Assembly (NCBI RefSeq): GCF_030116705.1
Contig: NZ_JAOTIK010000001.1
Location: forward strand, 5,484,501-5,548,500
Direction of reading: 5' to 3'
DNA length: 64,000 nt
DNA from: Streptomyces sp. ML-6
Lineage (GTDB): Bacteria; Actinomycetota; Actinomycetes; Streptomycetales; Streptomycetaceae
A model generated the notes under the pieces. That model saw only the letters and a program-made list of their open reading frames with translations. It made no database searches and was not told the DNA's origin. Each line of letters begins with the position of its first letter. Within the stretch, counting starts at the first letter, position 1. Positions 1 through 64,000 of the stretch are shown here, one piece after another. The position numbers and the translations under genes were made by a program.

Positions 1-1077
1 GCCGATCTGGACCACTTGAGCGCCCTGGCGGCCGCTGCCGCGATCCGCGCCGGAATCCCGTTCACGACCCGCCTCACCGCACACGACGGACTCCTGTCGC
101 TGCCCACCCTGGGCGCCCTGCGCACGACGTCCACCGCCCCCGTGTCCGTCGACGTCGCCTTCCGGGCCGGTGAACTGACGCTGCGTGAGGAGGGCGCGGC
201 CGTACCGCCCCTCGTCGCCCACCCGCAGCCGGACGGCGCGACCGGCTCGGCCGACCCGCGCTGGCTGCCGGTGCTCGCCCTGCCCGCCCTGCCGCACGGC
301 ATCGGCCCCGTGCCCCTGGACGACGTCGACCCCTACCGCACCGACGGCCGCGGACTCCAGCGGCACGGGCTGAGCGCCGCCACCCACATCGACGACCGCG
401 CACGCAAGTCCTGGGCCGAGTCCTGGGCCGGAGTGGCGCCCCTGCTCGGCATCGGCGGCGCACACCGCCTCACCGAAGCGGCGCTCCTGCTGCGCTGCCT
501 GGTCCCGCTCGGCCCGCCGCCCGGCTCCGGACCCGTCGGCGAGAGCGCGGCACACTGCAGCGGCACCAGACGGGAGGCGTTCGGCGCCGTCCTCAGCAGC
601 AGACCCGCCACCCCCGCCTACTTCGCCTCCACCCTCGTCCACGAACTCCAGCACACCAAACTGGCCGCGCTCTGCGCCCTCGTACCGCTGCACCACGAGG
701 ACGCCGAGCCGCGCCACTTCGCCCCCTGGCGATCCGACCCCCGGCCCTTCGACGGCCTCCTGCAAGGCGCCTACTCGCACCTCGCGCTCGCCGACTACTG
801 GCAGCGGTTCGCGCTCGGCGCCCGGCGCGTCACCCACCGGGACCTGGCCTGGGCCGAGCACGCCCGCTGCCGCGAACAGGTCGGAGCCGTACTGCCCGTA
901 CTGGCCGGCTCGGCGGCACTCACCCGGGAGGGCCGGGTACTGGTCAACGAGATGATCACGCTCTACCACCGTCTGGACGATTGTCCGCCCCCTGCGGGGC
1001 ACCTCGCGCGCGCGGAGGCGTACGTGGCCACCGCCAAGGTGATATGGCAGCAGAGGAACGGCCCGCGAAGGCCGTGA
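1..1077 (+). CDS. fxsB: FxsB-like peptide-maturation protein, C-terminal HExxH domain (5' end outside window)
   Basis: The frame is open from base 1, so only the C-terminal part (about 358 residues) is seen. It carries an intact HExxH motif (VHELQH, 637-654), followed by a PRPFDGLLQGAYSHLA stretch typical of the HEXXH-motif domain found at the end of FxsB proteins of FxSxx-COOH systems. FxsB joins a radical SAM/SPASM peptide maturase to this domain; the free-standing relatives are thought to be iron/2-oxoglutarate peptide hydroxylases. The radical SAM part and the FxSxx-COOH precursor (fxsA) should lie left of the window. The next gene is an fxsT-type gene, which supports the assignment. It could instead be a stand-alone HEXXH protein; the truncated view cannot decide this. 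Confidence 0.75.
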   Translation, partial: ADLDHLSALAAAAAIRAGIPFTTRLTAHDGLLSLPTLGALRTTSTAPVSVDVAFRAGELTLREEGAAVPPLVAHPQPDGATGSADPRWLPVLALPALPHGIGPVPLDDVDPYRTDGRGLQRHGLSAATHIDDRARKSWAESWAGVAPLLGIGGAHRLTEAALLLRCLVPLGPPPGSGPVGESAAHCSGTRREAFGAVLSSRPATPAYFASTLVHELQHTKLAALCALVPLHHEDAEPRHFAPWRSDPRPFDGLLQGAYSHLALADYWQRFALGARRVTHRDLAWAEHARCREQVGAVLPVLAGSAALTREGRVLVNEMITLYHRLDDCPPPAGHLARAEAYVATAKVIWQQRNGPRRP

Positions 1078-1094
1078 GGGACCCCGGGATCGTC

Positions 1095-1118
1095 CACCGG
1101 AGCGACCGTGCTCCGGTG
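1095..1118 (+). terminator. 9-bp perfect stem between fxsB and fxsT
   Basis: CACCGGAGC and GCTCCGGTG flank a 6-base loop, 17 bases after the fxsB stop. There is no T-tract, so it may act as a terminator, an attenuator or a regulator site. A TTGACA hexamer (1123-1128) follows and could be part of an fxsT promoter, but no convincing -10 is seen. Confidence 0.4.
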
Positions 1119-1158
1119 TATGTTGACAAGGCTCGGATCGAGGCAGGGAGACGGCTGA

Positions 1159-4152
1159 ATGCCCGGAACGCGTAAGCAAGTTGGAGCAACCGGGGGGCAA
1201 ACCGTCACCATCAGTTTCGCCGGTTTCAACCGTGCCTGGGCGGCGTGGATCGGGGACCGGCTGGAGCGGCGCGGGGTGACGGTCGTCCAGCAGCGCTGGG
1301 ACCCGCCGGTGGAGATGCCGCTGGAGGAGTCGCTGCGCGACCTGACGCTCTCCCGCGGCCAGGTCCTGGTGATCCTCAGCGACTGGTACTTCCAACTCGG
1401 CCCGCGCGGCCACGAGGAGTGGAACAGGGCGCTGCGCGAGGTCGTCGCCCCCGACCCGGACCGCTTCGCCGCCGTCTGCGTCACCACCTCCGCCCTGCCC
1501 GGCGCCACCTCGGCCCTCGGCGCGGCCGACCTGACCAACGTCGGCGCCGAGGAGGCCGAGCGCCGGCTCCTGGTCCGGCTGGGCCTGCCCACCGACCCGC
1601 TGCCCGAGGCGGCCGAGGCCCGGCCGGGGCCCCGGTACCCGGCCGACACCCCCGAGGTGTGGGGCGGGGTGCCGCGCCGCAACACCCGGTTCACCGGCCG
1701 CGACGAGCTGCTCGCCACGACGTACGAGGCCCTCCAGGACGCGGGTTCCGGCGCCGGGGTCGTGACCCTGCACGGCATGTCCGGCGTCGGCAAGACGCAG
1801 CTGGCGGCGGAGTACGTCTACCGGTTCGGCTCCGAGTACGACGTCGTGTGGTGGGTGCCCGCCGACCGCCGCGCCCTCTACCGCCAGAAGCTCGCCGAAC
1901 TCGCCCCCGAACTGGGCCTGGCCACCGGCGTCGAGTACGGGGAGCGGCTGCGGGCGGTGCGCGACGCGCTGCGCCGCGGCGAACCGCACTCCCACTGGCT
2001 CCTGGTCCTGGACGGCGCGGACGAACCCGAACACATCTGGGACCTGGTCCCCACCGGTCCCGGGCACGTGCTGATCACCTCCCGCAACCCGGAGTGGAGC
2101 GAGCACAACAGCAACCTCGTCGAGGTCCCGGTCTACGACCGCGACGAGTCGGTCGCCTTCATCCGCCGCCGCGCACCACGCCTGACCCCGAACGAGGCCC
2201 ACCAGCTCGCCGAGGCCCTCGAAGACCTCCCGCTGCTCCTCGACCAGACCGCCGGCTGGCTCAACGACTCCGACATGTCCGTCGAGGAGTACATCGAACT
2301 CCTCGAAGGCGGCATCGACCAGGACGTCGTCAAGGTCTCCGCCGACTTCCCGCTCGCCTTCCAGACCGCCTGGTCGATACTGCTGAACAAGCTCAAGGAG
2401 ACCGTCCCGGAATCCGTCGACCTGCTGCGGCTGTGCAGCTTCTTCGCCCCCGGCTCCATCCCCGTGCGGCTGCTGCGGGAGATGCCCCCCGGCAACCTGC
2501 CGGAACAGCTCTCCGGCCTGATGAACGACCCGCTGCTGTGGAACAGGGCGATCGGCCAGCTCCGCCAGTACTCCGTGGTCCGCCTGGAGTCCCACGAGAC
2601 GGCCGGCGAGGAGGCCTCGTCCGGCGAATCGCTCTACATGCACCGCATGGTCCACCAGATCGTCGGCAAGGACATGCCGGAACGGGACCGCGACGAGTTC
2701 ATCGACGTGGTCCGCGGGGCCCTCGCCGCCGCGGACCCCGGCCGCCCCCACGACACCCGGCTGTGGCCCTCCTACGCCGAGATCACCCCGCACCTGAAGT
2801 GGGCCGACGTACTGATGAGCACCGACCCGGCCGTGCACGGCCTGGTGCTCAACTGCCTGCGCTACATGTACCTCTCCGGCGAGTACCGGGCCGGCATCAA
2901 GCTGGGCGAACGCGCGATGAAGGCCTGGCGGGAACTCCTCGGCGAGAACCACCCCCGGGTCTGGGACCTCAGCCACCACTACGCGAACCTGCTGCGGGCC
3001 GTCGGCGACTACGCCGGGACGGAAGCCATCGAACGCGCCGCCGTGGACCACCTGCGCGAGGAACGCGGCGCCCAGGACCTGGAGCACCTGCGCGCCGCCG
3101 GCGGCCTCGCCGCCGACCTGCGGGGCCTGGGCCGGTACGACGAGGCCCTGGAGATGTCGACCCGGATCCTGGCCTCCTACCGCGAACTGCTCGGCGACCA
3201 GGACTCGCGCACGCTCAGCGCGCAGAACAACCTCGCCATGTCGCTCCGACTGCTCGGCCGCTACGAGGAATCCCTGGATCTGAACCGGCGGACCCTGGAG
3301 GCCCGGCGGCAGGTTCTGCGCCCCCGGCACAGCTGGACGCTCTACTCCGAGATCCACTACGCCACCGACCTGCGGCTGCTCGGCCGGTACGGCGAGGCCC
3401 TGTCGCTCCAGAACCAGAGCGTCCGGGTGCACCGCCTGGTCATGGGCCAGGACAACCCGCAGACCCTGCGCGCCGAGCACAACCTCGCGCTGTGCCAGTA
3501 CCGTTCGGGGGAACGCTCCAAGGCCGCGGCCCTGTTCACCCGGGTCCTCGAACGGTCCGAGCGGGTGCTCGGCGAGAACGACCCGCTGACGATGATGTTC
3601 GCGGCCAGCCAGAGCTTCTTCGCCCGGGAGCACGCCGACATCGACCAGGCCAGGGCCATAAGCGAGAAGGTGGTCGACGGCTACGCGGACATGCTCGGCG
3701 AGGAACACCCGTACGTGGCGGGAACCCGCGCCAACCACGCCCTGATCCTGCGCAACGTGGGCGAACGCGACCAGGCCCACGCCCTCCTGGAACAGGCGCT
3801 CGCCGACATGACCCGGGCCGTGGGCGAGCACCACCCCTGGACCCTGGGCTGCGCGATCAACGCCTCCGCGCTGCGCAACCTGGTGGGCGACCCGGAGTCC
3901 GCGGCCGCGCTGACGGACGCCGTCGGCACGAGGGCCACCGAGGTGCTCGGCCGGCTCCACCCGCTGACCCTGTCCGCCCGGATCGCGCACGCCGCGGACC
4001 TGCGCGGCCTGCGCGAACGGCAGCGCGCGGACAAGGTCGAGACGGAGGCGCTGGAGGACCTGAGGGCGACCCTGGGCGACCAGCACGTCCACACCGTCTC
4101 GGCCCGCTCCCGCAACCGCCCGTACTGGGACTTCGAGCCGCAGATGATCTGA
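1159..4152 (+). CDS. fxsT: FxsT: TIR - NB-ARC - TPR signalling protein
   Basis: A 997-residue STAND protein of the FxSxx-COOH system TPR family. Residues about 17-150 form a TIR-like domain starting TISFAGFNRAW; the HEEW motif is where the catalytic Glu of NADase TIR domains would fall. The NB-ARC ATPase follows, with Walker A GMSGVGKT at about 206-213, Walker B LLVLD at 281-285 and a GxP-like LEDLPLLLDQ motif. From about residue 570 to 950 there are repeated TPR units (HPRVWDLSHHYANLLR, NNLAMSLRLLGRY). It ends in YWDFEPQMI, a tail shared with the paralogue ending at 12265. The ATG has AGGGAG eight bases upstream. The likely job is a sensor/switch: repeats recognise a ligand, NB-ARC oligomerises, TIR is the effector. 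That is inferred from STAND biology. Confidence 0.85.
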   Translation: MPGTRKQVGATGGQTVTISFAGFNRAWAAWIGDRLERRGVTVVQQRWDPPVEMPLEESLRDLTLSRGQVLVILSDWYFQLGPRGHEEWNRALREVVAPDPDRFAAVCVTTSALPGATSALGAADLTNVGAEEAERRLLVRLGLPTDPLPEAAEARPGPRYPADTPEVWGGVPRRNTRFTGRDELLATTYEALQDAGSGAGVVTLHGMSGVGKTQLAAEYVYRFGSEYDVVWWVPADRRALYRQKLAELAPELGLATGVEYGERLRAVRDALRRGEPHSHWLLVLDGADEPEHIWDLVPTGPGHVLITSRNPEWSEHNSNLVEVPVYDRDESVAFIRRRAPRLTPNEAHQLAEALEDLPLLLDQTAGWLNDSDMSVEEYIELLEGGIDQDVVKVSADFPLAFQTAWSILLNKLKETVPESVDLLRLCSFFAPGSIPVRLLREMPPGNLPEQLSGLMNDPLLWNRAIGQLRQYSVVRLESHETAGEEASSGESLYMHRMVHQIVGKDMPERDRDEFIDVVRGALAAADPGRPHDTRLWPSYAEITPHLKWADVLMSTDPAVHGLVLNCLRYMYLSGEYRAGIKLGERAMKAWRELLGENHPRVWDLSHHYANLLRAVGDYAGTEAIERAAVDHLREERGAQDLEHLRAAGGLAADLRGLGRYDEALEMSTRILASYRELLGDQDSRTLSAQNNLAMSLRLLGRYEESLDLNRRTLEARRQVLRPRHSWTLYSEIHYATDLRLLGRYGEALSLQNQSVRVHRLVMGQDNPQTLRAEHNLALCQYRSGERSKAAALFTRVLERSERVLGENDPLTMMFAASQSFFAREHADIDQARAISEKVVDGYADMLGEEHPYVAGTRANHALILRNVGERDQAHALLEQALADMTRAVGEHHPWTLGCAINASALRNLVGDPESAAALTDAVGTRATEVLGRLHPLTLSARIAHAADLRGLRERQRADKVETEALEDLRATLGDQHVHTVSARSRNRPYWDFEPQMI

Positions 4153-4237
4153 TCCGTTTCGAGGAAAGCGGCTCAACAAGTGAATGACCGTCAGTATCCT
4201 TGCTCAGCACGTGTGTTGAGATGGATCGGGGGAGCGA

Positions 4238-4651
4238 ATGGCGGTCGTCGTCGGATCTGCGGCACCGGGGGAGGACGGCCCGATCCCGGTCGTCGTGGAC
4301 ATCGAAACCTTCGCGGCCGACCCGGAACCGGCCGGGGCCGACGAGTCCTTCTACAGCCCGGAGGAGACCCGGGGCGGCGCGGACGCCGCCCGGCGCGCCC
4401 TGAGCAGTGCCGGTGATCTGTACGGCGACGGGCTCGACCTGGCGCGACGTTGCGCCGCCCAGGCGATGCGCAGACTCGGCGACCTGGGCGAGGGGATGCG
4501 CCCCGACGAGATCGAACTCCAGGTCGGGATCACCTTCGAGGCCGGTATGGCGGCCGTGGTGAAGGCCGGCGCCGAAGCGCAGATCCAGGTCACCTTCCGC
4601 TGGCAGCCCGGCAACGAGGGACGGGCCACCGCCGTGGCCACTCCCTCATGA
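4238..4651 (+). CDS. Trypco1-like small protein (CU044_2847 family)
   Basis: A 137-residue protein whose C-terminal half (IELQVGITFEAGMAAVVKAG, then AQIQVTFRW) matches the compact beta-rich CU044_2847 / trypsin-co-occurring domain. In other actinobacteria this domain accompanies trypsin-like or CHAT proteases and NTPase conflict systems; here a CHAT protease gene lies three genes downstream. GGGGGAG precedes the ATG. The stop overlaps the next start (ATGA), so it is translationally coupled to the AAA ATPase. The function is unknown; a role as adaptor that links protease and ATPase is inference. Confidence 0.72.
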   Translation: MAVVVGSAAPGEDGPIPVVVDIETFAADPEPAGADESFYSPEETRGGADAARRALSSAGDLYGDGLDLARRCAAQAMRRLGDLGEGMRPDEIELQVGITFEAGMAAVVKAGAEAQIQVTFRWQPGNEGRATAVATPS

Positions 4652-5607
4652 GCGGGACGCCACCCCCGCCCGCCATCCCGCCCGGCCGGATGCCGATCCT
4701 CCCGTACAGCCGGATCGTCGGACAGGGCGAACTCAAACTGGCCCTGGAACTCAACTTCGTCTCCCCGAGGATCGGCGGCGTGCTGATCGCCGGGCAGCGG
4801 GGCACCGCCAAGTCCACCGTCGTCCGCGCCTTCGCCCTCATGTCCGGCGGCGAACTGCCCGTCACCCTCCCGATCAACGCGACCGACGACCGGGTCGTCG
4901 GCGGCTGGGAGCTGGACTCGCTGATGCGGGGCGTGGCGAAGCCGCAGCCCGGACTGCTCGAAGAGGCCGACGGAAAAGGGCTGCTGTACATCGACGAGGT
5001 CAACCTGCTGGACGACCACCTCGTCAACATCATCCTGGACGTCGTCTCCACCGGTGTGCTGTCCATCCAGCGGGAGGGCATCGACGTGTCCAGACAGCTG
5101 TCGTTCGGACTGGTCGGCACCATGAACCCCGAGGAGGGCAGCCTGCGCGCCCAACTGCTCGACCGGTTCGGGCTGATGGTGTCGGCGACCGAACTGGACC
5201 TCGACGAACGCCGGCGGACGATCACGACCGTGCTCGCCTTCGAGGAGGAGCTGGAGAACGAGGACTCCGCCTGGCTGCGCGCCGCACAGGAGGAGAACGA
5301 CGCCCTGCGCGCCGCGCTCCTGGCGGCGCGGGACCGGCTCGGGGACGTCGGGATCGACGAGGACGTGAGCGGGCTCTGCGCCGAAGCGGCGCAACGGGTC
5401 GGCGCGGTCGGGCAGCGCGGCGACCTCCTCGTGGCGAGGACCGCCCGCGCACTGGCCGCCCGGGACGGGGACCCACGGGTCGGCCCGGACCACGTCCGCC
5501 GGGTGCTGCCGCTCGCCCTGCGCCACCGCAGACCGGACTCCGCCCACGGCGCCGCCCTCGTCTGGGGGCCGGACGACGACGACCGCGTCGCCGACCTCTT
5601 CGACTGA
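4648..5607 (+). CDS. BchI/ChlI-like AAA+ ATPase (MoxR/Mg-chelatase type)
   Basis: A 319-residue AAA+ ATPase. Walker A is GQRGTAKST (residues 49-57), Walker B is LLYIDEVNLL (Asp at 116), followed by the Mg-chelatase I-type GTMNPEEGSLRAQLLDRFGL segment. The start is the ATG in the ATGA overlap with the preceding gene; an in-frame extension further upstream is not needed. The following gene encodes a D-subunit-like VWA protein, so the two probably form an I/D-type remodelling complex. No porphyrin gene is nearby, so magnesium chelation is unlikely; pairs of this kind next to CHAT and TIR genes are known from NTP-dependent conflict systems of multicellular bacteria. Confidence 0.88.
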   Translation: MSGTPPPPAIPPGRMPILPYSRIVGQGELKLALELNFVSPRIGGVLIAGQRGTAKSTVVRAFALMSGGELPVTLPINATDDRVVGGWELDSLMRGVAKPQPGLLEEADGKGLLYIDEVNLLDDHLVNIILDVVSTGVLSIQREGIDVSRQLSFGLVGTMNPEEGSLRAQLLDRFGLMVSATELDLDERRRTITTVLAFEEELENEDSAWLRAAQEENDALRAALLAARDRLGDVGIDEDVSGLCAEAAQRVGAVGQRGDLLVARTARALAARDGDPRVGPDHVRRVLPLALRHRRPDSAHGAALVWGPDDDDRVADLFD

Positions 5608-5614
5608 GCCGCCG

Positions 5615-7471
5615 ATGCCCGCACCCGTGCCCCGGCCCTCGCCCGCCGCGGATCCCGACGGACCGCCCCGGCGGCTGCTCACCGCACTGGCCTGCGCCGC
5701 CGTCGAACCGGGACTGTCCGGGGTGCTGCTGTTCGACCTCCCCGCCCCGCACCTCGCGGCCGTCGCCGCCGCGTTCGACCGGCTGCTCGCCGGACCCGCC
5801 GGCCCGCCCGTGCCCCGCACCACCCTCACCGCGGCCACCACGGACGAGGACCTGTGGTTACGGCCCCGGGTGCGCCGCGGCCCGCACGGCATCGACTTCG
5901 CCCTGGACCCCGGACCGCTCACCGAGCCGGTGCCCGGCCCCTCCCTCGTCGTCGTCCCCGACCTCGCCAGGCTCAGCGTGCCGGGGAAACGGGCCGCCGT
6001 GCAGCTCCTCGGCGCCGACGTCGCCACCGTCGAACACGCCGGACTGAGCCGCCGCTGGCGGCCGGAGGCCCGCTGGCTGGCCGCCTGCCGCACCGAGGAC
6101 GTCGAACGGGTCCCCCCGCACCTCCTGGACCGCTTCCCGCTCCGCCTCACCCTCCCGGACCTGTGCACCCGGCCGGGCGACACCCCGCTCGGCCCCCTCC
6201 CCACCGCCTGGAGCACGACCCTGCACCACTCCCGCGCCCCCGGCCCCAGGCCGCCCCTCCACCCCGACGCCGACTTCGCGTCCCGGGTGCTGGAACTCCT
6301 CGACGACCAGGACGGCACCGGGCAGCGCAGACCCCTCGCCCTGGCCCGGACCGCCCGCGCCCTGGCCCGGCTCGACGGCGCCGGACGGCTCACGGCCGGG
6401 CACGCCGAGGCGGCCGCCCGCCTCTTCCGGCTGCGCGGCGCCCGGCACCCGTCCCTCGAACCCCCGCCCGAGCCCGGCACCGCGGCCACCGCCCGGAGCG
6501 CTCCCCGCATCCTCCCCGAACCCCGCCCCGGCACCGACCGGCACCCCGCACCCGGCACACCCGTCCTGGAACCCGGGCCCGCCGAACACATCGGGTCGGC
6601 CCGCGCGGCCGGACCCTGGCCGGCCGCCGACAACCCGTACCCGGAGGACGCCCCGGGACCACCGCCGGAGGACACCGCCCTGCGCACCCCGGACCGGCGC
6701 GCCACCGGCCCCCGGGCCGCACGCGGCCCCGTCGTCGGGGTGCGCCCCGCCCGGGACCTGTGGGACCTCGCACCCGTGCGCACGGCCATGGAGGCGGCCA
6801 AGTACCGGGCGGTGCGGGAGGGCGGCGACCGCCTGGTGATCCTGCCGCGCGACCTGCGCGGATACGTCCGGGCCCCGGAACCCGTCCGGATGCTCACCCT
6901 CGTCCTGGACCACACCTGCCGCGAGGACTGGGACTGGCACCCGGCGCTCGAACCGTTCCTGCAATGGGCCTACGTCACCCGCGCCCCGGTGCACGTGGTC
7001 GAGATCGGCGGACGCGGGGCCCCGAACGAGGTACGGGCCGAGTCCTTCACCGCGCCGTCCACCCGCTCCCCGCGCATCGCCGCCGCCCTCGACCGGCCGC
7101 CCGGCCGGGCCACCCCGCTCGCCCACGGACTGGAACTGGCCGAACAGACCCTGCGCCGGGCCTTCCAGCACCACCGCGCCGGCCTGGTGGAAGCCCTGCT
7201 GGTCGTGGTGACCGACGGGCGCGGCAACGTCCCGCTCGCCGCGAGCCACCTCGGCCGGGCCGGGCGCGGCGCCGTGGGCCGCACCGGCATCGACGACGCG
7301 CTCGCCGCGGCCGGCCGGATCAGCGGCATGGACCGGACCCGGCTGCACATCCTGGTCGTCGACCCGGGCCGACAGCCGTACCCGGAACTCCCGCACCTGC
7401 TGGCCGAGGCCCTCGACGGCAGGGTGGTCACCGGCAGGCCGGAACCCGAGGCGGCCGGTCATGGGCGGTGA
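5615..7471 (+). CDS. BchD-like VWA protein, partner of the AAA ATPase (has a TTA codon)
   Basis: A 618-residue protein. The N-terminal ~280 residues resemble the inactive AAA part of chelatase D subunits, then comes a Pro-rich linker (about 285-385), then a VWA domain. The metal site is partly degenerate: the first motif reads LVLDHTCRED (Asp432) instead of DxSxS, while the Thr of ATPLAHGL and Asp534 of VVTDGRG are kept. Codon 82 (5858-5860) is TTA, the rare leucine codon read by the bldA tRNA, which would tie expression to development or stationary phase. It starts seven bases after the ATPase stop and overlaps the CHAT gene by 11 bases. Confidence 0.85.
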   Translation: MPAPVPRPSPAADPDGPPRRLLTALACAAVEPGLSGVLLFDLPAPHLAAVAAAFDRLLAGPAGPPVPRTTLTAATTDEDLWLRPRVRRGPHGIDFALDPGPLTEPVPGPSLVVVPDLARLSVPGKRAAVQLLGADVATVEHAGLSRRWRPEARWLAACRTEDVERVPPHLLDRFPLRLTLPDLCTRPGDTPLGPLPTAWSTTLHHSRAPGPRPPLHPDADFASRVLELLDDQDGTGQRRPLALARTARALARLDGAGRLTAGHAEAAARLFRLRGARHPSLEPPPEPGTAATARSAPRILPEPRPGTDRHPAPGTPVLEPGPAEHIGSARAAGPWPAADNPYPEDAPGPPPEDTALRTPDRRATGPRAARGPVVGVRPARDLWDLAPVRTAMEAAKYRAVREGGDRLVILPRDLRGYVRAPEPVRMLTLVLDHTCREDWDWHPALEPFLQWAYVTRAPVHVVEIGGRGAPNEVRAESFTAPSTRSPRIAAALDRPPGRATPLAHGLELAEQTLRRAFQHHRAGLVEALLVVVTDGRGNVPLAASHLGRAGRGAVGRTGIDDALAAAGRISGMDRTRLHILVVDPGRQPYPELPHLLAEALDGRVVTGRPEPEAAGHGR

Positions 7472-8801
7472 ATCCGCGGGCCTGCGCCGCCTGTTGGAGA
7501 ACTCCGTGGCCACCGGCCGACGCCTGGCCAGGACCCCCGTGCCCGCCGGGGTGCGCACCGGACTGCGCGAACGGCTCGGGCTCACGGAGGCCGACGCCGA
7601 CAGCCGGCCCCCGCCGCACACCGCCCGGATCACGGTCGTCCCGCACCACGAAGGCCACGTCGGAGTCCCGGCGTTCGGGGTCAGCGCCTGGTGCGAAGGC
7701 ATCCCCCGGCTCCCGTACACCACCGGACCCACCCAACTGCGCCCCGCCGACATCGGCCTGGGCAACGCGCTGGGCGACGGCCCCGCCCCCTCCCAACTGC
7801 TCCGCGACATCCGGCACTGGTCCCGCAATCAGCGACGGCTCGCCGCCTGGATCAACCACGCCCGCGCGGTGCACGGCGACGAGCTCCGGATCACCGTCCA
7901 CGACGACACCGGCTACGAGATCCCCTGGGAGGCGTTCTGGCTGCCGGCCGACCCGGCGAACGGGCTGGACGAAGGGCTCCTCGGCGCCCTGGTCCCGGTC
8001 ACCCGGTGGCTCACCATCCGCAGCGCCGACCTGGTGCTGCCCGAGGCGTCCGTGGCGGCTACGGGCGATGTGCTCGGCTACTACTTCCACGCCGCGCCCC
8101 CGGCCCGCCCGCACCGCGACGGAGTACGCCGCATCCATGACATGCGGGCCGACATGACGGTCTTCCAGGGATACGCACACCGCCCGCACGTGACGATCGA
8201 CGACTTCCTCGACGAACTCGACGCGTGTCCGACCGATCCCGTCGGCCTCGTCTACATGGCGGCCCACGGCACCTACGACGACCGGGTCGACGCGCTCACC
8301 CTCGCCGAGGTGACCTGGGCCGAGTACGACGACCGCCCGATGACGGTGCTCGACAAGGACCACTCGATGGTCTGCCTCAACGCCTGCCACTCGGCCAGGT
8401 TCGTCCGCAACACCGGACTGGGGGAGACGGACCTGCGGGGTTTCACCGAACTCTTCCTCCGCAAGGGCGCCGGGGGCTGCGTCGTCGCGGCCGGACAGGT
8501 CGGCGACAGCGAGGCGCGCGAACTCATCCGGCAGCTCGTCGACACCCTGGCGGCCGAACCCTGGCGGCCGGTCGCCGACTCGCTGCGCCTGTTCCGGGCC
8601 CGCGCCCTGGACGAGTTCGGCCCCTTGACGAACCTGCCGCGCGCCCGGCACGAAGGACGGCGGAACGTGGACGGCCAGCGGCCCGTCCTGCGCCTGCTGT
8701 ACAGCCTCATGTTCCAGTACTACGGGCATCCGCTCAGCACGCTCAGCCTGAGCGGCCCACGCCCCGGCGGGACGGCGCACGGGGAAGGGGACGCACGGTG
8801 A
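7461..8801 (+). CDS. CHAT-domain caspase-like protease
   Basis: A 446-residue protein. The C-terminal half has the caspase-type dyad of CHAT proteases: His269 in VYMAAHGTYDD and Cys309 in CLNACHSARF, followed by GGCVVAAGQVGDSEA, the usual strand after the catalytic Cys. The N-terminal half (to about 210) has no recognised domain, though RITVHDDTGYEIPWEAFWLP resembles the segment in front of many CHAT domains. The ATG overlaps the end of the VWA gene, and its TGA overlaps the next GTG (GTGA). In this context it is the most likely proteolytic effector or processing enzyme of the cluster. Confidence 0.88.
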   Translation: MGGESAGLRRLLENSVATGRRLARTPVPAGVRTGLRERLGLTEADADSRPPPHTARITVVPHHEGHVGVPAFGVSAWCEGIPRLPYTTGPTQLRPADIGLGNALGDGPAPSQLLRDIRHWSRNQRRLAAWINHARAVHGDELRITVHDDTGYEIPWEAFWLPADPANGLDEGLLGALVPVTRWLTIRSADLVLPEASVAATGDVLGYYFHAAPPARPHRDGVRRIHDMRADMTVFQGYAHRPHVTIDDFLDELDACPTDPVGLVYMAAHGTYDDRVDALTLAEVTWAEYDDRPMTVLDKDHSMVCLNACHSARFVRNTGLGETDLRGFTELFLRKGAGGCVVAAGQVGDSEARELIRQLVDTLAAEPWRPVADSLRLFRARALDEFGPLTNLPRARHEGRRNVDGQRPVLRLLYSLMFQYYGHPLSTLSLSGPRPGGTAHGEGDAR

Positions 8802-11800
8802 ACGGCGACGATCCTGCCCTGCTCATCGAACCCGTCGTCAGCCGGCCCCGCGAGGCCGAGGCCGGCTGCGCTTACCTCGTCACCGTCGACCTGCGCGGTC
8901 CGCTCGGGCCGCGGGGCGAGGAGGACCCGGAAGCCTGGCCGTACCAGGACGAGGAGCTGACCTTCACCGTCGCACTGGACGGGGGACGGCACTTCGTCTG
9001 CGAGGTGCTCGACGACCCCGCCCTCGTGCTGCACCGCTACGGGGGTACGTACGGCCCGGCCCGGTTCGTCGTCACGGCGGGCCCGGCCACCGGGCCCGCC
9101 GAACTGTGGCTGACCCTCACCAACCAGTGGGGGATGCCGGTCCGCAAGGCCGCCCTGCCCTGCCGGATCGTCCCGTCGGCGGAGGACGGTGCGCAGCTGC
9201 CGGTTCCGGTCGCCGGATACGTACCCGACCGGTCGGCCGTCCCCGCGCCGCACGGACCGGCCGGGTGGCCGGAGGAGGACGCGGCGGACGAGGCGCCGGA
9301 CAGGGCGACGGACGGGACGGCGGATGCGAACCGGTCCACGGACACCGGGACGGACACCGAAGACCTCGCGCCCCTCGAAGCGTTCCCGGTCCCGCGCACC
9401 ACACCGGGCCCGGTGGACCACGTCACGATCAGTTTCGCCGGTTTCAACCGTGCCTGGGCGGTGTGGATCGGGGACCGGCTGGAGCGGCGCGGGGTGACGG
9501 TCGTCCAGCAGCGCTGGGACCCGCCGGTGGAGGTGCCGCTGAAGGAGTCGCTGCGCGATCTGACGCTCTCTCCGGGACTGGTCCTCGCGGTCCTCGGGGA
9601 CTGGTACTTCCGGCTCGGCGAGCGCGGCCACGAGGAGTGGAACAGGGCGCTGCGCGAGGTCGTCGCCCCCGTCCCCGACCGCTTCGCCGCCGTGCGCGTC
9701 ACCACCTCCGCCCTGCCCGGCGCCACCTCGGCCCTCGGCGCGGCCGACCTGACCAACGTCGGTGCCGAGGAGGCCGAGCGCCGGCTCCTGGTCCGGCTGG
9801 GCCTGCCCACCGACCCGCTGCCCGAGGCGGCCGAGGCCCGGCCGGGGCCCCGGTATCCGGCCGACACCCCCGAGGTGTGGGGCGGGGTCCCGCGCCGCAA
9901 CACCCGGTTCACCGGCCGCGACGAGCTGCTCGCCACGACGTACGAGGCACTGCACGGGGCCCGCCCCGGCGCTGGTGTCGTGACCCTGCACGGCATGCCG
10001 GGCGTGGGCAAGACGCAGCTGGCGGCGGAGTACGTCCACCGGTTCGGCTCCGAGTACGACGTCGTGTGGTGGGTACCGGCCGACCGCCGGTCCCTCTACC
10101 GGCAGAAGCTGGCCGAGCTGGCATCCGTACTGGGCCTGCCCACGGGGGCCGAGTACGGGGAGCGGCTGCGGGCGGTGCGCGACGCGCTGCGCCGCGGCGA
10201 ACCGCACTCCCACTGGCTCCTGGTCCTGGACGGCGCGGACGAACCCGAGCACATCTGGGACCTGGTCCCCACCGGTCCCGGGCACGTGCTGATCACCTCC
10301 CGCAACCCGGGCTGGAGCGAGCACAACAGCAACCTCGTCGAGGTCCCGGTCTACGGACGTGAGGAGTCGGTCGCCTTCATCCAACGTCGGGCACCGCGCC
10401 TGACCCCGTACGAATCCGACCGGCTCGCCGAGGCCCTCGAAGACCTCCCGCTGCTCCTCGACCAGACCGCCGGCTGGCTCAACGACTCCGACATGTCCGT
10501 CGAGGAGTACATCGGACTTCTCGACGGCGGTAACGGCCAGGACGTCGTCAAGGTCTCCGCCGACTTCCCGCAGACCTTCCGGACCGCCTGGTCGATCCTG
10601 CTGAACAAGCTCAAGGAGACCGCCCCGGAGTCCGTCGGCCTGCTGCGGCTGTGCGGCTTCTTCGCCCCCCATGCCATCCCGCTGAACCTGCTGCACCGGG
10701 TCGCCTGGGGCACCGTCGGCGGCCTGGAGGCGCTCGCGGACCCCGACGTGTTCGACCGTGCGCTCCAGCAGTTGCTGCGCTACTCGGTCGTCAGGCTGGA
10801 GGCCACGACCCTCCCGCTCGGGGGAACGGCGGACCCGTCCGGGGCCCTCCACATCCACCGCATGATCCACCGCATGGTGCGGGACGAACTGACGGTGGCC
10901 GACCACGCGACCTGTGCCGCGGCGGCCCGCGGTGCGCTGGCCGCCGTCGCCAGGGGCCGGCCCTCCGACGTCCGGGCGTGGCCCGTGTACGCCACGCTCA
11001 CCCCGCACCTGAAATGGGCGGAGGTGCTGGAGAGCACCCAACCCGCGGTGCAGGACCTCGTCCTGGACTGCCTGCGCCACATGTACCTCTCCGGCGAGTA
11101 CGGCAGCGGCGTCCGGCTCGCCGGACCGGCCATGACCTCCTGGCGGACCCTGCTCGGCGCGACCCACCCCAGGATCTGGGACCTCGGCCACCACTACGCC
11201 AATCTGCTCCGCGCCCTGGGCGACTACACGACAAGCGCATGCGTGGAGCGCGAGGCGGCCGACTACCTGGAGGCCGAACGCGGCGGGCACGACCTGGCGC
11301 ACCTGCGCGCCGCCGGCGGTCTCGCCGCCGATCTGCGGGGCCTGGGCCGGTACGACGAGGCGCTGCGGCTCTCCACCTCGATCCGGGACCGCTACCTCGA
11401 CGTCCTCGGCCAACAGGACCACCGCACCCTGAACGCGGACAACAACCTCGCGGTGTCGCTGCGGTTGCTGGGCCGCTACGGCGAGGCGCTGGAACAGGAC
11501 TGGCACACCCTGGACCTGCGGCGTTCCGTGCTGGGCGGGCAGGCCCCCGCAACCTTGTACTCGGAACTCAACTGCGCCATCGACCTGCGGCTGCTGGGAC
11601 ACCACCGCGAGGCCGAGGAGGTCCTGGAACAGACGGTCCGCGGGCACCTGGAGGCGATCGGCGCCAACAACCCGCAGACCCTGCGCGCCCGGCACAACCT
11701 CGCCCTGTGCCGGTACTCCGCGGGTGATGCGGGCGCCGCCCGGTCCGGCCTCGCCCGGGTCCGGCGGGACTGCCTGCGGCTCCTCGGCGAGCACCACCCG

Positions 11801-12265
11801 CTCACCCTGCTGATCACGGCGAGCGCGGCCTGCGCGGAGCGGCGGGCGGGGGACCCGGACCGGGCGCTGACGCTGCACGAGCAGGTGGTGGCGGGCTACC
11901 GGTCGATGCTGGGTCCCGAACACCCGTACACCATCGGGACGGAGGGGAACCTCGGGCTGATGCGCTGGACGCTGGAGGAGCGGGACACCGCCGGTTACGA
12001 GATCGAGCGGGCCCGCTCCCTGATGTCCCGCGCGGTGGGCCCCGGGCATCCCTGGGCGCTCGGCTGCGCGTTCAACGCGGTGGTCGTCCGGGCCCGGAAC
12101 GGGCGGACCGACGAGGCGCACGAGCTGGTCCGGGCGAACGGCCCGCGGGCGACGGCCCTGTTGGGGACGGACCACCCGCTCGCCACGGCCTACCGGCGGG
12201 CGGAGGAGGAACCGGCGCGTGCCGGGCACCTGGAGTTCTGGGACTTCGAGCCCATGATCGTCTGA
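8798..12265 (+). CDS. fxsT: Second FxsT-like protein: beta-rich domain - TIR - NB-ARC - TPR
   Basis: A 1155-residue STAND protein. The GTG start lies in the GTGA overlap with the CHAT gene, behind GGGGAAGGGG; the open frame extends upstream only as a shadow of the CHAT gene. Residues 1-130 are a beta-rich domain absent from FxsT at 1159-4152, followed by an Asp/Thr-rich linker. TIR starts at about 209 with VTISFAGFNRAW, NB-ARC Walker A GMPGVGKT is at about 399-406, and TPRs run to the end, which reads FWDFEPMIV. DNA of the TIR/NB-ARC part is almost identical to the first copy, while the TPR part is clearly diverged, as expected if the repeats recognise different ligands. Confidence 0.86.
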   Translation: MNGDDPALLIEPVVSRPREAEAGCAYLVTVDLRGPLGPRGEEDPEAWPYQDEELTFTVALDGGRHFVCEVLDDPALVLHRYGGTYGPARFVVTAGPATGPAELWLTLTNQWGMPVRKAALPCRIVPSAEDGAQLPVPVAGYVPDRSAVPAPHGPAGWPEEDAADEAPDRATDGTADANRSTDTGTDTEDLAPLEAFPVPRTTPGPVDHVTISFAGFNRAWAVWIGDRLERRGVTVVQQRWDPPVEVPLKESLRDLTLSPGLVLAVLGDWYFRLGERGHEEWNRALREVVAPVPDRFAAVRVTTSALPGATSALGAADLTNVGAEEAERRLLVRLGLPTDPLPEAAEARPGPRYPADTPEVWGGVPRRNTRFTGRDELLATTYEALHGARPGAGVVTLHGMPGVGKTQLAAEYVHRFGSEYDVVWWVPADRRSLYRQKLAELASVLGLPTGAEYGERLRAVRDALRRGEPHSHWLLVLDGADEPEHIWDLVPTGPGHVLITSRNPGWSEHNSNLVEVPVYGREESVAFIQRRAPRLTPYESDRLAEALEDLPLLLDQTAGWLNDSDMSVEEYIGLLDGGNGQDVVKVSADFPQTFRTAWSILLNKLKETAPESVGLLRLCGFFAPHAIPLNLLHRVAWGTVGGLEALADPDVFDRALQQLLRYSVVRLEATTLPLGGTADPSGALHIHRMIHRMVRDELTVADHATCAAAARGALAAVARGRPSDVRAWPVYATLTPHLKWAEVLESTQPAVQDLVLDCLRHMYLSGEYGSGVRLAGPAMTSWRTLLGATHPRIWDLGHHYANLLRALGDYTTSACVEREAADYLEAERGGHDLAHLRAAGGLAADLRGLGRYDEALRLSTSIRDRYLDVLGQQDHRTLNADNNLAVSLRLLGRYGEALEQDWHTLDLRRSVLGGQAPATLYSELNCAIDLRLLGHHREAEEVLEQTVRGHLEAIGANNPQTLRARHNLALCRYSAGDAGAARSGLARVRRDCLRLLGEHHPLTLLITASAACAERRAGDPDRALTLHEQVVAGYRSMLGPEHPYTIGTEGNLGLMRWTLEERDTAGYEIERARSLMSRAVGPGHPWALGCAFNAVVVRARNGRTDEAHELVRANGPRATALLGTDHPLATAYRRAEEEPARAGHLEFWDFEPMIV

Positions 12266-12338
12266 ACTGCGCCGCCCCGCAGCGTCGTTGGGGATGCTCG
12301 TACGGGAGTGGCCGGCGTGTCATGCCGAGGGACCCGCC

Positions 12339-12357
12339 CCCGCGATCGTCTCGCGGG
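12339..12357. terminator. Stem-loop between convergent fxsT2 and kgd
   Basis: CCCGCGA and TCGCGGG with a 5-base loop form a perfect 7-bp stem in the 119-bp gap between two convergent genes. It could end transcription from both sides. Confidence 0.5.
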
Positions 12358-12384
12358 AACGGGCCCCTTTCGTGCGGCAGCGGG

Positions 12385-15300
12385 TCAGGCCTCGAAGACC
12401 TCGGCGACCAGCTGGGCCTGCTCGGCCTGGTGGCGCTTGGCCGAGCCGACCGCCGGGGACGAGCTGTGCGGGCGCGAGATGCGGCGCAGGCGCTCACCGT
12501 GCGGGACGTCGGCACCGACGGCCAGGTCCAGGTGGTCGATCAGGTTCAGGGCGATGAACGGCCAGGCACCCTGGTTGGCGGGCTCCTCCTGGGTCCAGAG
12601 GTACTTCTCGGCGTTCGGGTACTTGGCGATCTCGGCCTGGATCTCGGCACCCGGCAGCGGGTACAGGCGCTCCAGACGGATGATCGCGGTGTCCGTGACG
12701 CCGCGCTTGGCGCGCTCGGCCTCCAGGTCGTAGTAGACCTTGCCGGCGCAGAAGACGACCTTGCGGACGTCGGCCGGGTTCACCGAGTCGTCGCCGATCA
12801 CCGGGCGGAAGCCGCCGCTGGTGAACTCCTCCATCTTCGACGCGGCCGCCTTGAGGCGGAGCATCGACTTCGGGGTGAAGACGATCAGCGGCTTGTGGTG
12901 CGGGTTGTGCACCTGCCACCGCAGGAGGTGGAAGTAGTTCGACGGCAGGGTCGGCATGGCGACCGTCATGTTGTTCTGCGCGCACAGCGTGAGGAAGCGC
13001 TCCGGGCGGGCGGACGAGTGGTCCGGGCCCTGGCCCTCGTAGCCGTGCGGCAGCAGCAGCGTGACGCCGGAGGTCTGGCCCCACTTCTGCTCGGCCGAGG
13101 AGATGAACTCGTCGACGACGGTCTGCGCGCCGTTGACGAAGTCACCGAACTGGGCCTCCCAGATGACCAGCGACTCGGGACGGGCCAGCGAGTAGCCGTA
13201 CTCGAAGCCCATCGCCGCGTACTCGCTGAGCAGCGAGTCGTAGACGTTGTAACGGGCCTGGTCGTCGGAGAGGTAGAGCAGCGGGGTGTAGTCCTCGCCG
13301 GTCACCTGGTCGACGAGGACCGCGTGGCGCTGGCCGAAGGTGCCGCGGCGGCTGTCCTGGCCGGCGAGCCGGACCGGGGTGCCCTCCATCAGCAGCGAGC
13401 CGATGGCCAGGGTCTCGCCCATGCCCCAGTCGATCGTGCCGTTCTCCACCGAGGCCGCGCGACGCTGCATCTGCGGCATCAGACGGGGGTGGACGGTGAT
13501 CCGGTCGGGGATGTTGACCTGGGACTCCGCGATGACCTTCACGACCTCCTGGGAGACCGCGGTGGTCACGGCGACCGGGAACTCCGGCTGGACCTCGGGG
13601 GAGTGCGCCGGGGCCGGCAGCGAGGTGGCCTCGCGGACCTCCGCGAAGACCTTCTCCAGCTGGCCCTGGAAGTCCTGGAGTGCCTGCTCGGCCTCTTCCA
13701 GCGTGATGTCGCCGCGACCGATGAGGGACTCGGTGTAGAGCTTGCGCACCGAGCGCTTCTTGTCGATCAGGGTGTACATCTGCGGGTTGGTGAACTCCGG
13801 GTTGTCGCCCTCGTTGTGACCGCGGCGGCGGTAGCAGATGAGGTCGATCACGACGTCCTTGTTGAACGCCTGCCGGAACTCGAAGGCCAGCCGCGCGACG
13901 CGGACGACGGCCTCGGGGTCGTCGCCGTTGACGTGGATGATCGGGGCCTCGATCATGCGCGCCACGTCGGTGGCGTACATCGAGGAGCGCGAGGACTCCG
14001 GGGCGGCGGTGAAGCCGACCTGGTTGTTGATCACCACGTGCACGGTGCCGCCGGTGCGGTAGCCGCGCAGCTGCGACATGTTGAGCGTCTCGGCGACGAC
14101 GCCCTGGCCCGCGAAGGCCGCGTCGCCGTGGAGCGCGACGGGCAGGACGGTGAAGTCCGTGCCGCCCTTGTTGATGATGTCCTGCTTGGCGCGGGCGATG
14201 CCCTCCAGGACCGGGTCGACCGCCTCCAGGTGCGAGGGGTTGGCGGCCAGCGAGACCTTGATCTGCTCGCCGTCCAGACCGGTGAAGGTGCCCTCGGCGC
14301 CCAGGTGGTACTTCACGTCGCCCGAGCCGTGCATCGACCGGGGGTCGAGGTTGCCCTCGAACTCGCGGAAGATCTGGGCGTACGACTTGCCGACGATGTT
14401 CGCCAGCACGTTCAGCCGGCCGCGGTGGGCCATGCCGATGACGACCTCGTCGAGGCGGGCCTCGGCGGCGGAGTCGATGACCGCGTCGAGCAGCGGGATG
14501 ACGGACTCGCCGCCCTCCAGCGAGAACCGCTTCTGGCCGACGTACTTGGTCTGCAGGAAGGTTTCGAACGCCTCGGCCGCGTTCAGCCGGCGCAGGATGC
14601 GCAGCTGCTCCTCGCGCTCGGGCTGCTGGGTGCGGGTGCGCTCCACCCGGTCCTGGATCCACTTGCGCTGCTTCGGATCCTGGATGTGCATGAACTCGAT
14701 GCCGGTGGTGCGGCAGTACGACTCGCGCAGCACGCCGAGGATGTCACGGAGCTTCATCATCGACTTGCCGGCGAAACCGCCGACCGCGAAGTCGCGCTCC
14801 AGGTCCCACAGGGTGAGGCCGTGCTCGGTGATGTCCAGGTCGGGGTGCTTGCGCTGGCGGTACTCCAGCGGGTCGGTGTCGGCCATGACGTGGCCGCGGA
14901 CCCGGTAGGAGTGGATCAGCTCGAAGACCCGCGCGGCCTTGGTCACGTCGTTGTCGTGCGAGGCGTCGATGTCCGTCAGCCAGCGGACCGGCTCGTACGG
15001 GATGCGCAGCGACTTGAAGATCTCGTCGTAGAACTCGTTCTCGCCGAGCAGCAGCTGGGAGACGATCCGCAGGAACTCGCCGGAGGCGGCGCCCTGGATG
15101 ACCCGGTGGTCGTACGTCGAGGTCAGCGTCATGACCTTGGAGATGCCCAGCTTGTTCAGGGTGTCCTGGGAGGTGCCCTGGAACTCGGCGGGGTAGTCCA
15201 TCGCGCCGACGCCCATGATGAGGCCCTGACCGGGCATCAGGCGGGGCACCGAGTGGACGGTGCCGATGCCGCCGGGGTTGGTCAGCGAGGCGGTGACGCC

Positions 15301-16182
15301 GGTGAAGTCGTCCATGCCGAGCTTGCCGTTGCGGGCGCGGCGGACGATGTCCTCGTAGGCCTGCCAGAACTCGAAGAAGTTGAGCGTCTCGGCCTTCTTG
15401 ATGGCCGCGACGACCAGCTGGCGGTCGCCGTTCGGCTTCACCAGGTCGATGGCGAGACCGAGGTTCACGTGGTCCGGCTTGACCAGGGTCGGCTTGCCGT
15501 CCTTCACCGCGAAGGAGTGGTTCATCGCCGGCATGGCCTTGAGGGCCTGCACCATCGCGTACCCGATGAGGTGCGTGAAGGAGATCTTCCCGCCCCGGGC
15601 GCGCTTGAGGTGGTTGTTGATGACGATGCGGTTGTCGAAGAGCAGCTTCACCGGGACGGCGCGGACGGACGTGGCCGTCGGCAGCTCCAGCGAGGCGTTC
15701 ATGTTCTTCGCGACGGCGGCCGAGGGGCCGCGCAGCGTCACGTACTCGGGGCCCTCGGCGGCCTCGGTGGCCGGTGCGGCCTTGGCGGCGGGGGCGGCTG
15801 CCTTCGCGGCCGGGGCCGGGGCGGCCTCCGCGGGGGCAGCGGCGGCCTGTGCGGGAGCCGGGGCCGGAGCCGCGGGAGCCGGGGTCTTCGCGGCCGGCGC
15901 GGGAGTCTGCGCCGGTGCGGGCTGTGCGGGAGCGGCCGGGGTCACCGGGGCCGCCGGGGTCGGGGCGCCGGGAACGGGCTTGTCCGCCGTGCCGGACGTG
16001 CCCGGCTTGTAGTCGGCGAAGAAGTCCCACCAGGCGCGATCGACCGAATTGGGGTCCTGGAGGTACTGCTGGTAGATCTCGTCGACGAGCCACTCATTGG
16101 GGCCGAAAGCCGCGGCGGGGTTCGCACCCGCGCTGGCTTGGTCGGTCGAGATGCTCGAGTTACTGGGGGACTGAGACGACAC
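12385..16182 (-). CDS. kgd: Multifunctional 2-oxoglutarate decarboxylase/dehydrogenase E1-E2
   Basis: About 1265 residues. A short E1o N-terminal segment ([13 protein letters not shown]) is followed by an Ala/Pro-rich flexible linker, an E2-type succinyltransferase domain with the [13 protein letters not shown] active-site motif, and the full thiamine-diphosphate-dependent E1o ([31 protein letters not shown]). This single-chain E2-E1 arrangement is typical of actinobacteria and acts in the TCA cycle. I prefer the GTG at 16182 (reading [10 protein letters not shown]) behind AGAGGG; the frame is open to an ATG at 16233. It is convergent to the conflict cluster and next to the two-component pair, as I recall for Streptomyces. 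Confidence 0.95.
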
Positions 16183-16439
16183 GGCGGCAACCGCCCTCTT
16201 CCGCTTCACAAGGTGATGGACAGCGGAAATCAAGGCTACGCCTCCCGGGCCGTTACTTGCAGGCCGGGCCGGTCTTCGTCGCGCAAGTCACACTGGAAGG
16301 CGGGTTTCGGGGCAGGAAATGGCGGGAAACAAGCATGGTTCCGCTTCACTGCGGACATGCCGAACCGGGGCTGCGGCCACCTGGACCGCACCCCTTGAAC
16401 GGAACACGCAGAACGTGCCCTTCCGGTTCGAACCCTATG

Positions 16440-17516
16440 TCAACCGCGCGGTTGTGTGGTCCCCGGAAGAGTGACCTGAATTCGGCAACCGCGAGCAGAT
16501 TCGGCCACCCGGATGCGCCCGCCGTGCAGATCCACCGCCCAGCGGGCGATCGCCAGGCCGAGCCCGGTGCCCCCGTCGCTGCCCGGACCGTGCGGGGACG
16601 GCACCTCGCCCCGGTTGAAGCGCTCGAAGACCCGGTGCCGCTCCGCCTCCGGAATGCCCGGCCCCTCGTCCAGAACCTCCAGCACGAGGGATTCCGGGCC
16701 GGGCCCGCGCCGCGCCAGCACGGTGACCCGGCCGTGCGGCGGGCTGTGCTTGACAGCGTTGTCGATCAGATTGGCCACCACTTGGTGCAGGCGTTCCGCG
16801 TCCGCGTGCGCGGTCAGCTCGGGCGGCGAGACGTCCAGGTGCAGGTGCACGTCCTTGCGGGTGTGGTTCCCGGAACCGGACGACAGCCTGCGGTGCGAGA
16901 CGGCGAGGTTCGCCTCCTTCAGCACCCCCGACAGATACGGCCACACCTCGAAACGACCGGCCTTGAGCGTGACCACCCCGTTGTCCAGCCGGGACAGGTC
17001 CAGCAGCGTCTCCACCAGCCGGCCGAGCCGCTCGGTCTGCTTCAGCGCGGTGCGCATGGTCTCCGGATCGGCCGAGGACACCCCGTCCACGACGTTCTCC
17101 AGCACGGCTCTCAGCGCCGCGATGGGAGTGCGCAACTCGTGCGAGACGTTGGCCACCAGCTCCTTGCGGTGCCGGTCCACGGCCTCCAGGTCGTCCGCCA
17201 TGAGGTTGATCGTCTGGGCCAGGTCGCCCAGTTCGTCGCGCCGGTCGGCGCCGCTCACCCGCCGGGTGTAGTCGCCGTGCGATATCGACCGGGCCACCGT
17301 CGTCATCTCGTCCAGCGGCGCCGTCAGGCCGTGCGCCACGAACTGCGTGATCAGCAGGGTCGCGATCACCGAGAACACCGTGATGAACCGCAGCTCGGTC
17401 CGGGTGCGCACGGCCACCATCAGCAGCCCGGTGGTGATGAACACCGAGACCACCACGAGCGTGCCCAGCTTGGCCTTGACGGAGAAGGGCCTCAGCCCGG
17501 GGCCGGAGGCGCTCAT
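16440..17516 (-). CDS. Sensor histidine kinase
   Basis: A 358-residue kinase with two closely spaced transmembrane segments (about 15-35 and 40-60, almost no extracytoplasmic loop), then HAMP, HisKA with His126 in NVSHELRTP, and HATPase_c with LIDNAVKHSPP (N box), DEGPGIPE (G1) and GTGLGLAIARWAVDLHGG (G2). With no real sensor loop, it probably senses a membrane or cytoplasmic signal. The start overlaps the response-regulator stop (ATGA). The last codons form a small stem (CAACCGCGCGGTTG). Confidence 0.93.
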   Translation of the reverse strand: MSASGPGLRPFSVKAKLGTLVVVSVFITTGLLMVAVRTRTELRFITVFSVIATLLITQFVAHGLTAPLDEMTTVARSISHGDYTRRVSGADRRDELGDLAQTINLMADDLEAVDRHRKELVANVSHELRTPIAALRAVLENVVDGVSSADPETMRTALKQTERLGRLVETLLDLSRLDNGVVTLKAGRFEVWPYLSGVLKEANLAVSHRRLSSGSGNHTRKDVHLHLDVSPPELTAHADAERLHQVVANLIDNAVKHSPPHGRVTVLARRGPGPESLVLEVLDEGPGIPEAERHRVFERFNRGEVPSPHGPGSDGGTGLGLAIARWAVDLHGGRIRVAESARGCRIQVTLPGTTQPRG

Positions 17517-18250
17517 GGGGCCGGGGTCTCCAAGGCGTAGCCGACCCCGTGCACGGTCCGGATCCGCTCCGCGCCGATCTTCCGGCGCAGCGCCTTGATG
17601 TGGCTGTCCACGGTGCGGGTGCCGGAGGCGTCCGCCCAGTCCCAGACCTCGGCCAGCAACTGCTCCCGGGACAGGACGGCGCGCGGGGTGTTCGCCAGGC
17701 AGACCAGCAGGTCGAACTCGGTCGGCGTGAGGTGGACGTCCTCGGCGCGCACCCGGACCCGCCGCTGGGCGTGGTCGATCTCCAGCTCGCCGAGGCGCAG
17801 TATCCCGCTCCGCGGCGTCACCGCGGCCAGCGCCGCGCGCTCGACCCGGCGCAGCAGGACGTGCACCCGGGCCGCCAGCTCGCGCATCGAGAACGGCTTG
17901 GTCATGTAGTCGTCGGCGCCGACCCCGAGGCCGACCAGCATGTCGGTCTCGTCGTCCCGCGCCGTCAGCATCAGCACCGGCACCGGCCGCTGGGCCTGCA
18001 CCCGGCGGCAGACCTCCAGGCCGTCGAAGCCGGGAAGCATGATGTCGAGCACCATCAGATCGGGCTGCCAGGCCTCGGCCGCGTCCACCGCCGCGGGGCC
18101 GTCGAGTGCGGTCTGCACCAGAAAGCCCTCGGCCCGCAGCCGGGCGGAAATGGCATCGACGATCGTGGCGTCGTCCTCGACCACCAGCACCCGGCGCTGC
18201 GCTCCCGGGGTGGCCGCGACGTTGTTGTGGGTGGTGTGTGTCTGTTCCAT
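17513..18250 (-). CDS. OmpR/PhoB-family response regulator
   Basis: A 245-residue regulator. The receiver domain (about 20-135) has the phosphoacceptor Asp69 in VLDIMLPG and the DDYMTKPF Lys motif. The C-terminal winged-helix domain has LTPTEFDLLVCLAN and TVDSHIKALRRKIG. It is the first gene of the pair and couples to the kinase by an ATGA overlap. The 220 bases upstream should hold the promoter. Confidence 0.94.
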   Translation of the reverse strand: MEQTHTTHNNVAATPGAQRRVLVVEDDATIVDAISARLRAEGFLVQTALDGPAAVDAAEAWQPDLMVLDIMLPGFDGLEVCRRVQAQRPVPVLMLTARDDETDMLVGLGVGADDYMTKPFSMRELAARVHVLLRRVERAALAAVTPRSGILRLGELEIDHAQRRVRVRAEDVHLTPTEFDLLVCLANTPRAVLSREQLLAEVWDWADASGTRTVDSHIKALRRKIGAERIRTVHGVGYALETPAP

Positions 18251-18473
18251 CGCCCCGCCCCTGCCCGTCCTCGCGGGGGCCGTTCCCCCGGACGCACGGT
18301 CTTCGCTTGTGGATTTCGTGGGTGACCCCGTTACGGGTCAGCAGCGTAAAGGCAGCGGACTGCTCTCGGCTACGCAGGGTGTAACGGCTCGGACGCGAGG
18401 AAGTGGCGGAGTGTCGGCCTTGTGATGCTTGGCCCCGGGGCTTTCGGGGCCGGCGATACCCGGCGGGGGGATC

Positions 18474-19172
18474 TCAGCCCGTCCGAAGTGCGAGATGCAC
18501 CACGTCGGGAACACCTCGGGCAACATTGACCTCTTCAGTCCTTACCCCACTGAATCCGGCATTCCGTAGGGCCTGTTCGAAGTCGGCGGAAGGCTGGGCG
18601 GACCACACCGCGAGCACGCCGCCCGGTGTCAGCCGCTCCAGACAGTCCGCCAGACCGGCGGGCGAGTACAGGCTCGTGTTGTCCTCGGTGACCGTCCAGT
18701 CCGGCCCGTTGTCGATGTCCAGGCACAGAGCGTCGTAACGCTCCGTGGTCGTGTGCAGGTGGGCGACGAGGTCCACCGTCAGGATCGAGGCCCGCGGATC
18801 GGCGAGCGCCGGGCCGGAGATCGAGGCCAGCGGGCCCTCCAGGTGCCAGTCCACGATCGCCTGCTCCCGCTCGGCCACGACGATCCGCCCCCAGCGCGGC
18901 TCGGCGGCGGCCCGGGCCAGCGAGAAACCGACCCCGAGCCCCCCGATGAGCACCGAGGGCTCCGGCCGGTCGGCGGGCAGGGCGGCCAGCGCCGCGTCGA
19001 TCAGCAGCCGCTCGGAGCGCCCGTCCGAGGTGTCCATCAGGAAGCACCCGTTGGCGATGATCTCGAAGTCGTCACCGCGCTCCCGCAGGACGACCTCGCC
19101 GTACGGGCCTTCGCGACGGTCGAGCGTGACGGGGGTGGGGGCGGGGGCGTCGGAGCGGTACGTGTGGGACAT
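18474..19172 (-). CDS. Spermidine-synthase-like methyltransferase-fold protein
   Basis: A 232-residue Rossmann protein with LIGGLGVGFSLARAA (motif I, nucleotide-binding loop) and VVAEREQAIVDWH, as in polyamine aminopropyltransferases. It is shorter than true spermidine synthases and I do not see the usual catalytic Asp pattern clearly, so the substrate is unknown. It stands alone between the response regulator and the ABC operon. Confidence 0.8.
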   Translation of the reverse strand: MSHTYRSDAPAPTPVTLDRREGPYGEVVLRERGDDFEIIANGCFLMDTSDGRSERLLIDAALAALPADRPEPSVLIGGLGVGFSLARAAAEPRWGRIVVAEREQAIVDWHLEGPLASISGPALADPRASILTVDLVAHLHTTTERYDALCLDIDNGPDWTVTEDNTSLYSPAGLADCLERLTPGGVLAVWSAQPSADFEQALRNAGFSGVRTEEVNVARGVPDVVHLALRTG

Positions 19173-19350
19173 GGTGCGGGTCTCCGGTGGACGGCGGACG
19201 AGGTCCCCGCCATCCTGTCCGGTCGGCGCGTTCGGAGGCCAGCGGGTTGGCGGGTCGGCAGGTCGGTCGGTTCGTCGTTCTCGTTGCCGGAGGGGCGGTG
19301 ACCGGGAGGGCCGGGGGTCCGGTGGGGCGTCCGGTCCGTCCGGCGTCGGG

Positions 19351-20034
19351 CTACCCGCGTTCCGGGCGCGCGCCGCCTACCACGAGGAGGGCCGAGCCCG
19401 CCACGAACACCGCCACGGCCACCGCCCACGCCGCCCCCTGCGGGCCCGGCTGCATCGGCCAGGCCCACACCGCCGCCGCGCCGCCCGGGGTGCGGGGCGC
19501 CGCCAGATAGACCGCCCCGCCGTAGGCCGTCATCGGCAGCCAGCTCGGCCGGGCGCCGATCAGGGCGGCGGAGGCCGCGGTCACCCCGGTCGCGCCGAGC
19601 ACGTTGCGCACCATGCCGGGGGCCCCGTACGCCTCCGGATGCCCGGGGACGGCCGCCGCGAGCGCGCCGGCCGCCAGCGCGGTCGAGGCCAGCAGGTGCA
19701 GCAGTCTGCGCGGCCACCAGCGGCGCACCGCGGTCCGGTCCAGCTCGTCGGAGTGCGCGTACAGGCCGGTGCCGATCGTGGCGGAGGCGAGCAGCGGGGC
19801 CAGCACGACGACCGGGACGCGGGCGGTGTGGTCGAAGTACGGCCGGCTCTCCAGCCAGTGCGCCGCCCAGGCGGCGACGAGGGCGACGCAGACCAGGGTG
19901 ACGACGGTGAGCGGGAGCGCGCGGGAACGCAGGTACGGGAAAGGGGGACGGGACCGCAGGCGCGGGAGGAACGGAAGAGGAGAGGGACCAGGCAGGGGCG
20001 GAAGGGGCGCGGCGGGGGTCGGACGGGTGCTCAC
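19351..20034 (-). CDS. Integral membrane protein of the ABC operon
   Basis: A 227-residue protein with about five or six hydrophobic segments and a Pro-rich N-terminus. The GTG start lies in the GTGA overlap with the upstream permease (20031). It is the last gene of the sigma/anti-sigma/ABC operon and probably a second permease or accessory membrane subunit. No specific family is recognised. Confidence 0.72.
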   Translation of the reverse strand: MSTRPTPAAPLPPLPGPSPLPFLPRLRSRPPFPYLRSRALPLTVVTLVCVALVAAWAAHWLESRPYFDHTARVPVVVLAPLLASATIGTGLYAHSDELDRTAVRRWWPRRLLHLLASTALAAGALAAAVPGHPEAYGAPGMVRNVLGATGVTAASAALIGARPSWLPMTAYGGAVYLAAPRTPGGAAAVWAWPMQPGPQGAAWAVAVAVFVAGSALLVVGGARPERG

Positions 20035-21422
20035 AGGGCCGGGACCTCCGCGGGCGTGCAGCTCTTCCGGGTCGCCAGGTAGCGGCCGAGCCAGGCCCTG
20101 CGGTCGGCGTCCGGCATGGCTTCGAGCCGGGCGAGCCGGCGGGATTCCGGGTACCACGGCGATTCCTCGTCGGCCAGCCAGCTCCGTACCGCGTCGTCGG
20201 TGCGCTCCATCCGGTCGGCCTCCCGGGCGGTCCTGCGGTTCTCGCCGTCCGGGCAGTCGCGGGCGGTCAGGCTCAGAGCGGTGTTCGCCGCGTACGCCCG
20301 GGGGTCGCTCAGCCGGTCACGGGTGATGCCCCAGCCCCGTACGGCGTGGGCGAGGGAGGCCTCGCCGTCCTTCGGCTCGTACGGCGGGGCCACGTAACGG
20401 ACCGGCGCGCCCGGCACCCCCTCCAGCCGGGAGAACATCCCCTCCAGCGCCTCGGCCACCCGGGGCAGCACCGGGGAGTCGGGGGCGGCCAGGCAGATCT
20501 GCGGAGTGCCGGGGGCGGCCTTCGAACAGACCTTGCGCGTCGTGGCCGGGTCGTCCCGGAACAGGTCCTCGCCCGTGCGCGCGATCACCGTCCCCGCCGC
20601 GACCGCCAGCACGAGCGGTACGACGAGCGTCAGCCGCCGCCGGGCCGCGTACGCCAGCAGCACCGTGGTGCCGATGCCGCCCGTCCAGGCCAGCAGGACC
20701 GGTGCGAACCACCACACGGGTACGGACCCTTCGAGGGAGAACTGTTCGGCCGGGCTCAGGAAGCGGGCGCCCGTCCTCAGATAGCCCGGGGCGCCCAGCG
20801 CGACGTACAGGACGGCCGCGAGCACCGGGGCGGTCAGCCGCCACCGCACCAGCCGGCCGGCGACGAAGCCCACGGGGGCGACGGACAGCAGGAAGCCGAG
20901 GTCCGTGGCGACGATCGCGAGGGACGGGCCGCCCGCACCGGTGTACGGGGCGGTCGCCGCGAACACCGCGGCCAGCGCGACCAGGTACCCGGCCGCCGCC
21001 CACAGCGCGACGGGCATCATGGCCGTCACCACCCGGGCGAGCCGGCCGCGCGGCACGGAGAGCAGCAGCTCGGCGGTGCGCCGCCGGTGCTCCCTGCCGC
21101 CCTGCCAGCAGGCCGCCGCGGCGACGAGCGGGCCGCCGAGCAGCGTCACCGCCGCGTGCAGCTCGGTCTGCGTCTCGCCCCAGCTCCCCTGCCAGTGGGT
21201 CGCCTTGCTCCCCAGCGGGACGAGGAGCGTGAGGGCGACGGCGAGGCCCGTCCACGGGGCGACCCCGCGCCGCAGTTCGGTCCGCAGGGCGGCCAGGGCC
21301 CGGGGCTTCCCGGACGGGGGCCGCCCGGGCGACGGCTTTCCGGGCACGGGCTTCCGGGGCACGGACTCCTCGGGTGCGGACTCCTCGGGCGCGGTCCTCA
21401 TGGACCCGGCGGGGGTCGTCAT
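20031..21422 (-). CDS. ABC-2-type permease with a large extracellular domain
   Basis: A 463-residue protein. After a Pro/Glu/Lys-rich N-terminus, about six membrane segments run to residue ~290. A long C-terminal soluble region follows (ending RKSCTPAEVPAL), holding several Cys residues (KVCSK, PQICL, ARDCPDG, KSC) that could form disulfides outside the cell. The start overlaps the ATPase stop (ATGA). It is probably the transmembrane partner of the ATPase at 21419-22255. Confidence 0.8.
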   Translation of the reverse strand: MTTPAGSMRTAPEESAPEESVPRKPVPGKPSPGRPPSGKPRALAALRTELRRGVAPWTGLAVALTLLVPLGSKATHWQGSWGETQTELHAAVTLLGGPLVAAAACWQGGREHRRRTAELLLSVPRGRLARVVTAMMPVALWAAAGYLVALAAVFAATAPYTGAGGPSLAIVATDLGFLLSVAPVGFVAGRLVRWRLTAPVLAAVLYVALGAPGYLRTGARFLSPAEQFSLEGSVPVWWFAPVLLAWTGGIGTTVLLAYAARRRLTLVVPLVLAVAAGTVIARTGEDLFRDDPATTRKVCSKAAPGTPQICLAAPDSPVLPRVAEALEGMFSRLEGVPGAPVRYVAPPYEPKDGEASLAHAVRGWGITRDRLSDPRAYAANTALSLTARDCPDGENRRTAREADRMERTDDAVRSWLADEESPWYPESRRLARLEAMPDADRRAWLGRYLATRKSCTPAEVPAL

Positions 21423-22255
21423 CGGTTCGCCACCGCCGCCCGGTGCGCGCGCAGCGCGGCGGTGTAGCCGCGCTCGACGGGGTTGCCGTCCGGCAGGCCC
21501 GTTCCGTCGCCTGCCGGGTCGTCCCTGTTGTTCGTATTATCCGTTCCGCCGAGTTCCGTCAGCTCGCGCGTCGTGCCCCGGTACGCGATCCGGCCCGACT
21601 CGATCAGGGTGACCCCGGTGCAGGCCGCGGCCACGTCCTCGACCAGGTGGGTCGAGACGATCACGGTGGCCGTGCGGCCCAGTTCCCGGATCAGCGCCCG
21701 GAACTCGACCCGCTGCTCCGGGTCGAGACCGGCGGTGGGCTCGTCGAACAGCAGCAGGTCCGGGTCGTTGACGATCGCCTGGGCGATGCCGACCCGTCGC
21801 ACCATGCCGCCCGACAGGGTCTTCACCCGGGCGTCGATCCGGTCCGTCAGGCCCACCCGGTCCACCGCGCGTTCGACGGCGGCGGGGACGGCCGCCGCGT
21901 CCATCTCCTTGAGCCAGGCCACGTAGGAGACGAACTCACGGACCGTGAAGCCCGGGTAGTAGCCGAACTCCTGCGGCAGATAGCCGAGCCTGCGCCGGAC
22001 CGCCGCCCGGCTGCGGTGGTCCGCCCGGTCGCCGACCTGGCTGCCGAGCAGCTCCACCCGGCCGCCGGACGGTGCCGCGACCGTGGCGAGCACCCGGATC
22101 AGCGAGGTCTTGCCCGCCCCGTTCGGGCCCAGGAGCCCGTGCACACCGGGGGCGAAGTCGAGGTCGACGGCGTCCAGCGCGGTCGTCCTGCGGTGCCGGA
22201 CGGTCAGGTCCCTGACCTCCACCGTGTTCGCGGCCGTGGTGCCGTTCGTGTTCAC
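21419..22255 (-). CDS. ABC transporter ATP-binding protein
   Basis: A 278-residue ABC ATPase with Walker A GPNGAGKTS, Q-loop LGYLPQEFGYYPGFT, signature LSGGMVRRVGIAQ, Walker B LLLFDEPTAGLD and the H-loop STHLVED. The start is the GTG in the GTGA overlap with the anti-sigma-type gene; the longer open frame upstream is a shadow. Tight coupling to a sigma/anti-sigma pair suggests an exporter switched on by an envelope or drug signal. Confidence 0.93.
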   Translation of the reverse strand: MNTNGTTAANTVEVRDLTVRHRRTTALDAVDLDFAPGVHGLLGPNGAGKTSLIRVLATVAAPSGGRVELLGSQVGDRADHRSRAAVRRRLGYLPQEFGYYPGFTVREFVSYVAWLKEMDAAAVPAAVERAVDRVGLTDRIDARVKTLSGGMVRRVGIAQAIVNDPDLLLFDEPTAGLDPEQRVEFRALIRELGRTATVIVSTHLVEDVAAACTGVTLIESGRIAYRGTTRELTELGGTDNTNNRDDPAGDGTGLPDGNPVERGYTAALRAHRAAVANR

Positions 22256-23220
22256 GACGTCTCCAGATGGTCGAAGGATCTGCGGCGCGCGGCGAGCAGC
22301 GCGGCGCACAGCAGCGCCGCCGCGGCCCAGGCGCCCTGTGCGGAAGGACCGGCGAAGTACCGCGCGGCCTCGGTCACCGGCGCCTCCACGGCGGGGGACG
22401 AGGCACCCGAGGACAGCACGACGGCGACCGCCCAGGCGGCGGCCACGGACGAGGCACCGGTGCGGCAGCCGACGTACGAACCGAGCGCGAGCGCCGCCAG
22501 CGTCATCGCCAGCCCCGGCAGCAGCCAGGCCGCCGGGCCCGGCCCGGCGGCGGACGGCGGCAGCGCCGCCCCGGCGAGGGTGAGCGCCGGGATGCTCACG
22601 CCCAGCACCACGGCGGTCCTGGTCAGCAGCAGCCGCAGCCCGCCGGAGGGGGTGGCCGCGGCGATCTCGTGCATCGGGTCCGTGTGCCGCCCGTAGGAGA
22701 CGACGACCCCGGCGAGTGGCAGCACCGGCGCGACGACGAGCAGCAGCGGACGCGCGACGCCGCCGAGCCCGGCCCCGTACGCCAGGGCGATGGCCCCCAC
22801 GGCCACCAGCACCAGTGCCAGCAGCCACGGCCCGCGCAGCGCGGGCCCTGCGGCCCACAGCAGACGCCCGCCCCGGGCCCGGGGCGCGGAGCGGTGCGGG
22901 CCCGGAGCGGCGCCGTCCGGCGCCCCGGCCTCCGAGGCCACCCCGGCCGGCACCCCCTCCCGCGCCCCGGTCTCCGAGGTCGCCCCGGCTTCCGAGGTCA
23001 CTGCGCTCAGCACCCCCTCCCGAACCGCGTCCAGCACCGCGGCCGTCTCCCGGCGCGCGCGTACCGCGGCCGAGACCTCCGCCGCGCACCGCCCGCACGC
23101 CTCCACGTGCTTCTCCACGGACCAGGCGTCCGTCTCGGGCAGCGCGTTCGCGGCGTACCGCCCGGCCAGTCCCCCGTCCACGTGCCACGGGGCCATCCCG
23201 TCACCTCCCGTCGCGGTCAT
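22252..23220 (-). CDS. Zinc-finger anti-sigma-like protein fused to a membrane domain
   Basis: A 322-residue protein. The N-terminus has an H-x3-C-x2-C motif (KHVEACGRCAAEV, about 37-49), the zf-HC2 anti-sigma finger. From about 130 on there are around six hydrophobic segments, more like an ABC permease than the single span of a normal anti-sigma factor. It overlaps the ECF sigma gene, so it likely holds that factor inactive and couples release to the transporter. The fusion is notable. Confidence 0.82.
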   Translation of the reverse strand: MTATGGDGMAPWHVDGGLAGRYAANALPETDAWSVEKHVEACGRCAAEVSAAVRARRETAAVLDAVREGVLSAVTSEAGATSETGAREGVPAGVASEAGAPDGAAPGPHRSAPRARGGRLLWAAGPALRGPWLLALVLVAVGAIALAYGAGLGGVARPLLLVVAPVLPLAGVVVSYGRHTDPMHEIAAATPSGGLRLLLTRTAVVLGVSIPALTLAGAALPPSAAGPGPAAWLLPGLAMTLAALALGSYVGCRTGASSVAAAWAVAVVLSSGASSPAVEAPVTEAARYFAGPSAQGAWAAAALLCAALLAARRRSFDHLETS

Positions 23221-23846
23221 GCCGTGCCTCCCAGCGGTCCGGCCCCCGGCACCGGCAGTTCCAGCAGCTCCAGCGCGGCGCGCAGCTCGCGCCTGGCCCG
23301 CATCGCCCGGGTCTTGACCGTGCCCTCCGGTATGCCGAGGAGCCGGGCCGCCTCACGGGTCGTCAGCCCGTCGATCACGGTGGCGCGCAGGACCTCCCGC
23401 AGCTCGGGCGAGATCCGGTCGAGTGCCGCGCCCACGTCCCCGTACTCCAGACCGGCGAGCACCCGCTCCTCGGCGGACGGCGCGGTGGCGGCCCGCTCCT
23501 CGTGCTCCGCCCGCTCGGCCAGCGCGGCGAGCCGGACGCGGGCGTGCGTCCGCTGCGCGTCCGCCAGACGGCGCGAGGCGATCACCCACAGCCAGCCGCC
23601 GACCTGCGCACCGCGGTGCGAACCGGCGGAGCGCCAGACCGTCACGAACGTGTCCTGGAGCACCTCCCGCACGGTCTCGCCGTCCGCGCACCGCCTGCTC
23701 AGCCGGGCGAGCAGCCAGCCGGCGTGCCGGTCGTAGAGCGTCGCCAGCGCTTCCGTGTCCCCGCGGGCGACGGCACGCAGCAGCGCCTCGTCGTCCCGGT
23801 CCTCCCCCGAGGGGTGCAACAACTTCACACCCCTTCTATCGGGCAC
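23217..23846 (-). CDS. ECF-family RNA polymerase sigma factor
   Basis: A 209-residue sigma-70 family protein: region 2 with EALATLYDRHAGWLLARL and VREVLQDTFVTVWRSA, region 4 with SPELREVLRATVIDGLTTRE and GIPEGTVKTRAMRARRELR. It leads a five-gene operon with its likely anti-sigma factor. The start is unsure: GTG at 23846 has no good ribosome-binding site, and a second GTG (reading VKLLHPSG) follows AGAAGGGG too closely. Confidence 0.92.
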   Translation of the reverse strand: MPDRRGVKLLHPSGEDRDDEALLRAVARGDTEALATLYDRHAGWLLARLSRRCADGETVREVLQDTFVTVWRSAGSHRGAQVGGWLWVIASRRLADAQRTHARVRLAALAERAEHEERAATAPSAEERVLAGLEYGDVGAALDRISPELREVLRATVIDGLTTREAARLLGIPEGTVKTRAMRARRELRAALELLELPVPGAGPLGGTA

Positions 23847-23893
23847 CGGGAGCGGACCGGTTCACGGACGGCCGGACGGCGCTGCTGCGGTGC

Positions 23894-24736
23894 TCAGGGG
23901 CGAGGCGCCTTCGGGCCGTGCACCGCGAGGTACTCGGCCGCCAGCCACGGAGCGAGGTCCTCGACGAGCATCGCGACGACGGCGGGGTCGGCCGACGGGG
24001 CGCGCCCGATGCGCGCGGCCGACCGCACCTGCTCGACCCGCTCCGGGCGGTCGGCGTAGTAACGGGCGAACACCTCGGCCGACTCGACCAGGTCACTGGT
24101 CCAGCCGCCCCACCGGGGCATCACGAGGGTGAAGCCGGAGCGGACGAGCCTGCGGGCGACCCCGCGGCTGAGGTACCGGCGCTCGGCGTCCGTGGCGGCC
24201 TCGGCAGCCCTCCGCCGCCACCGGGGAAGCAGCAGATGGAGGTCCCCGTTGGTCTCCCGGGCGAGCTGCGCGGTCGGGCGGTAGGACGGCAACCGCTGGG
24301 CGAGGTCCTCGCCCAGCAGCGGCGTGCAGAGGCAGGCGACGAAGAAACCGAGGTCGTCGCGTTCGAGCTCGCTGGTGAGCGTCCCGACGTCGGAGAGGAG
24401 GAGGCCGACCCCGTCGATCAGGCCGGACGAGGCGTCCAGGTCGGCCTCGACGGCGCGGGCCGCGGCCTCGTCCGCCGGGGAGGGCGCGTCGTGCAGCGCC
24501 AGCAGCAGGTCCAGGTCGGAGACGCCGGGCACGGCCGTGCCCCGCGGAATGCTGCCGTAGAGGTACGCGCTGTGCAGCCGCGTGCCGTCGAACGCCGCGG
24601 CGATCCGGGACCGGGCCGCCGCCACCACGGGGGTGAACACCGAGGGCACCCGGCCCAGCGAGCCCTCCCGCCGGATCGTTCCGTCCGCGTCCAGCCCCCG
24701 GTCCCCGCTGCCGCCCCTGCCGTTGTCGTCGTCCAT
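23894..24736 (-). CDS. Nucleotidyltransferase-fold protein
   Basis: About 280 residues. YLYGSIPRGTAVPGVSDLDL is the G-S-x10-DxD motif of Pol-beta-type nucleotidyltransferases such as aminoglycoside adenylyltransferases and MNT toxins. The C-terminal half is helical. The ATG at 24736 (MDDDNGRGG) is chosen because upstream sequence is promoter-like and repetitive; there is no Shine-Dalgarno, so it may be leaderless. The substrate is unknown. Confidence 0.78.
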   Translation of the reverse strand: MDDDNGRGGSGDRGLDADGTIRREGSLGRVPSVFTPVVAAARSRIAAAFDGTRLHSAYLYGSIPRGTAVPGVSDLDLLLALHDAPSPADEAAARAVEADLDASSGLIDGVGLLLSDVGTLTSELERDDLGFFVACLCTPLLGEDLAQRLPSYRPTAQLARETNGDLHLLLPRWRRRAAEAATDAERRYLSRGVARRLVRSGFTLVMPRWGGWTSDLVESAEVFARYYADRPERVEQVRSAARIGRAPSADPAVVAMLVEDLAPWLAAEYLAVHGPKAPRP

Positions 24737-24780
24737 GGGGGCACTGTGCCCGGTGCGCCGTGCGGAGCCGAACGGTTTTC

Positions 24781-24836
24781 CCGCACGTGTCGGGCAGGAC
24801 CCGCACGTGTCGGGCGGGGCCCCGTACGCACCGGGC
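24781..24836. repeat. Three iterated 15-bp boxes between divergent genes
   Basis: CCGCACGTGTCGGGC occurs at 24781-24795 and again at 24801-24815. A weaker third copy (CCGTACGCACCGGGC) is at 24822-24836. The 20-21 bp period equals two helical turns. The boxes lie between the divergent nucleotidyltransferase and oxidoreductase starts and contain CACGTG, so they look like binding sites for a cooperative regulator. Confidence 0.6.
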
Positions 24837-24891
24837 AGAACGGCCGGAAAAGACTTGGCGCGGGCCGACGGAGCCAAGGGAGCATGCGCGT

Positions 24892-25989
24892 ATGCGCGTT
24901 GCGGTGATCGGGTTGAGGATGGGGCTGTACCTGGCGGGCTGGTGCCGGCGGTTGGGCATGGAGGTGGTGGCCGCCTGCGACCGGGAGGCCGAACGCCTGG
25001 AGGCGGCGCGGGAGGAGCTGCCGGGAGCGGTGCTCACCGACCGGTGGGAGGACCTGCTGGACCTCCCCCTGGACGGGGTCGTCCTGGCCAACGACTTCGA
25101 CGCGCACGCGCCGTTGGCCATCGCGTTCCTGGAGCGGGGCGTGCATGTGCTCTCCGAGTGCGCGGCCTGCGTGGACGAGGAGGAGGGCCGGCGACTGGTC
25201 GAGGCGGCGGAGCGGTCCACCGCCACCTACTCCTTCGCCGAGAACTACGTCCTCCACCCGCACGTCCGGCTGCTCCGGGAGGCGATCGGGGCCGGGGAGC
25301 TGGGCCGGATCGACCTGATCGAGGCCGACTACCTGCACGGCATGTCGCCGCAGGACGTCGAGGTGCTGATCGGCGCCCCCGGCAGCTGGCGCGGCCGCAT
25401 CCCCGCGACGGCGTACTGCACGCACACCGTCTCGCCGGTGCTGGCCCTCACGGACGCCTGGCCGGTGGAGGTGTCCGCGTTCCGGGTGCACGAGGCGGAC
25501 CCGGCCCGGGCCGTCGTCATGACCGTCCGGCTGTCCACCGGCGCGCTGGCCGTGACCCGCCACGGCTTCCTCCAGGGCGAGCCCGACAGCCACTGGAGCT
25601 GGCTGTCCGTCCGCGGCACCCGGGCGCTGGCCGAGTCCGTGCGCGCGTCGGGCGAGCGGTCCTGGTCCGTCCGGGTCCGGGCGGAGGGGTGGACCCGGGA
25701 CGACGGCGTCGCGCACGAGGAGGAGCGGGTCGCGCCGCCCCTCGCCCTGGACGGGCAGCCGGTGGAGCGGCGGGCCGAGGGCACGGTGCGCATCCTCCAG
25801 GGATTCCGGGCCACGGTGGAACGCGGGGAGCCGCCGCTGGTCCCGGTGCGGCCCGCGGTGGCCGCGTCGCTGGTCGGCGTGGCCGGTGCGGAGTCGCTGA
25901 GGAACGGTTCACGCCCGGTACCGGTGCCGGACTTCTCTCCCACTCCTCCCACTCCTCCCACTTCTTCCACTGAGCAGCCCCGGCGCTGA
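24892..25989 (+). CDS. Gfo/Idh/MocA-family oxidoreductase-like protein
   Basis: A 365-residue protein. The N-terminal Rossmann half contains FLERGVHVLSECAAC and a YSFAENY segment typical of this family (EKP-like motif replaced by SECAAC), then the alpha/beta C-terminal domain. The nucleotide loop reads VIGLRMGLYLAG, so the usual GxGxxG is altered and NAD(P) binding is uncertain. AAGGGAG lies nine bases before the ATG. The C-terminal tail SPTPPTPPTSST comes from a short DNA repeat. Confidence 0.8.
   Translation: MRVAVIGLRMGLYLAGWCRRLGMEVVAACDREAERLEAAREELPGAVLTDRWEDLLDLPLDGVVLANDFDAHAPLAIAFLERGVHVLSECAACVDEEEGRRLVEAAERSTATYSFAENYVLHPHVRLLREAIGAGELGRIDLIEADYLHGMSPQDVEVLIGAPGSWRGRIPATAYCTHTVSPVLALTDAWPVEVSAFRVHEADPARAVVMTVRLSTGALAVTRHGFLQGEPDSHWSWLSVRGTRALAESVRASGERSWSVRVRAEGWTRDDGVAHEEERVAPPLALDGQPVERRAEGTVRILQGFRATVERGEPPLVPVRPAVAASLVGVAGAESLRNGSRPVPVPDFSPTPPTPPTSSTEQPRR
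25936..25969 (+). repeat. Short CT-rich tandem repeat at the end of the oxidoreductase gene
   Basis: A 9-bp unit (CTCCCACTC) is repeated about four times with small changes and encodes the Pro/Thr-rich tail. It is a slippage-prone sequence. Confidence 0.65.
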
Positions 25990-26213
25990 TCACCCTGTCG
26001 CCTCATCTCCCGACCGGGACGAGGACTGCCGGGCCATCGTGATTCCGGAGGGGGCTTTGTCGGCCTTGATCTGGCCGAATCGCGGTGTGTGGCAAGGGAG
26101 TTGTCGAATCGAACGGCAATCCTTCAGATGAAATGCATGGCCCGCCATGGGGCGGGGCGAGGCTCGTATTGCCCGCAGGAGAAAACGAGAACCGGCCGAA
26201 ACGGGGGTGCACG

Positions 26214-26647
26214 ATGGCCTGGAACGAGTGGGAGCAGATCAAGTCCGAAGCCGCCCGGCAGAACACGGCTCACATGCAGACGAACGGAGTCGGGGGAAGC
26301 TCCGGAGCCTCAGGAGGTGCGGCTGATCTGGTGGTGAACCAGGACGACCTCGGAGCAGTCGGACACGAGGCGTACCTGCTGCGGAGCCGGCTCTCCCGGG
26401 ACGGTGACCATGCCCGGCCTGTGCCACTTTCGATGCGGCGGTCGCCCTGACGAACGGCAACTTCACCAGCGGAGCGCAGCTGCTGAAGGTGCATGACCGG
26501 TGGAACAGCCAGTTGCGAACGCTCCTGGACGCCTGCGCCCGGATTTCCGATCACCTCGATTACAGCAAGTCCGTTCACGCCGGTAACGACGCCGACATCG
26601 GCGGCAAGCTGCTCTCCGTTTCCAAGATCAGCGATTACTACAAGTAG
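26214..26647 (+). pseudogene. Frameshifted WXG100-like partner gene of the DUF6571 protein
   Basis: Frame 1 starts at ATG 26214 (MAWNEWEQIKSEAARQNTAH, then LVVNQDDLGAVGHEAYLLRS) and ends out of frame at 26450. The rest continues in the -1 frame (TFDAAVALTNGNFTSGAQLL, then DRWNSQLRTLLDACARISDH, ending SDYYK) to a stop at 26645-26647. Joined, this is a small helical WXG100-like protein of the sort often encoded just before large DUF6571 proteins in Streptomyces. A single missing base around 26417-26424 explains the break. It is either a real inactivation or a sequencing error. Confidence 0.75.
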
Positions 26648-26665
26648 GACGTGGAAGGCGGCGCC

Positions 26666-28669
26666 ATGTTGACATTCGATGACGTCGTCAACGCACCCGT
26701 CGGCAAGCTGAAGGAAGCCGCGGACGACTGGTCGGAGATGGCGGCCAAGCCGGGGAGGCTTGCCGAGGACGCCCGGCAGGGAATGAAGGCCAAGTCCGAC
26801 AAGGCGCGATGGCAGGGCGCCAACTCCGACGTCACCAGACCCTTCATGGCCAAGACGGCCAAGGAGTTCGAGGACGCCAAGGCCCAGGCCGAGGGCATCA
26901 AGCTGCTGTTCTCGGACGCGTACACGTCGTTCAGGACCGCCAAGGACGCGCTCGTCAGGATCAGGGACGAGGAGGGCCCGGCCGCCGGCATCCATGTGGA
27001 CGCCAAGGGCAAGGTCAGGCCGCGGTACGACCTGGAGAGCGACACCGCGGCGCGCCATGAACCGGGTTACGCGGAAGCCCTGCGAAAGCAGAACGATGCC
27101 GTGGCCTCCTGGCAGAAGAGGATCGACAGGCTCGTCGAGGACTGCTCCGACGCCGACGACTCGCTGAAGCGCGCTCTCGCGGCGAATGTGAAGGACGACC
27201 ACGACTTCACGGCTCCCAAGTACACGACCCTGGACGCCGAGCAGGTGGACCGGGCGGTGGAACTGATGAAGAAGGTCACCGGGGACGGCGGCACGGCGCG
27301 CAACGTGGCGGCACTGAGGGAACTCGAGGACCTCCTGGACGACAACCGGGGCGACCCGGAGTTCGCCCCGGACTTCTACCGGAAACTGACTCCCGAGGGC
27401 ACCCTTGAGGCCTACACGAAGATGTCGCTGGACGCGACGTCCCTCGGACCGGCCGGCCAGGACCGGGTGAACATGGTCCGCAACATCCAGAGCGGCATGG
27501 GCGCCATGCTGGGTCTCGCCACCAGGGCCTCGACACTGGACTACCTCGGCCCCGGGTGGACCACGCAACTCATGAAGGCGGGTCACAAGCAGATCGACGT
27601 ACCGGGCGCAGCTTCCGCGAAGCTGTACGGCTACCAGGCGCTGGGCGCGCTCCTCCGGGAAGGAACGTACGACAAGAGCTTTCTGCTGTCGGTCGGCCGG
27701 GACATGGTGGCCATGGACAAGAAGAACCCGGACATCTGGCACGAGAACCTGCCGTGGGACCAGAAGGCGCTCATCAACCTCGACGAGACGGGCGGCAGGG
27801 GCTTCAACCCCCTGACCGGCCTGATGCAGGCCATGAGCAACAACCCCGAGGCGTCAGCGGCCTTCTTCGCCGAGCCACTCCGCGAGGACACCGACAAGGA
27901 CGGCATCGTGACCACGGACGACGCCGCGCTCAAAGGGAAGAAGGCGCAGGACGTCATCGACTACATGCTCGACAAGAAGCCCGAGAGCGACTGGTACGAC
28001 ACGGCCACCGGCGGTGAGCAGAATCCTGGCCAGACGGCCATGGGCAACGCCTTGGAAGCGGCGACCACGGGGCGGGTGCCGGACGACGAGGACGCGCGGC
28101 CGGTGTCGCACAGCAAGACCATGAGCGGCTTGATGGAGAGGATCGTCGCGAAGATCGGCGCGGAGCCCGAACTCGTGGCAGAGGGCGGGCGGCTCAGCGG
28201 GCTGTCCCAGAACTTCGGCAACATGGCCGCCGAGTACATGCCCGACCTGCAGGCCACGGCCGAGAACGGCGCCGGTCAGATCAAGCCGTTCGGTGAACCC
28301 GCGAAATTCAAGAAGGACGAGATGGCCTTCTTCCTCGGCGCGGTCGGCCAGGACCCCCAGGCGTACGGAGCAATCACCAACGCCCAACAGGCATACGCCA
28401 CAGCACTGATTTCCGACGTCTTCCAGAACCCCGAGAAACACGGTGACCCGGGCGAGGCGATACGGAATGCCGTCCATCCGGGCGGCGAGATCGCCGGCAT
28501 CATGACCGAGGCGAGGGCGCAAGGTGTCCACGATGCGCAGGTCGCCGAGGATGAGGAATACAACCAGGGTGTCGCAGAAATTCGAAGTGGGCGAATCGTG
28601 TCCTCGACATCATCGTGGGGAAAAGGGTATCTTCTGGGGAACAGGTGCTTCCGCCTATTTCATTTGTGA
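26666..28669 (+). CDS. DUF6571-family protein with an abnormal C-terminus
   Basis: A 667-residue large, charged, mostly helical protein (LTFDDVVNAPVGKLKEAADD; later ARASTLDYLGPGWTT). It contains a DTDKDGIVTTDD loop that resembles an EF-hand calcium-binding loop. The ATG at 26666 has GGAAGG seven bases upstream; a GTG at 26651 is less likely. Family similarity stops at about residue 636 (DEEYNQGVAE); the last 30 residues are unlike the family because the frame runs into foreign sequence, so the gene looks truncated. Such proteins and their WXG100-like partners are thought to be type VII-like exported or polymorphic-toxin-related, but the function is not known. Confidence 0.7.
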   Translation: MLTFDDVVNAPVGKLKEAADDWSEMAAKPGRLAEDARQGMKAKSDKARWQGANSDVTRPFMAKTAKEFEDAKAQAEGIKLLFSDAYTSFRTAKDALVRIRDEEGPAAGIHVDAKGKVRPRYDLESDTAARHEPGYAEALRKQNDAVASWQKRIDRLVEDCSDADDSLKRALAANVKDDHDFTAPKYTTLDAEQVDRAVELMKKVTGDGGTARNVAALRELEDLLDDNRGDPEFAPDFYRKLTPEGTLEAYTKMSLDATSLGPAGQDRVNMVRNIQSGMGAMLGLATRASTLDYLGPGWTTQLMKAGHKQIDVPGAASAKLYGYQALGALLREGTYDKSFLLSVGRDMVAMDKKNPDIWHENLPWDQKALINLDETGGRGFNPLTGLMQAMSNNPEASAAFFAEPLREDTDKDGIVTTDDAALKGKKAQDVIDYMLDKKPESDWYDTATGGEQNPGQTAMGNALEAATTGRVPDDEDARPVSHSKTMSGLMERIVAKIGAEPELVAEGGRLSGLSQNFGNMAAEYMPDLQATAENGAGQIKPFGEPAKFKKDEMAFFLGAVGQDPQAYGAITNAQQAYATALISDVFQNPEKHGDPGEAIRNAVHPGGEIAGIMTEARAQGVHDAQVAEDEEYNQGVAEIRSGRIVSSTSSWGKGYLLGNRCFRLFHL

Positions 28670-28835
28670 ATCCTCCAAGGGGTCCAACTCGCCCGGAAAG
28701 TACTTGGATCTCTATGTCAGTGCGGACGATGCGCCAGATAAATCCAAGCTTCCGACCGTCCTGCCGAAGCTGCTTCGACAGTTGGTGGAATTTGTTCGGC
28801 GTGAGTTGAATTGTGGGGCAGGTGGTGGAAGTTGA
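28570..28835 (+). pseudogene. C-terminal remnant of another gene fused behind DUF6571
   Basis: In the frame +1 relative to DUF6571 there is a protein-like stretch with a stop at 28833-28835 (KGIFWGTGASAYFICESSKG, YLDLYVSADDAPDKSK, LLRQLVEFVRRELNC). It resembles the end of small Streptomyces lipoproteins and has lower GC than its surroundings. There is no credible start. A deletion that joined the DUF6571 gene to the tail of a neighbour would explain both this and the odd end of the DUF6571 protein. Confidence 0.45.
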
Positions 28836-28899
28836 GTCCTCGGTTGTCCCGGCCTCCTTCCGTCTCGTGCGTGACTCCCCGGCCTCCATTCGGCGGCCG

Positions 28900-29403
28900 T
28901 CAGTCCAGCCGGATGAGCATGGCGTCCCCGGCGTCTGCCGCTGCTCGGAAGAACGGAACCAGTGCCTGGTAGTGGCTGGTCACGTAGTCGAGTGATTCGC
29001 CGCGCTCCCAGACGGTGGCGGGGTAGATCTCGGCCTCGGCGAGCTCTGCCGGACGAACGCCCCCGACCAGGGCCTCGCGAGGCGTGATGGCGAGCGCCTC
29101 CGCTGCGACGCGTACGCGCTCCGGGGCGAGGTAGCGGGGTGGCTCATAGCCCCAGTCCTCGGCCCAGGGGATCTCCTCCTCGCCGTGCACGATATCGACG
29201 GGAAAAGCGATGCGGCGCAGCAGGAAGTCGAGCGCGTGCCAGGCCTTGTCGATGTCGTGGCAACGTGCTTCGGATGCTGCGGGTTCCGCGTCCAGCTCCC
29301 TCTCGATCAGCTCGACGACATACTCCTGGGCCCCCTCGGGGTCGCGGATCGCGCGGTCGAGTTCGGCGGGTGTCAGGCGGGCGTACTCCCCGATCATGCT
29401 CAT
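28900..29403 (-). CDS. DUF1877 / YfbM-family protein
   Basis: A 167-residue protein with the pattern of this family: MIGEYARLTPAELDRAIRDP at the start, CHDIDKAWHALDFLL in the middle and a final LVPFFRAAADAGDAMLIRLD. The start is ATG 29403 or the ATG two codons later; the long open frame upstream runs through transposon-end sequence and is not coding. The function is unknown. It sits between a degraded DUF6571 locus and a relic transposon end, so it may be cargo of an older element or an immunity-type gene; both are guesses. Confidence 0.82.
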   Translation of the reverse strand: MSMIGEYARLTPAELDRAIRDPEGAQEYVVELIERELDAEPAASEARCHDIDKAWHALDFLLRRIAFPVDIVHGEEEIPWAEDWGYEPPRYLAPERVRVAAEALAITPREALVGGVRPAELAEAEIYPATVWERGESLDYVTSHYQALVPFFRAAADAGDAMLIRLD

Positions 29404-29508
29404 GGCCGGATGGTAGGGGCGGGTGCCGACAGCGGGCCTGCACAAGGCCGGCCCGTGCGCCGGGCACAGCCCCACGGCCGTCCGGCCCCACCCATCGACG
29501 CAGGGCCG

Positions 29509-29612
29509 CGCCGACCGGCGCGAGCTCATGCCGACCAACACGGGCCCACGCTGACCGGTGCCAGCCCACATGCAGCCGAGCCGACCTGCGCAAGGTTCAC
29601 CGGTTCTGGACA
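29509..29612 (-). mobile_element. Relic right end of a second, related Tn7-like element
   Basis: Read as reverse complement from 29612 it begins TGTCC and carries CTTGCGCAGGTCGG and CACCGGTCAGCGTG at about the spacing of CTTGCACAGGTCAG and CACTGGTCAGCGTG in the right end of the intact element (37743 inward). Further GGTCGGC motifs follow. It ends exactly at the GCAAC target duplication. It is GC-richer and diverged, so it is not a copy of the present right end but the end of an older relative inserted at the same target. Confidence 0.62.
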
Positions 29613-29617
29613 GCAAC
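29613..29617. repeat. Target-site duplication, left copy (GCAAC)
   Basis: GCAAC lies directly outside the TGTCC terminus of the Tn7-like element. The same five bases follow the other end (37744-37748). Tn7-type transposons make 5-bp duplications. Confidence 0.8.
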
Positions 29618-29745
29618 TGTCCGGTCACGTTAGTTGTTGCACCGTGACCGGACGCTGGCCTGCAGGATGAACGAACACTTGATCTGTCCCGCTCGATGCT
29701 GCGCAGGTTGACTTTGCATTTTCGACGATGGGTGCCCGCGTCTCT
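29618..29745. repeat. Left-end transposase-binding-like repeats
   Basis: Inside the left terminus GTTGTTGCACCGTGACC (about 29633), GACTTTGCATT (29709) and TACTGGTCAACTT (29739) match parts of the motif GACYTTGCAYnGGTCA seen in the right end. Several spaced copies at each end are the usual TnsB-binding layout. Confidence 0.55.
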
Positions 29746-29830
29746 GTACTGGTCAACTTGGCGTCGCTCGGCGCTCCGGCATGAATGGCTGCCCGGAAAC
29801 GGTGATGAGATGCCCGTAGTTGACTAATTG

Positions 29831-31540
29831 TCAGATATTCTTGAGGGCTCTCTTGGTGGCATCTGTGAAAGCTTGGGTCTTCACGATCTCTCGTGACAGT
29901 TCGCCCAGCTCATCCTCGGCTGTCTCGACCACCTCGATGGCCTTGATGAAGGCTTCAAGGATCGCCTTGTCGTCCCACAGGCAATTGCAGATCTTCGCGC
30001 AATACGCTTCGATCTTGTTCGCTGAAAACGAAGGCATTTCTGCGCTGGCGATAATGTAGCGAGCGACCATGAGGAGTTGGTACCGAGCTGGCTTGTAGCG
30101 GACCGGGAGGGCGCCGTTTCGGAAGAAGTACTCAAGCTTATACTGGGCGTATGCGGAGGTGTAGTAAGGGTCTAGCTTGTGATCCTTGTGGAAGATCTTC
30201 TTGCCGACCATGGCCCGCAGGTCGGCGTAGTAGCGGCTCGCTTTATGTGGCTCGTCGAGGAACATTGCTGCAAATGCCTTGATCTGCTGCTGCTTTGTGA
30301 CGATCCGAACCTTCTCGACGCCAATTGCCGAGCTGTACTGCCTAGACCGGCGCTCGTAGTAGAGCTTCTTCTTTGACGGGTACGCTGCCATGAGGGCTTC
30401 AAGCTTCTTTTGGAAGCTGCTAAGGGCATACAGGTCTTCACCGGTCACCGCGGTCTGCCTGTTGGTGGCTGTGATTACCGCGTTAATTACCTCTTCATCC
30501 TGGGTGAAAATGACCTTCAGCGGCACATGGATGCGGTCTGACACCTCGCTGCGCTCGTCGAAGAGAACGTGGCTCGTCTGGCATCCGTTGACGATCTGAT
30601 AGTCCGAGATCTCGAACTTGTTGCCCGTGACCTGGAGGTCGCGGGTGACCACCGTTACGCCGTTATTGAGGACTGCGAAACGGTCATGCGTGGCTGACTC
30701 GCGCAGCGTTTGTTGGATCTCAGTGTTGACGGAGTTGTACTCCAGGAAGTCTCTAATATTTTCGGTGAAGAGTGGCTTTCTGATGTTGTCTGATGGGTCG
30801 ATGATGAGGCGAAGAAACTCTGTAGCTGGTACGGTTCCGAGGTATGCCTCGTTAACGCCTGCAATCTCAGGAAGTACAACCCTGTTGACGAAGGAGAATT
30901 CAGTCGTAACGCTGTTTTTGCTCCGCTGGTAAGAACTCTGAATCTCGTCGGCCCCCATGGGGGTGAAGGTAACCGAGGAGAACAGGCTGAGAGACTTCAG
31001 CTCTCCTTCCCACTTCTTGACTTTACTGACGATGTGCCCGTCAGCCTTCCACTCTCCCGTGGTGACAAAACTCAGACGACAGGAAGGTTTGATCTTGCGG
31101 AACCTTGTGCTGTTCTGATAGATTTCCTGCATGGTTTCGCGCGCGTTCTCGATGTTCTGATTTACGGGAACTTCGAGATCTTCAGAGAAGAAGTCCTTAA
31201 CGCCGTCGAAGAAGCTACCAATCTGCTCGGCGCTGAAGTTTCCGCCACTCTTGGCTTGCACGAACGAAAACGTGACGTCCATGGTCCCGTTAACGATGAG
31301 CAGATCGTGAACCTCTTCGGGCGAGGTGATCAACGTGCCATTAATCAAGATGGCGATTCCATCGATCCCGAGATCGTTAGCTTTCCCCGTGTGTACATCG
31401 TCGAGCAGAAATTCGTCATCGTGGATATCGGACGTGACGCAGTAGTTCGCGAAATGTTCAAAGGTCTCGGAGTCGGAGGTCCCGCCCAGGGACTGATCCT
31501 TCTTGAACTCTTCGATATACGACTTGGTGACTCGATCCAC
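29831..31540 (-). CDS. AIPR-family abortive-infection phage-resistance protein
   Basis: A 569-residue protein. The central FAVLNNGVTVVTRDLQVTGN then ISDYQIVNGCQTSHVLF is the hallmark of the AIPR family; the N-terminal ~150 residues (IDGIAILINGTLI, FVQAKSGGNFSAEQIGSF) look like a nuclease-type fold with a QAKSG motif, as in restriction-related proteins. The chosen GTG at 31540 has AGGGAGG five bases upstream; the frame is open to 31645. GC and codon use are clearly lower and more even than in neighbouring Streptomyces genes, which indicates transfer. It is the outermost gene of the transposon and its most likely selective benefit. The mechanism is unknown; family members cause abortive infection. 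Confidence 0.85.
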   Translation of the reverse strand: MDRVTKSYIEEFKKDQSLGGTSDSETFEHFANYCVTSDIHDDEFLLDDVHTGKANDLGIDGIAILINGTLITSPEEVHDLLIVNGTMDVTFSFVQAKSGGNFSAEQIGSFFDGVKDFFSEDLEVPVNQNIENARETMQEIYQNSTRFRKIKPSCRLSFVTTGEWKADGHIVSKVKKWEGELKSLSLFSSVTFTPMGADEIQSSYQRSKNSVTTEFSFVNRVVLPEIAGVNEAYLGTVPATEFLRLIIDPSDNIRKPLFTENIRDFLEYNSVNTEIQQTLRESATHDRFAVLNNGVTVVTRDLQVTGNKFEISDYQIVNGCQTSHVLFDERSEVSDRIHVPLKVIFTQDEEVINAVITATNRQTAVTGEDLYALSSFQKKLEALMAAYPSKKKLYYERRSRQYSSAIGVEKVRIVTKQQQIKAFAAMFLDEPHKASRYYADLRAMVGKKIFHKDHKLDPYYTSAYAQYKLEYFFRNGALPVRYKPARYQLLMVARYIIASAEMPSFSANKIEAYCAKICNCLWDDKAILEAFIKAIEVVETAEDELGELSREIVKTQAFTDATKRALKNI

Positions 31541-31626
31541 GACGCCCTCCCTATGGCCTTGCAGCACCATATCCCTTTGGCATGGGGCTCGTGAAGGGAT
31601 TACCAAAGGAGGGAGGGCGTCGCCCT
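31540..31626 (-). promoter_or_regulatory. RNA leader that can sequester the AIPR ribosome-binding site
   Basis: The strand-sense leader has GACGCCCTCCCT (31621 to 31610) and a perfect complement AGGGAGGGCGTC (31552 to 31541), extended to 13 bp by 31622/31540. The second arm contains the whole AGGGAGG ribosome-binding site and ends at the GTG start. CCTTTGG (31609-31603) pairs with CCAAAGG (31580-31574) to lengthen the stem. Two exclusive alternatives exist: GAGGGC-GAC-GCCCTC (31626-31612) and ATCCCTT/AAGGGAT (31600-31594 with 31577-31571). This is the layout of a translational on/off switch. Confidence 0.55.
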
Positions 31627-31756
31627 CGACGCGGTCGGCACTCACAGTGAGGAGGAGGTGAGGCAGGGGTCCATATAGCCACGTCGATCAGCTCAGGTGT
31701 GGTTGCCCCAGCGGCTGCCGCAGGAGCCTGCTTCGTAGTCGGGCGACGGTCGTATG

Positions 31757-32111
31757 TCAGGGACCGTCGAGTGATTCTGCCCAAAGCTCCATTAACTCGA
31801 ATGGTTCGGACATGACTCGGTGGAGGGGTTGAGCGGCGAGATTGCGCAAGTCGGTGGGGCCAGGGGGAGGTTTTTCCGGTCCGTAATGGGGGTCGGCGGG
31901 CTCGCCGCCGGAGGCATTGTGCGGCGCCCAGGACGGCTGCGGTGAAGGCCACTTCTGAGAGGGTCGCGTCGAGGTGGCTGCTGGTGTTGATCACGCGGAC
32001 CAGCGCGTCGCGAATGATGGCCTTGCGTGCATCCGTGGTCGCCTCATAGAGCCCGTCGCGGAAGTCCCCTACGATGTCGTTGTCGAAGGGGACGACGTTC
32101 CAGGTGCCCCT
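31757..32111 (-). pseudogene. DUF4259 gene, start codon lost and frameshifted
   Basis: The sense frame from 32108 reads GTWNVVPFDNDIVGDF, the normal N-terminus of DUF4259 (M-GTW...PFDND). The codon where ATG is expected (32109-32111) is AGG, with GAGAGG upstream. After LGAAQ (about 31915-31925) the family sequence continues in another frame: ASGGEPADPHYGPEKPP, then a tail ending LMELWAESLDGP and a TGA at 31757-31759. Two independent lesions make this a dead gene. It lies between the AIPR gene and the small gene inside the transposon. Confidence 0.75.
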
Positions 32112-32200
32112 GCCTCTCTTCCGATCGTGATGAGCCCGCGCATCCGTACCCACTGGCACTGGCACTGGCAGCGGGCCGTCGTGGAGGAACCCTGGGGTCC

Positions 32201-32530
32201 TCATCCGGAGGGGCTGAGCCCCTCGGACAAGTCGAGTTGAAACGGTGAGCCGGCGGTGGTCGGCGCCCATCCCCGGCTGAGGGCGAGCTGGATGGCGCGG
32301 GCGACATCTGAGGGTGGGACGGGTTGGGGTGGCCAGCTCAACCAGTTGCCTGGGTGGGCTTGGTTCGTGGTCACAATGAGGACGGATCCGGAGTGGTCGG
32401 CGTGTTCGACCGCGTAGGCGCATGCTGACCAGCAGAGAGCCTGGCTGTAGGTCGGCTTCCGGCGAAGGCGCCAGCGATAGGTCACGTCGCCGACGACGAT
32501 GCGACGCGACCCCTTGCGATTGAGCGTCAT
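32201..32530 (-). CDS. Small conserved actinobacterial protein, function unknown
   Basis: 109 residues: KGSRRIVVGDVTYRWRLRRK at the start, then SVLIVTTNQAHPGNWLSWPP and PSDVARAIQLALSRGWAP. This pattern is familiar from many small Streptomyces proteins of unknown function. GGAGGGGG lies just before the ATG. It is the first cargo gene after tniQ and reads in the same direction, so it may be co-transcribed. Confidence 0.75.
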   Translation of the reverse strand: MTLNRKGSRRIVVGDVTYRWRLRRKPTYSQALCWSACAYAVEHADHSGSVLIVTTNQAHPGNWLSWPPQPVPPSDVARAIQLALSRGWAPTTAGSPFQLDLSEGLSPSG

Positions 32531-32572
32531 GCCCCCTCCAGCCGACGCAGAATCATAGCGAGAGCGCAGTGG

Positions 32573-33802
32573 TTAAGGGGGGAACGATACTTCCAGCTCT
32601 GCGTCGACGCCCTCGCGGCGCCCCTTTTTTGATGCTTCATGGGCAGTTCTCAATGCGAGGAGGTAGTGCCCGAATTCGGCTCTTTCGAGTGCCGCCTCAA
32701 CTCGGAATGCCGCATCAAAGCGCCTGGTTCGCTCGATGGCCTCGTCGATTCGTCCGTGCTTCTGGTTCCACTCACGTGCGATGACGGGTCGGATGTGATT
32801 GTGTCGAAGTAGCGTGGATCCAACTCGGCGTTTGCTAGCGAAATGGAACCCGCTGTTGAGGTCCCGTTTCAGTTGAGTCTCACTGGCAGGTGGGACGATG
32901 CCGGTCGACCGGGCAGGTGAGTGCGTCCTCATGGGCCGAGAGGGCGGGCGCCAGGCGAACGTGTCGCTCCAGTGGGCGATGGCATCGCTGGATCCCGGGT
33001 CGTCACTGTAGGGATATGTGATGCGGCGGCTCATTTCCTCGAAGAAGCGATCGCGGCCGGGGTGTCTATGATCGGCGGCCCGTCGCCAATAGGGGGAGGC
33101 TAGGAGGATAGCGATCTCTACAGCCTGTGGGTATACGGCGGCAAAGAGCTTGGATGTGCTGTAGTTGAGGTAGGTAAATCCTACTTCTTCGTCGGGTGGG
33201 ATCAGGATGAGTGCCCGGGCCTCCCAGATGTGTCGGATGTCGGTTGCTTCTGAACGCGACGGGCTGTTCCAGATATGTCCGCAGATCATAAAGCCCGTCA
33301 GGACAGCATCGAATGTGAGTGCCCAGCCACGTCGACGCATGAGACGCAGGTGGCGTCGTTGGGCATTGACGACCGCGGGAAGAAGGCTCAGATCAGCGGC
33401 ATTGCCGTTGATGTCAGGTGGGCCGATCCACGTGCGGTGCCGCACGCAGACGTAGCGATGATGCGGTAGGAGCCGAGTAACCACGCCACCTGGGTACTTG
33501 GCGTCGCAGAGGTGGCATCCAACTTGCGGCTGGTGGCGGAACATCGCCCAGTTGGGCTGCGGATCGCGAAGTTCAGGCATGGCGCCAGCGAGGTCGTGGA
33601 TGTCGCGGCCGGTGAGGGCGGCCAACTTCTCCGGAACGACAACGCGGCGCATGCCCCCGGATGCCTCTCGCTCGGTGACCTGAACCCACAGATGGCTGAT
33701 GTCGAGGCCATGGATGGCGGCTAGGCGGCTGATGTATGAGGCAGCCATCTCGTGGCGAGCGGGCGGTACGGGATCAGGCAGACGGCGCATGAGGTCAGGC
33801 AC
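32573..33802 (-). CDS. tniQ: TniQ-family transposition target-selection protein
   Basis: A 409-residue protein with the TniQ N-terminal domain (YISRLAAIHGLD) and a zinc site of Cys96, Cys99, Cys119 and His122 (CHLC...CVRH). In Tn7-like elements TniQ/TnsD proteins recognise the target and recruit TnsC. The GTG start overlaps the tnsC stop by eight bases, so it is the fourth gene of the transposition operon. Confidence 0.88.
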   Translation of the reverse strand: MPDLMRRLPDPVPPARHEMAASYISRLAAIHGLDISHLWVQVTEREASGGMRRVVVPEKLAALTGRDIHDLAGAMPELRDPQPNWAMFRHQPQVGCHLCDAKYPGGVVTRLLPHHRYVCVRHRTWIGPPDINGNAADLSLLPAVVNAQRRHLRLMRRRGWALTFDAVLTGFMICGHIWNSPSRSEATDIRHIWEARALILIPPDEEVGFTYLNYSTSKLFAAVYPQAVEIAILLASPYWRRAADHRHPGRDRFFEEMSRRITYPYSDDPGSSDAIAHWSDTFAWRPPSRPMRTHSPARSTGIVPPASETQLKRDLNSGFHFASKRRVGSTLLRHNHIRPVIAREWNQKHGRIDEAIERTRRFDAAFRVEAALERAEFGHYLLALRTAHEASKKGRREGVDAELEVSFPP

Positions 33803-34853
33803 TCTGCTTCCGCCGTGAGGACCTGACCGGTGCTGTCAGCCTTTCGGACTGCTCGGCTGCGTAGTCGATCGGAACGATGTCCAGCAGATCCTTTGTGATC
33901 TTCTCGCTGCCGTCCTCGATCGCCAGGACAGCGGCGCCTCGGATGAGCTGGGACAGACTGCCGATCATGCCGCCCGTGCGGTGGAAGAGATTCTCACTCA
34001 GCTCAGTGAGGGTGTTCGGTCGGTGATTGTGCAGCCTGAGCATGGATTCGAGAGTGTGCACCAGGGCCCGCCAGGTGCCCTGATCATCGGCGGTTGCGTG
34101 GGAGAACGGGGCTGCTGGGATCACGACGAACCGTCCGGCGATCTGCCGCCCGCGGGTGCCGGCGAACAGGCCCTGGGATTCGATGTCGATGCCCGCGTAG
34201 GCGAAAGTCACAGGGAGCCGTTCAGCGAAATACTTCAGCTGGTCGGATGCTTCCGCACCGGAGCGTGTGGCCAGATTGAGGTTGTGCAGTTCGTCTACGA
34301 GCACGAGGTCGACGTGGACGTGTGCGGCTGTGGCGCAAACCCCGTCGACGATGTCGGTGAGGTTGGCCCCGATGGGGAAGGTCAGGCCGAAGAACCGGAC
34401 GAATTCCTTTGCGAGCATCTTCGGTGTTGCCGCGGGCGGGACAGTCACGTAGACGACTGGAAGCCGGTTCCTGTCACGGGGATGACGCTTGCGGATGGCG
34501 AGGTCATGGGCCCGCCCCAATTGCGTCAGAGCCGTGGTCTTTCCCGTTCCTGAGGCGCCGCTGAGGATCACACCCCGACGGGCGGAGATCTGATTCCGGT
34601 TGAGCTGGATGAGTAGACGGGAGGTGGCGATGACCTTGCGGATCGTCGGGGTGTTCACCATGGGAAGGCTTGCGTGGTATTCGCGACGCAGATCGTCCTG
34701 TTGAAGGAGCTCTCGCTCGTCAAGGGCGGCTCGTTCGGCCGCTGACAGCAGCACGGGAGGGGCAGGCTCGTGCTCGACGAACCTGCGCCATCCCTCCTTC
34801 GTAGTCAGCGGATTATCTGGGGGCGGTTCCTTGGAACGGACGGACCTGGTCAT
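33795..34853 (-). CDS. tnsC: TnsC/TniB-like AAA+ transposition regulator
   Basis: A 352-residue ATPase with Walker A GASGTGKTT (about 97-105) and Walker B VDLVLVDELHNLN. It should form the ATP-dependent filament that connects TniQ-bound target DNA to the transposase and gives target immunity. I prefer ATG 34853, which overlaps the tnsB stop (ATGA); GTG 34859 is also possible. AAAGGTGG lies just upstream. Confidence 0.9.
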   Translation of the reverse strand: MTRSVRSKEPPPDNPLTTKEGWRRFVEHEPAPPVLLSAAERAALDERELLQQDDLRREYHASLPMVNTPTIRKVIATSRLLIQLNRNQISARRGVILSGASGTGKTTALTQLGRAHDLAIRKRHPRDRNRLPVVYVTVPPAATPKMLAKEFVRFFGLTFPIGANLTDIVDGVCATAAHVHVDLVLVDELHNLNLATRSGAEASDQLKYFAERLPVTFAYAGIDIESQGLFAGTRGRQIAGRFVVIPAAPFSHATADDQGTWRALVHTLESMLRLHNHRPNTLTELSENLFHRTGGMIGSLSQLIRGAAVLAIEDGSEKITKDLLDIVPIDYAAEQSERLTAPVRSSRRKQSA

Positions 34854-36886
34854 AGCCACCTTTCGGCTTCTGCGTGAGCATCGAACACTTCGAAGGCCAC
34901 CTCGGTCTTGGGTGGATCTGCTGCTGCGAATCGTGCCGGTGCCGCCGCGGGATCCGCCTTGGCCGTAGTGCTGGGCGGAAGCCCGGAGGCCGCGGCGCGC
35001 GTGCGGCCGACTGCCTTGGCTGTGCGTCTGTCTGGTCCGTGTTCCGCGCGAGTCAGGAGTCCGTCCAAAACGCGGGCAACAGCGGCTTCATGGGTGTTGT
35101 CCAGCCCGGTCTCAGCGGCCAGGCGGCGGGCCTGCTGCCAGGTGAAGTCTGCGAAAGGCGCTGTGACCAGCGGCAGATGAACCCAGGGGACAGTGATCCA
35201 GCCCTGTTGGGTGCGCACGAACACGTGGGAGAGGTCGTAGGGGTCGAAATGGACCTCCCAGAGTCCCCGCTTGGCGGTGTTCCCTGAGTGCTCGCGTCGC
35301 CACGGGCCGAGATCAGGGCTGTCGTAGGTGCGGTAACCGATGCGGATGCCGTAGTCGTTGATTGCTCGCCAGGCCACCGGCAGCAATTCCAGATAGTCCT
35401 CGCCGCGAAGAACCAGTGGCAGGTAGCCGCTGGCCGCGACCAGCGAGGCGTACATGTCGTTCGGCGAGATCGCCCTCTTGGGGCGGAAAGGGTCTCTCAG
35501 AGCGTCGTGTGGTCGCATCTGCCAGCCAACCACCAGCCATTCGTCCAGCAGGTCCTGAAGTTCGTGAACCGTCCAGGCGGCTTGCTCCTCGACGCGGTGC
35601 CCGCGGCGCGAGATGTTCGGTCCGGTGTAGCCAGCCAGGTGCTGGCAGAACAGAGTGTTGATCGCCAAGAACGTGGCCTCGACGATCGCCTTGTCCGTGG
35701 GCGTGCGGGGCCTGGCCCGCTGGACGGAGATTCCGAGGCGACTGCAGGAGCGGATGAATGTGTCCGAGATGAACACCTTTCCGCCGTCGATGACCACGCC
35801 GTCGGGCACGATCACCGGCTTTGCGGCTGCTTGAGTCATCCGGGAGTCAACCTCCAGCAGGCGTCTGTGCGGCATGCGTGAGGCGGCCATCCGAAGCGAT
35901 TGGGACCAGCCCGGCCGCATAGGCTCCGGGACCAGCATTCGGGCCAGCAGGAGCGAGGCATCCACGGCTTTTGTGCCCACCGGCCGGAGCACAGCGGCGC
36001 AGATCGTGCGCGTGGCGACGTCGACTGCAATCGTTAGATCCGCCCGGGCCGTCAGCCCGGAGTCCAAGACCACCATCACATCCAGCGGGGTGGAGTCGAT
36101 CTGCACCTGTTCCCCGGGCCGGGCAGCGAACGTCGGTGTGAATGGTCCCTGGGGCCGGTTCGCCATCTGCCGTCGGGTGACCGAAGAGCCGAAGGTGTGG
36201 CGGCCGACGGAGAGCGCGCCGATCAGCTTGTAGAAGGTGTTCTTGCTCGGCAGTGACACCACCCCTTCACCATGGGTGGCCTCCACCATCTTGATCACCC
36301 GGCGGATCAGGCGGGATCGGGTCCCCGTGGAGCTGTGAGTCTCCGCTTCCAGTGCTTCCTGGATCGCAGCGACGAGACGGGCATCAGCCCTTCCGGTCAC
36401 CCCGGACAGCCGCACCATGCGTTGGTCGACCAGACCCCACAAGCCCTGCTGGGCGTAGCGCGACCGTTTGCCCTGAACCGTACGAAGACTCACCCCCAGC
36501 TCCGTGGCCTTCGCCTCAGCCCTCTGGAGCAGCGAACACGAGGAAGGGTCGTACTCCGGCCGCGGACTCGTGCCCGGGGCAGCATCGGGCGGCAGTCCGG
36601 TGTCGACCTCCAGGACGTGCTGTTCCCACTCGATGGCTGCCATGCGGACCGAGTCCGGCAGCGTCGCCAGCAGCCCGAACGGTTCGAGCGCCGGCAGTGG
36701 CTCAGTTCCAGTGACGGAGAAACCCGGGGATGCCATCAGATAGGAGGCGAGGACGACCGACTCGGCCCCGTCCTCCGACCGCAGCCGTACCGAGGTTCCG
36801 GACAGGGCCACCACTTGGTGGTCCCCGTCAGCGTATGTAATCCAGTCGCCTGGCCTCAGCACAGACCTGTTCTCGTTGGCCTTCAC
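34850..36886 (-). CDS. tnsB: TnsB-like DDE transposase
   Basis: A 678-residue integrase-core (rve) and Mu-type C-terminal transposase. The catalytic triad is visible: Asp264 in QIDSTPLD, Asp367 in VIDGGKVFIS and Glu403 in DKAIVEATF, with the 35-residue D-E spacing of retroviral-type integrases. The N-terminal ~200 residues hold the DNA-binding helical domains (LSGVTGRADARL, NTFYKLIGAL). It cuts and joins the 3' ends. The GTG start overlaps the tnsA stop. Confidence 0.93.
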   Translation of the reverse strand: MKANENRSVLRPGDWITYADGDHQVVALSGTSVRLRSEDGAESVVLASYLMASPGFSVTGTEPLPALEPFGLLATLPDSVRMAAIEWEQHVLEVDTGLPPDAAPGTSPRPEYDPSSCSLLQRAEAKATELGVSLRTVQGKRSRYAQQGLWGLVDQRMVRLSGVTGRADARLVAAIQEALEAETHSSTGTRSRLIRRVIKMVEATHGEGVVSLPSKNTFYKLIGALSVGRHTFGSSVTRRQMANRPQGPFTPTFAARPGEQVQIDSTPLDVMVVLDSGLTARADLTIAVDVATRTICAAVLRPVGTKAVDASLLLARMLVPEPMRPGWSQSLRMAASRMPHRRLLEVDSRMTQAAAKPVIVPDGVVIDGGKVFISDTFIRSCSRLGISVQRARPRTPTDKAIVEATFLAINTLFCQHLAGYTGPNISRRGHRVEEQAAWTVHELQDLLDEWLVVGWQMRPHDALRDPFRPKRAISPNDMYASLVAASGYLPLVLRGEDYLELLPVAWRAINDYGIRIGYRTYDSPDLGPWRREHSGNTAKRGLWEVHFDPYDLSHVFVRTQQGWITVPWVHLPLVTAPFADFTWQQARRLAAETGLDNTHEAAVARVLDGLLTRAEHGPDRRTAKAVGRTRAAASGLPPSTTAKADPAAAPARFAAADPPKTEVAFEVFDAHAEAERWL

Positions 36887-37644
36887 CGCCGCACTCCGGG
36901 CGCCACGAGTGAAGCGGCGTGCAGCGGCACTGAGACGTCCACCACCAGCTCATGCAGCCACAACATGTGGAACAACACGGGCAAGACCGCGATGGGGTCT
37001 CCCACGCTGGCAGCCCCGTCCATTAACGGCCTTGGCTCGGCGAACACTCGCCGCAAGTCGGAAACGGCATCCTCGACGCGATGCCTCGGGTGTCGGTATC
37101 CGGCCAGCCATCGAACGTTCCGCATCACGATCCCGTCCGGTGCCCCCACCAGCCGGAAGTGCCATCCGACCTGGCCGCAGGCCGATTGCGTCGCCTCGAA
37201 CTTCACCCAGTCCCGAGGTCGACGCCGGTCCACCGGGCGGCAGTCGACCACAACCGCCGAGCCGTCTTCCCGCCTCGCGAAGTAGTCCGGAGCGTGGGAG
37301 AGGCCCTTGCCGGTCTCGGAGGCCCAGAACAGCCAAAACGGCTGCGACGAGACCCCGACCACCGACGGATCGAAGTCGAGCAGCATCACGTGATCCCGCT
37401 CCAGCCAGGACTCGTACCCGATGTGCCCGCCCATCGTCGACGACCACCACAGGCCAGGCAGGTGCCGCTGGCCCTTGTACGACTTGAAATCGCGAACCGG
37501 CACGCAGCCCTCGAACCGCACCGCCCACACGTCCGCCAGCGGACGCCGGAACTCCGACCCGCTCTGGTCGACGTATCCGACCTCGAACCCCTCGGGCGGC
37601 GGCCCGCTCGCACCACCCGCCACCAGGTCTAACGCATGTCTCAC
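36883..37644 (-). CDS. tnsA: TnsA-like endonuclease (TTA codon at position 5)
   Basis: A 253-residue protein of the TnsA-like heteromeric transposase subunit family. The PD-(D/E)xK site is visible: Glu78/Glu82 in YESWLERDHV, Asp120 in HAPDYFA, then VVVDCRP, where the usual QxK is replaced by Asp134-x-Arg136. TnsA cuts the 5' ends, making the element cut-and-paste. Codon 5 is TTA, so translation should need the bldA tRNA. The GTG start has no clear ribosome-binding site, and the 99 bases to the transposon end are full of transposase-binding-like repeats, which suggests autoregulation. Confidence 0.85.
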   Translation of the reverse strand: MRHALDLVAGGASGPPPEGFEVGYVDQSGSEFRRPLADVWAVRFEGCVPVRDFKSYKGQRHLPGLWWSSTMGGHIGYESWLERDHVMLLDFDPSVVGVSSQPFWLFWASETGKGLSHAPDYFARREDGSAVVVDCRPVDRRRPRDWVKFEATQSACGQVGWHFRLVGAPDGIVMRNVRWLAGYRHPRHRVEDAVSDLRRVFAEPRPLMDGAASVGDPIAVLPVLFHMLWLHELVVDVSVPLHAASLVAPGVRR

Positions 37645-37659
37645 GACCAGCTAACCGTG

Positions 37660-37743
37660 CCGCCGGATGCAAGGTCACGCTGACCAGTGCAAAGTCCCGT
37701 GCAACTTCGATCTGACCTGTGCAAGGTCCGCCGCTACAGGACA
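37660..37743. repeat. Right-end transposase-binding-like repeats
   Basis: From the terminus inward (reverse complement) there are GACCTTGCACAGGTCAG, AGTTGCACGGGA, GACTTTGCACTGGTCAGCG and GACCTTGCATCC. The closely spaced TTGCAY-GGTCA motifs are the expected TnsB sites and overlap the likely tnsA promoter. Confidence 0.65.
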
Positions 37744-37748
37744 GCAAC
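37744..37748. repeat. Target-site duplication, right copy (GCAAC)
   Basis: The same five bases lie outside the left end at 29613-29617. Confidence 0.8.
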
Positions 37749-37802
37749 GGTGTGATCGCTCAGAGCGAACATCTCCCGGGGAACAATGGGCGGCTCAGGA
37801 GC

Positions 37803-37823
37803 ATTGAGCCTGCATAGCTCAAC
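37803..37823 (+). promoter_or_regulatory. HAIR-like HspR operator upstream of lon
   Basis: TTGAGC (37804-37809), seven bases, then GCTCAA (37817-37822). The HAIR consensus bound by the heat-shock repressor HspR is CTTGAGT-N7-ACTCAAG, and Streptomyces lon is a known HspR target. The site lies 22 bases before the lon ATG and 55 bases inside the transposon target junction, so control appears to have survived the insertion. Confidence 0.7.
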
Positions 37824-37844
37824 TTGACTGCCGAAGGGGAGATC

Positions 37845-40289
37845 ATGGCTACCGATTCCAATGCGGTCACTCCGCTCGCCCTGCCCGTGCTGCCGCTCGA
37901 CGACGAGGTCGTGCTGCCCGGGATGGTGGTGCCTCTGGACCTGTCCGACACCGATGTACGCGTCGCGGTGGAGGCCGCGCAGGTCGCAGCCCGGGACGGC
38001 GGGGGCAAGCCCGAGGTGCTCCTGGTGCCGCGGATCGACGGCACGTACGCCGCCACCGGTGTGATCGGCACCGTCGAGCAGGTCGGACGGCTTTCGGACG
38101 GAGATCCGGGCGCGCTCATCCGCGGCCGGGGCCGGGTGCGGATCGGGGCCGGGACCAGTGGGCCGGGCGGAGCGCTGTGGGTGGAGGGGACCCGGGTCGA
38201 CGCGGTCGTTCCCGACCCGCTCCCCGGTGTCGCCGCCGAGCTGGTCAAGGAGTACAAGGCGCTCGCCACCAGCTGGCTGAAGAAGCGCGGCGCCTGGCAG
38301 GTCGTGGACCGGGTCCAGCAGATCGAGGACATCTCCGCGCTCGCCGACAATTCCGGTTACTCGCCCTTCCTCACCACCGCCCAGAAGGTGCAGCTCCTGG
38401 AGACCACGGACCCGGTCGCCCGGCTGAAGCTCGCCATCCAGTGGCTCGGCGAGCACCTCGCCGAGCAGGACGTCGCCGAGTCCATCGCCAAGGACGTCCA
38501 GGAGGGCGTCGACAAGCAGCAGCGCGAGTTCCTGCTGCGGCGCCAGCTCGACGCCGTGCGCAAGGAGCTCGCCGAGCTCAACGGCGACCCGGAGGACGAG
38601 TCCGACGACTACCGGGCCCGCGTCGAGGCCGCCGACCTCCCCGAGCACGTCCGTGAGGCCGCGCTCAAGGAGGTCGAGAAGCTGGAGCGTTCCTCCGACC
38701 AGAGCCCCGAGGGTTCCTGGATCAGGACCTGGCTCGACACCGTCCTCGAATTGCCGTGGACCGAGCGGACCGAGGACGCGTACGACATCCGGGGCGCCCA
38801 GCAGGTGCTCGACGCCGAGCACGCCGGTCTCCAGGACGTGAAGGAACGCATCACCGAGTACCTGGCCGTGCGCAAGCGGCGCTCCGACCGCGGGCTCGGG
38901 GTCGTCGGCGGACGGCGCGGCGGGGCCGTGCTGGCGCTGGTGGGTCCGCCCGGCGTGGGCAAGACCTCGCTCGGCGAATCCGTGGCGCACGCCATGGGCC
39001 GCAAGTTCGTCCGCGTCGCCCTCGGCGGCGTGCGGGACGAGGCGGAGATCCGCGGCCACCGGCGTACATACGTGGGTGCGCTCCCCGGACGCATCGTCCG
39101 GGCGATCAAGGAGGCCGGTTCGATGAACCCGGTCGTCCTGCTCGACGAGATCGACAAGGTCGGCTCCGACTTCCGGGGCGACCCGGCCGCCGCCCTCCTC
39201 GAAGTCCTCGACCCGGCGCAGAACCACACCTTCCGCGACCACTACCTGGAGGTCGAACTCGACCTCAGCGACGTGGTCTTCCTCGCCACGGCCAACGTCC
39301 TCGAAGCCATCCCGGAGGCCCTGCTCGACCGCATGGAGCTGGTCAGGCTCGACGGCTACACCGAGGACGAGAAGGTCGTCATCGCCCGCGACCACCTGCT
39401 CCCGCGCCAGCTGGAGCGGGCCGGTCTGGAGAAGGACGAGGTCACGCTCGACGAGTCCGCGCTGCGCAAGCTGGCCGGCGAGTACACCCGCGAGGCGGGC
39501 GTACGGAACCTGGAACGGGCCGTCGCCCGGCTGCTCCGCAAGATCGCGGCCCAGCACGAACTGGGTGACCGGGAACTGCCGTTCACGGTCACCGAGGCGG
39601 ACCTACGGGGCCTGATCGGGCGCCCGCACCACGTCCCGGAGTCCGCCCAGGACCCGGCCGAGCGCCGGACGTCGGTGCCGGGCGTGGCCACCGGGCTCGC
39701 GGTGACCGGCGCCGGCGGCGACGTGCTCTTCGTGGAGGCGTCGCTCGCCGACCCGGAGACCGGGGCGTCCGGACTGACCCTCACCGGTCAGCTCGGCGAC
39801 GTGATGAAGGAGTCCGCGCAGATCGCGCTGAGCTTCCTGCGGTCGCACGGCGCGGAACTGGAGCTGCCGGTCGCGGACCTGAAGGACCGTGGCGTGCACA
39901 TCCACTTCCCGGCGGGCGCGGTCCCGAAGGACGGCCCGAGCGCCGGCATCACCATGACGACGGCGCTGGCCTCGCTGCTCTCCGGGCGGCTGGTCCGCAC
40001 GGACGTGGCGATGACCGGTGAGGTCTCGCTGACCGGACGGGTGCTGCCGATCGGCGGCCTGAAGCAGAAGCTGCTGGCCGCACACCGGGCCGGGATCACC
40101 ACCGTGGTGATCCCGAAGCGGAACGAGGCCGACCTGGACGACGTGCCCGCCGAGGTCCTGGACACGCTGGAGGTCCACCCGGTGACGGACGTCCGCCAGG
40201 TGCTGGAGATCGCCCTGGCCCCGGCTTCGTCCCGGACCGACGACCGGACCGACGAGAAGACCGACGAGAGGATCCCGGCCGCGGCGTGA
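37845..40289 (+). CDS. lon: ATP-dependent Lon protease
   Basis: An 814-residue full-length Lon. The N-terminal LON domain (LPVLPLDDEVVLPGMVVPLD) is followed by AAA+ with Walker A GPPGVGKTS (Lys373) and Walker B VVLLDEIDKV, then the protease domain with Ser699 in PKDGPSAGIT and the dyad Lys at about 740 in GGLKQKLLAAHR. It ends in an acidic tail with DDRTDEKTDE repeats. ATG 37845 has AAGGGGAG four bases upstream; the open frame starts seven codons earlier. It degrades misfolded and regulatory proteins. Confidence 0.97.
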   Translation: MATDSNAVTPLALPVLPLDDEVVLPGMVVPLDLSDTDVRVAVEAAQVAARDGGGKPEVLLVPRIDGTYAATGVIGTVEQVGRLSDGDPGALIRGRGRVRIGAGTSGPGGALWVEGTRVDAVVPDPLPGVAAELVKEYKALATSWLKKRGAWQVVDRVQQIEDISALADNSGYSPFLTTAQKVQLLETTDPVARLKLAIQWLGEHLAEQDVAESIAKDVQEGVDKQQREFLLRRQLDAVRKELAELNGDPEDESDDYRARVEAADLPEHVREAALKEVEKLERSSDQSPEGSWIRTWLDTVLELPWTERTEDAYDIRGAQQVLDAEHAGLQDVKERITEYLAVRKRRSDRGLGVVGGRRGGAVLALVGPPGVGKTSLGESVAHAMGRKFVRVALGGVRDEAEIRGHRRTYVGALPGRIVRAIKEAGSMNPVVLLDEIDKVGSDFRGDPAAALLEVLDPAQNHTFRDHYLEVELDLSDVVFLATANVLEAIPEALLDRMELVRLDGYTEDEKVVIARDHLLPRQLERAGLEKDEVTLDESALRKLAGEYTREAGVRNLERAVARLLRKIAAQHELGDRELPFTVTEADLRGLIGRPHHVPESAQDPAERRTSVPGVATGLAVTGAGGDVLFVEASLADPETGASGLTLTGQLGDVMKESAQIALSFLRSHGAELELPVADLKDRGVHIHFPAGAVPKDGPSAGITMTTALASLLSGRLVRTDVAMTGEVSLTGRVLPIGGLKQKLLAAHRAGITTVVIPKRNEADLDDVPAEVLDTLEVHPVTDVRQVLEIALAPASSRTDDRTDEKTDERIPAAA

Positions 40290-40335
40290 CCGTCACGGCG
40301 TGACGGACGTGGCGCCGCGCGCGCGACCGGTACGG

Positions 40336-40372
40336 ACGGCCCGCCTCCCCGGCATGACGGGGGGCGGGCCGT
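40336..40372. terminator. Strong stem-loop between convergent lon and deacetylase genes
   Basis: ACGGCCCGCCTCCCC pairs with GGGGGGCGGGCCGT around an 8-base loop (GGCATGAC). It lies 47 bases after the lon stop. Confidence 0.75.
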
Positions 40373-40496
40373 TCCGCGCGTCCGGGCCGCCCCTGCCGTC
40401 TTCGGGCCGTTCCGCGTGCTCGGGGCGGCGCGTCGGGGCCCCGGACAACGCCCCGGGGACGGTGTCCAGGGACGGTCCAGGGGCGGAAGGCGGCGC

Positions 40497-41261
40497 TCAG
40501 GGACGGTAGATGGTGCCGGGGACCGGCTCGGCGGGAGCCATCAGCTCGGGGACGGTGACGAAGGTGTAACCCTGCTTCTTCAGGGCGTCGATGATGCCCG
40601 GCACCGCGGGCACCGTGCCCTTGTAGATGTCGTGCAGCAGGATGATGCCGTCCTTGTCCGCCTGGTCCAGGATGCGCTTCTTGATCAGCGCCGAGTCGTT
40701 CGTGGAGTAGTCCTTCGCGGTGGCGCTCCACAGGATCTGGGAGAGCCCCAGCTCCTTGCTGATCTCCGAAACGGTGTCGTCGGTGCGGCCCTGCGGCGGG
40801 CGCATCAGCCGCGGCTTCTTGCCGGTTATCTCCGCTATCGCGTCCTGGGTCCTCTCCAGCTCGGCGCGTATCTCGTCCGGCTCCCGGTCCGTCAGGACCT
40901 GGTGGGTCCAGGTGTGGTTGGCCACCTCGTGCCCCTCGGCCGCGAGCCTGCGCACGGTGTCGGGGTCCTTCTTGACGTGGTTCTTGCCCAGCAGGAAGAA
41001 GGTCGCGTGCACCTTCTTCTCCTTGAGGATGTCCAGCAGGCGCGGGGTGTCCTTGCCCGGTCCGGCGTCGAAGGTCAGGGCTATGCACTTCGCCTTGCGG
41101 CAGTCCACCGGACCGAAGGAGCCCTTGGCGTCAGAACCCGCGTCCTCACGTGCCGAGCCCGGCGCGGTGGTCTCCATGGAGCAGCCGCTCAGCGTCAGAG
41201 TGAGGGCCGTCACAAGGGCGGCGGCCAACCCCGTACCGATCGACTTCGTCTTCAGGGACAA
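40497..41261 (-). CDS. Polysaccharide deacetylase (CE4) lipoprotein
   Basis: 254 residues. A lipoprotein signal ends in LSGC with lipidated Cys27. The NodB-homology domain has motif 1 LTFDAGPG, motif 2 NHTWTH (His116, His120) and motif 3 RPPQGR. In classical CE4 enzymes motif 1 is TFDDG; here the second, metal-binding Asp is Ala66, so metal binding may differ or be weak. The product is anchored outside the membrane and probably acts on peptidoglycan or another envelope glycan. Confidence 0.9.
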   Translation of the reverse strand: MSLKTKSIGTGLAAALVTALTLTLSGCSMETTAPGSAREDAGSDAKGSFGPVDCRKAKCIALTFDAGPGKDTPRLLDILKEKKVHATFFLLGKNHVKKDPDTVRRLAAEGHEVANHTWTHQVLTDREPDEIRAELERTQDAIAEITGKKPRLMRPPQGRTDDTVSEISKELGLSQILWSATAKDYSTNDSALIKKRILDQADKDGIILLHDIYKGTVPAVPGIIDALKKQGYTFVTVPELMAPAEPVPGTIYRP

Positions 41262-41315
41262 GGCGACTCACTCCTCCGTAGCTGCGCGAGCACACGATGT
41301 GCGGCGGAGAAGGAC

Positions 41316-41350
41316 TATACATAGGGTGTATACATCGGGTTTATAGGGGG
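41316..41350 (-). repeat. AT-rich direct repeats in the deacetylase promoter region
   Basis: TATACATAGGGT (41316-41327) and TATACATCGGGT (41329-41340) are followed by TATAGGGGG (41342-41350). Spacing is 13 bases. They lie 55-90 bases upstream of the deacetylase start, in GC-rich surroundings, and probably form promoter or operator sequence. Confidence 0.55.
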
Positions 41351-41399
41351 TCCTGCCCGTCGGGCCGGAGAGGAAGAGCCCGGCCGGGGGCGGGAAGTG

Positions 41400-41438
41400 G
41401 CGACGCCCCGGTGACCGGGTGGGTCACCGGGGCGTCGC
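41400..41438 (-). terminator. 17-bp perfect stem downstream of the lysozyme gene
   Basis: GCGACGCCCCGGTGACC and GGTCACCGGGGCGTCGC enclose a 5-base loop, 40 bases past the lysozyme stop. Confidence 0.8.
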
Positions 41439-41478
41439 GATGCGGGGGAGGCGTGCACGCGGCTCGCGGCGGGTCGGA

Positions 41479-42336
41479 TCAGCCGTTGGCGAGAGCCTGG
41501 AGGCGGTCGTAGGCGCCGTTGAAGCGGTCGTGGTCACCGACGTAGGGGCCGGACGAGGTGTACTGCCACATCGTGTAGAAGCCCCAGCCGGCCGGGAGTT
41601 CGCCGACGGTGGAGTTGTAGCGGGCCACCCACAGCGGGTTGGTGGTGCCGAAGCTGCTGTTGTTGCCGGTGCAGGTCTTCCACCAGCTGGTCGCGGTGTA
41701 GATGACCGCGTCGCGGCCGGTGCGCGCCTTGTACCGGTTCACGAAGTCGCGGATCCAGGAGACCATGCCGGCCTGGGTCTTGCCGTAGCACTGGTCGCCG
41801 TACGGGTTCCACTCGATGTCGAGCACGCCGGGCAGCGTCTTGCCGTCCCGCGACCAGCCGCCCCCGTTGTTCACGAAGTAGTCGGCCTGGGTGGCGCCGC
41901 TCGTGGTGTTGGGGGTGGCGAAGTGGTACGAACCCCGGATCATGCCGATGTTGTACGAGCCGTTGTACTGCTGGGTGAAGTAGTTGTTCTTGTAGTACGT
42001 GCCCTCGGTGGCCTTGACGTAGGCCCACTTCACGCCGCTGTTCCAGAGCGTCGACCAGTTGACGTTGCCCTGGTGGCCGGAGACGTCGACGCCTTCGGTC
42101 TGGACGGCGAGGGCGTCGACCGCCCCGTCGGGCTGCTTGCCCTGGCCGTCGTGGGCGATGACGCCCATGCCCATGGTCGCCGTGCCGCGTGCGGGCTTCT
42201 TGGTGGCCCTGTCGTGGTCGGCGGCGCCGGCCGCGCCCGGCAGGGCGATGAGGAGGGAGAGGGCCGCGAGCAGGGTTCCGGCCGCGGCGAGACGGGGGCG
42301 ACGGGACTTTCCGGACGTGGATCTGAGCACCGGCAT
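41479..42336 (-). CDS. Secreted GH25 lysozyme (muramidase)
   Basis: 285 residues. A signal peptide (LAAAGTLLAALSLLIALPGA, cleavage near AAGAA) is followed by a basic linker and a GH25 domain with GVDVSGHQGNVNW (first catalytic Asp), VKATEGTYY, GSYHFA and VLDIEWN (DxE pair). It cleaves peptidoglycan outside the cell. ATG 42336 has GGAGG seven bases upstream. Confidence 0.93.
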   Translation of the reverse strand: MPVLRSTSGKSRRPRLAAAGTLLAALSLLIALPGAAGAADHDRATKKPARGTATMGMGVIAHDGQGKQPDGAVDALAVQTEGVDVSGHQGNVNWSTLWNSGVKWAYVKATEGTYYKNNYFTQQYNGSYNIGMIRGSYHFATPNTTSGATQADYFVNNGGGWSRDGKTLPGVLDIEWNPYGDQCYGKTQAGMVSWIRDFVNRYKARTGRDAVIYTATSWWKTCTGNNSSFGTTNPLWVARYNSTVGELPAGWGFYTMWQYTSSGPYVGDHDRFNGAYDRLQALANG

Positions 42337-42560
42337 GGGAGTGCCTCCGAGGACTCGGTGGGGGGACGCGCTGATCCCAGGAGGCGCCCTGCGCCCCCTG
42401 CCGCATGTCATGGTGTGGACATGCCAGGCATGACTCTACGCACGTAGAAACGCGCTGCGGAAGAGGCTCCGGGCGCCGTCGTTGGTCTATGCCTGCGAAA
42501 TACTGACCGAGCTGCGGCGATGACCAGCGGCGAAAGAATTTTTCAGCAGCAGGAAAGCTT

Positions 42561-43058
42561 GTGAGGGGTGTTGACGTGCACGGGAGCGAAAGCGGTAGTG
42601 AACGCGGCGCGACCGGAGGGAGTGGTGTGGACCACGCGTTCCTCGCTCTGGAGCGCGAGTTGGCCGTCTTTCTGCGCCGGGCGCGGGCCAATTCCGGGGA
42701 GATGGCGCGCGAGGTCCATCCCGAGCTGGAGGCCGCCGCGTACGGACTCCTCGTCCGGCTGGAGTCGGCGGGGCAGCAGCGGGCCACCGATCTCGCGGCC
42801 TACTTCGGGGTGGGCAAGGCGACCATGAGCCGTCAACTGCGCGCCCTGGAGGGCCTCGGGCTGGTGGCGCGCGAGCCCGACCCGGCCGACGGCCGGGCCT
42901 TCCTGGTCCACCTCACCCCCGAGGGGCTGGCCCGGTACCGCAGCGTGCGCGACGCCCGCCGCGAGCGCTACGTCCGCAAGCTCGACGACTGGGACCGGGC
43001 CGAGGTGGCCGAACTCGCCCGGCTGCTGCACCAGTTGAACGCCCGCGCCGAGGAGTGA
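42561..43058 (+). CDS. MarR-family transcriptional regulator
   Basis: A 165-residue winged-helix protein: TDLAAYFGVGKATMSRQLRA (recognition helix), GLVAREPDPADGRAFLVHLT (wing). GTG 42561 follows AGGA; a second GTG at 42627 (reading VDHAFLALERE) has GGAGGGAG six bases upstream and may be the true start, giving 143 residues. It is divergent from the lysozyme gene across 224 bases, so it may control itself and that gene. Confidence 0.9.
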   Translation: MRGVDVHGSESGSERGATGGSGVDHAFLALERELAVFLRRARANSGEMAREVHPELEAAAYGLLVRLESAGQQRATDLAAYFGVGKATMSRQLRALEGLGLVAREPDPADGRAFLVHLTPEGLARYRSVRDARRERYVRKLDDWDRAEVAELARLLHQLNARAEE

Positions 43059-43108
43059 CGCCGGGGCGGGACGGCCGGGGCCGCCGATCCGGCCCGTCGG
43101 CTCCTTCG

Positions 43109-43220
43109 CCCTTCCGGGCCTCCGTCTTCCGGGCTCTCCGTCCTTCGGGGCTGCCGCCTTCCGGATCTCCGCCCTTCCGGATCTCCGCCCTTCCGGCCCT
43201 CCGCCCTTCGGGCTCTTCGC
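43109..43220. repeat. Degenerate CTTCCGG tandem repeat
   Basis: About eight imperfect 15-17 base units built on CCTTCCGGatCTCCGC (two identical neighbours at 43161-43190) fill the gap between the convergent MarR and PP2C-like genes. They can form many small TTCGG-type hairpins. Confidence 0.65.
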
Positions 43221-43242
43221 CCTTCGTCCCCTCAACTCTCCG

Positions 43243-44028
43243 TCACAACACCGCGTAGAGCGCCGTCGCGTCGTCATGGGTCTTGCTGCGGCGCAGATGC
43301 GTGCGCCCGACGTCCGTGCTCTCCAAGGTCCGCACCCGGTCGATCAGTCCCTGGGCCCCTTCCTTGCGCAGGACTCCCAGGCAGTCCGCCCAGTCGCCCT
43401 CGTGGAACATCTCCGTCCAGCGGGCCGCCCCGTCGGTCAGCGCGGCCAGGGCCCGCACCTGGTCGGCGGGGGTGCGTCCGGTGACCGCGCGGTCCGCCAC
43501 GGAGGGGTCGGCGGCGGCGGTGAAGAAGCCGCCCTCCTTGTTCCGTACCCGGGCGTCGGCGACCGCGGCACTGGCCAGCGAACCCGGCGGCAGGCGGTCG
43601 AGCCGGTCGTCGAGCAGGGGGCGCACGGTTCCGTCGTGCGCCTCGATCAGCAGTACGGAATCGGAGAGCACCAGATGTTCCACCCCGCCCTCGTCCCAGC
43701 GGGCCATGACGACCGTCGCCTGTGGCGTACGGACGTGAGAAAGGTCACAGGAGGTGCGGTGTGCGTCGGCGGTGCGTCGAATGGACGTGGCCAGAATCTC
43801 CTGGAGGGTCAGATCCCGTCGCGAACCGGACAGTTCCACCAGGGCGCCGCCCAGCCGCGCGGTGAACCAGGGGACCGAGTGCACACAACCGTCGTCGTCC
43901 GGGGGCGGCGTCACCCCGTCGAGCAGGACCAGCGCCCCACCCTGGCCGGACGCGGGCAGCGCGGTGGCGGCCCAGTCCTCGTTCGGACGTTCCGGGCTGC
44001 CGGCGGCGGTGGCCAGGTCGATGCGCAT
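43243..44028 (-). CDS. PP2C/PPM-type phosphatase-like protein
   Basis: A 261-residue protein with PNEDWAATA and LVLLDGVTPPPDDDG at the start, the layout of PPM-family phosphatases (NEDx, DGxG) but with altered metal motifs, QATVVMARWDEG and LVLSDSVLLI in the middle and KTHDDATALYAVL at the end (DDxT motif). It is a likely divergent or inactive serine/threonine phosphatase. ATG 44028 is preferred to the much longer open frame, which runs through promoter sequence. Confidence 0.78.
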   Translation of the reverse strand: MRIDLATAAGSPERPNEDWAATALPASGQGGALVLLDGVTPPPDDDGCVHSVPWFTARLGGALVELSGSRRDLTLQEILATSIRRTADAHRTSCDLSHVRTPQATVVMARWDEGGVEHLVLSDSVLLIEAHDGTVRPLLDDRLDRLPPGSLASAAVADARVRNKEGGFFTAAADPSVADRAVTGRTPADQVRALAALTDGAARWTEMFHEGDWADCLGVLRKEGAQGLIDRVRTLESTDVGRTHLRRSKTHDDATALYAVL

Positions 44029-44382
44029 GCGGTCAGTCTGCACGATGCCTTCACGATGTCCGCATCGGGCCGATATTGGCCTGTACCAGCAGGTCAGAGG
44101 TGCGTCGGGGTGGAAGGGGGGCCTTCGTGCGGCATGCGGGCGGGCATCCTGCCAAAGCCCGCGCGGAAGTTCCAACCGGCGGATCACGGATACCCGAGAA
44201 GGTTTGAGAGGAAACTTGTTTGCTAACTCTGGAGTGATGTTCACTCATTCAGGTGGCGGAGTGGTTGATGCGTGCCCCCCTCTCAAAAGCACTGGAATGG
44301 TCAGAAGCCGTACCAGGGGTCGGGGCGCTCATCACTTGTTGACCGTGCGTCACCTCTGCTTCAAGGGCGGACGAGTACAAGA
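44029..44382. other. Intergenic region between divergent PP2C-like and cvnA genes
   Basis: 354 bases without a gene. It holds a near-palindrome GGCCGATATTGGCC (44068-44081) close to the PP2C start and an AT-richer stretch at 44203-44245 (TTTGAGAGGAAACTTGTTTG, then TAACTC) that may contain the conservon promoter. No tRNA or small ORF could be supported. Confidence 0.5.
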
Positions 44383-47300
44383 TTGCGAGCACCGGTGCAG
44401 AAGAAGCGGCCTCGGAGCAAGGGCAGCAGGCACGGCGATTCCGGGGGCACGCCGCCGGAAGCCGCCGGGAGCGGGAGCACCAGGCGCCCCGTGCGCGTAC
44501 GGAGCCGGCTGGTCGCCGGTGTCGCCGTCGTCGGCATCACCGTCATCGCCGCGGGCGCCCCGGCGATCCTCACCGCCTCCTCCACGCTGAACGATTCACA
44601 ACGGCTGGTCACCCTCGCCGAGCTGAACCAGCAGGCCATCGCGCTCGCCCACGCCCTCGCGGACGAGCGCGACGAACTCACCGCCCACATCGCGGCGGGC
44701 CGGGACGGGAAGTCCGGCCCGGCGTCGGACGGCAAGGACGGCCCCGACAGCCGGAGCGCCCGCGTCGACCAACGGGTCGACGAGATCAGGGACGCGGCCC
44801 CGGCCGCACTGCGCCGCGATCTCTCCACCATCCCCTCCCTGCGCCGGGACGCGCTCGGCGGCAAGGGCACGGCGCTGGACGCCCACCGGGCGTACTCCGA
44901 GGTCATCGCCAAACTCCACGACCTCGCCGACGAACTCGCCGAGAAGACCCCGCCGCGCGCCGCCGACGCCACGCGCGCCCCGCTCGCCCTCGGGCAGGCC
45001 ACCGAGCAGGCGTCCGCCACCCGGGGCCTGCTGATCGCCGCGCTCTCGGTGCCCCAGTCGCTCGCGACCCCGCCGACGGACCCGATCACCGGCCTGCCGA
45101 CCCAGCCCCAGGACGGGGGCGGCGACAAGAACGAACGCGTCCGCGACGAGCTGAGCGCCGCCGCCCAGCAGTCCCGGGTCCGCGAACTCGCCGCGCTCTC
45201 GGACTTCGACCAGGCCGCGGGCGCCCCCGCCCGGGACAAGCTGTCGTCCACCGTCACCGGGCCCGAGGTCAACAGCGCGGAGAAGTACCTCAACACCCTC
45301 ACCGACCGCCCCGAACTGTCCGAATCGGACCTGCGGACCAGCCGGAAGAAGGTCCAGGCGGCGCTCTCCGCCCGGGTCGACCGGATGCGGAGCGTCGAGT
45401 CCGCCCTCGGCACCCAGCAGGTGCAGCGCCTGGAGCAGCTGCGCGACGACGACGTCACCGCGCTCGAACTGCGCATCGCGCTGCTCGGCGGCTGCCTGCT
45501 GATCGCGGTCGGCGTCTCCACGGCGGTGGCCCGCACCCTCACCCAGCCGCTCGCCGTCCTGCGGATCGGCGCCGCCCGCCTCGCCGGGGAGCCCGAGACC
45601 GCCGAGCCGATCCGCTACACCGGCCGCAACGACGAGTTCGCCCAGGTCGTACGGTCCCTCAACGGCCTGCACGGCAGGCTCCAGGGGCTCCTCCAGGAGT
45701 TCAACGGCCGCTTCGAGAAACTGCGGACCGAACGCGCCGAACTGGTCGCCGGGCGCGAGGCCCTCGACGCCCGACGCGCCGAGCTCCAGGCGCAGACCGC
45801 CGACCTCACCGCCCAGCGTGCCGAGCTCCAGGCGCAGACCGCCGACCTCACCGCCCAGCTGAAGCGGCTGGAGCACACGGTCCACCACACCTTCGTCAAC
45901 CTCTCGCTGCGCACCCTCGGCCTCGTCGAGCGCCAACTCGGTGTCATCGAGGGCCTGGAGGAGCAGGAACACGACCCGGAGCGGCTCGCGACCCTCTTCA
46001 AGCTCGACCACATGGCCACCGTCATGCGCAGGCACAGCGAGAACATGCTGGTCCTCGCGGGCACCGAGCACAGCCACGGGCACGCGGGACCGATCCCGCT
46101 GGTCGACGTGGCGCGCGCGGCCGTGTCCGAGATCGAGCGGTACGAGCAGGTCACGATCCAGTCCCTGCCGCCGCACGCCCAGATCGCCGGTTTCGCCGCC
46201 GACGACCTCAGCCACCTCCTCGCCGAACTCCTGGAGAACGCGACCTCCTTCTCGCCGCCCGACTCCCACGTCCAGCTCTCCGGCTGGCTGCTGGAGAGCG
46301 GCGAGGTGATGCTCTCCGTCCAGGACGAGGGCATCGGGATGTCGCCCGAGCGGATGGCCGAGCTCAACGCCCGCCTCGGCGACCCCGCGCTGTTCGACCC
46401 GGGCGAGCAGCGCGGCGAAGGAGCGCCGGAGGCCGGGCTCGGCCTCCGGGTCGCCTCCCTGCTGGCCGCGCGCCACGGCGTACGGATCCAGCTGCGCGAG
46501 CACCAGGGCAGCGGGATCACGGCCGTCGTCGTCCTGCCCGAGGCCCTGCTGCCGAAGGCGCCGTCGGCCGCCACGCCGCCGCCGGTCCGGGTCCCCGGCG
46601 AGGCGCCCGCGCTGAACCTGCCGGGTTCGGTCGCCGAGGCCAACTCCAACGCGCTGCCGGGAGTCCGCGAGCCCGGCCGTTCCGGCGACCCGCTGATCGA
46701 GGCGGCCGAGCGGGCGATCCGCGCCTCGGGCCTCGACGGGCCGAGCACCGAAGCGGCAGGCATCGAAGCGGCGGGCATCGAAGCGGCAGGCATCGAAGCG
46801 GCGGAGGCCGACGGGCCGAGCGCCGGAAAGCCGAGCCCCGAAGCGGCAGGCACCGAAGCGGCAAACCCCGAAGCGGCGAGCACCGGAAAGCCGGGTGCCG
46901 AGGAGGCGGGTGCCGACGCGGAGCCCGAGTCCGGCACCGGGCCGACCCCCGAGGCCGAGGCGGGGCCCGACACCGCGCCCACCCCCGCCCCCGTCCCCGT
47001 CCCAGAGTTCGAGTCCGAGACCACGATGCAGGTCCGGCTTCCGGTCGCCCGGGTGGCTGCTCCCGCCCCGGTGGACCCCGCGTCCGCTTCCGGGGCCGGT
47101 GCGCCCGACCCGTACGCCATCGGCCCCGACCGCCACGAGCGCACCGCGGACGAGGCCCCGGAGCCGCACACCGCACCGACTTCCGTACCGGCCCCCGCGC
47201 CGGGCCCTGCAGCGGCCCCCGCACCGGCCTCCGGCGCGGCTCCCGTACCGGCCCCCGCCCCCACGACCGTGGCCGAAGCCCTGCCCGGCCCCCGACGGCC

Positions 47301-47703
47301 GGAACCGGAGCCGACACGGCCGGAACCGGAGCAGGAGCAGGAAGAGGCCCGACCGGGGGCGACGGCCGAGCGCCTCACGGACAAGGGGCTGCCCAAGCGC
47401 ACCCCCAAGGTCGTCAAGCCCGCCACGGCACCGGCCGCCGAGCGCAAGGGAACCCTGGACAAGGAGGCGCTGCGCCGTCGGCTCGGCGGCTTCCACCAGG
47501 GCGCGAAGGACGGCCGCAGGGACGTCGAGGCGGAGATCGCCGAACTCACGGCGACCGGGTCGTTCCCGGTGGCTTCCGCGCCCGGCGGGGGCCCCGCACC
47601 CACTGGGCGCGGCGAGAGCGACCGCGGCATGACCGGCCGCGGCACTGTCCGAAACGACCAGACGGATGAGACGGGGGACACAGTCGAGGAGGCACACAGT
47701 TGA
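44383..47703 (+). CDS. cvnA: Conservon sensor kinase-like protein
   Basis: About 1106 residues. Transmembrane segments near 35-60 and 360-385 enclose an extracytoplasmic helical region of the nitrate/nitrite-sensing type. HAMP, then a coiled coil with a perfect 14-residue repeat (RAELQAQTADLTAQ), a DHp-like helix (TVHHTFVNLSLRTL) and an ATPase domain with LLENATSFSPPD and VQDEGIGMSP. The ~380-residue tail is Pro/Ala/Glu-rich with GIEAA repeats and no fold. CvnA-B-C-D form a membrane complex likened to a G-protein receptor. The start is uncertain: TTG 44383 or GTG 44395. It overlaps cvnB by TTGA. Confidence 0.88.
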   Translation: MRAPVQKKRPRSKGSRHGDSGGTPPEAAGSGSTRRPVRVRSRLVAGVAVVGITVIAAGAPAILTASSTLNDSQRLVTLAELNQQAIALAHALADERDELTAHIAAGRDGKSGPASDGKDGPDSRSARVDQRVDEIRDAAPAALRRDLSTIPSLRRDALGGKGTALDAHRAYSEVIAKLHDLADELAEKTPPRAADATRAPLALGQATEQASATRGLLIAALSVPQSLATPPTDPITGLPTQPQDGGGDKNERVRDELSAAAQQSRVRELAALSDFDQAAGAPARDKLSSTVTGPEVNSAEKYLNTLTDRPELSESDLRTSRKKVQAALSARVDRMRSVESALGTQQVQRLEQLRDDDVTALELRIALLGGCLLIAVGVSTAVARTLTQPLAVLRIGAARLAGEPETAEPIRYTGRNDEFAQVVRSLNGLHGRLQGLLQEFNGRFEKLRTERAELVAGREALDARRAELQAQTADLTAQRAELQAQTADLTAQLKRLEHTVHHTFVNLSLRTLGLVERQLGVIEGLEEQEHDPERLATLFKLDHMATVMRRHSENMLVLAGTEHSHGHAGPIPLVDVARAAVSEIERYEQVTIQSLPPHAQIAGFAADDLSHLLAELLENATSFSPPDSHVQLSGWLLESGEVMLSVQDEGIGMSPERMAELNARLGDPALFDPGEQRGEGAPEAGLGLRVASLLAARHGVRIQLREHQGSGITAVVVLPEALLPKAPSAATPPPVRVPGEAPALNLPGSVAEANSNALPGVREPGRSGDPLIEAAERAIRASGLDGPSTEAAGIEAAGIEAAGIEAAEADGPSAGKPSPEAAGTEAANPEAASTGKPGAEEAGADAEPESGTGPTPEAEAGPDTAPTPAPVPVPEFESETTMQVRLPVARVAAPAPVDPASASGAGAPDPYAIGPDRHERTADEAPEPHTAPTSVPAPAPGPAAAPAPASGAAPVPAPAPTTVAEALPGPRRPEPEPTRPEPEQEQEEARPGATAERLTDKGLPKRTPKVVKPATAPAAERKGTLDKEALRRRLGGFHQGAKDGRRDVEAEIAELTATGSFPVASAPGGGPAPTGRGESDRGMTGRGTVRNDQTDETGDTVEEAHS
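45778..45857 (+). repeat. 42-bp tandem duplication in cvnA coiled coil
   Basis: GCCGAGCTCCAGGCGCAGAC and the following bases occur twice, 42 bases apart, encoding two identical 14-residue heptad-pair units. Copy-number change would alter linker length without a frameshift. Confidence 0.75.
46747..46806 (+). repeat. 15-bp tandem repeat in the cvnA tail
   Basis: GAAGCGGCAGGCATC is repeated about four times (46750-46802), encoding EAAGI units in the disordered tail; degenerate copies continue to about 46890. Confidence 0.7.
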
Positions 47704-48179
47704 CTGCGCCCAGCACGCTCGGGCTGAGTACCGAGGCCCGGAACCTTCACTGGTTGCTGAGCAATCTGGTGGAGGAGGTGCCAGGGGTCCACTCGGTCAC
47801 CGTCGTCTCGTCCGACGGACTGATGCTGCTCTCCTCCGACCCCGGCCACCTGGTCACCCGGACCGAGGGCCCGCAGGACGGGCCCAGGGGCTCCAGCGCG
47901 GACCTCGCGACCGTCGTCTCCGGCATCGGCAGCCTCACCATCGGCGCCGCCGAACTGATGGACGGCGGTGGCGTCAAACAGACCATGGTCGCCATGGACG
48001 AGGGCAGCGTCTTCGTCATGTCGATCAGCGACGGCTCGCTGCTCGGGGTGCACGCCACGCCGGACTGCGACATGAGCGTCGTCGCGTACCACATGGCGCT
48101 CTTCGTCGGCCGGGCCGGACACGTACTCACCCCCGAACTCCGCAGTGAGCTGCGCAAGTCGATGGAGAGCGCCGAGTGA
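47700..48179 (+). CDS. cvnB: Roadblock/LC7-domain protein of the conservon
   Basis: 159 residues with the Roadblock/LC7 pattern NLHWLLSNLVEEVPGVHSVT, VVSSDGLMLLSS and a DCDMSVVAYHMALF helix. CvnB-type proteins are thought to act on the small GTPase CvnD. The TTG start overlaps the cvnA stop (TTGA) and has GAGGAGG seven bases upstream. Confidence 0.92.
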   Translation: MTAPSTLGLSTEARNLHWLLSNLVEEVPGVHSVTVVSSDGLMLLSSDPGHLVTRTEGPQDGPRGSSADLATVVSGIGSLTIGAAELMDGGGVKQTMVAMDEGSVFVMSISDGSLLGVHATPDCDMSVVAYHMALFVGRAGHVLTPELRSELRKSMESAE

Positions 48180-48589
48180 AGCCCGCCGCCGAAAACGCCC
48201 GCAGGCTCCCCGTCCGCGGTGCCGACCGCAGGCCCGCACGGGTCCGCCCGTACTCGCTCACCGGCGGCCGCACCCGCTTCGGTCACGTCCTGCTCGTCGA
48301 GACGTTCGTCGCCGCGCTCGAAGCGCCCGAGGAGCGCCGCGAACTGCCCCAGGGCAAGGGGCCCGCCCGCCTCATGCCGGAGCTGCGGGCCATCGTCGAA
48401 ATCTGCCGCCGGATGCGTACCGTCGCGGAGATCTCGGCCCTGTTGAAGATGCCGCTCGGGGTGGTCCGGGTGCTGCTCAGCGACTTGGCCGACCAAGGAA
48501 GGATCCGCGTGTACGGGACCGGTCACGGCACCGGCCAGCCCGACCGCGCACTGCTCGAAAGGGTGCTCAATGGCCTCCGCCGTCTCTGA
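48176..48589 (+). CDS. cvnC: DUF742 protein of the conservon
   Basis: 137 residues: RVRPYSLTGGRT at about 20-31 and a winged-helix-like C-terminal part (MRTVAEISALLKMPLGVVRV). DUF742 is the third protein of all conservons. The GTG start overlaps the cvnB stop. Confidence 0.92.
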   Translation: MKPAAENARRLPVRGADRRPARVRPYSLTGGRTRFGHVLLVETFVAALEAPEERRELPQGKGPARLMPELRAIVEICRRMRTVAEISALLKMPLGVVRVLLSDLADQGRIRVYGTGHGTGQPDRALLERVLNGLRRL

Positions 48590-49220
48590 GTCGCCGCTCT
48601 TCGCCCCTCGTCAGCCGGGCACCGACAACCGGGCCGAGGAAGCGCCGCAGGCCTGGCAGCTGGACCACACCAGGGCCCCCGTCGCCACGAAGATCGTGGT
48701 CGCGGGCGGCTTCGGCGTGGGCAAGACGACCTTCGTCGGATCGGTCTCCGAGATCACCCCGCTGAAGACCGAAGCGCTGATGACGCAGGCCAGCGAGGAG
48801 ACCGACGACCTCTCCGCCACGCCCGAGAAGACCACCACGACCGTGGCGATGGACTTCGGCCGGCTCACGCTCGACGACGACCTCGTGCTGTACGTGTTCG
48901 GCACCCCCGGCCAGCAGCGCTTCTGGTTCATGTGGGACGACCTGGTGCGCGGCGCGATCGGCGCGGTGGTGCTCGCCGACACCCGGCGGCTCGCCGACTG
49001 TTTCGCCGCACTCGACTACTTCGAGAGCTGCGGCCTGCCGTACATCGTCGCCGTCAACCACTTCGAGGGAACGCCGGCGTTCGAGGCGGAGGACGTCAGG
49101 GAGGCCCTGACCGTACCGCCGCACGTACCCGTCGTGATCATGGACGCGCGCGACAGGATCACGGTCGTCGAGTCGCTGCTGGCCCTCGTCGGCCACGCCC
49201 TCGACGCCACCCCGGCCTGA
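48570..49220 (+). CDS. cvnD: Small GTPase of the conservon
   Basis: 216 residues. The P-loop GGFGVGKTTFVGSVSE is followed by TTTVAMDFGRL (switch I), LYVFGTPGQQRFWFMWDD (switch II, DxxG replaced by GTPG) and AVNHFEG in place of NKxD. It is the MglA/Ras-like output of the complex. It overlaps cvnC by 20 bases. Confidence 0.93.
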   Translation: MASAVSESPLFAPRQPGTDNRAEEAPQAWQLDHTRAPVATKIVVAGGFGVGKTTFVGSVSEITPLKTEALMTQASEETDDLSATPEKTTTTVAMDFGRLTLDDDLVLYVFGTPGQQRFWFMWDDLVRGAIGAVVLADTRRLADCFAALDYFESCGLPYIVAVNHFEGTPAFEAEDVREALTVPPHVPVVIMDARDRITVVESLLALVGHALDATPA

Positions 49221-49324
49221 CCCGGCCCGAAGCCCGGCCCGGGCTCGCGGGGCCGGGCCGGGCCCTTCGGCCCCGGCCTCCGGCCCCCGCCCGGCTCGTA
49301 CGCAACACGTAACGGAGAACCGCG

Positions 49325-50563
49325 ATGCGGAGAATACTCATAGTCGGAGCCGGTCAGTCCGGACTCCAGCTCGCCCTCGGACTGCAGTCCAAGGGCTACG
49401 AAGTCACCCTGATGTCCAACCGCACCGCCGACGAGATCCGGTCCGGCCGGGTCATGTCGACGCAGTGCATGTTCCACACGGCGCTCCAGCACGAGCGCGA
49501 TTACCAGCTCAACTTCTGGGAGTCCCGGGCCCCGCGCATCGAGGGCCTCGGCGTCTCCGTCGCCGCCCCCGACTCCTCGCGCGCCGTCGACTGGGTCGGC
49601 AGGCTGGACGGCTTCGCGCAGTCCGTCGACCAGCGCGTGAAGATGGCCGGCTGGATGGAGACGTTCGCCCAGCGCGGCGGCCAGCTCGTCATCCACGGCG
49701 CGGCCGTCTCCGACCTCGACTACTTCTCCCGCACCTACGACCTGGTGCTGGTCTCCGCGGGCAAGGGCGAGCTGGTCTCCATGTTCGGCCGGGACGCGTC
49801 CCGTTCGCCGTTCGACGCCCCGCAGCGCGCCCTGGCCGTCGCGTACGTCCACGGCATGGGCCCGCGCCCGGAGCACCCCGACTTCGACGCGGTCCGCTGC
49901 AACCTGGTCCCCGGCGTCGGCGAACTGTTCGTGATGCCGACCCTGACCACGTCCGGCCGCGCCGACATCCTGTTCTGGGAAGGCGTCCCGGGCGGGCCGC
50001 TCGACGTCTTCCAGGGCATCAAGGACCCCTCCGAGCACCTCGCGAAGACGCTGGAGCTCATGGAGCGGTTCACGCCGTGGGAGTACGCCCGCGCGACCAA
50101 GGTCGAACTGACCGACGCCAACGGCACCCTGGCGGGCCGCTACGCGCCGACCGTCCGCAAGCCGATCGGCCGGCTGCCCGGCGGCGGCCTGGTGCTCGGC
50201 GTGGCCGACGTCGTCGTCGCCAACGACCCGATCACCGGCCAGGGCTCCAACTCCGCCTCCAAGTGCGCCAACACCTACCTGGACGCGATCGTCGAGCACG
50301 GCGACCGGGAGTTCGACGCGGAGTGGATGCAGGCGACGTTCGACCGCTACTGGGAGACCGCGCAGCACGTCGTGAAGTGGACCAACGCGATGCTCGGCGT
50401 ACCGCCGGAGCACGTGCTGAACCTGATCGGTGCCGCGGGCCAACTCCAGCCGGTCGCCGACCGCTTCGCCAACGGCTTCAACGACCCGGCGGACTTCGAG
50501 AACTTCTTCTTCGACCCGGAGAAGACCAACGCCTACCTCGCCGAAGTCACCGGCGCCGCGTAG
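49325..50563 (+). CDS. Styrene/indole monooxygenase-type flavoprotein
   Basis: 412 residues. A GxGxxG FAD loop (ILIVGAGQSGLQLALGL), RVMSTQCMFHTALQHERDY typical of StyA-type two-component monooxygenases and a late VVVANDPITGQGSNSASKCA (FAD-binding DxPx2G region). Such enzymes take reduced FAD from a separate reductase; no reductase gene is nearby. It lies 104 bases behind cvnD in the same direction, where other conservons carry a cytochrome P450 gene, so it may be an accessory output enzyme. The substrate is unknown. Confidence 0.88.
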   Translation: MRRILIVGAGQSGLQLALGLQSKGYEVTLMSNRTADEIRSGRVMSTQCMFHTALQHERDYQLNFWESRAPRIEGLGVSVAAPDSSRAVDWVGRLDGFAQSVDQRVKMAGWMETFAQRGGQLVIHGAAVSDLDYFSRTYDLVLVSAGKGELVSMFGRDASRSPFDAPQRALAVAYVHGMGPRPEHPDFDAVRCNLVPGVGELFVMPTLTTSGRADILFWEGVPGGPLDVFQGIKDPSEHLAKTLELMERFTPWEYARATKVELTDANGTLAGRYAPTVRKPIGRLPGGGLVLGVADVVVANDPITGQGSNSASKCANTYLDAIVEHGDREFDAEWMQATFDRYWETAQHVVKWTNAMLGVPPEHVLNLIGAAGQLQPVADRFANGFNDPADFENFFFDPEKTNAYLAEVTGAA

Positions 50564-50576
50564 CCGTCCGGACATC

Positions 50577-50628
50577 GCGACGGGGCCGGGCCGGGCCGGG
50601 GACACACCGACGGGCCCGGCCCCGTCGC
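50577..50628. terminator. 15-bp perfect stem between convergent genes
   Basis: GCGACGGGGCCGGGC and GCCCGGCCCCGTCGC, 22 bases apart, 13 bases past the monooxygenase stop. It serves the convergent NlpC/P60 gene too. Confidence 0.75.
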
Positions 50629-50685
50629 CGTCCCCCTGTCCTGCGGGGCCGTTCCCGGGGGCCGTTCCCGGGGTGTGCCCGCGGG

Positions 50686-51861
50686 CTATCGCCCCGGGGC
50701 CGACGACGAGCCGTACCCCGTGTCCGAGCCGGCGGAGGCGCCCGACGGCAGTGCCGGCCGGCGGTACGAGGACAGCGAGGCGGCCTGCGGGTCGGGCCGC
50801 ACGGCGCCGAGCAGCGGGTTCGACGCCACCGGCGAGACCTTCACCCGGGAGCCCGGCCGGGGCGCCTGCACCACCAGGCCGTTGCCGATGTACAGCGCCA
50901 CATGGGTGGCCTTCAGGAAGTAGATCACCAGGTCACCCGGGCGCAGCGCGTTCAGGGGCACCTTCCGCAACTGCCGCCACTGCTCCTGCGAGGTCCGCGG
51001 GATGACCAGGCCCGCCCGCGCCCACGCCCGGGAGGTGAGCCCAGAGCAGTCGAACGAGTCCGGCCCCTCCGCGCCCCACACGTACGGCTTGCCGATCTGG
51101 TCGATCGCGTACGCCACCGCCTCGGCACCCGCCCCGGACGGCCGCTTCGTCGAGGACAGCGCCCCCGAGGCGGCCAGGGCGCCCTGGGCCTTCGCCGTGC
51201 CCTCCTGTTCGAGCCGGGACAGTTCGGCGAGCTGCGTGCCGGAGAGCGTGGACAGCATCTTCTCCACCGCCCGCAGCCGCGTCCGGACGGTGTCCCGCTG
51301 CTTCTTCTGCCGTGCGGCCAGGACCTGTTGCCGGTCGAGCACCTTGCGGGACTCGGCCGCCAGCTCGTCGGCGCGCTTCTCGGCGGCGGTGAGCCGTTTC
51401 ATGGTCGCCGCCCGCCCGGCGGCCGCCCGGCGGATCATGTGCTCCTGGTCCAGCAGGTGTTCGGGATCGGGGGACAGCAGGAGCCGCATGTACGCGGAGA
51501 AGTCGGACCGCCCCTGGTACTGCTCCCGCGCCAGCCGCCCGGCCGCGTCGCGGCTGTCGGCCAGCGCGGTACGGGCGGCGACGAGCGCGGTGTCGAGCTT
51601 CTTCGCCTCCGCCGTGCGCTTCTTCAGCTCCGCCGCGGTCCCGTTGTACGTCTCGGTGGCCTCCTCGGCCTGCTGGTACAGCTTCCGGAGGTCGGTCAGG
51701 AGCCGGGAGACGCTCCTGACCGCAGTGGCGGGGGAGCCGGACGACCCGGCCGTGTCACCCGCGACGGGGTCCGGGGCCCCGGGCGCGGCCCCCGCCGGCG
51801 AGGTCACGACGAGGGCCGCCAGGGTCGCGGTGCAGACCGTACGAAGGACTCCGCCTGACAC
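50686..51861 (-). CDS. Secreted NlpC/P60 (C40) peptidoglycan hydrolase
   Basis: 391 residues. A signal peptide ends near PAGAA. Residues ~50-225 are a long coiled coil, as in RipA-type endopeptidases. The C-terminal C40 domain has Cys272 in DSFDCSGLT, His320 in KATHVALYIG and a polar APRPGSR segment. It should cut stem peptides in the cell wall, with the coiled coil as an autoinhibitory or regulatory arm. Confidence 0.93.
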   Translation of the reverse strand: MSGGVLRTVCTATLAALVVTSPAGAAPGAPDPVAGDTAGSSGSPATAVRSVSRLLTDLRKLYQQAEEATETYNGTAAELKKRTAEAKKLDTALVAARTALADSRDAAGRLAREQYQGRSDFSAYMRLLLSPDPEHLLDQEHMIRRAAAGRAATMKRLTAAEKRADELAAESRKVLDRQQVLAARQKKQRDTVRTRLRAVEKMLSTLSGTQLAELSRLEQEGTAKAQGALAASGALSSTKRPSGAGAEAVAYAIDQIGKPYVWGAEGPDSFDCSGLTSRAWARAGLVIPRTSQEQWRQLRKVPLNALRPGDLVIYFLKATHVALYIGNGLVVQAPRPGSRVKVSPVASNPLLGAVRPDPQAASLSSYRRPALPSGASAGSDTGYGSSSAPGR

Positions 51862-52000
51862 GACATCACCTCCGGTGACGGGGCGGTCGCGGAACTACCC
51901 CATGAGTGAGCGCAACGGGTCAATACGGTCACTCGGTGCCGGGAGATGCAAGAACCGGGCGTGCGGCGGTGGACGGGTTCGCCCGGAAGGCGGCGGGGCC

Positions 52001-52098
52001 GGTGCGCCGCCCGGGTTCCGGCCTCCTTTGTCCGGTGCGCCGCCCGGGTTCCGGCCTCCTTCGTCCGGGGGCGGTCCGGGTTCCGGTCCCCTTCGTCC
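52001..52098. repeat. 33-bp tandem repeat, three copies
   Basis: Copies at 52001-52033 and 52034-52066 differ at one base; a third, diverged copy is at 52067-52098. Each ends in CCTTTGTCC or CCTTCGTCC, and the last copy supplies the left arm of the adjoining terminator. It lies between the pseudokinase stop and the NlpC/P60 start. Confidence 0.75.
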
Positions 52099-52136
52099 GG
52101 AGCGGCTGCCGGGACGCGCCGCTCCGGACGAAGGGG
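52088..52136 (-). terminator. 19-bp perfect stem-loop behind the pseudokinase gene
   Basis: CCCCTTCGTCCGGAGCGGC and GCCGCTCCGGACGAAGGGG around an 11-base loop, 24 bases after the stop. Confidence 0.85.
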
Positions 52137-52159
52137 ACTGGGGCCCCGGGGCCCCGGGT

Positions 52160-54835
52160 TCAGTCGACGGGCAGCGCGTAGAACATCCGGTCGCGCTGCA
52201 CGACGACCAGCCGTCCGGTCGGCAGTACCCGGTACGGGGCGGTGACCGCGGGGCCCTTCGGGTCCTGGACCCCGATGTCCTGGAACTTCCACAGCCGTCG
52301 CCCGTCCTGCGCCGCGAACGCGGTGACCTGGGACCGGTCCGAGGCCAGCAGCGTCTTGCCGGTCGTGCTGAGCGAGACGGCGGGTGCGGCGGCACCGGGC
52401 AGCACCTCCGTGGAGCGCCGCCAGCGCAGCCGCCCGGTCTCCCGCTCGACCGCCCCCACCTCCTGGGAGCGGTTGGCGGTGTGGAGCAGCGCCCCGCTGA
52501 CGACAGGGGTGCCGAACGGGCTTCCGGTGCCGTTCAGCGTCCACTTCGGCTTGCCGGACGGGGTTTCGAACGCCAGGAGGTCGTCGCCCACCGCCGCGTA
52601 CAGCAGCCCCTGTTCGTCGCCCGAGGCCGCCCCGTCCGGTGCGACGGAGCCGAAGGGCTTGCTCCACAGCTGCTTGCCGGTCCTCCGGTCGAAGCACCGG
52701 AAGAGGGCCTTCCCCTTGGCGGCGCGCACATCGCCGGGGGAGAGCGTGCCCGGGGTCTGGCGCACGACGATGTCGTTCTCCCGGAGCGCGATCAGCCGGT
52801 GGACGGGGGCGCCGCCGCGCCCGTTGGGCACGGCGGCCCGCCACAGCTCCTTGCGCCGCGCGATGTCGTAGGCGAAGAGGTACGACTTGACGACCTGCTT
52901 GTCCTTGCCGCGCTTCTTGCCCTTCTTGGGCGGCGGGGCCTTGACGGTGACCTTGTGGGAGCCGGTGAACCAGACCACCGGGTCGGACGAGCCGACGATC
53001 TCCGACACCGTGAGGCCCGGCGCCCCGGCGAACAGGTCCGCGTGGGCCTCCCGGTGCGTGACCTTGCCGTTCTTCGCCGAGAGCCACAGGAACTCGGTCG
53101 GGCCGATGACGAAACAGACGGAATCCCCGGCGGTGACGGCCGCCTTCCCCCGCGCCGCGGCCGCGTTCTCCCAGGCATGGCGGCCGGTTTGCAGATCGAC
53201 GGCGGTCGCCCCGTTCTCCCCGGTCAGCACCAGCAGCCGGTCGTTCCAGAGGGTGGCGGTGAGCGGCGCGGGCAGGGAATCCGGGTGGGCGTATATCCAG
53301 CGGGGGGACGGCGGCAGCCCGGCGGGGCGGGGAACGCTGCGCTTCGGTGCGGGCTTGGGGTCGTCCGTCGACCCGTCGCCGTCGCCCAGCGCGAGCACGC
53401 CGCCCCCGCCGACGAGCAGCCCCGCGGCCCCGGCCGCGAGCCCGACGAGCAGCCCGCGCCGGCCGAGCGCGGCCTCGACGGGCCGCCGGGCGGGGGAGGG
53501 GGCGGAAGCGGGCCCGGCGGGGACCGGAAGCGGGGGAGCCGCCGTCGGCGGGACGGCGGGCGGGAGTGCAGCGGGAAGCGCGGGAAGAGCGGGGGCGGAG
53601 CCGGCGGGAAGCGCGGGAACAGCGGGAACGAGGTCCGTGCCGGGGCCGGAGCCCGTCGGCGGGGCCGGGGCGGGGCCCGACTGCGGGCCGGTGAGCTCGG
53701 GCGGCACGGACAGCTGGGTGGTCGGACGGTCGGTCCTCGGGACGTGCCGTCCGATGCCGCTGAGCTGGGTGGTCCGGGTGTCCCCGACGAGGGAGGAGGA
53801 CTCGGCGGTTCCGGCCCCCGACCCGTCGGTTACTCCCTCGCCCGAGGTGCTTGCGGGGGTTTCGGCCGGGGCCTCGGCACGGGCCTCGGCCGGGGCCTCT
53901 GTCGGAGCCTCCGGCTGGGCCGCGAGCGGCAGGCCCGACGCCGTCGACTCCCGTACCCGCGCCTCCTGTTCCGCCAGCGCCGCGACCAGCCGCTCCGGCA
54001 GCCAGCCGTCCTTCGCGAGTTCCGCGACCCCCTCCGGGGCCAGCTCCGCCGCCACCGTCTCCGCACTCGGCCGGTCGGCCGGGTCCTTCGCCAGGCAGCG
54101 GGCGATCAGATCGCGCAACTCCTCGGGAACCGCACCCAGTTCGGGGTCCGTGCGGGCGATGCGCTCGGCACCCTCGGCGGCCGGACCGTCGGCGAGCGGG
54201 GTGGTACCGGTCGCCGCGTACGCCAGCAGCAGGCCCAGCACGAAGAGGTCGGAGGCCGGACCGGGCTCCTCGCCCTCGACCTGCTCGGGGGTGAGGTAGC
54301 CGAGCCGTACGGACAACTGCCCGCCGGGCCGGGCCTCGGCGGAGGCCGCGGCGCCCAGGGGGCCGAACGCGGTGAGCCGCGGCCCGTCCGCGGCCAGCAG
54401 CACCGTCCGGGGGGCCAGGCCCTGGAGCACGGCGCCGGTGGCGTGCACCCGGGCGAGGGTGTCGGCGATGCCCGCGCCCAGGATCCGCACGGCGTGCTCG
54501 GGAAGCGGCCCCGTGAAACCGATCGCCTCGGAGAGCGTCATCGAGGGTACGTAGGGCCCGGCCGTCCACGGCAGTTCGGAGTCCGGGGCGTCGGCCGGGA
54601 CGTCCGGCCGGGGGCCGTCGCCGGCCAGCTGCTCCTCGGTACGGGCCTCCGCCTGGAAACGGCGCCGGAAGGCGGGCAGCGGGGCGAGTTCGGGACGGGC
54701 CGCGGTGATCACCACGGGGTCGTCGGCCGCCGGGTCGTGCGCGAGGTACCGCACGGCGCTCGCGGTTTCGCGCAGCCGTGCCAGCACGGTGTACGGACCG
54801 AAGCGGCGTGGATCGTCCTGACGCGGCGCCTCCAT
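52160..54835 (-). CDS. Membrane pseudokinase with PQQ-like beta-propeller
   Basis: 891 residues. The N-terminal ~270 residues have the fold of a bacterial Ser/Thr kinase (FGPYTVLARL; later LGYLTPEQVEG for the APE region and DLFVLGLLLAYAATG) but lack catalytic residues: the beta-3 Lys is missing (VVITAARPE), the HRD loop reads LQGLAPRTVLL and DFG reads TAFGP. A Pro/Ala-rich linker, one membrane span (~445-470, GLLVGLAAGAAGLLVGG) and an outside PQQ-type propeller (WENAAAARG, LWKFQDIGV) follow. It probably binds a signal or nucleotide without phosphorylating. The start is set at ATG 54835. Confidence 0.85.
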   Translation of the reverse strand: MEAPRQDDPRRFGPYTVLARLRETASAVRYLAHDPAADDPVVITAARPELAPLPAFRRRFQAEARTEEQLAGDGPRPDVPADAPDSELPWTAGPYVPSMTLSEAIGFTGPLPEHAVRILGAGIADTLARVHATGAVLQGLAPRTVLLAADGPRLTAFGPLGAAASAEARPGGQLSVRLGYLTPEQVEGEEPGPASDLFVLGLLLAYAATGTTPLADGPAAEGAERIARTDPELGAVPEELRDLIARCLAKDPADRPSAETVAAELAPEGVAELAKDGWLPERLVAALAEQEARVRESTASGLPLAAQPEAPTEAPAEARAEAPAETPASTSGEGVTDGSGAGTAESSSLVGDTRTTQLSGIGRHVPRTDRPTTQLSVPPELTGPQSGPAPAPPTGSGPGTDLVPAVPALPAGSAPALPALPAALPPAVPPTAAPPLPVPAGPASAPSPARRPVEAALGRRGLLVGLAAGAAGLLVGGGGVLALGDGDGSTDDPKPAPKRSVPRPAGLPPSPRWIYAHPDSLPAPLTATLWNDRLLVLTGENGATAVDLQTGRHAWENAAAARGKAAVTAGDSVCFVIGPTEFLWLSAKNGKVTHREAHADLFAGAPGLTVSEIVGSSDPVVWFTGSHKVTVKAPPPKKGKKRGKDKQVVKSYLFAYDIARRKELWRAAVPNGRGGAPVHRLIALRENDIVVRQTPGTLSPGDVRAAKGKALFRCFDRRTGKQLWSKPFGSVAPDGAASGDEQGLLYAAVGDDLLAFETPSGKPKWTLNGTGSPFGTPVVSGALLHTANRSQEVGAVERETGRLRWRRSTEVLPGAAAPAVSLSTTGKTLLASDRSQVTAFAAQDGRRLWKFQDIGVQDPKGPAVTAPYRVLPTGRLVVVQRDRMFYALPVD

Positions 54836-54855
54836 GGCGCATCCCCCCTAGGGTT

Positions 54856-54887
54856 TTTCGTTTGGATCAGGCCGGATCCGAACGAAA
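54856..54887. promoter_or_regulatory. Inverted repeat just upstream of the pseudokinase gene
   Basis: TTTCGTTTGGATC (54856-54868) and GATCCGAACGAAA (54875-54887) are 13-base arms with one mismatch and a 6-base centre, ending 21 bases before the start codon. It may be an operator or a 5' leader hairpin. Confidence 0.6.
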
Positions 54888-54971
54888 GACCCTCGCTGAC
54901 CGTGCCCGAGCACCGGAGCGTCGATCTTAGAGCGTTCGGAAACCGGCGCGGGGCCCGCACCCGCCGCGCTC

Positions 54972-55238
54972 TCAGTGCGGTTTGGACCAGGGCCACTTGG
55001 GGGTGTTCCGTACCCGCCCCTCGGGGACGTACTCGTACACCCAGCCGCGCGGAATGCCCAGCCGCTTGGAGTGACCGGCCGGTGCACGACGGTAGGCGTA
55101 CACGGTCGGAGGACCGCCGTCGGTGGCCGGTACCGGGACCTCGTACCACTTGGGAGGATGGCCGGTCGCACCCACCAGGACGGGCAGCACCCGCCCGTCC
55201 AGGGGACCACCGGTGAAGGGGGTGTTCTCGCTTCTCAC
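54972..55238 (-). CDS. Small conserved protein, function unknown
   Basis: 88 residues with motifs NTPFTGGPLDGRVLPV, HPPKWYEVPVP, YAYRRAPAGHSKRLGI and RGWVYEYVPEG. I know this pattern only as an uncharacterised actinobacterial protein. The GTG start overlaps the TetR stop (GTGA), so the two genes are coupled. Confidence 0.75.
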   Translation of the reverse strand: MRSENTPFTGGPLDGRVLPVLVGATGHPPKWYEVPVPATDGGPPTVYAYRRAPAGHSKRLGIPRGWVYEYVPEGRVRNTPKWPWSKPH

Positions 55239-56014
55239 CGCCCCAGTCTGACCGATGGGTCCGCGGGCAGCAGGTGGCCCGCCCCGTCGGCCACCGCGGC
55301 CAGCCGCTCCGCCAGCCGCCCGGCCGGGCCCCCGGCGTCCTCCAACGGAAGCAGCGCCTCCACCACCGACGCGGTCTGCGGGTCCGTCGTGGCCGTGACG
55401 GCCAGCTGCGCGAGCAGCTGATCGACCAGCCAGCCGCGCAGCTCGGCCGCGGCGGGCTGCTTCCCCTCGTCCAGCCAGATCAGGGACGCGGCCTCGACCG
55501 CCGCGATCCAGGTGCGCACCATCATCCGGAGCCTGGGGCCGGGCGTGGCCCCGGCGCCCGCGTCGAACCTGCCCAGGTGCAGCAGGATCTGCTCGGCCGC
55601 CGCGCGGCGCACCTCGTCGACGATCGCCGTGGTACGGGACGTCCCGACGACGCTGCCGCCGCGCAGCAACGCGCTGAACCCGGTGTCGTGTTCGTCGACG
55701 AAGGCGAGATAGCGGTCGAGCACCCGCGCCACCCGCTCGGTGGGCGGCCCCACCGGCGGCTCGGCGAAGCACAGGATCAGTTCGTCCGAGGCGGACCGCA
55801 GCGCCGCCTCGTACAACTGCTGCCGCCCGCCGGGGAAGTAGCGGTAGACGAGCGGCCGGGACACCCCGGCGACCGTGGCGACCTCGTCGAGCGAGACCTC
55901 GTCGGGGGCCCGGTGGGCGAAGAGGGTGAGGGCCGCGCCGAGAAGCTGGGCGCGGCGCTCCTCGACGCTGAGCCTTCGGTACGCGCGGGTCGGCGGCACG
56001 GTGGCGGCAGTCAT
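55235..56014 (-). CDS. TetR/AcrR-family transcriptional regulator
   Basis: 259 residues. The N-terminal helix-turn-helix (RRAQLLGAALTLFAHRAPDE, VSLDEVATVAGVSRPLVYRY) is typical; the long C-terminal domain with MVRTWIAAVEAASLIWLDEG has the layout of fatty-acid or hydrophobic-ligand regulators. It leads a two-gene unit. The target is unknown. Confidence 0.92.
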   Translation of the reverse strand: MTAATVPPTRAYRRLSVEERRAQLLGAALTLFAHRAPDEVSLDEVATVAGVSRPLVYRYFPGGRQQLYEAALRSASDELILCFAEPPVGPPTERVARVLDRYLAFVDEHDTGFSALLRGGSVVGTSRTTAIVDEVRRAAAEQILLHLGRFDAGAGATPGPRLRMMVRTWIAAVEAASLIWLDEGKQPAAAELRGWLVDQLLAQLAVTATTDPQTASVVEALLPLEDAGGPAGRLAERLAAVADGAGHLLPADPSVRLGR

Positions 56015-56057
56015 GACCGGAAGCCTAACGACCGGGGGCGCGGCGGGGAGCGGACCG

Positions 56058-56522
56058 TCACGGCTGCTCCCCGAGCGCGCGGGTGGCCTCCCGCTGTATG
56101 TGCGCCGAGCGGTCGAGGAATCCGAGGATCACGGCGAGCTCCGCGTCCGAGTACTCCGCGTACAGCTCGGCGAGATGGGCGGCGAAGGGGGTGAAGAGCG
56201 GGGCGAACCGGGCCTCGATGCCCGGGTCGATCTCGACGTTGACCCGTCTGCCGTCCTGCGGGTCCTTCACCCGGCGGGCGAACCCCTTGCGCTCCAGCCT
56301 GTCGACCAGCCCCGTGACGGAGGCCGGCGCCAGGCCGGTGAGCTCCCCCAGCTCGCCCGCGCTGAGCGCGCCCGACCGCTGGAGCAGGTCGAGCGTCTTC
56401 TCCTCGACCGTGCTGAGACCCATCCGGGTGCTGATCGCCGCGTGGTACATGACGGCCGCGTTGCTGTGCACCCGTCCTGCCTCCCCGAGCCGGGCGAGGA
56501 GTTCTTCCCTTGACGTTCCCAT
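56058..56522 (-). CDS. MarR-family transcriptional regulator
   Basis: 154 residues: ALSAGELGELTGLAPASVTG and LVDRLERKGFARRVKDPQDG form the winged helix. It is divergent from the NTF2-like gene and has a strong palindrome in the shared promoter, so it probably represses both. Confidence 0.92.
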   Translation of the reverse strand: MGTSREELLARLGEAGRVHSNAAVMYHAAISTRMGLSTVEEKTLDLLQRSGALSAGELGELTGLAPASVTGLVDRLERKGFARRVKDPQDGRRVNVEIDPGIEARFAPLFTPFAAHLAELYAEYSDAELAVILGFLDRSAHIQREATRALGEQP

Positions 56523-56535
56523 GAGCGCTCCCTAT

Positions 56536-56557
56536 ATTTAGTTCGACCGAACGAAAT
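56536..56557. promoter_or_regulatory. 22-bp near-perfect palindrome, probable MarR operator
   Basis: ATTTAGTTCG-AC-CGAACGAAAT reads the same on both strands except for one base pair. It lies 14 bases from the MarR start and 33 from the NTF2-like start, the usual place for an autoregulatory MarR site. Confidence 0.75.
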
Positions 56558-56590
56558 AATAGCAGAGGCGGACGGGGGAGAGGGAAGCGC

Positions 56591-57088
56591 ATGGACACCC
56601 GGGAGACCGAGATCCGCGAGCTCTTCGCGGAGTACTGCAGGACCTGGACGGAGGCGGACTCCGCCGGATTCGGGCGGCTGTTCACCGAAGACGCCGACTA
56701 CGTTTCCTACGACGGAAGCTGGGCGGCCGGCGCCGCGAAGCTGGAGGACAACCACGACAAGCTGTTCCGCGGCGTGATCGCCGGTTCGGCGATGGTCGGG
56801 GAGATCGAGTCCCTGCGCTTCGTCACCGACTCCGTGGCCGTGCTGGTGGGCAACGGGTCGGTCCTCATGCCCTGGCGCGACAAGCTGCCGAAGCGGCGGC
56901 TGTCGCGCCAGGTCATCGTCTGCGTCCGGACCCCGCGGGGCTGGCGGATAGCGGCGATCCAGAACGGGCGGCAGCGGCCGGTGACCATACCGGAGCCGGG
57001 CTCGATGCCGTCGAGGATGTCGCAGGGCATGACGCGGCTCGCGCAGCGCTTCGGCATAGGCCGGGCGCGGGAGGTCACCCTGCCGTGA
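56591..57088 (+). CDS. SnoaL/NTF2-like protein
   Basis: 165 residues with the small cone-shaped NTF2 fold pattern: IRELFAEYCRTWTEADSAGF, LFTEDADYVSYDGSW, and RGWRIAAIQNGRQRP at the end of the fold, as in SgcJ/EcaC-type proteins. These are often polyketide-type cyclases, isomerases or small-molecule binders. The basic C-terminal tail (MTRLAQRFGIGRAREVTLP) is an extra. It is probably controlled by the divergent MarR protein. Confidence 0.88.
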   Translation: MDTRETEIRELFAEYCRTWTEADSAGFGRLFTEDADYVSYDGSWAAGAAKLEDNHDKLFRGVIAGSAMVGEIESLRFVTDSVAVLVGNGSVLMPWRDKLPKRRLSRQVIVCVRTPRGWRIAAIQNGRQRPVTIPEPGSMPSRMSQGMTRLAQRFGIGRAREVTLP

Positions 57089-57112
57089 GCCGGGGCCGGG
57101 ACGGGAGCGGAG

Positions 57113-57134
57113 CCGGTGTCGGTGTCGACACCGG
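57113..57134. terminator. 9-bp stem between convergent NTF2-like and diiron genes
   Basis: CCGGTGTCG and CGACACCGG with a 4-base loop; GGTGTCG repeats continue to about 57168. Confidence 0.55.
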
Positions 57135-57206
57135 TGCAGGCGTAGGTGTCGGTGTCGGGAGTGGGGTCGCGCGTGGGTGGGGGCGGGGCCGCCCGGGCCG
57201 GGCGGC

Positions 57207-58142
57207 TCAGGCCAGGAGGCCGGACTTCTTCCACATCCTGCGCCCCACCCCGTTGAGCACCCCGATGTCGTCGAAGAAGTCCGTCAGCCGCTTCGCGCCG
57301 GTCTGCATGACCTCCGCCCGGTGACCGCTCGCCTTCACCTGGGCGACGGCTTCGTGCCGGTTCAGGCCGACGTTCTCGTACACCTGGGGGTTGATGAAGC
57401 AGACGGAGAAGACGCGGGCCGCCTCGCCGCAGCTCAGCCGGGTCAGCCGGCGCTCCCAGGCGGGGGCGGTCACCATCTGCCGGCGCAACTCCTCGCGGGC
57501 GTACCGGACGTGCCGGGCCTCCTCGACCACGTGGATGCGGGTCACGCCGCGCACCAGCGTCTGGACCCGCTCGTCCGGGAACGTCAGCCGCTGCATCCAG
57601 TCGAGGATCTCCTCGCCGAGCAGTGTCGCGGCGAACGAACCGGGCGTGGTGGAGATGGTCTTCAGCACGCGTGCGAGGTTGTGGTAGACGCGCGGCACGG
57701 GGTAATCGGGCGTCCCGCCCCACTTGATCATGCGGCCGAACATCATCGAGTGCCGGCACTCGTCGGCTATCTCGGTGAGCGCGTAGCGGACGTGGTTGCT
57801 GGTCACCGGGCGGTCGTAGATGTGCCGGACCAGCAGCTGCATGAGGATGATCTCGAACCAGATGCCCAGCGAGGCCAGTGACGCCGCCTCGTGCCGGGAG
57901 AGGTCGAGCCGCTGTTCCTCGGACATCTTCCGCCACAGCGGGGTGTCGTAGAGGGAGACGAGCTCGGGCGGCCAGAACCACTTGCCCTCCTCGACCGCCG
58001 AGGCCCAGTCGAGTTCCTTGTCCGGGTCGAAGGAGTGCTTGGCCGAGGATTCGAGCAGCCGCTCGGCGACCTGCTCCCGGTCCCGGAGCGGGCCGAGTGC
58101 GTCGCGCAGCAGCTGGATGTCGTGTTCGGACACGGTGGTCAT
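57207..58142 (-). CDS. AurF-like diiron oxygenase
   Basis: 311 residues, all helical, with the carboxylate/His ligands of a diiron centre visible: SRHEAASLASLGIWFE, EIADECRHSMMFG, LGEEILDW and VVEEARHVRYAREE. AurF-type enzymes oxidise aryl amines or related small molecules. ATG 58142 (MTTVSEHD) is preferred to a GTG four codons earlier. It is divergent from a second diiron gene across 179 bases, which is unusual and suggests a shared pathway. Confidence 0.88.
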   Translation of the reverse strand: MTTVSEHDIQLLRDALGPLRDREQVAERLLESSAKHSFDPDKELDWASAVEEGKWFWPPELVSLYDTPLWRKMSEEQRLDLSRHEAASLASLGIWFEIILMQLLVRHIYDRPVTSNHVRYALTEIADECRHSMMFGRMIKWGGTPDYPVPRVYHNLARVLKTISTTPGSFAATLLGEEILDWMQRLTFPDERVQTLVRGVTRIHVVEEARHVRYAREELRRQMVTAPAWERRLTRLSCGEAARVFSVCFINPQVYENVGLNRHEAVAQVKASGHRAEVMQTGAKRLTDFFDDIGVLNGVGRRMWKKSGLLA

Positions 58143-58321
58143 GACTGGAGGCACCTCGCGCGTGGGTTACCGGTGGTCACCCCTTATGAGACGCCTCGTC
58201 AGTAAGGTCGTCAATCCCTCTGGTGCGACTTGTTGACCCGGTGTCTACCAACGTGTGAACCTGCCCACTGACGCTGACGCCACGGGAATTGCCGAAAACA
58301 TGCCAGGCGAAGGAGCCGTCC

Positions 58322-59440
58322 ATGGCGACCCACGAGCTCTACACCACTGCCCCCGAAGCACCGCTGTGGCAGGTGCCGGCCTCCGGCGCCGCCCGTTTCA
58401 CCTGGGACTACGACGACGGCCGGGACCGGCTGCTCGCCCTCTACCAGAAGGGCAAGGACAAGCAGTGGGACGGCAACAAGCGCATCGACTGGTCCCTGGA
58501 GGTCGATCCCGCCGACCCGCTCGGCACCCCGGACGAGGCCCTCACCCTGTACGGCACCCCGCACTGGGCGAAGATGACCGAGAAGGACCGGGGCGAGCTG
58601 CGCAAGCACTACACCGCCTGGCAGTTCAGCCAGTTCCTCCACGGTGAGCAGGGTGCCATGGTGTGCGCGGCCAGGATCGTGGAGTCCGTCCCCGACCTGG
58701 ACGCGAAGTTCTACTCCGCGACCCAGGCCATGGACGAGGCCCGGCACGCCGAGATATACAGCCGGTTCCTGCACGAGAAGGTCGGGATGCTCTACCCGGT
58801 CAACGACAGCCTCCAGGGGCTGCTCGGCGACACCCTGCGCGACTCCCGCTGGGACATGCCCTACCTCGGCATGCAGGTCCTCATAGAAGGGCTCGCCCTG
58901 GCCGCGTTCGGCATGATCCGCGACACGACGACCAAGCCGCTGCCCAAGCAGATCCTCGCGTACGTCATGCAGGACGAGGCCCGGCACGTCGCGTTCGGGC
59001 GGATGGCGCTGCGCGACTACTACAAGCAGCTGAGCGACGCCGAACTGCGGGAGCGCGAGGACTTCGTCATCGAGGGCTGCTACCTGATGCGGAACCGGCT
59101 CAGCGGGGTCGAGGTGCTGGAGAACTTCGGCATCGGCAAGCAGGAGGCCAAGGACCTCTCCGAGCACTCGGAGTTCCTGCAGCTCTTCCGGAAGCTGCTG
59201 TTCAGCCGGATAGTGCCGTGCGTCAAGGACATCGGACTGTGGGGCGTACGGCTCCAGAAGGCATACGTCGACATGGGCGTCCTCGAACTCGGCGACTCCA
59301 ACCTCGACCTGCTGATGGCCCAGGACGAGGAAATAGCCGAACAACTCGACCGGGACCGCTTCGCGGTGGAGGAACGGGCCAGGGTCGCCGAGGTCGAGGA
59401 GGCGATAACCCGGGGCGGTTCCGGCACGCCGGGGGACTGA
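58322..59440 (+). CDS. Ferritin-like diiron protein
   Basis: 372 residues. Two carboxylate-His motifs (AMDEARHAEIYSRF and VMQDEARHVAFG) with EGLALAAFG between them give the four-helix diiron site of the ribonucleotide-reductase-like/ferritin-like group. The N-terminus (DKQWDGNKRIDWSLEVDP) is shared with uncharacterised actinobacterial oxygenases. ATG 58322 has AAGGAG six bases upstream. It is probably an oxygenase or desaturase; no substrate can be named. Confidence 0.87.
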   Translation: MATHELYTTAPEAPLWQVPASGAARFTWDYDDGRDRLLALYQKGKDKQWDGNKRIDWSLEVDPADPLGTPDEALTLYGTPHWAKMTEKDRGELRKHYTAWQFSQFLHGEQGAMVCAARIVESVPDLDAKFYSATQAMDEARHAEIYSRFLHEKVGMLYPVNDSLQGLLGDTLRDSRWDMPYLGMQVLIEGLALAAFGMIRDTTTKPLPKQILAYVMQDEARHVAFGRMALRDYYKQLSDAELREREDFVIEGCYLMRNRLSGVEVLENFGIGKQEAKDLSEHSEFLQLFRKLLFSRIVPCVKDIGLWGVRLQKAYVDMGVLELGDSNLDLLMAQDEEIAEQLDRDRFAVEERARVAEVEEAITRGGSGTPGD

Positions 59441-59621
59441 CGCCACGTCGGCCCCCGGGGCGAGGAACCGCCCGGAGGCGAGGAGCTGTCCGGAGGTGAG
59501 GAGCCGCCCGGCAGGAACGGTTGCCCGGAGGCACCCCGGCGGTGCGACGGAACGGGGCGTCTTCGCGGGACGACAGGGCAAACGGATGCACGCCCTCGGC
59601 CGGGGCGGGGAGGATGACGGC

Positions 59622-60521
59622 ATGACGCCACCGCCCCCGCTCCCCGCCGCCGCAGACCCCGCAGCCGCCCGCCGCAGCCTGGAAGCGCTGGCCCTGGGCG
59701 ACGCGTTCGGCGAGCGCTGGTTCCCCCTCTTCCGTGAGCCCCGCCGGGCGTTCAACGAGATCAAGGCGCGCCGCACCCCCGAGGAACCCGACTGGCACTG
59801 GACGGACGACACCGCACTGGCCCGCGCCCTGCTGCGGTCCCTGGAGGAGCACGGCCGGGTCGAGCAGGACCACCTCGCGCTCTGCTTCGCCCTCGCCTAC
59901 GAGGCCGATCGGGCCCGTGGCTACGGACACGGCATGCACATGCTGCTGCCCCAGCTGCTGGCCGCACCGGCCGACTGGCGCACCCTGGCGCCCGGACTCT
60001 TCGAGGGCGGCAGCCTCGGCAACGGCGCGGCGATGCGGGTCGCACCCCTCGGCGCGTACTTCCACCGGGACGTCGGGCTCGCCGCCGAACAGGCGACGTT
60101 GCAGGCGACCGTCACCCACGCCCACCCGGAGGGGATCGCGGGTGCGGTGGCGGTGGCGGTCGCGGCGGCGCTGATGGTCCGCGGCGAGTTCACCCTGGCC
60201 GCGGTCGCCGACCGGACCCCCGGGGGACTCGTGCACGAGGGGTTGTGCCGGGCCGTCGACGTCCCCTTCACCACCGAGCCGTGGAAGGCGGCCGATCTGC
60301 TGGGCAACGGACAGCGCATCCGCGCCGACGACACGGTCCCGTTCGCCCTGTGGACCGCGGCCCGGCATCCGGACGACCTCGAGGCGGCGCTCTGGGCGAC
60401 GGCCGAGGGCCTCGGCGACGTCGACACGACCTGCGCCATCACCGGCGGCGTCGTGGGCGCGGCCACCGGAATCGACGGTGCGCCCGAACCGTGGCTGCGG
60501 CGCCGCGAGCCGCTGGGCTGA
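59622..60521 (+). CDS. ADP-ribosylglycohydrolase-family protein
   Basis: 299 residues. The family metal motifs are WHWTDDTALA near the N-terminus and GDVDTTCAITGGVVGA near the C-terminus, with GNGAAMRVAPLGAYF between. Such enzymes remove ADP-ribose from proteins or small molecules. ATG 59622 has GGGGAGG eight bases upstream; the open frame starts 42 codons earlier. Confidence 0.9.
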   Translation: MTPPPPLPAAADPAAARRSLEALALGDAFGERWFPLFREPRRAFNEIKARRTPEEPDWHWTDDTALARALLRSLEEHGRVEQDHLALCFALAYEADRARGYGHGMHMLLPQLLAAPADWRTLAPGLFEGGSLGNGAAMRVAPLGAYFHRDVGLAAEQATLQATVTHAHPEGIAGAVAVAVAAALMVRGEFTLAAVADRTPGGLVHEGLCRAVDVPFTTEPWKAADLLGNGQRIRADDTVPFALWTAARHPDDLEAALWATAEGLGDVDTTCAITGGVVGAATGIDGAPEPWLRRREPLG

Positions 60522-60714
60522 GCGGGGACGGTGGCGGACGGTCCGGTTCCGCCCGCCACCCACCGCCTGCCGTCCGTCACCGCGTCCCGCTCGCGCCACC
60601 ACCAGCCCCAAGCCGTGGCCGGCCACCGCCGAGCACGAGCCGTGGCCGGCCGGCCCTCACCGCCGCCGGCCCCCATCGCCACAAGCCGTCACCGCCGACG
60701 GGAGGGCCATCGGG

Positions 60715-61803
60715 TCACGGTCGTACGGCGGGCAGGGCGCTCTCCACCGCGCCGGCCGCCGCGAGCAGTGAGACGTCCGCCCCGCGCTCCGCGACCAGTT
60801 GCAGCCCGACCGGGCAGCCGTCCGCCGTGAAGCCCGCCGGCACACTGGCGGCCGGATGCCCGCTGAGGTTGAACGCCCAGGTCAGCGCAGTCGAGTAGAG
60901 CTCGCCCGGACCGTCGTGCCCATGCGGGCGGTTGGGCGTGGTCGGGGTGAGCAGCAGCGGGGCACGGGCGAACAGCGCGTCGAGCCGGAGGTCGTTCTCG
61001 CGCCGGACCTCCGCGGCGGCGGGGGACTCCTCCCCGCCCCGGACCGCCGACCACGCCCCGCCCGGGTCGAGCAGCTCGCACGCACCGCCCACGAGCCGCA
61101 CCACCCCGGCCGCCACCAGCCGTTCCACCGCGCGCCGCACCACTGCGGCGACCTCCGGATCGACCTCGGCGTACCCCAGATCCGGGCTGAAGACGGCCGG
61201 CACAGGAAGGATCGGCGGCACCGGCTCGTCCTCTTCCTCGTCTTCGTCCTCGCCCAGGACGGCGCGCAGATACGTTCCGGCCCCGGCCGCCGACCGGGCC
61301 AGTACCCCGGCGGACGCCAGTCCGGAACGATCGGGGGAGGGCAGCAGGCCGTTCGTCGTCTTCAGGCCGAACACCCCGCACCACGCGGCCGGAATCCGTA
61401 CCGATCCCGCCCCGTCGCTGCCGGTCGCCAGCTCCACCAGGTCCGCCGCGACCGCGGCCGCCGAGCCCGCCGAGGAGCCGCCCGGGGTGCGGTCGGGGCG
61501 CCACGGGTTGACCGTACGGCCGTGGGCGCCCAGCCCCCAGGTCTGCCAGGGCGTGCCGGGGCCGGGCACCGAGGTCGAGCCGACCGGGACCCCACCGGCC
61601 GCGATCAGCCGCCGGGCCGCGTACGACCGGATGCCCGAGCGTCCCTTGACCGCGAACGGCAGACCGGCCAGGGGCAGTCGACGGGCCGGTCCGGCGTCGG
61701 CGAGCGCCCGCTCGTGCCACACCTCGACGAACGCGCACAGCCACGGGTCCGTCCGGTCGATCCGCTCCAGCGTCCGGCGCACCCCGTCCCTCGTGTCGTT
61801 CAT
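60715..61803 (-). CDS. Amidase-signature family hydrolase
   Basis: 362 residues. The Ser-cisSer-Lys triad is visible: Lys53 in PFAVKGRSG, cis-Ser in [10 protein letters not shown] and Ser134 in [12 protein letters not shown]. It is shorter than GatA (about 480) and lacks its other parts, so it is a small-molecule amidase such as an allophanate-hydrolase/AtzF-like or indoleacetamide-type enzyme. It follows the PBP gene by four bases and may be co-transcribed. Confidence 0.9.
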
Positions 61804-61807
61804 CCGG

Positions 61808-63265
61808 TCAGTCTCGCAGGGCCGCCTCCATGACGGCACGCGCGATCGGGGCCGCGCTGCCGCCGCCGCTGATGTCGGCCCGCCTCGCCGCCGCGTCCTC
61901 GACGACCACGGCGACCGCGACGGCCGGCTGCGCCGAACCGGGTGCCTGAGCCCAGGAGATGAACCAGGCGTACGGTGTTCCCGTGTTGTCGACGCCGTGC
62001 TGCGCGGTGCCGGTCTTGCCGCCGACGGTCACCCCGTCGATCGCGGCGTTGGAGCCGGTGCCGTTCTCGACGACGTCCACCATCATCTCGCGCAGCTGCA
62101 TCGCCGTCCGCGGGTTCATCGCCCGGTGGTAGGTGCGCGACCCGTTCTGGCGGACGGTCGCCCCGCTCCGGGTGGTCGTACGGTCCACCAGGTACGGGTA
62201 CTTGAGATCGCCGCCGTTCGCCACGGCGGACGCCACCATCGCCATCTGGAGCGGGGTCGCCGTCGTGTCGAACTGCCCGATCGAGGACAGCGCGAGCTGG
62301 TCCTCGGACATCCCGGTGTCGAAGTTGCTCTTCGCCACCCCCGGGGGGATCTTCAGCCCGGTGTCGTTGAAGCCGAACTTCTCCACCGCCTCCACCATGT
62401 CCGCCAGCCCGACCCGCACCCCCAGATCCGCCATCACGGTGTTGCAGGAGATCCGGATCGCCTCGGCGAGCGACGCCTGCTCGCAGCCCCGGGACTCGTT
62501 GGGCAGCGTCGTCGTCGTACCCGGCAGCACGTACGGGGACGGGGTGTCGGTCTCCGCGTAAGGATCTGTGACGACCTCCGCGTCGAGCGCCGCCGCGGCC
62601 GTCACGATCTTGAAGGTGGAACCCGGCGGATAGGTCTGCCGGATCGCCCGGTTGAGCATCGGCCGGCTCTCCGCCGCGTTCAGCCGCTGCCAGGCGTCGG
62701 TGACGGACGAACCGGTGCCCGAGAGCAGCCCGGGATCGTACGAGGGGGTCGAGACCAGCGCCAGGACGCGCCCGGTCGCCGGTTCCAGGGCGGCGACCGC
62801 GCCCCGTCGTCCGCCGAGCCCGTCGTAGGCGGCGCGCTGCACGGCGTCCTCGACGGTCGTGACGACGTTGCCGCCGGGCTGCTGGGCGCGGGTGATGTCG
62901 TTCCACAGCGGGAACGGGGCGAGCATCGGATCGGTGCCGGAGAGGATGTCGTCCTCGGTGTACTCGATCAGGGAGGTGCCGTACGTCTGCGAGGCGTAGC
63001 CCGTCACGGGGGCGTACAGCGGACCGTTCCGGTACGTGCGCTCGTACCTGAGCTGCTCGCCGGTGTCCTCGGAACCCGTGACGGACCTGCCGTCGACCAG
63101 GATGTTCCCGCGCGGCTGGCCGTAACGGGTGATCGTCAGGCGGCGGTTGGCGGGGTTGTGGTCCAGGCTGTCGGCTTCGAAGACCTGGATGCGGGCGGCG
63201 TTCAGGAGCAGTGCCACGAGCAGCAGCAGACAGAGCGCGGCGGCGCGGCGGATGCAGCGGATCAC
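61808..63265 (-). CDS. Class B penicillin-binding protein 2 (PbpA-like transpeptidase)
   Basis: 485 residues. One N-terminal membrane anchor ([16 protein letters not shown]), a dimerisation region and a transpeptidase domain with SxxK at Ser216 (PPGSTFK), SxN in ISCNTV and KTG at Lys417 (GGKTGTAQ). The GTG at 63265 has a perfect GGAGGT six bases upstream; the open frame begins ten codons earlier. It pairs with the FtsW/RodA gene next door: PBP crosslinks strands that FtsW/RodA polymerises. Confidence 0.94.
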
Positions 63266-63368
63266 GACCGGACCTCCGGTGCTCGGGGCGGGCACGGGTA
63301 CGGGGGCCCGGCCGACAGGTGCGGGTACGGGGACGGGAGCGGCGCGACACGGGGGCGGGGGGACGGGC

Positions 63369-64000
63369 TCACCGGTCCTCCTCCGGCACCCGCGCGATGA
63401 TTCCGGTCTCCACGGCGTCGGGCTGCGGTCTGCGGGCCTGGTCGCTGACCCGGATCAGCAGCGCCACGATGATCCAGTTGGTGACCACGGACGAACCGCC
63501 CTGGGCGAGGAACGGCATCGCCATGCCCGTCAGCGGGATCAGCCCCATCACCCCGCCCGCGATCACGAACACCTGGAGCGCCAGGATCGAGGCGAGGCCG
63601 ATCGACAGCAGCCGCCCGAAGGGGTCGCGCAGGGCGAGACCGGCCCGGTAGCCGCGGGCCACCAGGAGCGCGTACAGCAGGAAGATCGCGGTCAGCCCGG
63701 TCAGCCCGAGTTCCTCGCCCGCCGTCGCCAGGATGAAGTCGGACTTGGCGGCGAAGCCGATGAGGATGGAGTGGCCGAGGCCGAGCCCGGTGCCGAGCAT
63801 CCCGCCCGCGGCGAACGCGAACAGCGACTGGGCCAGCTGGCCGGGGCCCCGACCGGCGTCGATCGAGGCGAACGGATCGAGCCAGTCCTGCACCCGGCTG
63901 TGCACATGGGGCTCGAAGGAGCCGACGACGAACGCACCGAGGGCGGCGAGCAGCAGGCCCACCGCGATCCAGCCGGTCCGGCCGGTCGCCACGTACAGCA
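63369..64000 (-). CDS. FtsW/RodA/SpoVE-family glycosyltransferase, C-terminal part
   Basis: About 210 residues up to the window edge; the frame continues upstream (LYVATGRTGW), so the start is outside. Conserved SEDS features: VQDWLDPFASIDAGRGPGQL, QSLFAFAAGGMLGTGLGLG, KSDFILATAGEELGLTG, then GMAMPFLAQGGSSVV, with several membrane helices. It makes glycan strands with the PBP encoded 103 bases downstream. Confidence 0.93.
   Translation of the reverse strand, partial: LYVATGRTGWIAVGLLLAALGAFVVGSFEPHVHSRVQDWLDPFASIDAGRGPGQLAQSLFAFAAGGMLGTGLGLGHSILIGFAAKSDFILATAGEELGLTGLTAIFLLYALLVARGYRAGLALRDPFGRLLSIGLASILALQVFVIAGGVMGLIPLTGMAMPFLAQGGSSVVTNWIIVALLIRVSDQARRPQPDAVETGIIARVPEEDR

Follow-up and report, generated by a model that had tools for sequence, protein, structure and literature searches.

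Gene content of the locus

The window, the 64,000-nt stretch of DNA that was analyzed (positions 5484501-5548500 of a 9.1-Mb Streptomyces sp. ML-6 genome), opens within a gene array that starts in the 14 kb upstream (L004, in which base 14001 is window base 1). Analysis of both sequences revealed 13 genes on one strand, in the order Trypco1, trypsin-VMAP-C, MoxR, SAV_2336-type vWA, FxsA, FxsB, HExxH and fxsT1, followed by Trypco1, a MoxR/ChlI-clade AAA, a ChlD-like vWA, CHAT and fxsT2. Intergenic distances from gene 1 to gene 13 are -4, 88, 7, 311, 112, -4, 81, 85, -4, 7, -11 and -4 nt (negative values are overlaps). Downstream of fxsT2 lies a gene on the opposite strand, which we take from its sequence to be kgd. 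The array has two parts, best read as two systems in tandem; the right one (4238-12265) is a separable five-gene module between fxsT1 and kgd. The original prediction had described seven same-strand genes in positions 1-12265; all were present, and profile searches matched their families. The features in the window are as follows.

1..1077, + strand: 3' part of the HExxH gene (aKG-type peptide beta-hydroxylase family, FxsA cassette), TIGR04267 E 6.9e-50; its 5' end is at L004:13632, upstream of the window
1159..4152, + strand: fxsT1, TIR - NB-ARC - TPR, 997 aa; NF040586 892 bits (cut-off 300), TIR_2, NB-ARC, TPR
1203..4152, + strand: imperfect direct repeat, copy 1 (fxsT1 body); with copy 2 it brackets Trypco1-ChlI-ChlD-CHAT-X; sliding identity
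4238..4651, + strand: Trypco1 domain protein, 137 aa, first gene of the block; PF19493 E 3.6e-13, NF041216 E 4.6e-13
4648..5607, + strand: MoxR/ChlI-clade AAA+ ATPase, 319 aa, P-loop GQRGTAKS; AAA_5 E 3.4e-11, AAA_lid_2, bpMoxR, TIGR02442 E 1.2e-84
5615..7471, + strand: ChlD-like vWA protein, 618 aa, MIDAS-like D432-H-T-C and D534-G; TIGR02031 E 2.6e-17 at 444-603
7461..8801, + strand: CHAT caspase-like protease, 446 aa, dyad H269/C309; PF12770 35 bits (cut-off 24)
8798..12265, + strand: fxsT2, X - linker - TIR - NB-ARC - TPR, 1155 aa, effector of the block; NF040586 761 bits, TIR_2 at 209-330
8798..9202, + strand: X domain, about 135 aa, predicted beta-sandwich, found on varied effectors; alignment A2 and AlphaFold model
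9421..12265, + strand: imperfect direct repeat, copy 2 (fxsT2 body); sliding identity

The VMAP-ternary system and its peptide cassette

The left half is a known VMAP-ternary conflict system with an FxsA cyclophane-peptide cassette and a TIR-NB-ARC-TPR protein. Strong profile matches were obtained for VMAP-C (PF20028, E 2e-40), Trypsin_2 (E 9.8e-17), Trypco1 (E 3.6e-18) and SAV_2336_NTERM on the vWA protein (470 bits). The VMAP-C, MoxR and vWA (SAV_2336 N-terminal-domain) proteins lie on L004 in VMAP-ternary order, and the MoxR translation, inspected by eye, carries WLIYRG and PPWRDF, the expected WxhapG and PsWRxa N-terminal motifs. The passages of Kaur et al. 2020 (PMC7159879) that treat VMAP-ternary systems describe the same layout, in which FxSxx peptide genes occur and a TIR AP-ATPase lies downstream, and the gene set (Trypco1, trypsin-VMAP-C, MoxR, vWA with TPR, FxsA, rSAM, HExxH, TIR-NB-ARC-TPR) follows the same order. 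Of the 12 block loci for which about 20 kb was read (L071, L074, L075, L077-L085), 9 have a full VMAP part upstream.

To the left of the window, the original prediction anticipated a radical SAM protein and a short peptide ending in F-x-S-x-x. FxsA (TIGR04268, 45.5 bits, cut-off 28) and FxsB, an rSAM/SPASM protein (TIGR04269, 424.8 bits, cut-off 370), do lie directly upstream, but the peptide ends in FTNAF, that is F-x-N-x-x, and fails the literal motif. The core residue was N in 35/36 readable rows and S in one (L041), after removal of a spurious frame (L080) and with some rows representing the same genomes. According to the relevant part of a review (PMC11002830), cyclophane rSAM enzymes link Phe to Asn or Ser two residues further, so the F-x-N core is chemically ordinary.

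Catalytic positions of the two enzymes are conserved, with rSAM C67/C71/C74 near-invariant among aligned relatives and HExxH H337, E338 and H341 near-invariant in 28 aligned rows (threshold, 93% of rows). FxsB and the HExxH protein (TIGR04267, 169.5 bits) are encoded by two separate genes that overlap by 4 nt. The section of Kaur et al. 2020 (PMC7159879) on this protein takes it as a peptidase that frees the peptide; the corresponding part of PMC12636437 regards the family as peptide hydroxylases, and NCBIfam classes it likewise. The aKG-HExxH/cyclophane RiPP enzymes of Morishita et al. 2024, as cited in that part of PMC12636437, share with this cassette an rSAM maturase, a HExxH protein and an FxSxx-family peptide. 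They differ in that the enzymes form a fusion, in contrast to the separate genes here, and in that the peptide core is F-x-N in most block-bearing rows.

A separable block with an AAA-vWA pair and a CHAT protease

The AAA and ChlD-like vWA genes had been described as an I/D chelatase-like pair. Both were present, and every NCBIfam chelatase match remained below its equivalog cut-off: the AAA scored 285 bits for TIGR02442 (cut-off 779) and 234 bits for TIGR02030 (cut-off 467), and the vWA protein 63 bits for its chelatase equivalog (cut-off 500). The C-terminal vWA part of the ChlD-like protein was recognized solely by TIGR02031, below cut-off; no Pfam vWA match was found on it, and no propeller match at E 0.1. 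The AAA motifs are intact, with K57, D118, E119, N162 and R175 near-invariant in 36 rows, as are the vWA motifs D432-H-T-C and D534-G in 41 rows. The canonical vWA MIDAS is D-x-S-x-S; the D-H-T-C sequence of the block departs from it, and we count this departure against the explanation preferred below.

It is highly improbable that the pair is a genuine chelatase-type chaperone for cofactor assembly, with CHAT, X and FxsT as passengers. Chelatase subunits are its strongest NCBIfam matches and the AAA passes PF01078 Mg_chelatase (21.1 bits, cut-off 20.3), but the matches fall short of equivalog level, the AAA clears the cut-off of the conflict-system model PF20030 bpMoxR as well, if narrowly (28.7 bits, cut-off 27), and CHAT and X accompany the pair across genera. 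The start of the AAA (MSGTPPPPAIPPGRMPILPYSRIVGQ) contains no Trp, so the MoxR N-terminal Trp motifs are absent. Section 22 of Kaur et al. 2020 (PMC7159879) ascribes a GXXXTAKS P-loop to FtsH- and beta-propeller-type subsystems, and GQRGTAKS fits this pattern; together with the bpMoxR match, this makes the block kin to MoxR-vWA systems, in line with the suggestion that its parts resemble NTP-dependent conflict systems. According to the same section, the vWA of the beta-propeller type occurs strictly with a C-terminal beta-propeller and without conventional effectors, whereas the vWA of the block has no propeller match and CHAT and an X-tagged effector fill the third place. Compared with the VMAP-ternary system as set out in that paper, the block lacks VMAP (no VMAP-C was found in the five block proteins of the window). 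Its ATPase belongs to a different type within the MoxR clade, CHAT takes the place of trypsin as the partner of Trypco1, and the effector is fused to X, not to the vWA protein. No description of X or of a Trypco1-AAA-vWA-CHAT-X cassette was found in the open literature listings and main-text passages searched.

PADLOC, run on ten proteins, returned partial AAA, protease or rSAM matches for 4/10; CHAT, vWA, Trypco1 and both FxsT proteins were without match. The His/Cys dyad of CHAT was indeed intact, H269 and C309 being invariant in 38/38 aligned sequences (the window and 37 of the 56 CHAT relatives found). The predicted CHAT model (mean pLDDT 80) was closest to Csx29 TPR-CHAT and separase. The protease of Craspase (Cas7-11 with Csx29 TPR-CHAT) is gated by its partner. 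The block appears to share this CHAT fold, as judged from the model; however, CHAT was the sole Pfam match on its protease, with no TPR found, and the gate would be AAA-vWA.

To examine gene co-occurrence, 41 named loci were fetched through the 37 CHAT relatives and the window, and tallies were restricted to loci with a long enough flank under a fixed distance rule. In the 34 Streptomyces-type loci (33 titled Streptomyces and Actinobacteria bacterium OK074), the block genes were found in every tallied case (X 34/34, ChlD 33/33, ChlI 28/28, Trypco1 27/27), and the genes upstream were nearly as constant (FxsT1 27/27, rSAM 27/27, HExxH 26/27, FxsA 21/21). The neighborhood is therefore not a matter of chance, and it forms one conserved array with FxsA and FxsB upstream. 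The seven non-Streptomyces named loci each carried X, ChlD, ChlI and Trypco1 (7/7), and FxsT1 was present in 1/7 (Actinacidiphila L047). No FxsA, rSAM or HExxH match was found in the fetched DNA of the six FxsT1-less actinobacterial loci, some of which have short flanks. X is fused to non-FxsT effectors in block loci without fxs matches.

A draw of the genus gave a similar picture. X was found in 17/295 Streptomyces genomes, and 16 of the loci (excluding the window's own genome and coinciding in part with named loci) contained X (16/16), ChlD (15/16), ChlI (14/15) and Trypco1 (14/15) together with FxsT1, rSAM and FxsA (each 14/15) and HExxH (13/15). FxsT-like proteins were present in 244/295 genomes (E 1e-100 or better), which makes the block the less common part. 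All five block genes were also found on a 1.56-Mb plasmid record (L099) and on an 11.85-Mb record labeled plasmid but chromosome-sized (L100), with no fxs match found within 9 kb of the block in either. In one genome, G049 (L086), CHAT-X was present and Trypco1, ChlI and ChlD were not detected in the stretch read. Thus, the right part is a discrete, separable block, and neither half requires the other, because the block occurs elsewhere without fxs matches and FxsT is far commoner than X.

These data bear on the proposal that a modified peptide controls, or is cut by, the protease. In its fullest form, the 13 genes would be one integrated peptide-controlled suicide device in which modified FxsA switches both FxsT proteins and CHAT cuts the peptide or FxsT2. 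The linkage is tight and conserved in Streptomyces, the TIR-NB-ARC halves of the window's two FxsT proteins are alike while their TPR halves have diverged, and 34/35 FxsT-type loci have an FxsT copy as the X effector (in the remaining one, L039, the contig stops within the gene). We nevertheless consider such a device unlikely, given the absence of FxsT1 in 6/7 named non-Streptomyces loci, the two plasmid-collection records without fxs matches, and the disparity between the 244 and 17 of 295 genomes. The data thus give no support to direct peptide control of CHAT; in Streptomyces, the link between the halves is the effector, an X-tagged second FxsT copy. The role of the modified peptide and that of the protease become two separate questions.

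We also examined 12 block-less relatives with a close FxsT1 and no X, a selection from the upper part of the FxsT match list. In 11/12, fxsT1 is followed by kgd (no kgd was seen in L093), and kgd lies downstream in 31/35 FxsT-type block loci. No Trypco1, ChlI, ChlD, CHAT or X remnants were found in the 12 genomes. L096 carries, between fxsT1 and kgd, a 264-aa piece that is 83% identical to the C-terminus of FxsT2 from L029; its ancestor probably lost the block, since this apparent fxsT2 remnant persists. The 300-nt direct-repeat copies at 1203 and 9421 in the window are 92% identical at a spacing of 8218, and block loss by recombination between flanking fxsT copies is plausible. Genome pairs that differ in whether this site carries the block offer a natural comparison of its addition to an FxsA system.

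The X domain, its effectors and the paired FxsT copies

The X domain has no match in Pfam or NCBIfam. It is predicted by AlphaFold to form a beta-sandwich (pLDDT 92.4) and contains 10 invariant columns among 22 aligned sequences. In 57/57 loci (41 named and 16 genus-draw, some from the same genomes), X is encoded on the CHAT strand, in a frame that follows CHAT or overlaps it. Searches with X returned 24 and 7 proteins; 16 of these 31 and four locus proteins were domain-scanned, with genome context taken from the loci rather than from database matches. A recognized domain was identified in 17/20, while P0061, P0073 and P0078 matched nothing in Pfam. The partners were TIR-NB-ARC-TPR, NACHT-HEAT-caspase, caspase-CHAT-NB-ARC, ResIII/EcoEI_R helicase, AAA_35, TPR-CHAT, trypsin, trypsin-EAD2, metallophosphatase-caspase, kinase, SIR2, TPR, VMAP-C (L046), TIR and WD40. 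Further partners are GlgX and, from the source name only, PP2C. The same core thus carries different effectors, and L045 (GlgX) and L052 (WD40) are sisters with support 1.000 in the 38-locus module tree.

AAA, vWA, CHAT and X are constant while the partners of X change, which suggests recruitment through an X tag and gating by CHAT. The explanation we favor, and regard as reasonably probable, is that of tandem systems in whose right module an AAA-vWA-gated CHAT controls an X-tagged effector, here an FxsT copy. X would dock exchangeable effectors so that CHAT controls them, and the AAA-vWA pair would keep the complex off. An infection-related trigger might then lead AAA-vWA to remodel the complex, allowing CHAT to release or activate the effector, possibly by cleavage; the parallels drawn on are CHAT proteases and the MoxR-vWA model set out in section 35 of Kaur et al. 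2020 (PMC7159879). As the effector in this genome is an FxsT copy, the TIR-NB-ARC output of the peptide system would receive a second, protease-gated input. We infer defense or cell death as the outcome of the block; a suicide response is plausible because of the predicted effector types. Should this explanation hold, effectors of a protease-gated device for immunity or death would be recognizable by a single small domain, X as a search query would yield a list of candidate effectors that includes unannotated ones, and the module would be an instance, outside CRISPR, of bacterial proteolysis by an ATPase-gated CHAT (caspase/separase-like) protease.

The order could also be reversed, with X as the sensor of a foreign or self ligand and CHAT as a terminal killer released on occupancy. 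The predicted beta-sandwich is a kind of fold common among binding domains, and the portion of PMC10907252 on VMAP systems proposes reversed sensor and effector roles for them. A sensor would be expected to vary, however, whereas X is well conserved and it is the attached domains that vary, effector-typical enzymes among them. We therefore consider this order quite unlikely and retain X as a docking tag.

The two FxsT copies were compared along their length. Over T1 residues 1-442, protein identity with T2 was 0.72-1.00 and third-position identity 0.72-0.97 in 40-codon windows; past residue 442, protein identity fell to 0.33-0.75. The Glu before Trp in TIR, presumably catalytic (with NADase activity predicted), was kept in 29/29 T1 rows and 30/35 T2 rows. 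The closest T1 to a given T2 was that of its own genome in 16/29 genomes for NB-ARC, 6/29 for TIR and 5/29 for TPR. In trees of which part of the output was used, and with the NB-ARC bootstrap not settled, T2 of the window clade fell near its own T1 for NB-ARC (93/78, weak), while the TPR halves of this clade grouped as a T2 clade (100/99). T2 of L047 joined its own T1 for NB-ARC (100/100) and was separate, with weak support, for TPR; T2 of L020 was near its own T1 in both trees. The likeness of T2 to its own T1 in NB-ARC but not TPR suggests gene conversion of the FxsT signaling half in some lineages, not all.

A wider reading is possible, though we hold it only tentatively. The block may represent a further class of AAA-vWA conflict systems in which CHAT and an X tag bring swappable effectors (TIR, SIR2, caspase, helicase, kinase, GlgX with or without catalytic residues, or a VMAP that belongs to a different system) to a protease gate. 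The Streptomyces version would have taken over an executor copy of a cyclophane-peptide system, with gene conversion keeping the TIR-NB-ARC halves able to co-assemble, so that peptide and protease signals would meet in one death complex.

The GlgX-type proteins qualify the favored explanation in two respects, and the PADLOC result and the CHAT-X locus of G049 (L086) also speak against it. In two GlgX fusions the GlgX match begins at residues 142-147, near the end of X, so cleavage in a long, flexible linker cannot be generalized to all effectors. When scored against what we take to be the GlgX catalytic residues, 4/8 GlgX-type X proteins lacked one (P0058, P0062, L045 and the divergent P0087); thus, some of the X effectors may be decoys.

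FxsA core and cassette arrangement

Upstream of fxsT1, the peptide cassette encodes FxsA (coordinates from the 14-kb upstream locus):

L004:11859-12068, FxsA, core WGF-x-N

WGF-x-N was the FxsA core in 35 of the 36 readable rows bearing the CHAT-X block (rows include repeats of the same genomes); in contrast, F-x-S was present in the core of 4/11 block-less relatives. At two variant loci (L040, L080) fxsT1 was flanked on both sides by a radical SAM match, and no HExxH match was identified there.

FxsT copies and block loss

The TIR-NB-ARC halves of the paired FxsT copies look converted in the window (1159-4152 and 8798-12265) and in L047, while their TPR halves were divergent. A third FxsT-like gene was located downstream of fxsT2 in another relative (L041:14422-17280). 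One relative carried a fragment between fxsT1 and kgd, probably a leftover from loss of the block:

L096:7864-8709, FxsT2 C-terminal fragment

Fusions of the X tag domain

At one locus X was joined directly to VMAP-C:

L046:11118-14678, X-VMAP-C, preceding MoxR and a SAV_2336-like protein

This arrangement indicates that the L046 block plugs into a VMAP-ternary system. In L086 (genome G049), both ends of a chromosome-sized contig had a nearby match to CHAT with X-trypsin-EAD2; next to these lay a TIR protein and a VMAP-M2/MoxR/vWA set. X was also fused to GlgX-type glycogen debranching proteins (L045, L048, L100, P0057-P0063, P0087), several without what we take to be the catalytic residues, a pattern as in decoy enzymes.
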